A DNA stretch of 39,798 nucleotides, from assembly GCA_024421095.1 (NCBI GenBank), contig JAHQYM010000013.1, forward strand, positions 1 to 39,798. Direction: 5' to 3'. Positions 1 to 39,798 of this stretch are shown here, one piece after another. The notes beneath the pieces are model-generated. The model saw only the letters and a list, made by a program, of their open reading frames with translations. It had not been told where the DNA came from and did no database searches. Position numbers and translations under genes: made by a program. The stretch's first letter is position 1, and each line of letters starts with the position of its first letter. The DNA comes from Acidimicrobiia bacterium (GTDB lineage: Bacteria > Actinomycetota > Acidimicrobiia > Acidimicrobiales > Aldehydirespiratoraceae).

Positions 1-393
1 GCGCTGGCTTTTCAAGACCACCGACTTTTTCCGCATCTTCGGGTGCTCGACAATGTGGCCTACCCGCTACGGCGAGCAGGCGCAAGAAGAGCAGTCGCCC
101 GTGAACAAGCGGCTCGTGTCGTTGAAGTTGTTGGCTTACAAACTGTGGCCCTGGCACGGCCTGCTCAACTTTCTGGTGGCCAACGTCAACGTGCGGCCAT
201 CGCTAGAGCTATTGCCACGCCTAGCGAGGTGCTCTTGTTGGATGAACCGTTAGCTTCGGTTGATGAGCAAAGCCGTGCTCCTTTGAGGGAATTGTTGATG
301 CACACCGACCACCCGACTGTGCTGTGGGTGACGCATGACCCCAACGATGCCAAGTTCGCCGATGCCACCCTCACAATCGACCCAGCGGAGTAG
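1..393 (+). CDS. ABC transporter ATP-binding subunit, 3' part only (Mod/Cys/Thi-like)
   Basis: The reading frame is open from the first base, so the N-terminus and Walker A lie outside the window. The visible 130 residues hold a Q-loop (FQDHRLFPHL), the ABC signature (LSGGQRQRAAIARA), Walker B (LLLDEP) with D-loop (SVD), and the switch histidine (WVTHDP). This is the second half of a nucleotide-binding domain that would energise an importer at the inner face of the membrane. The protein ends about ten residues after the H-loop region and has no TOBE-type regulatory domain, so it is a minimal ATPase. Its phrasing resembles molybdate, sulfate or thiamine importer ATPases, but the substrate cannot be told because the permease and binding-protein genes would lie to the left. 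It is not part of the thi operon downstream, which carries its own ATPase. Confidence 0.9.
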   Translation, partial: ALAFQDHRLFPHLRVLDNVAYPLRRAGARRAVAREQAARVVEVVGLQTVALARPAQLSGGQRQRAAIARAIATPSEVLLLDEPLASVDEQSRAPLRELLMHTDHPTVLWVTHDPNDAKFADATLTIDPAE

Positions 394-435
394 TGTTGCA
401 CCAAGTATGCACCGCCAAGATCACGAGCCGACACA

Positions 436-522
436 GGGTCTCGACCGACCCGACACCGGGCCTTGACAGAGGGCCTTGACAGAGGGCGTTGACAGAGGGC
501 GTTGACACAGGGCGTTAACGAG
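436..522. repeat. 13-bp tandem repeat, five clear copies plus one degenerate
   Basis: From 458 to 522 there are five consecutive 13-bp units of the form GGGC(C/G)TTGACAGA, at 458, 471, 484, 497 and 510. A degenerate unit starts at 436, separated by 9 bp. Copies differ at one to four positions. The unit is not a multiple of three and lies outside any credible gene. Each copy contains TTGACA or TTAACG, which looks like a -35 hexamer, but no matched -10 series follows. Confidence 0.9.
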
Positions 523-525
523 ACT

Positions 526-600
526 GGGGCGGTGGAGCGCACCTCCTCCCCCAAAGGATGCACACCACCGCCCCGGATACCTAAGACCCACGGCCTTAGG
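526..600. other. Two inverted repeats after the ABC gene (candidate hairpins)
   Basis: A perfect 10-bp inverted repeat, GGGGCGGTGG at 526-535 and CCACCGCCCC at 565-574, encloses 29 bases. Immediately after it, CCTAAG at 580-585 pairs with CTTAGG at 595-600 around a 9-base loop. They lie 130-200 bp beyond the end of the ABC ATPase gene. They could form RNA hairpins that protect or end that transcript. Neither is followed by a clear run of T on the plus strand, so a classical intrinsic terminator is not shown. Confidence 0.55.
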
Positions 601-642
601 TTGTACGAGAAGAAGCATAGCAGAGAAAAAAGTTTTGCGTCG

Positions 643-675
643 CGAAAAAAATAGAATTTGCTTATATTTTTTTCG
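643..675. promoter_or_regulatory. Perfect 11-bp A7/T7 palindrome (operator or cruciform candidate)
   Basis: CGAAAAAAATA at 643-653 is the exact reverse complement of TATTTTTTTCG at 665-675, with an 11-base spacer (654-664). It sits in the AT-rich part of the intergenic island, 56 to 88 bp upstream of the -10 box of the next gene. The stem is A/T-rich with only two G:C pairs, so it is a poor transcription terminator. A protein-binding site or a DNA bend/cruciform is more likely. No matching regulator gene is seen nearby. Confidence 0.5.
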
Positions 676-681
676 AGATGT

Positions 682-725
682 GCTCCTGCGCCAATTGAAG
701 ATTGCTCCTGCGCTAATTGCAGACT
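682..725. repeat. 22-bp tandem direct repeat upstream of the DUF2784 promoter
   Basis: Bases 682-703 and 704-725 are two adjacent 22-bp copies, each starting GCTCCTGCGC, identical at 19 of 22 positions. The 22-bp period is about two DNA helical turns. The second copy ends five bases before the -10 box at 731, so the pair covers the -35 region. Tandem sites with this phasing can place two activator or repressor molecules on the same DNA face. The regulator is unknown. Confidence 0.6.
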
Positions 726-730
726 CGGTG

Positions 731-736
731 TAGTCT
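731..736 (+). promoter_or_regulatory. -10 box of a leaderless promoter for the DUF2784 gene
   Basis: TAGTCT (TANNNT) at 731-736 is followed by exactly six bases and then the ATG at 743. Transcription would start at or within a base or two of the start codon. There is no good -35 hexamer at 17 bp; the 22-bp tandem repeat occupies that region. Confidence 0.55.
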
Positions 737-742
737 GAAGGC

Positions 743-1210
743 ATGGCTGCATTGACAATGGCCATCTTGATGGCTTTAGCGCACGGGTTGCTAACCGTCT
801 TCTTGGTTTTCGGCGTACCCTTTGTGGCGCGCCGACCACGCTTATTGCGATGCTACTTGGCGATGTTGGTGCCAACCGCGTTGGTGAACATAATAGGTTT
901 AGCCTGCCCTCTAACCGTCTGGGAGAAGCACTTCTGGCGGTTGGCAGGTGAGACCCCATATGAGGGCGGTTTCATCTCGCACTATTTTTTGGAGCCGTTT
1001 TACTCAGGGGACCTCGCTCCATCAACCGACACCGTGTTGTTGGTGGCGATGGTAATTTGGAGTTCACCGTGGCTGATATACGCCGCTTCCTTGAGTATTA
1101 CCCAAAGGCGCTCTCGACATCAATCAAATGACGGGCCCCACGAGCCCCACGAGCCCCACGAGCCCCACCAGGCCCGCATCGAAAATCCGCCACACCAAAA
1201 AGTCAGCTAG
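743..1210 (+). CDS. DUF2784 family membrane protein
   Basis: 155 residues with about three to four hydrophobic segments. The family marks are the stretch around ACPLTVWEKHFWRLAGE and the following EGGFISHYFLEPFYS, which match the DUF2784 pattern of a CPLT motif, an acidic or aromatic loop and a GGFI-HY motif before a final helix. Such proteins are small inner-membrane proteins of unknown function. The ATG at 743 is preferred because it sits six bases after a TANNNT box and reads straight into the first membrane segment. The C-terminus is unusual: a hydrophilic tail contains three tandem Pro-His-Glu units encoded by 9-bp repeats. The gene converges on the alpha/beta hydrolase gene and overlaps its end by 8 bp. 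Confidence 0.85.
   Translation: MAALTMAILMALAHGLLTVFLVFGVPFVARRPRLLRCYLAMLVPTALVNIIGLACPLTVWEKHFWRLAGETPYEGGFISHYFLEPFYSGDLAPSTDTVLLVAMVIWSSPWLIYAASLSITQRRSRHQSNDGPHEPHEPHEPHQARIENPPHQKVS
1136..1171 (+). repeat. 9-bp tandem repeat inside the DUF2784 gene tail
   Basis: CCCCACGAG occurs three times in tandem (1136, 1145, 1154), followed by a one-base variant at 1163. It encodes repeated Pro-His-Glu in the cytoplasmic or periplasmic tail of the DUF2784 protein. The unit length keeps the reading frame, so copy number can change without a frameshift. Confidence 0.9.
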
Positions 1211-2033
1211 CGGCTAGGGCGGTGACTGCTTCAATTATTGGAGGCCAAGCTTGAGGAACGAAATCGTGCGACATGTCCTCAAGCAACAAGTAGCGGGCAC
1301 CAGGAATTAGTTCGGCGGTGCGGGCACCACCAGATTGATCTATCAACGTGTCTAAGGCACCATGGATAACCAGCGTTGGCACACGTATTTCACCTAGCGC
1401 ACCAACCCGACTTTCACTTGACATGATGGCGCGGATTTGGCGTTGCGCCGCGCCTGGGTTCCAAGCACGCTGGTAGGTGGAGGCCGCGTTCGCACGGAAA
1501 GTCTCGGGATCGAACCATTCGGGATTAGACCAGATTTTGCAAGCTCGGAGATCAGCCTCAATTTGCGCCTCGATCGATTCCTCTGGCGGGGCAACAAGAG
1601 CATCCCACGCTTCTAGGGTTGGGCCACCAACATCGCTTTCGCCGGTAGTGGACATGATCGACACCAAGCCATTGGTGCGGTGCGGGTGCCTGATCGCGGT
1701 TACTTGTGCAATCATCCCACCCATCGATACCCCTAGAATCATTGCTTGGGAGACTCCAGCGTGGTCTAAAACCGCTACTACATCGTCGGCCATTTCGTTG
1801 AGCGTGTAGGGGGCATCATCAGTGGTCATGGATGACAAACCAGCATCGCGGTTGTCCATACGAATCACAAAAAACCCTCGATCAACGAAGGCCTCGCAAA
1901 GTTCAGTCGGGAACGAAAGCAGTTGGCTCCCAAGCCCGGGGACGCACATGAGAACCGGGTCGTCTCGTGATCCAAAAGCTTCGTATTCGATTTCGATGGT
2001 TCTGTTTATGGCGCGTGGCATAGTCATCAGCAT
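1203..2033 (-). CDS. Alpha/beta hydrolase (RdmC/haloperoxidase-like)
   Basis: 276 residues, a single alpha/beta-hydrolase domain without signal peptide, so cytoplasmic. The nucleophile elbow is GVSMGG (Ser103), the acid is Asp228 in HGALDTLID, and the histidine is His256 in DMSHDFVP, giving a complete catalytic triad. The oxyanion region PGLGSQ and the RMDNRDAGLSS stretch are typical of methylesterase/aclacinomycin-esterase-like members. The substrate is unknown. ATGs at 2033, 2027 and 2021 are all possible starts; none has a Shine-Dalgarno sequence or a TANNNT box at six bases, so the start is uncertain by four codons. The gene diverges from the thi operon and shares its upstream region, where an AAGCATGCTT palindrome lies at 2044-2053. 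Confidence 0.88.
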   Translation of the reverse strand: MLMTMPRAINRTIEIEYEAFGSRDDPVLMCVPGLGSQLLSFPTELCEAFVDRGFFVIRMDNRDAGLSSMTTDDAPYTLNEMADDVVAVLDHAGVSQAMILGVSMGGMIAQVTAIRHPHRTNGLVSIMSTTGESDVGGPTLEAWDALVAPPEESIEAQIEADLRACKIWSNPEWFDPETFRANAASTYQRAWNPGAAQRQIRAIMSSESRVGALGEIRVPTLVIHGALDTLIDQSGGARTAELIPGARYLLLEDMSHDFVPQAWPPIIEAVTALAAS

Positions 2034-2080
2034 GCCCGACTGGAAGCATGCTTGCAGGAAAAACCTTCAAGAAAATAATG

Positions 2081-2108
2081 TTGCGAGTTGGAAAACTGCA
2101 ACTATAAT
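2081..2108 (+). promoter_or_regulatory. Sigma-70-type promoter of the thi operon
   Basis: TTGCGA at 2081-2086 and a perfect TATAAT at 2103-2108 are spaced by 16 bp. Transcription would start near 2115, a few bases before the conserved part of the TPP riboswitch, as expected if the leader RNA begins with the aptamer. Confidence 0.75.
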
Positions 2109-2121
2109 CGTGCAAAACCAA

Positions 2122-2211
2122 TACTGGGGAGCTCGGGACAGCCGGGCTGAGAGGTCGACCAACCTGCGTCGGCGACCCACACGAACCTGATCTGGGTAAT
2201 TCCAGCGGAGG
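2122..2211 (+). ncRNA. TPP riboswitch (THI box)
   Basis: The RNA carries the conserved thiamine pyrophosphate aptamer blocks in order: a GGGG-containing 5' arm at about 2125-2128, CTGAGA at 2147-2152, ACCC-type spacer pairing, GAACCTGATCTGG at 2183-2195, TAAT at 2197-2200, and CCAGCGGAG at 2202-2210. The 3' arm runs directly into the Shine-Dalgarno GGAGG at 2207-2211, five bases before the thiB start. No separate terminator hairpin fits between aptamer and start codon. The arrangement therefore points to translational control: bound TPP stabilises the closing helix and hides the ribosome binding site, turning off thiamine uptake when the cofactor is plentiful. This mechanism is inferred from layout; the identity of the aptamer is clear from the conserved blocks. 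Confidence 0.95.
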
Positions 2212-2216
2212 AAACA

Positions 2217-3314
2217 ATGGCTAAATCAATCAAAAAATACCTAATCTGGCTTTCGGTCGCTCTGGCTGCCAGCGCATGTGGCGGTGCCAGCGAAACCAAC
2301 ACCAACCCCACCACCACACCCGAAACCTCGACCACCACCCCCACAACCACGACCACGACCACGACCGAAAACGCGACCATAACCCTCGTCACACACGATT
2401 CGTTCAGCATCTCGGAGGAAACCCTCGAGGCTTTCACCGACCAAACTGGGATCAATGTGGAACTGCTGCAAGCTGGCGATGCCGGCACCATGGTCAGCCA
2501 AGCGATCTTGACCTCTAGCAACCCCCTCGGCGATGTGATGTTTGGCGTAGACAACACTTTCCTCGCACGAGCTCTCAATGCCGACTTGTTTGAGCCCTAC
2601 CAGTCACCCAACCTCTCCGCGGTACCCGAAGAGTTCCAGTTAGACCCCGAGAATCGTGTGACACCCATCGACTACGGCGATGTCTGTGTGAACTATTGGG
2701 TTGATGCACTACCCAGCGACCCACCACAAACCCTTGAAGACTTAACCGACCCAGCACTCGCCGATCAACTCGTGGTGCAACACCCCGAAACTTCTTCACC
2801 AGGACTTGCATTCTTGTTGGCAACTATCGCTGGCACGAACGACTGGCAACAGTTTTGGGCCAACCTAGCTAGCAACGGCGTGACCGTAACCGCCGGTTGG
2901 GAGGATGCCTACTATGGAGATTTCATAGCTGGCGGCGGAGACCGCTCCATGGTGGTGTCCTACGCCTCAAGCCCACCCGCCGAGGTGTTGTTCGCCGCTG
3001 AACCAACCGACACCGCACCAACAGAAGTTCTCCTCGATTCGTGTTTCCGTCAAATTGAATTCGCTGGGGTTCTCGCTGGTACCGACCATCCAACCCAAGC
3101 CCAAGCACTCATTGATTTTATGCTCACCCCAACGTTCCAAAACGATGTGCCACTCAACATGTTTGTGTTCCCAGTTCTGAGCAGTGCCACGTTACCGCAG
3201 GTGTTTGTGGACCATGCACGAGTCGCCAGCGACCCGCTAACCATCTCACCCGAAGAGATTGAGGCGAACCGTGACGAGTGGACTGAGCGGTGGGTCGAGA
3301 TCGTCCTCGGTTAG
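2217..3314 (+). CDS. thiB: Thiamine ABC transporter substrate-binding lipoprotein
   Basis: 365 residues. A lipoprotein signal peptide ends at LAASAC with the lipidated Cys21, followed by a Thr/Pro-rich linker to about residue 54 that tethers the domain outside the membrane. The mature domain opens with TLVTHDSFS and contains the DVMFGVDNTFLARAL stretch characteristic of ThiB-type periplasmic binding proteins, which capture thiamine or its phosphates. Assignment rests on three agreeing facts: the fold motifs, the TPP riboswitch just upstream, and the following ThiP- and ThiQ-like genes. The ATG at 2217 has an ideal GGAGG five bases upstream. The stop lies 25 bp inside thiP, so the two are translationally coupled. 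Confidence 0.9.
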   Translation: MAKSIKKYLIWLSVALAASACGGASETNTNPTTTPETSTTTPTTTTTTTTENATITLVTHDSFSISEETLEAFTDQTGINVELLQAGDAGTMVSQAILTSSNPLGDVMFGVDNTFLARALNADLFEPYQSPNLSAVPEEFQLDPENRVTPIDYGDVCVNYWVDALPSDPPQTLEDLTDPALADQLVVQHPETSSPGLAFLLATIAGTNDWQQFWANLASNGVTVTAGWEDAYYGDFIAGGGDRSMVVSYASSPPAEVLFAAEPTDTAPTEVLLDSCFRQIEFAGVLAGTDHPTQAQALIDFMLTPTFQNDVPLNMFVFPVLSSATLPQVFVDHARVASDPLTISPEEIEANRDEWTERWVEIVLG

Positions 3315-4911
3315 CGAAATTCGGTGGCCGCGCCATCGTCGGTGGCATCCCCGCGCTATTCCTAGCCGCTTTCTTTGCCTATCCCCTCGCCACGATACTC
3401 TGGTACGGTCTTGGGACGCAAGGGTTAGCCCCGCTAGCGGATTTGTTTGGATCGCCACGCAACCGCGGTGTGGTTTGGTTCACGATCACCCAAGCGTTGG
3501 CTTCAACCATGCTCACCTTGCTTGTGGCTCTACCCGCGGCGGCACTGGTTTCACGTTTGCAAGGCCGCTGGAAGTATTGGTTGCGGGGGCTGGTGACAAT
3601 TCCGTTTGTGCTGCCAACTGTGGTGGTGGCTGGCGCTTTTGAAGGGCTTTTCGTGCGCTTCGGCCTTGACCAAGGGAGCTTTCGTTTGCGCCACACGGTT
3701 TGGGCGATACTGATAGCGCATGTTTTTTTTAATTATGCAGTTGTGGTGCGCATCGTGGGTTCGTTTTGGGCTGGATTAGACCAGCAACTTGAGGAGCAGG
3801 CCCGGGTTTTGGGTGCAGGACCACTTCAAACGTTCAGAACTGTGACTCTGCCGCGTCTGAGGCCTGCTATAGCTTCGGCCGCAGCCATAGTTTTTCTGTT
3901 TTCTTTTACTTCTTTCGGGGTGATTTTGCTGCTTGGCGGACATCGCAATCCGACTATTGAGACGGAGATTTTTCGACAGGCGATTAACCGCAGTGATTTT
4001 CCGATGGCTGCTGGGTGGGCTCTTGTGCAGGTAACGTTTGTGGTGCTGATTTTGGCTGCGACGAACGTGATTGAGCGGCGTCGCCCGGCACCAACCGGTG
4101 TCTTCACTCGTGCCACGAAAGCGTTACCCAAAACATTCGTGGGGTTCAATGTTGTGTTGATGGCTGCCTTGCTTGGGGCACCGATTGTGCTACTAGTTGA
4201 ACGTTCGTTCGCGGTGGGCGGCACTTACGGTTTCGACCATTATCGGGGGTTAACCGAGCGTGTTGCACAACTCCCAGTGTCGCCTACCACGGCACTGACC
4301 AACTCGTTAGTTTACGCTGTTGTGGCAACTGCGATAGCGCTGGTAGTGGGGTCTTTGGCAGCATTCTTGGCAGTGCATGGGCGTACTGAGTTGCGCCGTG
4401 TTTTTGATTTGGGATTGACTTTACCTTTGGGTACTTCAGCCGTCACGATTGGTCTTGGGATACTGCTGGCCTTTGCTGCGCCCCCGCTTGACTTACGAAC
4501 TTCGTGGTGGATAATCCCTATCGCCCACGCGCTAATCGGGGTGCCTTTTGTGCTGCGAACCATGGTGCCAGTATTGCGGCGCATTGATCCACAACTACGC
4601 GAAGCGGCAGCAGTGCTGGGTGCATCGCCTAGCCGAGTTCGGCGTGTAATTGATTTGCCAATTGCTAGTCGGGCATTGCTAGTTGGTGCTGGTTTTGCTT
4701 TTGCAGTGTCGATCGGTGAGTTCGGGGCAACCTCATTTTTGCCGCGCCGTCCTGAGAATATGACCGCTCCTTTGGCATTGTTTCGTTTGTTGTCCACCCC
4801 GGGTGAATTGCTACGGGGTCAAGCGATGGCACTCGCGGTGTTGTTGATGGTGATCGTGGCGGTGGCCGTGGTGACGATTGAGGCGGCGCGTGGTAAACAA
4901 GAAGATTTCTT

Positions 4912-4915
<4 letters not shown>
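3290..4915 (+). CDS. thiP: Thiamine ABC transporter permease (fused two-domain)
   Basis: 541 residues made of two tandem MetI-like permease halves with about twelve membrane segments. Each half carries an EAA loop that docks on the ATPase: LEEQARVLGAGPLQTFR near residue 165 and LREAAAVLGASPSRVRR near residue 437. This fused layout is typical of ThiP and of iron(III) permeases (FbpB/CysTW-like); the riboswitch and binding protein decide for thiamine. The start is the GTG at 3290, which overlaps thiB by 25 bp; no other start codon lies before the first membrane helix. The stop overlaps the thiQ start in a GTGA junction. Confidence 0.9.
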
Positions 4916-8297
<3,382 letters not shown>

Positions 8298-8301
<4 letters not shown>

Positions 8302-10433
8302 TCACGGCGAGGCAAGACCACCACTGCCACGTTTGCGTCGCACTGCTCAAGCACCATCTCCACCGTATGCCCCAAGAAAGGCCGCCCGTCGACACTGCGC
8401 AACTGCGCCCCAAGCACCACCAGGTCGCAATCTTCCTCCCTAGCTGCGCTCACCAGAGCGGTCGGAATATCAGTTGAACTGCGGATCGACGTGCGGGGCC
8501 AGATACCCGCTTCAACAGCCCGATCAGTAGCTAAATCCATCAACTCTTTGGCTATCACTTCCCTCGGGTCGGCTTCAGTGGAACGCAACTTCAACACCCG
8601 AGGAACCAAAGTCTTACGGTTGAGCACATGAGTCAACAACACCTCCGTTCCTAACTGCGCCGAAATACTGAAAGCCACTTCTTGAGCAGCACTAGACGAA
8701 CGCGTGCCGGTAACCGGCACCACCACCCGACCAAAGGCAGCAGGCAAAGGACGCTCAAGCCCCCGGGCGCGTCGCACAATCAACACCGGGATCGTGGCGT
8801 TGAGCAAGATTTCGTCGACCATCGGCGAATACAACTGGCCTTCGTGACGGGTAGCCACACCGACCGCGACCAAGCCATAACCCAAACGGGACTCAGCGGC
8901 GATAGCGGCCGCGGCATCCGCCGCATCCGCCGCATTGACACTGCGATGGTCTACCTGGCGCTCGTTGAGCACCGCCTCAAGAACCGACACATCGGGTCGC
9001 TCACCGCTCGCTGAGACCGAGACCAGTGTGGTCGGAGCTTCAATCGGCCATGCAAAATGCACAAGTTGAGCCGCCGCAATCGAAGCCGGCTGACCTCGGG
9101 TCGGCAACAAAATACGCGACGATTTAACAACCAAATTACGGCTCAAGGCCTGCTCACGATCAAGCCGCTCCCGCTCATCAGCCGAGCCCCGCCAACCACG
9201 CACCACACCCCGCAACGAAACCGCCGCGAAAACCGAAGTCACCAAAGGAACGATCACGATGACGGTGTATGCCGTTTCACTAAACACGCCGAGCGACAAA
9301 CCCACCGAAGCGATCACAATCTCCAGCGCACCACGAGCATTGAGGCCAGCGCCCAAAGCCGCAGCCGCGCGCCTGCTTTGGCCCGCCAGACGAGCACCAA
9401 CAAACGCGCCAGCGAATTTAGCACCAATCGCCACCGCCAACACCACAAGCAACCAACTCAACGCTTCACCACCAAGCAAACCGAGGTCAACCCGCATACC
9501 TGCTGTAGCAAAGAAAATCGGTGCCAGCAAGCTAGTAGTCAACGATTCGATGTGGTGCAGAACTTCGGGCTGACCGAACCTCGAACGATGCAGCACCACA
9601 CCTGCCACAAAAGCACCCAAAACCGCTTCAATACCTAGCGCTTGAGTGGCAACACCGTAAATCAACATGGTCATCACCACCACGGTCATGGCCCCAGCAA
9701 TGTTGGCGCCGTCGCGACGCACCCAACGCAGTGCCAGGTCCACGAGACGCTGGCCGAGGGTCATTGCAAACGTCAAAAACAAGGCCAAACCGATCACAGT
9801 CTCAAGGACAACCCGCAGCGAAACCGCACCCGAAGCTGCGAAGCTCGCGAAGATCGCCAACATCACCCAACCAATCACATCATTAGCCATCCCCGCCGCA
9901 ACTGTGATCTGGCCAAAGTCTCGCCGCATCAAACCAAGCTCAGAGAGAATCTTGGCGATCACCGCCAACGCCGAAACCGCTAACGCCGCAGCCACAAACA
10001 ATGCGAACACAACACGGTCAGCCTCGTCCCCAACAAATGTGTCGGGCAAGGAAACCCCCACCAGCAACCCACCGATCAACGGCACAACCAGGCTGAAACC
10101 AGTCACCAACGCGGCAGCCCGGCCGAGACTGCGGATCAAACCTAGGTCGGTTTCAAACCCGGCCGTCACCAGCAATAAAGCCACGCCTAACCAACTAACC
10201 GCGAGCAAAGCACCTGACGAAATCTCCTCATGCGGCAAGAACCATTCGAAACCGCTTGGCCAAATCCGCCCAAAAATGGACGGGCCCACAAGTATTCCGG
10301 CAGCCAATTGACCAATCACCGAGGGCAGATTGATGCGCCGCATGAACGCTCCGAAGAGACGAGCCACCGCAACGAGGACTAGTAGTTGTGTCCAAAACAC
10401 CAACAACTGGTGCTCATCAAGTGGAGTCAGCAT
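8298..10433 (-). CDS. Cation/proton antiporter (CPA family) with two universal stress domains
   Basis: 711 residues. Residues 1-410 form a Na+(K+)/H+ exchanger domain with about twelve membrane segments. The ion site carries Asn184-Asp185 (MANDVIGW), the ND pair usually linked to electroneutral exchange. Two cytoplasmic UspA-type domains follow: one from about 440 (ILLPTRG) ending at PVLIVRR, and one from about 570 (RVVVPVTGTRSS) ending at VAVVVLPRR with a GHTVEMVLEQC nucleotide-loop-like end. USP tails of this kind are thought to let ATP or cyclic nucleotides control transport. The linker contains an Ala/Asp run encoded by a 9-bp repeat. It lies 25 bp downstream of exonuclease III and is probably cotranscribed. 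The ATG at 10433 has no strong Shine-Dalgarno sequence. Confidence 0.9.
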
Positions 10434-10458
10434 TAGCAGTACGGTTTTCTCTTCGTTC

Positions 10459-11241
10459 CTAATAGTTGAGGTCTATAAATACCGGGGCGTGGTCGCTTGG
10501 GGGGTCGTCTTTGGGGCCTTTACGTTCGTTGCGGTCAATCAGAGCTAACTCGGTGCGTTTGGTTAGCGACTGCGAGGTCAACACCAAGTCGATGCGCATA
10601 CCCATTTTCTTATGGAAGTTACCGCCTCGATAGTCCCACCATGAGTAGAGGCGCTGGTCTTGGTGATGTTCACGGAACACGTCATTCAACCCCCAGTCTG
10701 CTAACGCGGCGATGCGTTGACGTTCGGGTTTGCTGGTGTGCGTGTGCGTCTCGAAATGTTTCGGATCATACACATCACGGTCTTGCGGAGCGATGTTGAA
10801 ATCACCACAAACCACGATGTCTTCACTAGGAACACATTGACCATCAAGGTCATTTAGCAAGCGGTCGAGCCAACGGAGTTTGTATTGATAGTGCTCATGG
10901 TCTAGGGCGCGGCCGTTGGGCACGTAACAAGAGGCTAGACGCACGCCGCCACAGGTGGCCCAGGCCAAACGCGCATCGGAGTCTGCTGGTTTGCCGTCAC
11001 CAAAACCAGCTAGTGGGTCTTCAATGCCGACGCGTGAAAGGATGGCCACCCCGTTCCAACGACCTTCACCGTGATGGAAACTGTCGTAACCCAATGCTTC
11101 GAAAGTCATTGCTGGAAACGCTTCATCGGCAAGTTTGGTTTCTTGCAGACACAACACATCAGGTTCGAACATTTCGAGCCAGCGTTCAACACGGCGTAGG
11201 CGCGCCTTCAGCGAGTTCACGTTCCATGTGGCAATTCGCAT
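10459..11241 (-). CDS. xthA: Exodeoxyribonuclease III (AP endonuclease family)
   Basis: 260 residues of the endonuclease/exonuclease/phosphatase fold. Conserved active-site blocks are all present: ATWNVNSLKAR (Asn7), CLQETKL (Glu34), NGVAILSR, YVPNGR, GDFNIAP (metal Asp/Asn), RIDLVL and SDHAPV (catalytic His). It incises DNA at abasic sites and trims 3' ends in base excision repair. I choose the ATG at 11241, not the upstream ATG at 11253, because family members begin M-R/K-IATWNVNS and because TATGAT on the minus strand lies seven bases before it, as in other leaderless starts here. It diverges from kgd and shares a 168-bp upstream region with it. Confidence 0.95.
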   Translation of the reverse strand: MRIATWNVNSLKARLRRVERWLEMFEPDVLCLQETKLADEAFPAMTFEALGYDSFHHGEGRWNGVAILSRVGIEDPLAGFGDGKPADSDARLAWATCGGVRLASCYVPNGRALDHEHYQYKLRWLDRLLNDLDGQCVPSEDIVVCGDFNIAPQDRDVYDPKHFETHTHTSKPERQRIAALADWGLNDVFREHHQDQRLYSWWDYRGGNFHKKMGMRIDLVLTSQSLTKRTELALIDRNERKGPKDDPPSDHAPVFIDLNY

Positions 11242-11248
11242 CCAGCAA

Positions 11249-11254
11249 ATCATA
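11249..11254 (-). promoter_or_regulatory. -10 box of xthA (leaderless, N7)
   Basis: On the minus strand TATGAT is followed by seven bases and the ATG at 11241. It matches TATAAT at five of six positions. This supports the shorter start for exonuclease III. Confidence 0.5.
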
Positions 11255-11323
11255 GTAGGTAGATGCCCAGTCTGCGGTTGTTGCCTTCCCTTAGCAAATC
11301 TCCGTGGCTCCGCGCAAAGCCGT

Positions 11324-11357
11324 GTTCAATGTATTTCACTGTTCAATGTATTTCAAT
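11324..11357. repeat. 17-bp tandem direct repeat in the xthA-kgd intergenic region
   Basis: GTTCAATGTATTTCACT at 11324-11340 is followed directly by GTTCAATGTATTTCAAT at 11341-11357 (16 of 17 identical). A second, shorter direct repeat, TGTGCAG(A)-TTGG-like, occurs at about 11357 and 11384. The pair ends about 40 bp upstream of the kgd -10 box, a position suited to a transcription factor. It may equally be a simple duplication. Confidence 0.6.
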
Positions 11358-11397
11358 GTGCAGATTTGGTTTGCGGGTTTGATGTGCAGAGTTGGCC

Positions 11398-11403
11398 TAC
11401 ACT
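11398..11403 (+). promoter_or_regulatory. -10 box of a leaderless promoter for kgd
   Basis: TACACT (TANNNT) followed by six bases and the GTG at 11410. No good -35 is found at 17 bp. Confidence 0.55.
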
Positions 11404-11409
11404 AGCGAC

Positions 11410-14400
11410 GTGACCAATCACACATCTGCCAACCATGGCCCCAACGACTGGCTCATTGATGAAATGCGCACCCACTGGAAAAGTGATCCGGCGAGCGTAG
11501 ACCAGCAATGGCGAACAATTTTTGAAAACGAAAACCACACACCAACCAAGCCGCCAGCGAAAACCAAAACGCTCATTGAAACAACCGCGAGCGACATCAC
11601 CCCCAAGCGCAGCACCAAACCGCCGACCATCAACGCCAGCGCGCCCGCACCCGAGCCAACGGTTGTGCAGCAAGTTGCTCATGACAGTGTCATTCGGGGA
11701 GTGGGGGCACGCATCGTGGAAAACATGGAAGCTTCACTGACCATACCCACCGCCACTAGCTTCAGAGAAATACCCGCGAAACTCTTAGAAGTCAATCGCA
11801 AGATCATCAACGGATATCTCGGTCGAAAAATGGCGGACAAAATATCCTTCACGCACTTGATCGGTTACGCGGTCGTGCGAGCCATAGCCGACGAATACCC
11901 GGTCATGAACAACTCCTTCACACATGGCCCAAACGGTGAACCCGCATTAGTAGAAAATCCCCACGTGGCGCTTGGTATTGCAGTGGATCTAGCCAAAGCC
12001 GACGGATCACGCACACTCATGGTTCCCTGCATCAAAAAAGCAGACACCTTAACCTTTCGCGAGTTTGCCAGAGAATACGAAGACATTCTCCAAAGGGTCC
12101 GCACCAACAGAATAAACCCAGACGACCTCAGCGGAACCACGATTACTCTCACCAACCCAGGAACAATCGGCACCTTGCAGTCTGTGCCCAGGCTCATGAC
12201 CGGGCAAGGTCTAATCGTTGGTGTCGGTTCAATCGCCTACCCTACCGGTTTCGAAGCGGCTGACCCCGCAACTTTGGCCTCGCTGGGCCTTTCCAAAGTT
12301 CTGACCATCACTTCCACATACGATCATCGAATCATTCAGGGAGCCGAATCGGGTCTCTTCTTGCGCAAAGTACATGATCTGCTGCTCGGCGAAGACAACT
12401 TTTATGTAGATGTTTTCACATCTCTAGAAGTTCCTTACGAAGCAGTGAAATGGCGGCGCGACATAAACCCGGTAGACCGCGAGAGCTCGCTGCTTGAAAA
12501 GCAAGCCAAAGTCAACCAGTTGATCAACATGTACCGCGTGCGTGGTCATCTAATCGCCGACCTCGATCCCTTGCAGGTCAAAGAACCAAAGATGCACGCC
12601 GAACTTGACCCGGCAACGTATGGCCTCACCATCTGGGATTTAGACCGAGAGTTTCTCACTGGTAGCGACACCGGTATTTACGCCATGGTTGGAGACACAC
12701 CGAAAATGGCTCTCGGCAAGTTGTTAGGCGTGTTGCGTGATGCATATTGCCGCACCGTCGGCGTTGAATACATGCACATTCAAAACCCGGTCGAGAAACG
12801 TTGGATGCAAGAACAACTTGAGGGCGCTGATACACACATAGATGCCGAAGAACAACGGCACATTCTCCGGCTCCTAAATGCAGCGGAAGCTCTCGAAACG
12901 TTTCTAGCCACAAAATACGTTGGGCAGAAACGTTTCGGGATTGAAGGAGCTGAGAGCACCATTCCTCTAGTTGATGCAGTACTCGGCGCCGCGGCCGACA
13001 ACAACCTCGCGAGTGCGGTGATGGGGATGGCGCATCGGGGTCGCCTCAATGTGTTGGTCAACATTGTCGGCAAAACCTATAAAGAGCTCTTTACCGAGTT
13101 TGAGGGAGGCGATATTGAACAAATGACCCAAGGCTCTGGAGACGTGAAATATCATCTTGGGCAAAAAGGAACCTTTGTTAGCTATAAAGGCAACGAACTC
13201 GCCCTTGAGTTAGCTGCGAATCCAAGCCATTTGGAAGCCGTTGACCCAGTGGTGGTTGGTATGGCAAGGGCTCAAATGGATTTGATCGACCCAGAAATGG
13301 GTTACCAAAAATTCCCGGTTCTGCCTCTACTCATTCACGGCGACGCGGCCTTCGCGGGGCAAGGTGTGGTTGCTGAAACTCTCAACCTTTCGCAGATCCA
13401 AGGCTACCGCGTCGGTGGCACCATACATGTGATCATCAACAACCAACTAGGTTTTACGACCACCCCTGATGTGGCGCGATCTTCGGAATACTCAACTGAT
13501 GTTGCCAAAATGATCCAAGCGCCAATTTTCCATGTGAACGGCGATGACCCCGAAGCTTGTGTACGTGTCGCACGCTTAGCGTTCGCGTATCGTCAGCGTT
13601 TCAACAAAGACGTAGTTATCGACATGATCTGCTACCGCCGCCACGGTCACAATGAGGGAGACGACCCTAGTTATACGCTGCCCGAAATGTATCGCCGCGT
13701 TGACTCTCGCCCTTCGGTGCGAACCCACTACACCGAATCACTCACCAAGCGAGGCGATTTGAATGCGGCACAAGCCGAAGAGGCACTAGCCGATTTTCGG
13801 GCACGGTTACAAGCAGCGCTTGACGAGACTAGGGGCATGGCATCTGACCCCGATGCAAGAGCGGCGCTGCCACCGCAACCAGTAGGCGTGTTACCTCACG
13901 TGCGGACTTCTATTGACCATGCCAGCGTGCAACGGATTTATCGGGCGTTGTCAACCTTGCCAGAAGGGTTCACATTGCACCCGAAACTCGCGCAACAATT
14001 CGAGACTCGCGACGCAATGTTTGCTGCTGGTGAAGTTGATTGGGCATTAGCTGAGGCGATGGCGATAGGTTCGCTGTTGTTGGAGGGCAACAGCATCCGC
14101 TTGGCCGGACAGGATTCTAGGCGAGGCACCTTCAGTCATCGCCACTCAACATTAGTTGACTATGAAACCAGCGCGGAATACGTTCCGTTGGCAACTTTGG
14201 CATCAAGCAATGCGCGCCTGTGGATTTACGACTCGTTGTTGTCGGAATACGCTGCTTTGGGTTTTGAGTACGGATATTCAATCGCCAATCGTGAAGCGTT
14301 AGTCATCTGGGAAGCACAATTCGGAGATTTTGCTAACGGTGCACAGATCATCATTGATCAGTTCATAGTTGCCGCCAAAGACAAATGGAATCAAGAAACT

Positions 14401-15060
14401 GGTTTGGTCATGTTGTTGCCGCACGGTCTTGAGGGGCAAGGACCAGAACACTCTTCGGCTCGCGTGGAACGTTATTTGTTGTTGGCTGCCGAAGACAACA
14501 TGCAAATCTGCAACGCCACCACGGCGGCACAGTTTTTTCATTTGTTGCGGCGACAAACACTCTTGCATGTGCGGGTGCCGTTGATTGTGTTTACACCTAA
14601 GTCATTGCTGCGTGCCCGCTCTTCACGTTCCCCGGTGTCGCATCTACTTTCGGGGACCTTTGAAGAAGTGTTGGGCGACCCGGCCAACCCTAATCCGGTT
14701 GAGGTCAAACGAGTGGTGCTCGCCAGCGGGAAAGTAGCGGTTGATGCCATGGCACAGCGAGACCGCTTAGGCGCACCTGTGGCGATTGTCCGTGTCGAAC
14801 AACTATATCCTTGGCCTTTTGCTGCAATCGCCGCGCAATTAGCCATCTACAATGCTGCCAACGAACTTGTCTGGCTGCAAGAAGAACCAGAAAATATGGG
14901 GCCCTGGAACGCAATCAAGGGTCGCTTGTATGAGGCGCATGAACGCACCCACAGCATACGGCGGGTGAGCCGCTTCGAGTCGGGCAGTCCGGCTTGCGGT
15001 AGCGCCAAGGTTCACGCCCAAGAACACGCTGAGCTGTTGAGGAAGGCTTTGACTTTCTGA
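11410..15060 (+). CDS. kgd: Multifunctional 2-oxoglutarate dehydrogenase (E2-E1 fusion)
   Basis: 1216 residues, the actinobacterial Kgd/SucA architecture. A short N-terminal segment (PNDWLIDEM) and an Ala/Pro/Thr linker lead into an E2 succinyltransferase domain (about 95-330) with the catalytic stretch DHRIIQGAESG near residue 305; there is no lipoyl domain. The E1 thiamine-diphosphate domain follows from about 360, with MGMAHRGRLNVL near 540 and GDAAFAGQG near 644, and a transketolase C-terminal part. It decarboxylates 2-oxoglutarate in the TCA cycle and feeds succinyl groups to the complex with lipoylated E2p. A TTG at 11392 could extend the protein by six residues, but the GTG at 11410 gives the family's usual N-terminus and lies six bases after TACACT. 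The enzyme needs ThDP, made from the thiamine imported by the thi operon in this window. Confidence 0.96.
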   Translation: MTNHTSANHGPNDWLIDEMRTHWKSDPASVDQQWRTIFENENHTPTKPPAKTKTLIETTASDITPKRSTKPPTINASAPAPEPTVVQQVAHDSVIRGVGARIVENMEASLTIPTATSFREIPAKLLEVNRKIINGYLGRKMADKISFTHLIGYAVVRAIADEYPVMNNSFTHGPNGEPALVENPHVALGIAVDLAKADGSRTLMVPCIKKADTLTFREFAREYEDILQRVRTNRINPDDLSGTTITLTNPGTIGTLQSVPRLMTGQGLIVGVGSIAYPTGFEAADPATLASLGLSKVLTITSTYDHRIIQGAESGLFLRKVHDLLLGEDNFYVDVFTSLEVPYEAVKWRRDINPVDRESSLLEKQAKVNQLINMYRVRGHLIADLDPLQVKEPKMHAELDPATYGLTIWDLDREFLTGSDTGIYAMVGDTPKMALGKLLGVLRDAYCRTVGVEYMHIQNPVEKRWMQEQLEGADTHIDAEEQRHILRLLNAAEALETFLATKYVGQKRFGIEGAESTIPLVDAVLGAAADNNLASAVMGMAHRGRLNVLVNIVGKTYKELFTEFEGGDIEQMTQGSGDVKYHLGQKGTFVSYKGNELALELAANPSHLEAVDPVVVGMARAQMDLIDPEMGYQKFPVLPLLIHGDAAFAGQGVVAETLNLSQIQGYRVGGTIHVIINNQLGFTTTPDVARSSEYSTDVAKMIQAPIFHVNGDDPEACVRVARLAFAYRQRFNKDVVIDMICYRRHGHNEGDDPSYTLPEMYRRVDSRPSVRTHYTESLTKRGDLNAAQAEEALADFRARLQAALDETRGMASDPDARAALPPQPVGVLPHVRTSIDHASVQRIYRALSTLPEGFTLHPKLAQQFETRDAMFAAGEVDWALAEAMAIGSLLLEGNSIRLAGQDSRRGTFSHRHSTLVDYETSAEYVPLATLASSNARLWIYDSLLSEYAALGFEYGYSIANREALVIWEAQFGDFANGAQIIIDQFIVAAKDKWNQETGLVMLLPHGLEGQGPEHSSARVERYLLLAAEDNMQICNATTAAQFFHLLRRQTLLHVRVPLIVFTPKSLLRARSSRSPVSHLLSGTFEEVLGDPANPNPVEVKRVVLASGKVAVDAMAQRDRLGAPVAIVRVEQLYPWPFAAIAAQLAIYNAANELVWLQEEPENMGPWNAIKGRLYEAHERTHSIRRVSRFESGSPACGSAKVHAQEHAELLRKALTF

Positions 15061-15075
15061 GTCCCGCCGCTCAGA

Positions 15076-15876
15076 TTGCTGGTAGCATTTGCTATCATCG
15101 CCGAACCAACCAGCGCAACTATTCACGATCATCGCCTTGCGGCTCGGTTGGCTGTTCAGACTGGGCGATTGCTGCTAGGTCTGCGCCAGCGTTTGCAAGC
15201 CCAAGATGCTCCAAGAACCTTGTTGCAGGACGAAGGCGACCGGCTAGCCCACGAACATCTCATGGAACAACTGCATCGGGCGCGGCCCGCTGACGCAGTG
15301 TTGTCGGAGGAAGGCACTGACGATAAAGCGCGTCTGAACGCACATCGAACTTGGATTATCGACCCGCTCGACGGCACTCGACAGTTCGCGCAAGAAGCAC
15401 GCACGGATTGGGGAGTTCATGTTGGTTTAGTAATCAACAATTATCCTTGCGCCGGCGCGGTAACTCTACCCGCGTTAGGGCTGCTGTTCAGTTCGGCTGA
15501 CAAGCCCACGCCGATGCCACACGTTGCCACGGCGGACCGACCGCTACGAGTGATTGCCTCACGTGGCCGACTCCCTAAAGCAGCAATCCGAGTCGCCAAG
15601 GAACTTAAAGCGGATTTGGTGCAGTTGGGTGCCGCTGGTGCTAAAGCAATGGCCGTGGTGCGCGGCGAATGCGACATTTATGTGCATAGCGGTGGTCAGT
15701 ATGAGTGGGATTCTTGTGCCCCGGTTGCGGTAGCCGTTGCCGCCCGATGCCATGCGAGTCGGCTCAACGGCGAGCCGTTGCTCTACAATCAGCCCGACCC
15801 GTACCTTCCCGACATATTGATCTGTCGCCCCGAACTAGCCGCTGCCACGCTGAGCATCCTCGCCTCTGAGCAATAG
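15076..15876 (+). CDS. cysQ: 3'-phosphoadenosine 5'-phosphate phosphatase / inositol-phosphatase-like
   Basis: 266 residues of the lithium-sensitive inositol monophosphatase fold. Metal-binding blocks: LSEEGTDD (Glu78-Glu79), IDPLDGTRQF (Asp96, Asp99) and the C-terminal YEWDSCAP (Asp212). The spacing and the flanking phrases, such as GAAGAKAMAVV, YNQPDPYLPD and ILICRPE, fit actinobacterial CysQ, which turns PAP into AMP during sulfate assimilation and also hydrolyses inositol and fructose phosphates. The start is a TTG at 15076, 15 bp after kgd; no ATG or GTG lies upstream of the domain in this frame, so the exact start is uncertain. Likely cotranscribed with kgd. Confidence 0.88.
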   Translation: MLVAFAIIAEPTSATIHDHRLAARLAVQTGRLLLGLRQRLQAQDAPRTLLQDEGDRLAHEHLMEQLHRARPADAVLSEEGTDDKARLNAHRTWIIDPLDGTRQFAQEARTDWGVHVGLVINNYPCAGAVTLPALGLLFSSADKPTPMPHVATADRPLRVIASRGRLPKAAIRVAKELKADLVQLGAAGAKAMAVVRGECDIYVHSGGQYEWDSCAPVAVAVAARCHASRLNGEPLLYNQPDPYLPDILICRPELAAATLSILASEQ

Positions 15877-15899
15877 CACGCATCGTTGGGTGGAGTTGG

Positions 15900-15905
15900 T
15901 AGGAT
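15900..15905 (+). promoter_or_regulatory. -10 box of a leaderless promoter for nucS
   Basis: TAGGAT (TANNNT) followed by six bases and the ATG at 15912. It lies in the 35-bp gap after cysQ and gives nucS its own start of transcription. Confidence 0.55.
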
Positions 15906-15911
15906 TCGGCG

Positions 15912-16577
15912 ATGCGGTTGGTAATGACTCGCTGTGTGGTCAACTACGACGGGCGATTGCAAGCGCATTTACCCGAAGCCCTGCGGTTGATTATGGTGAA
16001 AGCGGACGGAAGCGTTGCCATTCATGCGGACGGCGGGGCTTACAAACCACTGAACTGGATGAACCCGCCGAACCGCCTCTCCGAAAATGCCAAAGAAGGC
16101 ATCTGGACAGTCGTCAACCCCAAAGGCGAGACCCTCACTATTCACCTGCTTGAGGTTTTGAGCGACACAAGCTACGAAATGGGGCGAGACCCAGGCCTGC
16201 AAAAAGATGGCGTGGAAGCGCACCTACAAGAACTTCTCTCCGCTGACCCTACCTCTATACACCAAGGGTTGCGTTTGGTGCGGCGTGAGTTTCCAACGAT
16301 GATTGGGCCAGTTGACCTGATGTGTCGTGATGTTGACGGGACAGCCGTGGCCGTGGAGGTAAAACGCCGAGGAGAAATCGACGGAGTGGAACAGTTGAGC
16401 CGCTACCTTGAGTTTCTCAACCGAGACCCAAGCCTGCGTCCAGTGCGGGGAGTGTTCGTGGCCCAAGAAATCAAACCACAGGCGAAAGTGCTAGCCGAAG
16501 ATCGCCAGATTCAATGCGTTGAAGTTGACTTCGCAGAGTTGCGGGGTATCGAGTCGCCCAATCTGAGACTTTTCTAG
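15912..16577 (+). CDS. nucS: Mismatch-specific endonuclease NucS/EndoMS
   Basis: 221 residues, full length for the family. The N-terminal DNA-binding and dimer domain includes [11 protein letters not shown], whose Trp sits by the flipped base. The C-terminal RecB-like nuclease domain shows [10 protein letters not shown] (Asp135), VAVEVKRRG (Glu149, Lys151) and [12 protein letters not shown]. The C-terminus NLRLF is the short tail through which NucS binds the sliding clamp. NucS cuts both strands at G:T, G:G and T:T mismatches and replaces MutS/MutL in most Actinobacteria and many Archaea. The ATG at 15912 gives the standard N-terminus ([12 protein letters not shown]). It is followed after 23 bp by a flavoprotein gene; the pair may be cotranscribed but no functional link is known. 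Confidence 0.96.
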
Positions 16578-16600
16578 CGTCAACCACACGAGTCGACCAG

Positions 16601-17851
16601 ATGAACCAAACCGAGGAGATCACACAAGAAGTAGAAACCGTGGTGGTGGGAGCGGGACCTGCGGGAACGGCCGCGGCAACAGTTTTAGCGCGGCACGGGC
16701 GTGAAGTGCTGTTGATCGACAAAGCCGGTTTCCCCCGCGACAAGTGTTGCGGCGATGGTTTAACCACGCTGGCTCTCAGGGAACTCGAAAAGCTGGGTTT
16801 CGATCCGTTATTGCAGAGGTCTTGGAAAGTGGTTCGTAAGGTTTTGCTGAGATCTCCGTCTGGCACCGAACGGAGCTTTCCGCTTCCAGACGGGGCCGGT
16901 TACCACGCCGCCGTGGTACCGAGAACCGACCTTGACTCCGCCCTCCTAGACTTGGCAACCAGCCAAGGCGCGCGAGCCAAACTCGGATTCACGCTACGCC
17001 GCGTCGAGCCCAACTCAAGCACAATTGATGTGCTGGTGGAAGAAAACGCTGGCGGAACCAAACAGCGTATCCGCGCCACAAACCTCATCGCTGCGGACGG
17101 AATGTGGTCTCCGGTGCGGAAGTCGTTAGGTCTTAACAGCACCAATTACTTCGGGGAGTGGCACGCCTTGCGACAGTATTTTCAAAATGTGGATGGCCGA
17201 GCCGCCGAAGACTTGTTCGTTTGGTTCGAAGCTGATTTGCTACCCGGTTACGTTTGGTCTTTTCCTTTGCCGGGTGGCCGTTCTAACGTGGGCTTCGGTA
17301 TCCACCGGGGGGCGCAACACCAAGTCGGTGAGATGAAACAACTGTGGCACGAACTCCTCGGTAGAAGTCACATCAGCGGCGCGTTGGGCTCTGCTGCGGT
17401 TGCTGAGGCACCAGCAAAGACTTGGCCAATACCAGCTCGCATTGGCCGTAGCCCACTGTCTGGGCCGCACACTATGTTCGTTGGTGATGCCGCAGCAGCA
17501 ACAGATGCAATGACTGGCGAAGGCATCGGGCAGGCGCTGCTTACCGGTCGTCTTGCCGCGCAAGCGATCATCGAGCACCACGACCCGACTGAGCATTACG
17601 CAAAGTCTGTGCGTCAAGAACTCATTGCAGATGACCGTATGTCTCGTGCGCTGATTCCGATGCTAGCCCGCCCCTGGGCTACCCGCGGGGCGCTTTGGTT
17701 GAGCGGTTCCACCGCATGGACAAGACGCAACTTCGCACGTTGGATGTTCGAGGATTATCCGCGTGCGCTGCTAGTCACCCCACGTCGTTGGCACCGCCAA
17801 ATGTTCAGCAACCACGCAGCATTCCAACAACATCGGCGCTCGCAACCATGA
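16601..17851 (+). CDS. Geranylgeranyl reductase family FAD-dependent oxidoreductase
   Basis: 416 residues. The FAD-binding Rossmann motif GAGPAG is at 17-22, followed by the hallmark DKCCGDGL near residue 47 and the second flavin motif GDAAAATDAMTGEGIGQAL near 290. These match the GGR/digeranylgeranylglycerophospholipid reductase and menaquinone-reductase-like (MenJ) group, which saturates isoprenoid double bonds. The chain substrate here is not decided by the sequence; a menaquinone side chain or polyprenyl lipid is plausible. The ATG at 16601 precedes the nucleotide-binding strand by about ten residues. The stop overlaps the start of the PAP2 gene by 4 bp (ATGA), so the two are coupled and may both act on isoprenoid lipids. 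Confidence 0.9.
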   Translation: MNQTEEITQEVETVVVGAGPAGTAAATVLARHGREVLLIDKAGFPRDKCCGDGLTTLALRELEKLGFDPLLQRSWKVVRKVLLRSPSGTERSFPLPDGAGYHAAVVPRTDLDSALLDLATSQGARAKLGFTLRRVEPNSSTIDVLVEENAGGTKQRIRATNLIAADGMWSPVRKSLGLNSTNYFGEWHALRQYFQNVDGRAAEDLFVWFEADLLPGYVWSFPLPGGRSNVGFGIHRGAQHQVGEMKQLWHELLGRSHISGALGSAAVAEAPAKTWPIPARIGRSPLSGPHTMFVGDAAAATDAMTGEGIGQALLTGRLAAQAIIEHHDPTEHYAKSVRQELIADDRMSRALIPMLARPWATRGALWLSGSTAWTRRNFARWMFEDYPRALLVTPRRWHRQMFSNHAAFQQHRRSQP

Positions 17852-18390
17852 ACGCCAAACTCAACGAACTCAATAACGCTATTGATCGTTTCGACCTGGC
17901 GATCGATCAACGCTGGGAGCAATGGCGAGACAACCCACTCTTAGACCGTTTGTTCTATACAGCGTCGGAAGCCGCGGATTTTTCTTTGCTTTGGCACAGT
18001 TTGGGGGTAGGGCAGGCAATCATCAAGGACGACCCCAAAATCGCGGTCACGCTCAGCGCCGCGTTGGGTATCGAATCGGCACTGCTGAACGGCCCCATCA
18101 AGTCGCTCTTCAAACGTAGTAGACCGCGCCAAGAGACACCACGACCCCACAATCTGCGTCAACCACTAACGAGTAGTTTCCCGAGCGGCCACGCATCAGC
18201 CGCGATGCTCGCCGCGGCGCTGCTGTGGCGCGGAAAATACCGCTTTGTTGGCTATGGCTTGGGCCTGATTGTTGCGTTCAGCCGCGTGCATGTGCGCATT
18301 CATCACGCATCGGATGTGCTCGGTGGGTTGGTGTTCGGACTAATCTTCGCCAAGTTCACGCGCCGCTTGCAGGCACAACCTAAGAACTGA
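17848..18390 (+). CDS. PAP2 superfamily membrane phosphatase
   Basis: 180 residues. The three PAP2 active-site blocks are present: K-x6-RP at KSLFKRSRP (85-93), PSGH at 112-115, and SRVHVRIHHASD at 145-156 with the catalytic His. Hydrophobic segments around these blocks suggest four or more membrane spans. Such enzymes remove phosphate from lipid or isoprenyl (di)phosphates at the membrane. The reading frame is open further upstream, but the ATG at 17848 is chosen because it overlaps the preceding flavoprotein stop as ATGA and gives a normal-length protein. Linked by translation to the GGR-like flavoprotein, it may act in the same polyprenyl lipid pathway (inference). Confidence 0.9.
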   Translation: MNAKLNELNNAIDRFDLAIDQRWEQWRDNPLLDRLFYTASEAADFSLLWHSLGVGQAIIKDDPKIAVTLSAALGIESALLNGPIKSLFKRSRPRQETPRPHNLRQPLTSSFPSGHASAAMLAAALLWRGKYRFVGYGLGLIVAFSRVHVRIHHASDVLGGLVFGLIFAKFTRRLQAQPKN

Positions 18391-18395
18391 ACTGG

Positions 18396-18578
18396 TTAGT
18401 TGGAACTAGCTGGTTGGGCAGGCTCTACGGGCACGAAGGTGAGGACTGAACGAAGGTCTAGCAACAGGTCAGCTACTTCTGAACTGGTCAACAGGTCTCG
18501 TTTTATGAAGTCGCCAAGACCACTGTCTATTATCTGAAGCGCTTCTTCAATCTGTATACCATCAACTGCTTCGGTCAT
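18396..18578 (-). CDS. Small hypothetical acidic protein (60 aa)
   Basis: MTEAVDGIQIEEALQIIDSG begins a 60-residue acidic protein with predicted helices and a Pro/Ala-rich C-terminus. I do not recognise a family. It is taken as real because AAGGGAG lies about ten bases before the ATG on the minus strand, the spacing is workable, and the space between its neighbours is otherwise empty. No Gly-Gly or Cys/Ser/Thr-rich core is present, so it does not look like a peptide precursor for the exporter further right. It converges on the PAP2 gene with a 5-bp gap. Confidence 0.55.
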   Translation of the reverse strand: MTEAVDGIQIEEALQIIDSGLGDFIKRDLLTSSEVADLLLDLRSVLTFVPVEPAQPASSN

Positions 18579-18604
18579 TTTCGGGGATCTCCCTTAGCTA
18601 CGTT

Positions 18605-18620
18605 GAGCCGGGTTCGGCTC
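18605..18620. other. Small hairpin upstream of the 60-aa gene
   Basis: GAGCCG at 18605-18610 pairs with CGGCTC at 18615-18620 around GGTT. It lies in the minus-strand leader of the 60-residue protein gene, about 14 bases from its Shine-Dalgarno sequence. No T run follows on either strand. Function unknown. Confidence 0.4.
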
Positions 18621-18682
18621 GTGTTAGGACTAAGCATAATCTCTTAATCTGCGACTAGCGCGGCACGTACACAATTTTTGTC

Positions 18683-18711
18683 TTGGTTTGCGTAACCGAG
18701 TGGCGTACACT
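18683..18711 (+). promoter_or_regulatory. Promoter of the thermonuclease gene
   Basis: TTGGTT at 18683-18688 and TACACT at 18706-18711 are separated by 17 bp. Transcription would start near 18718, leaving a short AT-rich leader of about 60 bases before the ATG at 18778. Confidence 0.5.
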
Positions 18712-18777
18712 TTGGGCATAATATTTTATATGAAATTACTTGTTGTTTTACTATTTAAAATATTGTCTGATAAGTTT

Positions 18778-19323
18778 ATGCTGTTTCGTGCGCTAACCAC
18801 GCTCGTGCTTCTGATGGTGATGTCGAGTTGCGCCAATACTCCCCCAGTCGTCCCGTCAGCCCCAGCCAACTCCGGCCAGGCAACGGAGTTGTCGGCAAAC
18901 GCCAGCATAGAAAAGGTCATAGACGGCGACACGGTCATCGTCAACATCGCCGGGTCACGAGAAAATGTTCGTCTGATCGGCATCGACACGCCCGAATCCG
19001 TTTCAAGAAGCCATCCAATCCAGTGTTACGGTATCGAAGCGAGCAATTATCTTGCTTCGTTGTTGCCTGAGGGCAGTGCGGTGACCTTGATCTTGGATGT
19101 GGAGGCACGTGACCAATACGACCGCTTGTTGGCATACGTGATTCGCAGCGCCGATGACCTATTCGTCAACCACGAAATGGTCAAGCTAGGATACGCAGAC
19201 ACTTTGTCGTATCCGCCCAACACGCATTACGAAACATTGTTTGACAATGCCGCTCGGGATGCCGCGCAACTACAACTCGGCTTATGGGGAGTTTGCGGTG
19301 GCCCCGACGTTCCGCTCGAATAG
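18778..19323 (+). CDS. Thermonuclease (SNase-like) lipoprotein
   Basis: 181 residues. The N-terminus MLFRALTTLVLLMVMSSC is a lipoprotein signal with lipobox VMSSC and lipidated Cys18, followed by a Pro/Ser/Ala linker. The staphylococcal-nuclease domain keeps the catalytic set: Asp49/Asp51 in VIDGDT, Arg65 in VRLIGIDTPES, Glu73, and Arg116 in DQYDRLLAYV. It would cut DNA or RNA outside the membrane, for nutrient scavenging or defence. An in-frame ATG at 18730 would add sixteen residues (including a Lys-Ile-Leu-Ser stretch), but the shorter start gives a textbook lipoprotein signal. The 70 bp before 18778 are much richer in A+T than the neighbourhood. Confidence 0.85.
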   Translation: MLFRALTTLVLLMVMSSCANTPPVVPSAPANSGQATELSANASIEKVIDGDTVIVNIAGSRENVRLIGIDTPESVSRSHPIQCYGIEASNYLASLLPEGSAVTLILDVEARDQYDRLLAYVIRSADDLFVNHEMVKLGYADTLSYPPNTHYETLFDNAARDAAQLQLGLWGVCGGPDVPLE

Positions 19324-19328
19324 CGCAG

Positions 19329-19334
19329 TACCGT
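19329..19334 (+). promoter_or_regulatory. -10 box of a leaderless promoter for the ChbG-like gene
   Basis: TACCGT (TANNNT) followed by six bases and the ATG at 19341. It starts six bases after the thermonuclease stop and supports the 19341 start over the upstream ATG at 19284. Confidence 0.5.
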
Positions 19335-19340
19335 CAGAGT

Positions 19341-20174
19341 ATGGATTCTCTTGCTGTGGCCCTCGGGTATCACGTCGACAGCCGTTTGTTGATAATCAGC
19401 GCCGACCAACTCGGCTCTACCTATGCGGCCACCGTCGGAGGGTTGATTGCGATGCGTGAAGGAGTAGCGACCACAGGCACAGTTATGATGCCCGGGCCAT
19501 GGTCACGCCACGCCATCGACCGCATCAGCAAAGACGAAGACTTCGGAGTGCATCTCACTCTAAATGCCGAGTTGGATTGCTTCCGTTGGGGGCCGCTAAC
19601 CAACGCACCAAGCCTGCTTGATGGAGATGGTGGTTTCCCGCGCACTCTCGCCGATCTTTGGGACCATGCTGATGCCGACGAGGTCCGCCGGGAATGCCGC
19701 GCCCAACTTGAGCGCGCAGCTCTTTGGGGTCTTGACCCAACGCATCTAAGCACCCACCTCAGCGCCCTTCAGCAACGGCCTGAGTTCTTTGATGTGCTAC
19801 TCGACATTGCCGTTGAGGCCAACCTGCCTTTGCGACTAGAAGGCCCAGCCGCGCAAGCAGCTGCGGGGTTCCCATTCCATGATCTGGCCCGCCAAGCTGG
19901 CGTAATCACACCCGACCATTTTCGATTGGTGCGCGGCGGCGCGCAAACTCACTTCTTGAGTGTCCTCGAAAAGATTGGAGCGGGTGTAACCGTGGTGGCT
20001 TTTGAACCGGTAATCGCAACCGAAGAAATCCGTGCGATCGATCCTTTTGCGACTGCACGCATGAACGACCTGGCGATGCTCACGGATCGTAGTTTGTCGG
20101 CTCGCATCGCCGCGAGCGGTGCCACACTTATTGGTTTTGCGACATTGCGTGACCTGCAACGCTCAGGTCTTTAG
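19341..20174 (+). CDS. ChbG/HpnK (YdjC-like) carbohydrate deacetylase
   Basis: 277 residues. The family's metal-binding pattern is visible: LLIISADQLG near residue 20 (usually ADDFG; Asp22 kept, second Asp replaced by Gln), DFGVHLTLN (His71), and THLSTHLSAL near 140 (usually S/THxDSHQH). Members remove acetyl groups from N-acetyl sugars such as chitobiose or hopanoid-linked GlcNAc. The altered ADQ motif means activity should not be assumed. The reading frame is open from an ATG at 19284, but 19341 follows TACCGT by six bases, does not overlap the thermonuclease gene and gives a normal family start. The 3' end overlaps the convergent SCP2-like gene by 47 bp. Confidence 0.82.
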   Translation: MDSLAVALGYHVDSRLLIISADQLGSTYAATVGGLIAMREGVATTGTVMMPGPWSRHAIDRISKDEDFGVHLTLNAELDCFRWGPLTNAPSLLDGDGGFPRTLADLWDHADADEVRRECRAQLERAALWGLDPTHLSTHLSALQQRPEFFDVLLDIAVEANLPLRLEGPAAQAAAGFPFHDLARQAGVITPDHFRLVRGGAQTHFLSVLEKIGAGVTVVAFEPVIATEEIRAIDPFATARMNDLAMLTDRSLSARIAASGATLIGFATLRDLQRSGL

Positions 20175-20526
20175 CAAGTGCCAACGCCGCGGCGCGCACG
20201 GGGCGCAGGTCAAGCAACCACCAACGGTAGTTGCCTTCAACTTTCAGCGCGCCATTCATGTAGCCGGCATCAACTGACAGTTCTCCAGACAAGATGGCGA
20301 GTGCATCGCCATAAGCGCACGACACGGTGACATCGGCCTTGCCTGACCTGCCCAAATCGAGCGCCGTAATTTCGCCTGCAGTTACAGTCACATAAAACGT
20401 CAACAGCTTCAGCGGCGAACCGCTAATCACATATTGAACCACGCCAGCAACATCACTAGCCTCAGCCCGCACACCAACTAGTAGCGACTGAACCTCAGCA
20501 AGCCAATCTGCGGCGGAAATTTGCAT
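20128..20526 (-). CDS. SCP2 sterol-transfer-like domain protein
   Basis: 132 residues, a single SCP2-type alpha/beta fold without signal peptide. The recognisable part is the second half: DALAILSGELSVDAGYMNG followed by LKVEGN, which matches the SCP2 pattern of a helix, then a M-G-x-LK-x-EG strand. Such domains form a hydrophobic tunnel for lipids or other apolar ligands; in actinobacteria many are linked to mycothiol-dependent enzymes. The ATG overlaps the mca stop by one base (TAATG), so it is translated from the same message. The ligand is unknown; a partner role to Mca is inference only. Confidence 0.8.
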   Translation of the reverse strand: MQISAADWLAEVQSLLVGVRAEASDVAGVVQYVISGSPLKLLTFYVTVTAGEITALDLGRSGKADVTVSCAYGDALAILSGELSVDAGYMNGALKVEGNYRWWLLDLRPVRAAALALAKDLSVAGHAMSQNQ

Positions 20527-21401
20527 TAAGCTGCGGGGTCTTCGGGTTTGAGACCCTCAAAGAGGTCGGTCTCGCTTGGTTGCACACCATTCCATTTGGG
20601 GTGAGCCAAGCGATAGTCGTCTAGTGGATGGAGCGCTGACTCGACCTCAGCCGGTAAACCAAACCAGAACGGGGAAGCGGGGTCTATCTGTGAGGCGTGA
20701 GCTAGTAGTCCGGCTCGGCGCACTTCGCTGAAGTCGTCCACCGCGATCTTGGTAGTGATCTTGTGGTCGGTATTGGGCTGCTCAAACCAACGTTCATCAA
20801 AGGGAGACTCTAAACCAAGGTCGAGAAACGCTTGATGCCTAGCACTTATCCGAGCGTGTGACCAAGTTGAGTAGTAAACCTTGGCAACCGACCAAGGCGC
20901 ACCGAGGTCTTGGCGATGTGTACTGTCGGCGGCCAGTTCGACTGCTGGTTGGGTAATGTCGTGAACCCTTAAATGATCGGGGTGTTGATATAACCCCTGC
21001 TCATCGGGGTAGGTAATGACCACATGTGGTTGCTCCGCACGCAAAAGTTCCACCAAAGCATCGACCACTTCCGCGAAAGGTGCCGCCGCGAAACAATCAG
21101 GATGCGAGTTGGCTTCACTATCGGCCATACCAGAATCTCTGTAGCCAAGCATATGCACGGTTTCATAACCAATGATCTTGGCTGCTTTCTGAAGTTCCTC
21201 AAAACGCACTGCGGCCAGGTTTTCACGCACTTCGGGGCGGTCCATTGCTGGGTTGAGGATCTCTCCTTCTTCGCCGCCAGTGCAGCAAACCAAAACCGTA
21301 TGCACGCCCATAGACCTGTATTTGGCGATTGTTGCTGGGCCTTTTGAGGCTTCGTCATCTGGGTGCGCGTGAACTGTGAGCAGGCGAAAAGAACTGTGCA
21401 T
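20526..21401 (-). CDS. mca: Mycothiol S-conjugate amidase
   Basis: 291 residues of the PIG-L/LmbE deacetylase fold. Zinc ligands His13 and Asp16 in VHAHPDDEASKG, catalytic Asp15, and His143 in QHPDH are all present. The DDEASKG-ATIAKY and GEEGEILNPAMDRPEV phrases separate Mca from its paralogue MshB. Mca cleaves mycothiol-toxin conjugates to GlcN-Ins and a mercapturic acid that is exported. Its presence says the host makes mycothiol, an actinobacterial trait. The start at 21401 lies seven bases after TAGCTT on the minus strand and has no Shine-Dalgarno sequence, consistent with a leaderless message. It is coupled to the downstream SCP2-like gene. Confidence 0.93.
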   Translation of the reverse strand: MHSSFRLLTVHAHPDDEASKGPATIAKYRSMGVHTVLVCCTGGEEGEILNPAMDRPEVRENLAAVRFEELQKAAKIIGYETVHMLGYRDSGMADSEANSHPDCFAAAPFAEVVDALVELLRAEQPHVVITYPDEQGLYQHPDHLRVHDITQPAVELAADSTHRQDLGAPWSVAKVYYSTWSHARISARHQAFLDLGLESPFDERWFEQPNTDHKITTKIAVDDFSEVRRAGLLAHASQIDPASPFWFGLPAEVESALHPLDDYRLAHPKWNGVQPSETDLFEGLKPEDPAA

Positions 21402-21408
21402 GCACTAA

Positions 21409-21414
21409 AAGCTA
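21409..21414 (-). promoter_or_regulatory. -10 box of mca (leaderless, N7)
   Basis: On the minus strand TAGCTT (TANNNT) is followed by seven bases and the ATG at 21401. It lies in the 30-bp gap between the PhoU/RCK_C gene and mca. Confidence 0.45.
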
Positions 21415-21431
21415 ACGGCTCAGAAGCCGAT

Positions 21432-22652
21432 TCAAACCGCCTCAAGTTGCATTTCACCGTCACTTTGCGGATCTATCAAACGCCATCCGCAGCGGCGCGC
21501 CAATAGTTCACGGCCTTCGGCTGGGCCGCGAGCAATGAGTTCGTCTCCAGCAACGAAACGAGCATTGCCGCGAGGCCGATAGATGTATTGTTCGCCGCGC
21601 CTGATAGCTAGTACCGTGAACCCACCCTCAATCTTGAGCCGTAAATCACGCAAACACTGCTCGTCTGCTTCGCTGCCGGCTCGCACCGGTAGCCTCGTCA
21701 CCACTTCGTCGCTGTCACCGAGTGCCAATTCCAGGATCGGATGCACATCTTGTAACCTCTCTATCAACCAAACCATGGCTTGAGCTTGATCGCCGATGTC
21801 TTCAGCGGCTTGCGAAAGATGCAGCAAACCCCGCAAAGGCGAGGGATCAACTTTTTCTGACGCGGCGCGCAACACCCACAACTCTAAACGATCTTTCATC
21901 TCATCTAGGCGGTCTTCGATATGGCGGACTTCTGCGGCCAGCCCGAGATCGTTTAGAACTAACGCTGAATAAGCCAAACCAACTGCCACTTCGCTCAAGT
22001 TTTTCATTTCCACCAGCACCGCCACAGCACGATCCAAATCTGATACAAACGGATCTTCGGGTAGTTGTGGAGGCTGCCACGAAGCCGCTCCCGCAAGTTC
22101 CCGTAAGGGTCCGATACCTTCGGGTGAACCCCGCAGGAACAACACATCACCAGGGATTAGCACCGTTTCGCCGTCTACGTCAGTAATCCACTGTTGGCGG
22201 CGCACTGCCATTACTCGCATGCCGGTTTGCACGGGTAGTTCGTGGTCTTTCAGGGGCCTATGGGTGAGCCGCGATCCCCGCGACACCAACACTCGATGGC
22301 TGACCTCAGCTGCAGTCGACAAATCAGCTACCAGTTCTGCGGGGATACCGAGTTTGTGGGTGACGATGCGGGCGATGTCTACCGCATCGTTGGCGATACG
22401 TTCAATGGCGGAAATCACTTGCAGCACCGAAGACATGCCATCGGCTTCGCGAGGGTTGCGCACTGCCATCACGCACACCCCACGCATGTCGTGAACGAGA
22501 TGGCTCATTTCTTCTTCAAGGTCGGCGATTTCTTCGGCCATATCTGGGTCACCGAAGAACAACGCCGCGTAAGCTAGATCGACCATTAGTTCAGATTTGT
22601 CTTTAGCGTTGGCGAGCATTTCACGTAGGTTGCGCGGCCGATCGTCGGTCAC
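21432..22652 (-). CDS. Duplicated PhoU-RCK_C (TrkA-C) regulatory protein
   Basis: 406 soluble residues built as an internal duplication. PhoU-like helical domain 1 covers about 10-120 (DLAYAALFFGDPDMAEEIADL); an RCK_C/TrkA-C domain follows at about 128-205 (LPVQTGMRVMAVRRQQW, VLIPGDVLFLRGSPEG); PhoU domain 2 at about 210-320 (VGLAYSALVLNDLGLAAEV); a second RCK_C at about 325-400 (LKIEGGFTVLAIRRGEQYI, GDELIARG). RCK_C domains bind small ligands and gate ion transporters. The gene follows an MgtE/SLC41-like transporter on the same strand with a 65-bp gap, and such PhoU-RCK_C proteins are often its partners, so it probably controls that transporter (inference). The GTG start at 22652 has AAAGGA seven bases upstream. 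Confidence 0.85.
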   Translation of the reverse strand: MTDDRPRNLREMLANAKDKSELMVDLAYAALFFGDPDMAEEIADLEEEMSHLVHDMRGVCVMAVRNPREADGMSSVLQVISAIERIANDAVDIARIVTHKLGIPAELVADLSTAAEVSHRVLVSRGSRLTHRPLKDHELPVQTGMRVMAVRRQQWITDVDGETVLIPGDVLFLRGSPEGIGPLRELAGAASWQPPQLPEDPFVSDLDRAVAVLVEMKNLSEVAVGLAYSALVLNDLGLAAEVRHIEDRLDEMKDRLELWVLRAASEKVDPSPLRGLLHLSQAAEDIGDQAQAMVWLIERLQDVHPILELALGDSDEVVTRLPVRAGSEADEQCLRDLRLKIEGGFTVLAIRRGEQYIYRPRGNARFVAGDELIARGPAEGRELLARRCGWRLIDPQSDGEMQLEAV

Positions 22653-22717
22653 TTTGTGTTCCTTTCTCTAACGGATATTTTTGGTTCAGTATTCGTTTGT
22701 GTAGCGGCTTGCATAGT

Positions 22718-24037
22718 TCAACCAAGTCCCAACATCACTAAAGCTAATATCAGCGTGAACGCGCCCACAAAATCAAGCGCTGAGGTCACCATCGGGATGC
22801 CATGGGTGTCGGGGTCAAGCCCAAACCGGACCGCGATAATCGTTGCATAATAGGCCACGATTACGACACAAACTGTGGCAAAAAGTCCACCAACCAAGGC
22901 GACTGCCAGCAAATTGAAAACGCCGGGACTCGCTTGGTTAAAAAGCATCCCACCTGACTGAGCGACCAAGGCCGTGATCGCAAACACCGGAATAGACAAA
23001 GCAAAGATCATGGCGATATCAGCCCCAGACGATCCTTTCGGAACAGTACCAGGTTGCAGCAAGCCTAAATGCAGCTTCGTAGAAAGACGACTTGAGAGCA
23101 CCCCACCTAGCCCACCTGCCGTCCCCAAAAACCCTGGTAATAACACCAATAAAACTGGATACTCAAGCAGGCTGTCGAGCCTTTTTTCGATGCTTATGCC
23201 AGCGATCAAATCAAACAAAGCAGCCAAAGTAAGCACCGGAATTGACTCGCGCACAATCGACTTCAACAGTTTATGGTCAGCCAGCAACGACCACAGGGCG
23301 CTACCGGTCGCCAGCAACGCAACCACCCAAGCGGTTAGCGCGGTAAACACTTCGATGCCCGCAAGTTGCGCGGCCAAGAGCAATGCCGGCAAGCTCATCA
23401 GGTCGCTCGCAGCGGTAACCAAAGGCGAAACCACATTGTCTAAATCCCAGCCGTAACGCCCCGCCCCGCTCGCCAACAACAAAGTAATTGCCAGCATAAA
23501 GAGCGAAGCAAGCACACCCCCAATCGTAGAAACCACAACAAAGTCAGCCAAAGTCATAGTCGGTGAAATCGAAAAAACGATTGCTGCTCCTTTGGCCAAA
23601 ACCGCGATAACCACTGAAATCGCCAAGCTCAATAGCATCGCCGCCGCAGTATTTTGGCCAACCATCGAATCCAAGCGAGCGCTTATTTGAAAAGTGCCCG
23701 CATGAATGCTGGTACCCAACCTGCTACCCAATGCACCAAATATGTTTCCTTTCAACGCCAACGCCGCAGGCACTAACAACAATAACCCGGGGAGTTCTTC
23801 TAGGGTGTCGGTAGTGCTCGCTAACGTCACGCCAGCAACAACGCTCGTAGTTGCAGAGATGACTAGAGCCAGAAAGCTATCACGGTAGGCGCGGTGATCT
23901 TGGCCGACAATCACCTGCCAGCGGTATATACGTCGAAAATGACGGCCTAGCATCACCGTAGTTTGCTGGCTCGGGCCGTGTTGTTGTGGCGGGCCGTATT
24001 GCTGTGGCGAAGAGTTATTCGTACCAACCCGAACCAA
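22718..24037 (-). CDS. MgtE/SLC41-like divalent cation transporter
   Basis: 439 residues, two MgtE-type membrane halves with about ten spans. Each half has the family's paired signatures: VPAALALKGNIFGALGSRLG and GWDLDNVVSPLVTAASD in the first; LPGFLGTAGGLGGVLSSRLS and GLDPDTHGIPMVTSALD in the second. The conserved Asp and Pro of D-x-D-N/T-x-x-x-P-x-VT line the ion path. The cytoplasmic N and CBS domains of classical MgtE are absent, as in SLC41 proteins; the PhoU-RCK_C protein may stand in for them. The longest frame starts with TTG at 24037, 23 bp inside the lipoprotein gene, and adds a Gln/Pro-rich N-terminus. An ATG at 23953 (MLGRHFRRI) is the other likely start. Confidence 0.87.
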   Translation of the reverse strand: MVRVGTNNSSPQQYGPPQQHGPSQQTTVMLGRHFRRIYRWQVIVGQDHRAYRDSFLALVISATTSVVAGVTLASTTDTLEELPGLLLLVPAALALKGNIFGALGSRLGTSIHAGTFQISARLDSMVGQNTAAAMLLSLAISVVIAVLAKGAAIVFSISPTMTLADFVVVSTIGGVLASLFMLAITLLLASGAGRYGWDLDNVVSPLVTAASDLMSLPALLLAAQLAGIEVFTALTAWVVALLATGSALWSLLADHKLLKSIVRESIPVLTLAALFDLIAGISIEKRLDSLLEYPVLLVLLPGFLGTAGGLGGVLSSRLSTKLHLGLLQPGTVPKGSSGADIAMIFALSIPVFAITALVAQSGGMLFNQASPGVFNLLAVALVGGLFATVCVVIVAYYATIIAVRFGLDPDTHGIPMVTSALDFVGAFTLILALVMLGLG

Positions 24038-24479
24038 AAACCAATCCGTCGTGACGGACCGCCCAAGCGTGTTTCAATGTGGGCGTACCAGTACGCGGGT
24101 TAGTGAAGAAATAATCTACCCAGATTCCGTTTTCGTCCGCCGCGACTAGTTCTTTACCGTAGGGTTTGCCGTTAATGTCGGTTCGGGCCGCGGTGGAGGT
24201 TCCAACCAAGTCGGGCCGATTGGGGTTAACCACGGAATAGTCACCTTCCAAAACAAACACATACCATGATCCGTTGACGCTATCCGGTGAACTAAGATAT
24301 TCGAATGCTGTATCTCGCCCATCAGTATCGTATCGCTCTATGGCTTGCTGAACAAGATACTTCGTGTATTCCTCAGGAGGTGAAGCAATCTCGGGTTCGT
24401 TGTTGCCGCAGGCTGGGAGCAACCCCAAAGCCAACGCCGCAACAGCAAGTATCACAAGAGTATGGCGTGAACGCATCAT
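24015..24479 (-). CDS. Cache-domain-like lipoprotein
   Basis: 154 residues. A signal peptide ends at LLPAC with lipidated Cys24. The mature part resembles a single small Cache-type sensor domain: a helix (LVQQAIERYDTDGRDTAFEY), then SWYVFVLEGDYSVVNPN, a central K-P-Y-G-KEL turn, and a C-terminal HAWAVRHDGLVFGSGWYE. Cache domains bind small extracellular ligands. It is coupled by a 23-bp overlap to the MgtE/SLC41-like transporter, suggesting the two work together at the cell surface. The start has GGAAGG just upstream and two adjacent ATGs (24479, 24476). Domain assignment is by pattern and not certain. Confidence 0.75.
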   Translation of the reverse strand: MMRSRHTLVILAVAALALGLLPACGNNEPEIASPPEEYTKYLVQQAIERYDTDGRDTAFEYLSSPDSVNGSWYVFVLEGDYSVVNPNRPDLVGTSTAARTDINGKPYGKELVAADENGIWVDYFFTNPRTGTPTLKHAWAVRHDGLVFGSGWYE

Positions 24480-24549
24480 GGCCTTCCGTTTCTATGTAGC
24501 TTGACAATCAACTCAGATTCATTATTGAACTATTAGGATAACAAAACAC

Positions 24550-25638
24550 TCAGCGTAGACGATGAAAAATCCTTGGCCGACGCACCTCGATAGGCCGGTC
24601 TGAACACCATGTTGCTTTGGGCGCTCCAAGCCAAGAAGCAAGCGACAGCAGTGGACGATCGTAGTTGACTCGCCAACCTGCGAAGTCACGCCACGCTTGT
24701 TGCTGGTCGGCCACGACCGGCATACCACTTGATTGAAATTGCACATAGACATCGTCGAACTCAGCTTGGGTAATCGATATGGGGTCATCTGGTGAAGGAT
24801 CAGGGTCGTACTCAAAACCGAAATAGTCGCAAATGCGTCGCAGTGACAAAGTGCCGGTGCGGATCATCAACTGTGCACGCGGGTCGGTTGGTACCGCCAA
24901 CACCGAAGAGTAAAGCGATGCCGAATCAAGCACCGAACCCGCACACGTGATCCATGACCGCTGCGGCACCTGCGAACGGAAATAAACCAAGATCGGGAAA
25001 CTGGTGTGACTTTCTTCTATCTCCGCAAACCAATCTTCCCATTCATACCAAGTATGCATCATGGTATCTAGCGAGCCGACTTGATGGCGCCGCAACAGCA
25101 CCGCCGCCGGGCCAACAGCGCTATACACACCCATGGAGCGCAAATCCCATTTCGCGACTGCGGTTTCTCGCTTCGAAAAAGCCGCGTAAATCGTCGGCAA
25201 GAAACTAATCAAGAGAGCGACCAAACCGAGGCCAACGATCCCTTCAGCGATTTCCACAGCTAGCGTGGGAAAATCATTGGTGCTGCGGAACCCGAGCGTG
25301 GTGAGCGAGGAACCCGACAACACTACTGCGTCTTGATAGGGACGAACCCCGAGCGCCCAAAACACCCCCGAGCAACCAAGTATCACACCACAGGCCCAGA
25401 CAAATGGAAACGTCATAAGAGCTACTGGAGCGAAACGAGCTCTCACCGCTTCAGCTTTGTTCCAATCACCTCGGCGGTTCGCTACCCAGTTGAACACTTG
25501 CCGTAAGCTCAAGACCGTGGCATTAGCAAGGAAGGATTGTTCGCCCCGCGGCACCACCACAGTACGAATGGCCGACCCCAAAGTGGCAAGAGCAACCAAA
25601 CCACCCAAAACCCCGATGATTACCCGCACAACGATCAC
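24550..25638 (-). CDS. Ion-channel-like membrane protein (K+-channel pore-like)
   Basis: 362 residues. Membrane segments are seen at about 4-24, 73-95 and 128-150. Between the second and third lies SGSSLTTLGFRSTNDFP, which looks like the pore loop of two-helix K+ channels, with TLGF in place of the usual TVGYG filter. About 200 soluble residues follow, ending in a basic tail; they hold no RCK Rossmann motif that I recognise. Function: probably a cation channel or channel-derived protein; the altered filter makes ion selectivity uncertain. The GTG at 25638 lies six bases after TAAACT on the minus strand, so the message is likely leaderless. It diverges from the peptide export operon with a 73-bp shared promoter region. 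Confidence 0.65.
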   Translation of the reverse strand: MIVVRVIIGVLGGLVALATLGSAIRTVVVPRGEQSFLANATVLSLRQVFNWVANRRGDWNKAEAVRARFAPVALMTFPFVWACGVILGCSGVFWALGVRPYQDAVVLSGSSLTTLGFRSTNDFPTLAVEIAEGIVGLGLVALLISFLPTIYAAFSKRETAVAKWDLRSMGVYSAVGPAAVLLRRHQVGSLDTMMHTWYEWEDWFAEIEESHTSFPILVYFRSQVPQRSWITCAGSVLDSASLYSSVLAVPTDPRAQLMIRTGTLSLRRICDYFGFEYDPDPSPDDPISITQAEFDDVYVQFQSSGMPVVADQQQAWRDFAGWRVNYDRPLLSLASWLGAPKATWCSDRPIEVRRPRIFHRLR

Positions 25639-25644
25639 GAAACA

Positions 25645-25650
25645 AGTTTA
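25645..25650 (-). promoter_or_regulatory. -10 box of the channel-like gene (leaderless, N6)
   Basis: On the minus strand TAAACT (TANNNT) is followed by six bases and the GTG at 25638. Confidence 0.5.
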
Positions 25651-25683
25651 GTTCCGCAAGCGCAGTAATGTAGCCTAGTCTTG

Positions 25684-25725
25684 ATGTTGTTTCACTCAGG
25701 CGCAGGCTGCTATGACGCAACGTAA
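25684..25725 (+). other. Possible 13-codon leader ORF overlapping the HlyD-like start
   Basis: ATG at 25684 opens MLFHSGAGCYDAT and ends in TAA at 25723-25725, overlapping the next gene's ATG (25712) in another frame. TAGCCT lies seven bases before it, as in the leaderless genes of this window. The HlyD-like gene has no clear Shine-Dalgarno sequence, so translation could be coupled to this leader. Such a short frame can arise by chance. Confidence 0.3.
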
Positions 25726-26599
25726 AAAGTTGTTCCGCGAGGAAGCATTCAAGAGGCGGGGTCAAGCCGAACCGATCAACGGGCTGTTGCGCGTCACCGC
25801 ACCTCACGAATGGTTGATCGTGGGCGTTCTTGGATTAGCCGTTCTGGGTCTATTGGCATGGAGTTTCTTCGGCCGAATCGACCGCAGCCTTTCCACAAAT
25901 TGCATCTTGGCAACTCCCGGTGAACGTGTCGCGGTTGTCGCCGACTCAGCGGGCACAGTGCTAGATGTGCTAGTCGACACTGGCGATCAGGTGAGCGCCG
26001 GGCAACCCATCGCTCAGGTCAGAACCGCAGATTTGGCGCGGCGCACAGCGCTCGCCCGAGCCCATTTGGCCACCCTTGAAGTCAGTGACAAACCCGAGTC
26101 GGCAGCACTCGAAACCGCCCACGCGGAACTGCAACAACTCGAGGCGCTGCAAGCATCTGGGGAACCAATCGTGAGTCCATATAACGGTGAAATAGTCGCC
26201 CATTGGCTCACTAACGGACAACCATTGGAGCCAGGTAACTATGTCGCACTTGTGAGCACGAATAGCGACCCCGGGCTTGAGGTGTTGGCCACTGTCGGCC
26301 CGCACGAGGCACGGCAACTCAAGACCGCGATGTCGGCGCGGGTCTCGATCGGTCAAGGCGAAAGCGCTGCCAATCTTGTCTTTGATGCCACAGTCCGAGA
26401 GGTTACACCTCGTGGTTCTGTGGTGCCGAAGTGGGTAACTGGGTTCGGACTGTCGATCCCAACCGAAGGTCACTTGGTGCGTCTCAACCTCAGCGAAGAA
26501 CCGCCAGCTGCTTGGGCTGACGGCACTGCCTGCCGCGTGCGTATCGTGCTACACCAAGACAGGCCAGTGCAGTTGTTGGCTTCTCTGAGGACGTTTTAG
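25712..26599 (+). CDS. NHLM-type peptide export system, HlyD-like periplasmic adaptor
   Basis: 295 residues. A cytoplasmic N-terminus (to about 32) is followed by one membrane helix (33-53, HEWLIVGVLGLAVLGLLAW), then a biotinyl-lipoyl-like domain (GTVLDVLVDTGDQVSAGQP, 80-98), a short helical hairpin (105-150), the second lipoyl half (PYNGEIVAHWLTNGQPLEPG) and a beta-barrel-like end. This is the membrane-fusion protein of type I-like secretion. Its size, its order ahead of two ABC genes, and the two ABC proteins themselves match the NHLM (nitrile hydratase leader microcin) export cassette. It lies 17 bp upstream of the peptidase-ABC gene. No strong ribosome binding site precedes the ATG; see the leader ORF. 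Confidence 0.83.
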   Translation: MTQRKKLFREEAFKRRGQAEPINGLLRVTAPHEWLIVGVLGLAVLGLLAWSFFGRIDRSLSTNCILATPGERVAVVADSAGTVLDVLVDTGDQVSAGQPIAQVRTADLARRTALARAHLATLEVSDKPESAALETAHAELQQLEALQASGEPIVSPYNGEIVAHWLTNGQPLEPGNYVALVSTNSDPGLEVLATVGPHEARQLKTAMSARVSIGQGESAANLVFDATVREVTPRGSVVPKWVTGFGLSIPTEGHLVRLNLSEEPPAAWADGTACRVRIVLHQDRPVQLLASLRTF

Positions 26600-26616
26600 A
26601 AGTTGAGGAAGCGAGT

Positions 26617-28911
26617 TTGAATTTCGTGAAACTGTTCGCTAAGCGGCGCGCAACACGGAGAATAACCACGCCGTTGTTTCCGCAGATGGAAGCTGCTGAA
26701 TGCGCAGCGGCAAGCCTAGGGATTGTCTTGGCTCACCACCGACGCTGGGTACCTATTGAAGAGTTGCGCCGTTGTTGTAGCGTTGGCCGAGACGGCTCAA
26801 CAGCCGCGGATATCGTCAAAGGGGGGCGCGAGTTCGGGCTCAAGGTTAGCGGCTACCGACGCGACGTAGCCGAGTTGACGAACGGCAAGCTCCCCGCAAT
26901 CCTCTTTTGGGAATTCAATCATTTCCTAGTTCTTGAGGGGTACCGCCCCAAGAACAAACTCCTCAATCGCAACGCTGGCTTTTATCTGAACGACCCGGCG
27001 AACGGCCGCCGTTTGATGAACGAAGACGAATTCAGTGCGGCGTTTACGGGTGTGGTGCTTTACGCTGAGCCGACCGCCGAGTTTCGGCGTGGCGGGAAAC
27101 CGCCCGGGATCATTCGCGCTTTGTGGCCGTGGCTGCGAACCGTCCGCAGTTCGCTAGTTTACATGCTGCTAACTGGCCTGCTCCTAGCCGTTCCAGCGTT
27201 GGCTATCCCGCTACTGTTGCGCTTGTTCATTGACCACGTGCTGACTGGAAGTGAGCGTGCCTGGGGCAGCATTGTGATCGCCGCAATCGCCGCCGCCGGA
27301 GTGTTTGCGTATATCCTCACTTGGCTTCAGCAGTTTACCCTACGAAAAATCGCCGTCTCGCTTTCGGTGACCAACGCGGAACGCATGTTGTGGCGATTAT
27401 TCCGTTTACCGTCACGCTATTTCGCCCACCGTTTCGCTGGTGATCTCACCTCTCGCGTGCAAATCGTCGACAATGTAGCACAAACCTCGGCCCGCTATCT
27501 CGTGGCCATCACTATCGAATTGCTGATGAGTGTTTTGCTGTTGGCGTTGATGCTAGTTTTCGATGTGGCATTGGCGTTGATTGTTGCGGCCATAGGCATA
27601 GCCAATGTCGTTGTGATGCGCCTTTTCAACCGTTTACGAACTGACGAGAATCGGCAAGTCAAAAGAGAACAAGCCTTGTTGTTGGGGATCGGTACCGCTG
27701 GTCTGCGCGACATTGATTCGTTGCGAGCATCAGCAAGAGAAGACGACTTTTTCGTTCGCTGGAGCGGATATCAAGCTCGTGAACTCGCCTCACGTCAGAA
27801 ATTCGTTGAACTTGGTTACGTGATTGCTTCGCTACCGGCCCTGTTTTTGCTCCTCGGCAGCATCGCGGTACTTGGTTTCGGTGGCTGGCGAGTGACATCC
27901 GGCGCAATGTCCATTGGCACACTTATCGGCTTCTACATGCTTGCCAGCAACTTCTTGATTCCCATTGGCCGCTTTGTGTCTTTCGCGGACATTTTTTCAG
28001 TACTTGAAGCAGACTTGGCACGCATCAACGATGTGCTCGACGCACCCCTAGACCCGGCGCTCAACAGCGCAGCCAACGCAGACAACGCAACTCGCGAAAC
28101 CGCCAGCGAGCCAGAGACTAGAACCAAGGTTGCAACGCTCAAAGGGCGGCTACGACTCGCTGGCCAGATTGAATTACACAACGTCACGTTCGGCTACCAA
28201 GCCAATCGCGAGCCACTCATAAAAGACTTCAACTTGACTATTCAACCGGGCCAACGAGTGGCCATTATTGGTGCCACCGGTTCCGGAAAATCAACTTTAG
28301 TGCGCCTCATCAGTGGGGAATACACCCCCCAAGCCGGCGAAATTCGTTTTGATGGAGTTGCCGCCGCAGAGATACCGCGCAACGTCTTTACTGGTTCGGT
28401 AGCCGCCGTCGACCAACACATTTTTCTCTTTTCGGGCACCATACGTGACAATTTGACAATGTGGAACCCCACGGTTAGCGACCAACAGATAGTCAACGCG
28501 GCGACAGATGCATTGATCCACGAGGAGATAATGAGCCGAGTGTCGGGCTACGACTCGGTTGTGACTGAAGCAGGCCGCAACTTTAGCGGTGGCCAACGGC
28601 AGCGTCTCGAAATTGCACGCGCGTTGGTAAACAACCCATCAATATTATTCCTTGACGAGGCCAGCAGCACCCTCGACACGATCACCGAGGAACGTATCGA
28701 CGACGCGCTAAGGCGGCGCGGCTGCACCTGCGTGATCGTCGCTCACCGACTCAGCACCATACGCGATTGCGACCAGATCATTGTTTTGGATCGGGGACGC
28801 GAGGTGCAACGCGGTACCCACCACGACCTGCTCGCAGACCCCAGCGGAGCTTACCGTGCGCTTTTGGGCGCGCACGAAGCAGTCGTCCTCCAACCCAATT
28901 CGTTACCATGA
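26617..28911 (+). CDS. NHLM-type ABC exporter with C39 leader peptidase
   Basis: 764 residues in three parts. The C39 bacteriocin-processing peptidase (about 15-140) has Gln23 and the nucleophile Cys29 in PQMEAAECAAASLG, His102 in FNHFLVLEGY and Asp126 in YLNDPANG: a full triad. Six membrane helices follow (about 165-450). The ATPase holds Walker A IGATGSGKST (about 549), signature FSGGQRQRLEIA (about 655), Walker B ILFLDEA and switch VAHRLS. Such proteins cut a leader peptide after a double-Gly-type site and pump out the core. The start is the TTG at 26617 with GAGGAA six bases upstream. The gene overlaps the second ABC gene by 4 bp (ATGA). All motifs are intact, so the exporter should be functional. 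Confidence 0.92.
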   Translation: MNFVKLFAKRRATRRITTPLFPQMEAAECAAASLGIVLAHHRRWVPIEELRRCCSVGRDGSTAADIVKGGREFGLKVSGYRRDVAELTNGKLPAILFWEFNHFLVLEGYRPKNKLLNRNAGFYLNDPANGRRLMNEDEFSAAFTGVVLYAEPTAEFRRGGKPPGIIRALWPWLRTVRSSLVYMLLTGLLLAVPALAIPLLLRLFIDHVLTGSERAWGSIVIAAIAAAGVFAYILTWLQQFTLRKIAVSLSVTNAERMLWRLFRLPSRYFAHRFAGDLTSRVQIVDNVAQTSARYLVAITIELLMSVLLLALMLVFDVALALIVAAIGIANVVVMRLFNRLRTDENRQVKREQALLLGIGTAGLRDIDSLRASAREDDFFVRWSGYQARELASRQKFVELGYVIASLPALFLLLGSIAVLGFGGWRVTSGAMSIGTLIGFYMLASNFLIPIGRFVSFADIFSVLEADLARINDVLDAPLDPALNSAANADNATRETASEPETRTKVATLKGRLRLAGQIELHNVTFGYQANREPLIKDFNLTIQPGQRVAIIGATGSGKSTLVRLISGEYTPQAGEIRFDGVAAAEIPRNVFTGSVAAVDQHIFLFSGTIRDNLTMWNPTVSDQQIVNAATDALIHEEIMSRVSGYDSVVTEAGRNFSGGQRQRLEIARALVNNPSILFLDEASSTLDTITEERIDDALRRRGCTCVIVAHRLSTIRDCDQIIVLDRGREVQRGTHHDLLADPSGAYRALLGAHEAVVLQPNSLP

Positions 28912-31874
28912 CCGAAGACCCCAGCAGAGCTGCACAAAACCCTAGGCCTGAAGCACCATTGCCCAACCCTGCAAGACTCGGGCTCGCAGAAATGGCTCAG
29001 AATTTCGGGCAACCGCTCGCCGTTGCTGGGAACCTTCCACTGTTTCTTGACAATGCCGAAAATGTTTATTTTGTGGAGCGAGGTGCGCTTGACGTGTTCC
29101 TCGTAGAACAGGTGGAAGGCGAGTTTGTTTCGACCTCCAAACACTTGTTACGCGCTGAACAAGGCCGCCTGGTTTTCGGGTTCGGTGAAGGCGATTCGCC
29201 GGTTGTCGTGGTGGCGAAAGGTCTACCCGACTCGAGTGTGCGCCAACTCACCATTAGCGAACTCGAACACCATACCAATAGCACCGAGTTGGCAGCCCAA
29301 GTAGACAAGTGGATTAGTGAGATAGCACGCTCGGTTGCGGCTCAAATCGAACCCCGCCCCCAACCCGACATGCTCATCGACGCGGCGCATTTGAACACGA
29401 TTCTCCAAGTGGAGCGAACGCAAGTCGTTTCCATGCGTGCGGCTGGGCTCGTTTGGATGACCTCAACAAAAGGCGCTCTAACCTATCTACATACCGAGGA
29501 CGTATCACGGGGCCGTAGCGGTCTGATCCCGCTTACCGCCGACACCTGGCTCAGCATCGAACCCAACGCGGTACTCCAGCCGCTAGCTTCGCTAGACCTC
29601 TTTGCACGCGGCGACCTATTTGTAGCCCTAACCGATTTTCATACGCACATTCTCAACGCTGAACACCTCAACCGTGTCCTTCAGATTGCAGACGAAGTCA
29701 ACGAACAAGTCAGCAGTTCAAAGCACCGCCAACGCGATCATGAAAGCGCCCGAGCGGATTTGCACGCACTGCTCTGGCGCGCTCGGCCAGGCGCAGAAAC
29801 CAACGGTTCGGAGTTGCTCGCCGTGCTCAAGATGATAGGCGAGCGAGAAGGCATCAGCTTTCACGCACCTCCTCGGCGCAACTGGGTTGGCGACCAACCC
29901 AACCTCAAAGAAATTCTTGAGGCATCCGCGGTGCGCGCCCGCAAGGTGCAGCTGTCGCCGGAGGACCGTTGGTGGCTTGGCGATAGCGGCACAATGCTCG
30001 CCTTCCGCAAAGACGACGGACGACCGTTGGGATTGTTCTCGGGGTCCACTGGGCACTACTACACCGTGGATGCGAATAGCGACAAAAAACTTCGGTTAAA
30101 CGCTTCACGGGCGCGCCAACTAGCTGGCGATGCCTGGCTTTTCTACCCAACGCTGCCGAACAACAAGGCGATTGACGGCAAAGACCTGTGGAGGTTGGTG
30201 CGCCGAAGTGTCACCCAAGACGCAAGCCGCATCATCGTGTCTGGTTTAATTGCTGGTCTCTTGACCCAAGCACCGGCGATCGCTGTCGGTGTGTTGGTTG
30301 CTTCGGTATTGCCATTCGCCGCAAACAGCATGCTGGCGCAAGTCATCTTTGGTCTTGGTGCGTTCGCGATTGTTGGAGTGATGCTGAGGATGGTTCAAGG
30401 CACGGCACTGATGCGAACCGAAGGGCATGTTGCTTCGCGCCTCAGTGCCGCTTTGTGGGATCGTCTCTTAGTCTTGCCGTCCAACTTTTTTCGCTACTTT
30501 ACTGCCGGCGAATTATCTGTGCGTATGACAACATTTCAAAACCTGCGAGATCAACTCTCCGGGGTGGTGGCCAACGCCTCTCTAAGCCTAATATTTTTGT
30601 TGCCAACGTTGGCGATCCTGTTCATTTACGACCCTGGTTTGGGGTTTGTCAGTGTTGCGATTGCGCTGTTCGCATTGGTCGTTTCCACCACCCTCGGTAT
30701 TCGCCAGATAAGGCCACTGCGTCTTCGTTTCGAAGCGAGCCGAGCGCTAGCCGGAAACTTAGTGCAGTTCATTAGCGGCATGAGCAAGTTGCGCGTGGCT
30801 GGAGCGGAAGCTTCCGCTTTTGCTTCATGGGCACGCATTTACCGTGATCAACATTTAGCCAACATTGCGATATCAAGGCGTAATGAGCACTTGGCCGCAT
30901 TCAACGCAGCATTGCCGGCACTGTTGAGCGCAGCGCTTTTCGCTGTTGCTCTCGCCCGTGACCCGGCAAGCCTTACGGTAAGCGACTTCCTAGTTGCGTA
31001 TGCGGTTTCTATGACCTTCTTTGCGTCGGTAAGTGGACTTACCCGCAGTGTCGGAGCTATCGCCGCGGTACTCGTTGGCTATGAACAGGTGAAACCTATC
31101 CTGACCGCTCTACCCGAGGGTTGCCAAAAAGTCGGCGAAAGCATGACTTTGGCTGGCGAGGTGCGTCTTGATCACATCAGCTTTCGCTACTTTGAAGACG
31201 GCCCCCTGATAGTTGACGATGTGTCTATCCATGCCCGACCCGGTGAGTTCGTAGCCGTTGTTGGCGAGTCGGGAAGCGGCAAGAGCACCCTTTTGAGGCT
31301 CGCTTTGGGCCTTGAAACACCCACCAAGGGCGGTGTTTACTATGACGGGCATGATCTAGCCAATCTTGACAACCGTTCAGTGCGCCGACAACTTGGGGTT
31401 GTTACCCAAGACGGCGCGCTGCAACCCGGCAGCATTTTAGACAATATCTTAGGAATGGGCGAGGAACTCACGCTCGACGATGCTTGGCGAGCCGCTCGGC
31501 TTGCCGATGTTGAACGTGACATCTCCGAAATGCCGATGGAAATGTTCACCGTCATTGGCGAAAGTTCTTCGTCCTTTTCGGGTGGGCAGATCCAACGGAT
31601 TCGTATCGCCGCGGCGCTTGTCAACAAGCCAAGGATCGTGTTGCTTGATGAAGCCACTAGCTGGTTGGACGCGCGCAGTCAAGCCGAGGTCATGGACAGC
31701 ATCAAAAGCCTCGCCTCCACTCGCATTGTTGTCGCCCACCGCCTCTCCACGATCCGTTCCGCCGACCGGATTTATGTTTTGGATGCCGGCCGGGTTGTGC
31801 AGCAGGGCACTTTTTCAGAACTCTATGCCGTGGACGGCACATTTCGTAGATTGGTCTCACGCCAAATCAGTTAG
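28908..31874 (+). CDS. NHLM-type second ABC exporter with long N-terminal region
   Basis: 988 residues. Residues 1-430 are a large N-terminal region without peptidase motifs; the part around GNLPLFLDNAENVYFVERG and ALDVFLVEQVEGEF looks like a cupin or cyclic-nucleotide-binding-like sensor fold, as known for this subunit of NHLM cassettes. Six membrane helices follow (about 445-715). The ATPase has Walker A GESGSGKST (about 785), Q-loop VVTQDG, signature SFSGGQIQRIRIA (about 890), Walker B RIVLLDEATSWLD and switch VVAHRLS. It likely pairs with the C39 protein as a heterodimer. An open frame extends upstream into the previous gene, but the ATG at 28908 in the ATGA overlap is the natural start. 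Its 3' end overlaps the convergent S9 peptidase by 18 bp. Confidence 0.9.
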   Translation: MTEDPSRAAQNPRPEAPLPNPARLGLAEMAQNFGQPLAVAGNLPLFLDNAENVYFVERGALDVFLVEQVEGEFVSTSKHLLRAEQGRLVFGFGEGDSPVVVVAKGLPDSSVRQLTISELEHHTNSTELAAQVDKWISEIARSVAAQIEPRPQPDMLIDAAHLNTILQVERTQVVSMRAAGLVWMTSTKGALTYLHTEDVSRGRSGLIPLTADTWLSIEPNAVLQPLASLDLFARGDLFVALTDFHTHILNAEHLNRVLQIADEVNEQVSSSKHRQRDHESARADLHALLWRARPGAETNGSELLAVLKMIGEREGISFHAPPRRNWVGDQPNLKEILEASAVRARKVQLSPEDRWWLGDSGTMLAFRKDDGRPLGLFSGSTGHYYTVDANSDKKLRLNASRARQLAGDAWLFYPTLPNNKAIDGKDLWRLVRRSVTQDASRIIVSGLIAGLLTQAPAIAVGVLVASVLPFAANSMLAQVIFGLGAFAIVGVMLRMVQGTALMRTEGHVASRLSAALWDRLLVLPSNFFRYFTAGELSVRMTTFQNLRDQLSGVVANASLSLIFLLPTLAILFIYDPGLGFVSVAIALFALVVSTTLGIRQIRPLRLRFEASRALAGNLVQFISGMSKLRVAGAEASAFASWARIYRDQHLANIAISRRNEHLAAFNAALPALLSAALFAVALARDPASLTVSDFLVAYAVSMTFFASVSGLTRSVGAIAAVLVGYEQVKPILTALPEGCQKVGESMTLAGEVRLDHISFRYFEDGPLIVDDVSIHARPGEFVAVVGESGSGKSTLLRLALGLETPTKGGVYYDGHDLANLDNRSVRRQLGVVTQDGALQPGSILDNILGMGEELTLDDAWRAARLADVERDISEMPMEMFTVIGESSSSFSGGQIQRIRIAAALVNKPRIVLLDEATSWLDARSQAEVMDSIKSLASTRIVVAHRLSTIRSADRIYVLDAGRVVQQGTFSELYAVDGTFRRLVSRQIS

Positions 31875-34115
31875 GTTGAAATTGTGCATAGTGACACTTG
31901 CCGGCCACTTCGGCGTTGCGCGAGTTAGCGCCTCGTGCAAGAACTGCGATTGCAGCACCAGCAGGTTTTCTGCCACTTTTTCTTGGGGGGTCATATGCGA
32001 CACACCAGGCAAAGGAAGCACCTGATGCGGGTAACCCGCTTCAAGCAAAGCCTGCGACAAACGCAAAGTATGCGCTGCGACCACATTGTCGTCCGCAAGA
32101 CCATGAATCAACAACAGCGAAGGCACCTTATCTACATCAACATCAACAGGGCACTTAGCACCAACAGGGCACTTAGCACCAAAAAGCACATTGCTGCGCT
32201 GATAGTTTTGAGGATTTTGTTCGGGATGACCGAGATACCGCTCGGTGTAGTGAGTGTCATACAAACGCCAATCCGTGACCGGCGCACCAGCGATCGCCGC
32301 AGAAAACACATCAGGACGGCGTAACACTGCCAACGCCGCCAAATATCCCCCAAAAGACCATCCGCGGATTGCAACGCGGTCAAGATCAAGACGGGAATCA
32401 ATCTCTGCCAACGCATAGAGCGCATCGATTTGATCCTCAAGCACCGGCGCGGCCAAGTCACCCCAAACCTCACGCTCAAATTTCGGGCCCCGACCGGGCG
32501 TGCCCCGACCATCGGTAACGACCACCGCAAAACCCTGATCAGCGAACCACTGCGCCACGTAAAACATCGACCGCGAGCGCAGTACTCGCTGTGCATGGGG
32601 CCCGGCATAGGGGTCAAGCAGCACCGGCAACTTAGCCTCTGAAGCCCCTATAGCTTCTGTGCTGCTTGACGCCGTGGTGTTGGGCAACAACAACGCCGTA
32701 GCTAGATCTCGCTTACCCACACGATGCATCGAGATCTTCAAGGAAATCTCTGGTGCCGCGTTGTGGCTGGAAATTCGCCCCTGCACACGCCCCGACCGCC
32801 ACACCTCAACTTGGGCACCGTCAAAGGCCAAACTACGCTTGGCACGCACCTCCGTTGCGCCACCCCAAAGCGCACTAGCAACGCCCTCGCCAGCGACTGT
32901 GTATGCACCGTTCTCCCACCAACTCAGTTCACCATTCCAGTTGAGCGTGGCTACGTTCACCGAAGTTGGTTCTGTGCGAGCGGCAATCACGATGCCCGCA
33001 TCGTGTACCTTGAGCACGCTGCACACCTGCACAGCATCACCAGTCAACGCTTTACCGTCCACACATAACCGTCTCGCTAAACCACGATCCTCAACAGTCA
33101 CCAATCGGCCATCATGGAGGGTCGGCACACCCGCAACTAGCTCAACCCAATACTCATCGCCAATCTCATAACGCAGCTGACAATCGCCCGATACTGGATC
33201 GACATCAAGCACCCCGAGCCACCGTTGGTCACGGCTTTGTACGGTCAACAAAATCCCTTCCTGACACCATTGCGCGCCAGCCAAATATTCCCATTGCGCT
33301 GCATTGTCGGGTGGCTGCGCCGACCGCCAATCCACCTCAACTAAGCGGTCATCAAGGCTAATAATGGCTAAGTTCACCAGCGCGTTGGCACGACCAGCGC
33401 GAGGATAACGCAACTCTCGCGGTGCATCCCAAGGATTGTTCGGTGACATCATCCACCACTTATCAACCGACGACACATCCACCTTCGCCACCAGCAGAGC
33501 TGAACTATCCGCTGCCCACCAAAACCCTCGACTGCGGCCCATTTCCTCAGCCGCAATGAACTCAGCAGATCCCCAAGAAATCGTTGCTGTATCTTCACCG
33601 ATTAGCGACGTGTCTTTGTCATCAACCAACACCCGTAACTCACGCCCCGCCAAATACGCCAACTTCAAACCGTCAGGCGACAAACGCGGATCAAAGGCGC
33701 CCTGTGCAGCATCTAGCACACGGAGCTCGCCGCTGTGCAAGTCCACCCGAACCAGCCGTGATCCGGCAACAAAAACCGCAACATTAAGATCGGCATCCGC
33801 GTCGTAGGCAACTATGCCGCCACCAAGTTCACGTGCGCGCTCACGCCGCGACTGTTCCGCCGCGCTCAAATCGGTCAGATCGGTGTTGAGTTGAGTTGCG
33901 AGCGCCGCAGCATCCACAACCAAACGTTCAGTGCCAGTTCCCACATCAAAACACCACAAAGAATTGACCGCATCGGTCGGACCGCTTGAACGCAGAAAAA
34001 CTACCCGCTCACCATCGGCTGAAACCCGCAAGTCTCGCGGAGAACCAAGAGTAAATCCGCGAGTAAGTCCATACTGGCGAGGAAAAGATTGATCACTCAA
34101 CTGAGCGTGGCGCAT
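31857..34115 (-). CDS. S9B dipeptidyl-peptidase-IV-like serine peptidase
   Basis: 752 residues. The first 480 form a beta-propeller-like domain. EFIAAEEMGRSRGFWWAAD (Glu190-Glu191) matches the double-Glu helix that in DPP-IV binds the substrate's free N-terminus. The C-terminal alpha/beta hydrolase has Ser587 in GWSFGG, Asp675 in HGLADDNV and His707 in GVSHMT. There is no signal peptide, so it is probably cytoplasmic and releases N-terminal dipeptides, often X-Pro. Near residue 646 the six residues GAKCPV occur twice in tandem, from an 18-bp duplication just before the catalytic Asp region. It converges on the peptide exporter; a role in trimming its cargo is not supported by sequence. Confidence 0.92.
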   Translation of the reverse strand: MRHAQLSDQSFPRQYGLTRGFTLGSPRDLRVSADGERVVFLRSSGPTDAVNSLWCFDVGTGTERLVVDAAALATQLNTDLTDLSAAEQSRRERARELGGGIVAYDADADLNVAVFVAGSRLVRVDLHSGELRVLDAAQGAFDPRLSPDGLKLAYLAGRELRVLVDDKDTSLIGEDTATISWGSAEFIAAEEMGRSRGFWWAADSSALLVAKVDVSSVDKWWMMSPNNPWDAPRELRYPRAGRANALVNLAIISLDDRLVEVDWRSAQPPDNAAQWEYLAGAQWCQEGILLTVQSRDQRWLGVLDVDPVSGDCQLRYEIGDEYWVELVAGVPTLHDGRLVTVEDRGLARRLCVDGKALTGDAVQVCSVLKVHDAGIVIAARTEPTSVNVATLNWNGELSWWENGAYTVAGEGVASALWGGATEVRAKRSLAFDGAQVEVWRSGRVQGRISSHNAAPEISLKISMHRVGKRDLATALLLPNTTASSSTEAIGASEAKLPVLLDPYAGPHAQRVLRSRSMFYVAQWFADQGFAVVVTDGRGTPGRGPKFEREVWGDLAAPVLEDQIDALYALAEIDSRLDLDRVAIRGWSFGGYLAALAVLRRPDVFSAAIAGAPVTDWRLYDTHYTERYLGHPEQNPQNYQRSNVLFGAKCPVGAKCPVDVDVDKVPSLLLIHGLADDNVVAAHTLRLSQALLEAGYPHQVLPLPGVSHMTPQEKVAENLLVLQSQFLHEALTRATPKWPASVTMHNFNLTDLA
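32144..32179. repeat. 18-bp perfect tandem duplication inside the S9 peptidase gene
   Basis: CAACAGGGCACTTAGCAC occurs at 32144-32161 and again, with no change, at 32162-32179. It encodes GAKCPV twice on the minus strand. The lack of any difference between copies points to a recent event or to selection for both. Confidence 0.9.
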
Positions 34116-34172
34116 CTAAGTATCATTAGCCGCTGCAACCACAAAAAGCACCCGCACAAATCAGGAGGGATG

Positions 34173-34545
34173 ATGCGAGAACACCGAGGAATTGTCAACT
34201 GGGGGATTTCTTCCACGGGAAGCATTGCATCTCAGTTCGCTAAAGCGTTTCGCAACCTCAACGGTGGACGGCACAAAAGGCTTCGTTGAATTCCCCGCAC
34301 CGGTACACGCCACCCACACCGTGATCATGCAAAACGCGAGTGGACGCCAGGAGATCAACAAAGCACCGGCATCGTTGCGCTATCAAGTGGAGGAAGTCCA
34401 CCGTTGTTTGGCTGGCCGCGAACAGCAAAGCCGGCACATGCCTTGGGCAACAAGTCGGGCCCTGATTGCCCTATGCGATAAAGCACGAGCGCAACTCGGA
34501 GTTCGTTACCCAACCGAATCAGCATCCTCGGCGCAAACCACCTGA
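34173..34545 (+). pseudogene. Gfo/Idh/MocA oxidoreductase, internally deleted and frameshifted
   Basis: The first part, from the ATG at 34173, reads VNWGISSTGSIASQFAKAF, the N-terminal Rossmann start of this NAD(P)-dependent dehydrogenase family, and hits a stop at 34287-34289. From about 34260, in another frame, the C-terminal end appears: VDGTKGFVEFPAPVHATHTV, YQVEEVHRCLAGRE and MPWATSRALIALCDKARAQL, then GVRYPTES, with a stop at 34545. About 170-230 residues between the two parts are missing, including the dehydrogenase's catalytic Lys region. The junction lies near 34255-34265 and shifts the frame. A strong AGGAGG at 34163-34168 still precedes the start, so decay looks recent. The tail overlaps the end of the EccC/EssC-like gene by 40 bp. 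Confidence 0.85.
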
Positions 34546-37500
34546 ACAACCTCAAACTCCGAATCCGCCACAAGCACTCCCCTACCAGCAACATTGCGAA
34601 GCGCTAGGCGCGCTGGCAGCGAAACTCCTAAAAGATCGCCGTCAATAGGGTCGGGCCTCAACAAAATACCAACCTTTGATGCGCGTATGTCGACCGACCA
34701 ATGACCGTATGCAGAGCGCAACTGGTCGGGTTTCGCCGCCACAACAAGATGCACACCTGCCGGCGGTGACGCTACAAGTTGCGCTAACTGACCCGAGGGG
34801 TCAGCCACACTAAGACAATCGTCTACGAGCACCAAAAGCGGGCCAGCCGAAATCTCCTCCCCAAGCGCCTCAACGCCCACGAGCTTACACCCGGTGCGCG
34901 CTGCAAGCTCGCCAGCGCTTTGCGTCGCATCGCCAACGATCACACAACGACCACCACAAGCTGAAGCGATCGCAATCAAAGTGTTGCTGCGGCCCGAGCG
35001 CGCCGGACCCAAAATCAAGGCATGCTCTCCACGATGCAAACGCATACGACTAAGGCTCAGGTCTCGATCACTAACCGCCACAGCCAGATCAGTTTCGGTC
35101 GACCCGACTCTGCCCCAAGCACCCGCTTGAGATTGCGTGATCACCGCCGCGAGCACCCCAACCCGGTGAGGTTTCACAAGCGGTGGGGCAGAGTCCTGTC
35201 GGGAAATTACCGATTCCTCAAGACTGGGCGAATCTTTGACGACTTGGGCGATCACACCGTCGCCAACACGCAACACCCTTCCGTTAGGGAAAGTCTCCGT
35301 GGGCACTTTCACACCGAACCGCAAAGCATCAGAGGTTTCCGCCAAACGATGCAACAATACAGTTCCCGCGGTTGCCGCTAACGCCACTGGTAGATCTGCT
35401 GCTCGGCGAACTGAGACAGCCACAACAACCCCAACCGCCGGGCCATCCGCCCAGATGCGCTCCAACGCCTCATGTACAGCCTGTTCACGAATCGGGTCAT
35501 GGGCGCGGCCCAGGCCACCCAAGTCATCAATCACCAATAGCAGCGGTGGGGTTCGCTGCTCGTCAGCGCGACGGCGCGCAATCTCTTCATCTAACCAACG
35601 CAGCAAACGCACCCGGCGTTCCTTATCAGTAACCGTGGCAACGGTTCCGCAGTGCGCCAATCTGCCTAGTGAAGCGATCCCGCCACCGTCAAAATCTATC
35701 ACCTGTAAATGCGCGGCGCAATCTCTTGCATCAGCGGTTACCGCCAACGCAGCCGTGGCGAGGGTAGTGGTGGCGCCGGTACCGGGCGCACCAACCACCA
35801 CTAGGTGACCATCGGCTAAGGTCCATCCAGAAACCGTTTGCCTTTGCTTGTCGGGTTCGTCTACTAGCAACCACCCCGCAGACACCTCCCCGGAGGCTGG
35901 GGCCCGACACGCTCCAAACCAGTCACCCAACTGAGCACGGCAAATATTCTTGGGCAAGGCTGGAGGCCAAGGTGAACGAGGTGCCTGGCCATCAACACGA
36001 CGATGGGCGGCTCGGATCGTGGTCACTAAGCGCCACAAATCGGTGGGGCCTTCAAGGTTGCTTGCCGCGGTTTGCACACTGCGTACACTAACACTTGCTA
36101 AACTGCGCGAATGGCCAGTCGCCAGCGCCGACTGAAAGGGTGTGATCTCACCAGGCCCGAAGCGTGCTATAGCTCGGCCCGGCCGGTTGCGGGGAATCCC
36201 AGCAGCATCGCCCACATCAATAATGTCGACCGATTCCCGCGGATCAGAAACCCGCAACGCGATCCGACAACTCGCGTTGGCACGAATATCGTCGGTGACC
36301 ACACCCGTAGGACGTTGCGTGGCAAGCAGCATATGCACCCCGAGGCTGCGACCCCGCTGCGCGATACCTACCAGAGCATCCAGAAATTCCGGCAAATCAG
36401 CCGCCAAAGAGGCAAACTCATCAACCACCACCAACAGCCTCGGCAAAGGCTCACGCAAACTTTCCTCGGCACCGTCTTGCGCCGAGGAAAGCCGAAACGC
36501 AGCTAAATCCTCGGCACCCACCTCACGTAGCCGCAACTCGCGATAACGCAACTCTGCTTCTAAGCAACGCAACGCACGCGCCGCCAACTGTTCGTCAAGA
36601 TCAGTTACCAAACCAGCCACATGCGGCAGGTCGGCACAACAATCAAACGCCGCGCCTCCCTTATAGTCGACTAACACCATCGCCACATGATCGGGATCAT
36701 GTGAGGCAGCCACACCAGCAACGAACGACCGCAACAACTCCGACTTGCCAGCACCAGTCGTGCCACCAATCAACACGTGAGGCCCATCAGCAACTAAATC
36801 CAACATCACCGGACCTTGTGCATCAACACCGATCGGTGTGGCGATATCGGCACTGCCTTGGGTTCGCCGCCAACGCCTCAGAATCTCAGTTTCGTCATCT
36901 CCGCTTATTCCGAGCAAACTCAACAACCCGCAAGCCACTGGTACACCGGCACCAAGTAGCGGCAACTCAGGGTCATCAAGACGCGCCAACCGCCGCGCAG
37001 CTTGGCGCGCTAGCACTTCTTCAACCCCCCAACCCAAAGCAGTTCGCACCTCTCGATGATGGCGAGGATCTAGCAACTCTAAACGACCCAAGTAATCGAC
37101 CGTGACCACCAAATCACAGTCCGCCGGCAAACGATGCGCGTCTTCCACCAAAACAATTGCCGCACAGCGTTTACTACTGAGCAACCTCCGACCAACGGTG
37201 AGGCGACCCTGAAAGGGGTCGGCACCATCAATCACCGCAAGCACACTACGATCGCTGTTGATTGCCAACAATGCATCGGCGGTAGCAACATCGGCCGTGG
37301 ACACAACGGTTGCGCCACGCCTTGCGGTGCCATGATCCGCTGTGTGCGGTAGCCACCGACACCAATCCCAAATCATCGGGTCGTCAGCACCAACCGCTAC
37401 CGCCAGGTCTGCCGGGCCGTGATGCACCACCGCCTGCAACAGCAACGCCCGAGCAACCGACAACGCCGCGCTGCGGTCGCCTAGCAAACCAATCACTTGG

Positions 37501-38636
37501 CCAGCCGACAAATCCACTTCTAAGGGCACATCACTCATCGGTGGCAGTTGAGCCACCAGCACACTTGCTTGGCTCGCCGGGGACTGGCCTTGCGAAGTTA
37601 GCAGTGACGGCGCGAACGCTTCATCGCTCGCCCCGACAGCAACCCGAAACGCATCGGGATGCTCGCCACGACGCTCCCAACAATGCACCGAAGGCCCCTG
37701 GGCACGGCGAATTACCTCGGCCGGGTCTGGATGCAAACTTCGTCGGCGTGCCATCTCTGCGACTCGCCGAACCGGCAACTCGGCAGCCAAAGTGGCCAAC
37801 TCTGCTTCCATTTCAGCGACAGCAAGACGGTGGTCTCGGCGATTGCGACGCCGACGTTCCCACCACGTGCCAATCGTGACAACGGGCCCAAGCGCCGCAA
37901 AAACCGCAAACAACGGACTCAACACCAGCGCGATCACCAAACCAGCGATCACTGGTAAGACGATCCCGGCTACCGACAACGGCTCAGTCTTGGCCAACTC
38001 AGGCGCTTCTGGGGGCACGATCAACTCGGGCGGGGCCACGTCGGGCAGGCAGCGCGGCGGTCGGTTGAATGGTATTGTCCCACCTGCTGCGCCCAACGCA
38101 TTGACAACTGCGACGGGTCGATCATCGCAGGGTGCGCGCAGCATTATTCGGGTTGCGCCAGCACGCACAACTCCACCCTTTGGCAATACCACGGGTTCGC
38201 CCACGGGCACTTCATGCCCATCAACACTGGTGCCGTTGCGCGAGCCATGTTCAAGGATTTCGTTGACCGAGATGCTGCATTGTCGACGCGATACGGTCGG
38301 GTCTAACAGCGGTAAACCGGCTTGGCTATCGCGCCCCACCAATACTGCCTCGGTTAATGAAAAACAGTGCGCCCCACCAGCACGGATGCCGCCCACAATA
38401 ACGAGCATCCGTGCCGTGGGACTCGGTGCTGCTTGGGGAGCCACGGACTCAAGCACCGAACCTTCGCAAAGAGCAACGCCAGACAATCGACTTTCAAGGC
38501 TGATCGGTTGACCGTCAAGAACTAACGGCCCCGATATTCCTAGCGCAGTCTGCAAGTCTTCAACTAGCGCGTGCCGATCACCGAATTCAAGTTCGACGAT
38601 CCGCTCGCCAGCTTCAGAACGGTAAACGATACGCAC
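34506..38636 (-). CDS. EccC/EssC-type secretion ATPase with FHA domain (FtsK/SpoIIIE)
   Basis: 1376 residues. A ubiquitin-like N-terminus (1-65) is followed by an FHA phosphothreonine-binding domain (about 77-167: VGRDSQAG, VSRRQCSI, GSRNGTSVDG). Two membrane helices lie at 221-257, then three FtsK-type ATPase modules. Module 1 is intact: Walker A GGTTGAGKSE (624-633), VDYKGGAAFD, Walker B LLVVVDE (734-740). Modules 2 and 3 lack the Walker A lysine: GAPGTGATT (949) and GPARSGRSN (1210), as usual for these motors where the rear modules regulate. The FHA-first layout resembles Firmicutes EssC more than mycobacterial EccC. It would drive export of WXG100 proteins. GTG start with AAAGGG four bases upstream. 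It follows the WXG100 gene after 57 bp. Confidence 0.9.
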   Translation of the reverse strand: MRIVYRSEAGERIVELEFGDRHALVEDLQTALGISGPLVLDGQPISLESRLSGVALCEGSVLESVAPQAAPSPTARMLVIVGGIRAGGAHCFSLTEAVLVGRDSQAGLPLLDPTVSRRQCSISVNEILEHGSRNGTSVDGHEVPVGEPVVLPKGGVVRAGATRIMLRAPCDDRPVAVVNALGAAGGTIPFNRPPRCLPDVAPPELIVPPEAPELAKTEPLSVAGIVLPVIAGLVIALVLSPLFAVFAALGPVVTIGTWWERRRRNRRDHRLAVAEMEAELATLAAELPVRRVAEMARRRSLHPDPAEVIRRAQGPSVHCWERRGEHPDAFRVAVGASDEAFAPSLLTSQGQSPASQASVLVAQLPPMSDVPLEVDLSAGQVIGLLGDRSAALSVARALLLQAVVHHGPADLAVAVGADDPMIWDWCRWLPHTADHGTARRGATVVSTADVATADALLAINSDRSVLAVIDGADPFQGRLTVGRRLLSSKRCAAIVLVEDAHRLPADCDLVVTVDYLGRLELLDPRHHREVRTALGWGVEEVLARQAARRLARLDDPELPLLGAGVPVACGLLSLLGISGDDETEILRRWRRTQGSADIATPIGVDAQGPVMLDLVADGPHVLIGGTTGAGKSELLRSFVAGVAASHDPDHVAMVLVDYKGGAAFDCCADLPHVAGLVTDLDEQLAARALRCLEAELRYRELRLREVGAEDLAAFRLSSAQDGAEESLREPLPRLLVVVDEFASLAADLPEFLDALVGIAQRGRSLGVHMLLATQRPTGVVTDDIRANASCRIALRVSDPRESVDIIDVGDAAGIPRNRPGRAIARFGPGEITPFQSALATGHSRSLASVSVRSVQTAASNLEGPTDLWRLVTTIRAAHRRVDGQAPRSPWPPALPKNICRAQLGDWFGACRAPASGEVSAGWLLVDEPDKQRQTVSGWTLADGHLVVVGAPGTGATTTLATAALAVTADARDCAAHLQVIDFDGGGIASLGRLAHCGTVATVTDKERRVRLLRWLDEEIARRRADEQRTPPLLLVIDDLGGLGRAHDPIREQAVHEALERIWADGPAVGVVVAVSVRRAADLPVALAATAGTVLLHRLAETSDALRFGVKVPTETFPNGRVLRVGDGVIAQVVKDSPSLEESVISRQDSAPPLVKPHRVGVLAAVITQSQAGAWGRVGSTETDLAVAVSDRDLSLSRMRLHRGEHALILGPARSGRSNTLIAIASACGGRCVIVGDATQSAGELAARTGCKLVGVEALGEEISAGPLLVLVDDCLSVADPSGQLAQLVASPPAGVHLVVAAKPDQLRSAYGHWSVDIRASKVGILLRPDPIDGDLLGVSLPARLALRNVAGRGVLVADSEFEVVQVVCAEDADSVG

Positions 38637-38693
38637 AGTGCCCTTTGCTTAACGTTTCGTGTCCAATGCAGCTTTGCGGTAAGCCTGAAAGCG

Positions 38694-38969
38694 TCAGACG
38701 GTGTCTAGTGCGGTTACTCCAGCCTGGAGTTCTTTGCTGATAAACGCTGAATGCTCCCCCAGCGCTTCAGCTAGGTTCATCAGGTTTGGACGGAACTCAG
38801 TGTTCCAAAGTTGATGGAACCGATCCGCACGGTTGCCTTGCCAAGTGGTGCTTTCAAGCCCAGACTGGATAGCCCTGATCACATCCTGCACCGCTTGTTG
38901 CTGCCGAGCAAAATTGCCCGCTAGCTGTTCCATTTGTGACTTGCTCATGATTAGCATGTCGCCCGCCAT
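38694..38969 (-). CDS. WXG100 family protein (ESAT-6-like)
   Basis: 91 residues, a helical hairpin with the turn TTWQGNRADRF (Trp43-Gln44-Gly45), the WXG motif of type VII secretion substrates. There is no signal peptide. The C-terminal helix ends in LQAGVTALDTV; a strict Y-x-x-x-D/E export signal is not seen there. WXG100 proteins are exported as dimers by the EccC/EssC motor, encoded just downstream, and may act as adaptors or structural parts. The ATG at 38969 has a perfect AAGGAGG six bases upstream, the strongest ribosome binding site in the window, and suggests high expression. Only one WXG100 gene is present. Confidence 0.93.
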   Translation of the reverse strand: MAGDMLIMSKSQMEQLAGNFARQQQAVQDVIRAIQSGLESTTWQGNRADRFHQLWNTEFRPNLMNLAEALGEHSAFISKELQAGVTALDTV

Positions 38970-39013
38970 TTGCGTCCTCCTTGGTCGCTTGTTTGATATT
39001 TGAAGTTGGGGAA

Positions 39014-39042
39014 GGTATAGCGCATATCTCCGCCAACACCAA
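39014..39042 (-). promoter_or_regulatory. Promoter of the WXG100-EccC/EssC-like operon
   Basis: On the minus strand TTGGTG (39042-39037) and TATACC (39019-39014) are separated by 17 bp. The leader would be about 40 bases and carries the strong AAGGAGG. Confidence 0.5.
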
Positions 39043-39363
39043 TATTACATCAGAAAAGTTGAAAAGCAACTAGATATTAAGATTTTTTGAACGGCACAAA
39101 AGGAACGGCGAACTCCATCGGTGGCTGCAACATGTCGGCCATGATGGTCGGTGAATGGTCAGCAAGCAGTGTGTGGGGTGTTGATGCATAACAAAGCGCA
39201 GCTCCCACGCGACAAGCGCTGGGGTGACAACCCGTCCACCTTCGCCTTCCGGGAACTTGGAGCCCTACTCGTAAACGCGCCCTTCGCGTTTTGGTGCGGA
39301 GTCGGTAAGAGGAAAGTCCGCGCTTGAACACGAAAGATCCTACAGAATCGGCGTTGTGACTTG

Positions 39364-39468
39364 GGGTCGCAGTTCATCCATGCGTTACCGAGTGGCTTTT
39401 CTTGTGTCACCACAATTACGATGGCGTTTTTGATGAACGGGTATGAAGTCCATTATGTTCCAATTAGC
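39364..39468 (+). pseudogene. Relic of a family-2 glycosyltransferase (DPM1/GtrB-like)
   Basis: In one plus frame the DNA reads FIHALPSGFSCVTTITMAF and then LMNGYEVHYVPISY. This is the well-conserved block of GT2 dolichol/undecaprenyl-phosphate sugar transferases (R-F-x-LLPSGFSFTTTITLAFL-x-NGYRVRYVPI-Y). Upstream, similarity stops after a few residues and a TGA lies at 39325. Downstream, similarity ends at the SY and the frame closes at 39535-39537. No start codon or other GT2 motif remains in the window, so only about 33 codons survive. Confidence 0.7.
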
Positions 39469-39631
39469 TATAGCGGCGTTCTGGTAGTGCTAAGTTTCAT
39501 TGACTTAGAGATACCAGCCGTTACGGGTTGCAAGTGATCCATGTGATGTTGTCATATGATCCGCTGTGTATGGCGGTAGGGATTGCTTCTGCCCTAGGTG
39601 GCTGGTGTTTTTCTCGGTAGGGTTTGTGTGT

Positions 39632-39637
39632 TATAAT
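39632..39637 (+). promoter_or_regulatory. -10 box of the transposase-like gene
   Basis: A perfect TATAAT lies 40 bp before the GTG at 39678. No good -35 is seen at 17 bp (TTTTCT at 39609-39614). Confidence 0.45.
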
Positions 39638-39677
39638 TGCATTGTTGTAGTCCGTTTTGTGTGGGGAGGTTTTTGTT

Positions 39678-39798
39678 GTGACTGTGGGTGTGGAGCCGTG
39701 TCAGGCTGATTTGTTTAAGGGAACCGGGTTTGTGGGGGATCGTGTTGGGCAGCGCTCGGTTTTTTCTTTGCTGGCGCGTGAGGGGCCTCGCTTGTTTG
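39678..39798 (+). CDS. Transposase-like protein, N-terminal fragment (IS1182-like)
   Basis: Forty codons are visible before the window ends, opening MTVGVEPCQADLFKG and reaching VFSLLAREGPRLF. The pattern of a short variable start followed by (S/L)VF-LLA-E-x-x-LF resembles the N-terminus of actinobacterial IS1182-type transposases, where the next block would be FADLF. A GGGGAGG ribosome binding site lies eight bases before the GTG. Codon use is strongly T/G-rich (GTG, TTG, GGT, TTT), unlike most genes of the window, fitting a mobile element. The family call is tentative because the DDE catalytic part lies outside. Confidence 0.5.
   Translation, partial: MTVGVEPCQADLFKGTGFVGDRVGQRSVFSLLAREGPRLF

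What the first reader, a model, noticed from the sequence alone, without database searches (positions are those of the whole stretch)
25712..31874. Complete NHLM-type RiPP exporter with no visible precursor or modifying enzyme
HlyD-like protein, C39 peptidase-ABC with intact Cys29/His102/Asp126, and a second ABC with a sensor-like N-terminal region form a tight operon. NHLM cassettes export ribosomal peptides that carry nitrile-hydratase-like or Nif11-like leaders. Here no leader-bearing ORF and no cyclodehydratase, radical SAM or lanthionine synthetase gene lies within 6 kb on the left or 8 kb on the right. Either the cargo is encoded elsewhere in the genome or the system exports a short or unmodified peptide. 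In a lineage not known for such systems this could be a new natural-product or signalling pathway.
Basis: partly seen in the sequence, partly recalled or inferred. Interest (0 to 1): 0.68.

Follow-up and report, generated by a model that had tools for sequence, protein, structure and literature searches.

The report
Peptide exporter with cargo gene elsewhere
This is a complete three-gene peptide secretion machine in an uncultured actinobacterium related to marine sponge symbionts; its likely cargo, a short and apparently unmodified peptide, is encoded on a different piece of the genome, and related machines in sponge bacteria of two phyla carry the same kind of short peptide instead of the long-leader precursors this exporter type is named for.

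Summary
The cassette is real and intact: HlyD-like 25712-26599, C39-peptidase ABC 26617-28911, second ABC 28908-31874. Both ABC proteins pass the curated NHLM cut-offs. No precursor lies in the window, and the genome has no NHLP leader, Nif11 leader or YcaO. The nearest cassettes (sponge-symbiont Actinomycetota and Chloroflexota) carry, beside the exporter, a short ORF (49-90 aa) with a classical double-glycine leader. A profile of these leaders finds one credible hit in this genome, on another contig: C207:36428-36613(-), 61 aa, MGDTLQTHEARSQTENELTEEELRAIVGG|NGCGTEEAPDVPLPDDFADPISTKQAFMPLPE. It has a good ribosome-binding site, and its core is homologous to the peptide directly behind ABC2 in a sister genome (28/50 identical, E 3e-11). 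ABC1 phylogeny puts the window in a 26-member clade with short-GG cargo (19 seen beside the cassette, 0 NHLP); neighbouring clades carry NHLP precursors. No recognised RiPP enzyme was found in the flanks examined. Best reading: a C39/ABC exporter of a short, acidic, proline-rich, probably unmodified peptide whose gene has become separated from the exporter operon. The exporter is known; the cargo subclass appears undescribed in the papers searched. Secretion, cleavage and role are untested.

The parts
25712..26599 (+). HlyD-like membrane-fusion protein, 295 aa, short form
   Evidence: TIGR03794 88 bits over residues 20-125 (below cut-off 156), PF13437; ORFs of about 295 aa in most sponge cassettes, 481-591 aa in cyanobacterial ones
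26617..28911 (+). ABC1: C39 peptidase - permease - ATPase
   Evidence: TIGR03796 886 bits, above cut-off; PF03412, PF00664, PF00005; Cys29/His102/Asp126 and ATPase motifs intact
26671..27078 (+). C39 peptidase domain of ABC1 (predicted to cut after the double glycine of the leader)
   Evidence: PF03412 residues 19-154, 1.1e-26
28908..31874 (+). ABC2: tandem CNB-like beta-roll region - permease - ATPase, translationally coupled to ABC1 (ATGA)
   Evidence: TIGR03797 721 bits, above cut-off; Walker A/B and signature present
28974..29615 (+). N-terminal region of ABC2 with two CRP/CNB-like beta-rolls
   Evidence: AlphaFold2 model pLDDT 90.9 from 38 sequences; CRP/FNR-type domains Z up to 11.7 for residues 25-150; PKA-R tandem domains, Foldseek E 7e-7 but low TM 0.24 over the whole
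24550..25638 (-). left flank, not part of the system: conserved 362-aa protein of the genus (no Pfam hit), next to Cache and MgtE genes
   Evidence: 75-78% identical in all five genus relatives, including three without the cassette
31857..34115 (-). right flank, not part of the system: S9 (prolyl oligopeptidase-type) peptidase, overlaps the end of ABC2 by 18 bases; occupies the place where several relatives have the peptide gene
   Evidence: PF00326/PF00930; not beside the cassette in genus relatives; peptide gene directly behind ABC2 in L009, L010, L015, L079 and in assemblies G100, G101

Best explanation
The cassette is a working NHLM-type exporter whose cargo is a short double-glycine peptide, not an NHLP/Nif11 precursor. 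In this genome the cargo is the 61-aa ORF at G000:C207:36428-36613(-), outside the window. Proposed mechanism: the C39 domain of ABC1 binds the LxxxxL helix of the leader and cuts after GG, and the ABC1/ABC2 pair exports a 32-residue acidic, proline-rich peptide; HlyD acts as accessory protein; the two CNB-like beta-rolls of ABC2 may gate transport by an unknown ligand. The peptide is probably not modified, because the core residues that RiPP enzymes commonly use are not conserved and no such enzyme was found in the places searched. The gene was probably beside ABC2 in the ancestor and became separated by rearrangement. Shown: cassette, leader, homologous core, phylogenetic grouping, absence of NHLP, Nif11 and YcaO. 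Inferred: pairing, cleavage, export, lack of modification, course of the rearrangement.
For: Nearest cassettes have a short GG-leader ORF beside the exporter. Profile A1 of 18 such leaders finds one credible place in the own genome, E 8.9e-5 (the only other hit is E 1.4 inside a 591-aa frame). Its core, outside the profile except for two residues, matches the sister peptide: APDVPLPDDFADPI / APDVPLPDDIATPI; 28/50 identical, E 3e-11. SD GAAGGAG before the ATG. dN 0.46 vs dS 1.9, dS near saturation. The contig belongs to the genus: trpS on it is 80-81% identical in genus relatives. Among 81 related genomes the leader profile hits 9 of 11 with the cassette and 2 of 70 without (Fisher 1e-8; 1.4e-3 with only the three short-peptide genomes not used in training). 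ABC1 tree: the window pairs with L009 (100) and L010 (99) in a clade of 26 with 19 short-GG loci and no NHLP. No NHLP leader, Nif11 leader or YcaO in this genome.
Against: The pairing of peptide and exporter is by homology and co-occurrence; nothing shows expression, cleavage or export. C207 and C44 are separate contigs of a draft assembly, so their true distance is unknown and a binning error cannot be wholly excluded. Core conservation rests on one good pair (G000/G004). Genome-wide absence was tested only for YcaO among modifying enzymes; an unrecognised or distant enzyme could still act. Three clade members (L013, L018, L019) have no detectable leader peptide at all.
Confidence: 0.77

Rival explanations
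1. The cassette is a classical NHLM/proteusin exporter that serves an NHLP or Nif11 precursor encoded in trans.
For: Both ABC proteins pass NHLM family cut-offs; related cassettes in other clades do sit beside NHLP precursors.
Against: No NHLP leader at E<=1 in the own genome, none in G002, G004, G081, G082, G083, G085 either; no Nif11 leader in the nine-genome test except in the cyanobacterial genome G095; no YcaO. The assembly is estimated 98% complete.
Confidence: 0.04
2. The short GG peptide is the cargo but is post-translationally modified (for example a graspetide or other RiPP class with an enzyme encoded elsewhere).
For: Acidic core with Thr, Ser and Lys in G000; modifying enzymes can be encoded in trans; only YcaO was searched genome-wide.
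Against: Flanks of the sister cassettes examined are housekeeping genes: aconitase, AMP-binding enzyme, GreA, SecA, AdoHcyase, IF-2B-type protein; no modifying-enzyme family recurs across short-GG loci, whereas YcaO recurs in 17 NHLP loci; Cys, Ser and Lys of the G000 core are absent from the G004 core.
Confidence: 0.13
3. Orphan or decaying exporter: the cassette has lost its own cargo and the C207 peptide is a non-functional remnant.
For: Peptide and exporter are on different contigs; flanks are rearranged relative to relatives.
Against: All catalytic motifs intact, no stop or frameshift; the peptide has an intact ORF, SD, and a conserved core homologous to the cassette-linked sister peptide.
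Confidence: 0.06

Closest known systems
NHLM export cassette (TIGR03794/03796/03797; Haft et al. 2010, PMC2887384)
   Same: Same three-gene architecture; ABC1 and ABC2 above the curated cut-offs.
   Different: No NHLP or Nif11 precursor in the genome; cargo candidate has a short GG leader of 29 aa; HlyD is short and under its family cut-off. The paper itself noted that the exporter is more widespread than NHLP.
Cyanobacterial PteB exporter and EbfG1-4 small GG-motif proteins (PMC4997328)
   Same: C39 transporter required for secretion of small GG-leader proteins without described modification.
   Different: EbfG precursors are about 9-10 kDa; here a dedicated second ABC with CNB-like N-terminus is present; the function of the peptide is unknown here.
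Sponge RiPP proteusins (srp clusters; PMC9426513, PMC10858898)
   Same: GG-leader ribosomal peptides of marine sponge microbiomes.
   Different: srp uses an NHLP leader, a YcaO cyclodehydratase and a brominase; the first two are absent from this genome, brominase not tested.
Double-glycine peptide/PCAT systems of Gram-positive bacteria (for example pneumococcal rtg, PMC7018657)
   Same: GG peptides processed by a C39 domain; the leader here has hydrophobic residues at -12, -7, -4 and GG at the cut site, as in classical GG leaders (own knowledge).
   Different: A single PCAT rather than an ABC1/ABC2 pair with HlyD (own knowledge).

Membership tests
NHLM export cassette | ABC1 with C39 peptidase scoring above TIGR03796 cut-off | tested here: met
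   886.1 vs 853.3 bits; catalytic residues present
NHLM export cassette | ABC2 scoring above TIGR03797 cut-off | tested here: met
   721.0 vs 709.4 bits
NHLM export cassette | HlyD-like protein scoring above TIGR03794 cut-off | tested here: not met
   87.8 vs 156.2 bits, match only to residues 20-125; homologous but short
NHLP/proteusin or Nif11 RiPP system | precursor with NHLP (TIGR03793) or Nif11 (TIGR03798) leader in the genome | tested here: not met
   none in the own genome
NHLP/proteusin or Nif11 RiPP system | YcaO cyclodehydratase (TOMM subset) | tested here: not met
   PF02624: no match in G000; two matches in the NHLP-type genome G093
NHLP/proteusin or Nif11 RiPP system | lanthionine synthetase, radical SAM or other modifying enzyme | tested here: inconclusive
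   none among window genes scanned nor in the sister flanks scanned one by one; pooled scan shows only 25 of 118 families; not searched genome-wide
Double-glycine peptide exporter (works like PteB/PCAT) | C39 domain with Cys/His/Asp | tested here: met
   Cys29, His102, Asp126
Double-glycine peptide exporter (works like PteB/PCAT) | cargo candidate with GG leader (hydrophobic -12, -7, -4) in the genome | tested here: met
   C207:36428-36613(-), L-12, L-7, I-4, G-2 G-1
Double-glycine peptide exporter (works like PteB/PCAT) | cleavage after GG and secretion of this peptide | not testable with these tools
   needs biochemistry

The most novel reading that the evidence does not exclude
A branch of NHLM exporters in sponge-associated Actinomycetota and Chloroflexota uses short, unmodified double-glycine peptides in place of NHLP precursors, giving a cross-phylum family of small secreted peptides that could act as signals or antagonists between symbionts or towards the sponge host.
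Probability: 0.4. Interest if true: 0.72.

Novelty: new variant of a known kind. Interest (0 to 1): 0.55.

Why it matters
NHLM cassettes are commonly read as a sign of modified RiPPs. Here a whole branch of the exporter is linked to short peptides without known modifying enzymes, so an exporter that looks orphaned can be matched to its cargo by leader type and exporter phylogeny. If the peptides are secreted, they are a ready-made, testable set of small molecules passing between uncultured sponge bacteria and their surroundings; a survey of sponge MAGs reported that few lineages encode classical secretion systems (PMC8163846).

Tried and rejected
NHLP leader in own genome: none. Nif11 leader: none. 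YcaO: none. Strict and scored searches for a GG leader inside the window: none above background. Flanking genes shared with other cassettes: the window's flanking proteins tested were not found beside other cassettes. Empty site: the left flank (362-aa protein, Cache, MgtE) is conserved in cassette-free relatives, but the S9 gene lies elsewhere in them, so no clean empty site could be drawn. Weak NHLP hits (about 1e-10, frames of ~199 aa) in several relatives were read as probable nitrile hydratase subunits, not leaders; not tested further. Two leader-profile hits in cassette-free genomes (G022, G033) lie in frames of 420 and 618 aa and were taken as chance. Promoter: the standard scan found none; a TTGACA-15 bp-TATACT pair upstream of the peptide was looked for after seeing the sequence and has a short spacer, so it is only a hint. 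The Pfam scan gave no cyclic-nucleotide-binding hit to ABC2; only the fold comparison points there, and a shared fold does not show ligand binding.
Full report
The observation. The window is 39,798 bases of contig C44 of a 2.7 Mb draft genome (231 contigs, estimated 98% complete). ABC1 and ABC2 score above the curated cut-offs of NCBIfam TIGR03796 and TIGR03797; HlyD is related to TIGR03794 but scores well below its cut-off. The peptidase residues Cys29, His102 and Asp126 and the ATPase motifs are present. The flanks in the window are not RiPP genes: a genus-conserved 362-aa protein, Cache, MgtE and PhoU/TrkA-C proteins on the left, an S9 peptidase and an FHA-FtsK/SpoIIIE protein on the right.

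The sensor-like part. The N-terminal 304 residues of ABC2 were predicted from an alignment of 38 sequences (mean pLDDT 90.9). The model shows two beta-rolls followed by a long helix. Residues 25-150 match CRP/FNR-type sensor domains (best CooA, Z 11.7, rmsd 2.7 over 113 residues); Foldseek ranks PKA regulatory subunits, which have two such domains in tandem, first (E 7e-7, but TM only 0.24 over the whole). This supports a sensor-like fold. It does not show that a nucleotide is bound, and Pfam gave no cyclic-nucleotide-binding hit.

Relatives. The closest ABC1 homologues in the species-level genome collection are an Acidimicrobiia MAG (L009, 76%), the Sva0996 marine group bin134 (L010, 73%), then Chloroflexota. 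Many of the 80 loci come from sponge studies: bin134, bin87, bin90, bin127, bin94 and bin95 are bins of the Aplysina aerophoba metagenome (PMC5649159), and jk18x bins are from Ircinia (PMC9531527); the RHO, COS, CAR, IRC and APA bins fit the sponges of PMC8163846, though that paper's main text does not print the codes. The origin of the window's own genome is not known to me; sponge association is an inference from its relatives.

The cargo. None of the window's flanking proteins tested lies beside these cassettes. What recurs instead is a short ORF of 49-90 aa with a double-glycine leader, ELTxEELxxVxGG, mostly just behind ABC2 or ahead of HlyD. In L009 it is 55 aa long and sits between ABC2 and greA. 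I aligned 18 of these leaders (A1) and searched whole genomes. In the own genome there is one credible hit, C207:36521-36574(-), E 8.9e-5; the next is E 1.4 inside a 591-aa frame. The ORF runs 36428-36613(-), is 61 aa long, is preceded by GAAGGAG at a good distance, and lies between trpS and a prephenate dehydrogenase-like gene (identified by eye from the translations). The profile covered only two residues beyond GG, yet the core is homologous to that of L009/G004 (APDVPLPDDFADPI and APDVPLPDDIATPI; 28 of 50 identical, E 3e-11 for the pair), with relatively more synonymous than non-synonymous change (dN 0.46, dS 1.9, the latter close to saturation). The contig is of the right genus: trpS is 80-81% identical in five genus relatives, none of which shows the tyrA-like gene or the peptide within the 1.5 kb fetched around trpS.

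Is the link more than chance? Among 81 related genomes, 11 have the full-length C39 exporter and the leader profile hits 9 of these, against 2 of 70 without it, both of the latter in long frames. Four of the nine supplied training sequences and two (G027, G068) are tails of longer leaders; with only the remaining three the Fisher test still gives 1.4e-3. Relatedness of the genomes is not corrected for.

Phylogeny. In an ABC1 tree of 80 sequences (quick IQ-TREE run, SH-aLRT supports) the window pairs with L009 (100) and L010 (99) inside a clade of 26 (support 95) from Actinomycetota and Chloroflexota. Nineteen of the 26 loci show a short-GG peptide, none an NHLP precursor; outside, 45 of 54 show NHLP and one (cyanobacterial L083) a short-GG peptide. 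Leader type is strongly clustered on the tree (0 of 500 shuffles as low). Of the seven clade members without a local peptide, L026, L028 and L032 stop at contig ends, and in their genomes a leader-profile hit lies next to a terminal piece of ABC2; the window has its peptide on C207; L013, L018 and L019 have none that the profile detects.

Modification. YcaO proteins recur in 17 NHLP-type loci and in no short-GG locus; no YcaO is found in G000, G004, G002, G082, G083 or G087. Flanks of the sister cassettes examined one by one are housekeeping genes or unassigned; a pooled Pfam scan of 95 flanking proteins of short-GG loci listed no RiPP enzyme among the 25 most frequent of 118 families, the rest not being shown. 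The Cys, Ser and Lys of the G000 core are missing from the G004 core. I therefore favour an unmodified peptide, with moderate confidence.

How it probably works. Shown: an intact C39/ABC exporter, an intact GG-leader gene with a homologous core, and no NHLP or Nif11 leader in the genome. Inferred: the leader's LxxxxL helix docks to the C39 domain (as reported for the ProcA leader and the LahT protease, cited in PMC10858898), the peptidase cuts after GG, and ABC1 with ABC2 exports a 32-residue acidic, proline-rich peptide, possibly gated by ABC2's beta-rolls. The sister arrangement (peptide convergent, directly behind ABC2) and the S9 gene now abutting ABC2 suggest that the peptide gene was separated by rearrangement, but no relative shows an intermediate state. 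What the peptide does is open; EbfG proteins of Synechococcus, secreted with the help of the C39 transporter PteB, are needed for biofilm formation (PMC4997328) and are the nearest tested precedent that I found.

Novelty. The exporter family is known (PMC2887384), and that paper already expected further precursor families. Paper searches found none that describes this short-GG branch in sponge bacteria, but the library holds open-licence papers only. I rate it a new variant of a known kind.

Noticed in passing
window 34506-38636 (-) and 38694-38969 (-): FHA-FtsK/SpoIIIE (EccC/EssC-like) protein of 1376 aa with a 91-aa WXG100-like ORF (WQG motif) directly upstream: a type VII-like pair with no other secretion component seen in the window.
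   Followed up: no
L047:2533-3705(-), L057:7556-8683(+), L029:11588-12703(-): A protein family of about 376 aa without Pfam hit occurs in 34 NHLP-type cassette loci and in none of the short-GG loci: a possible unknown partner or modifying enzyme of the NHLP-type systems.
   Followed up: partly
L013, L018, L019: Three Chloroflexota cassettes inside the short-GG clade have neither NHLP nor detectable short-GG peptide near the cassette, and no leader-profile hit in the genome; their cargo is unexplained.
   Followed up: partly
L017, L020, L021, L022, L035, L037, L038, L042: HlyD-like ORFs of only 170-193 aa (by simple ORF calling) against about 295 aa in most sponge cassettes and 481-591 aa in cyanobacteria.
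   Followed up: no
L017:9152-9313, L020:4318-4479, L021:201-359: The mature peptide ending in AKRNAYNAAQQPWQATI is almost identical in three Acidimicrobiia while the leaders differ, suggesting strong constraint on the core.
   Followed up: no
window 39679-39798: Start of an ORF at the right edge that looks like a transposase; not tested.
   Followed up: no
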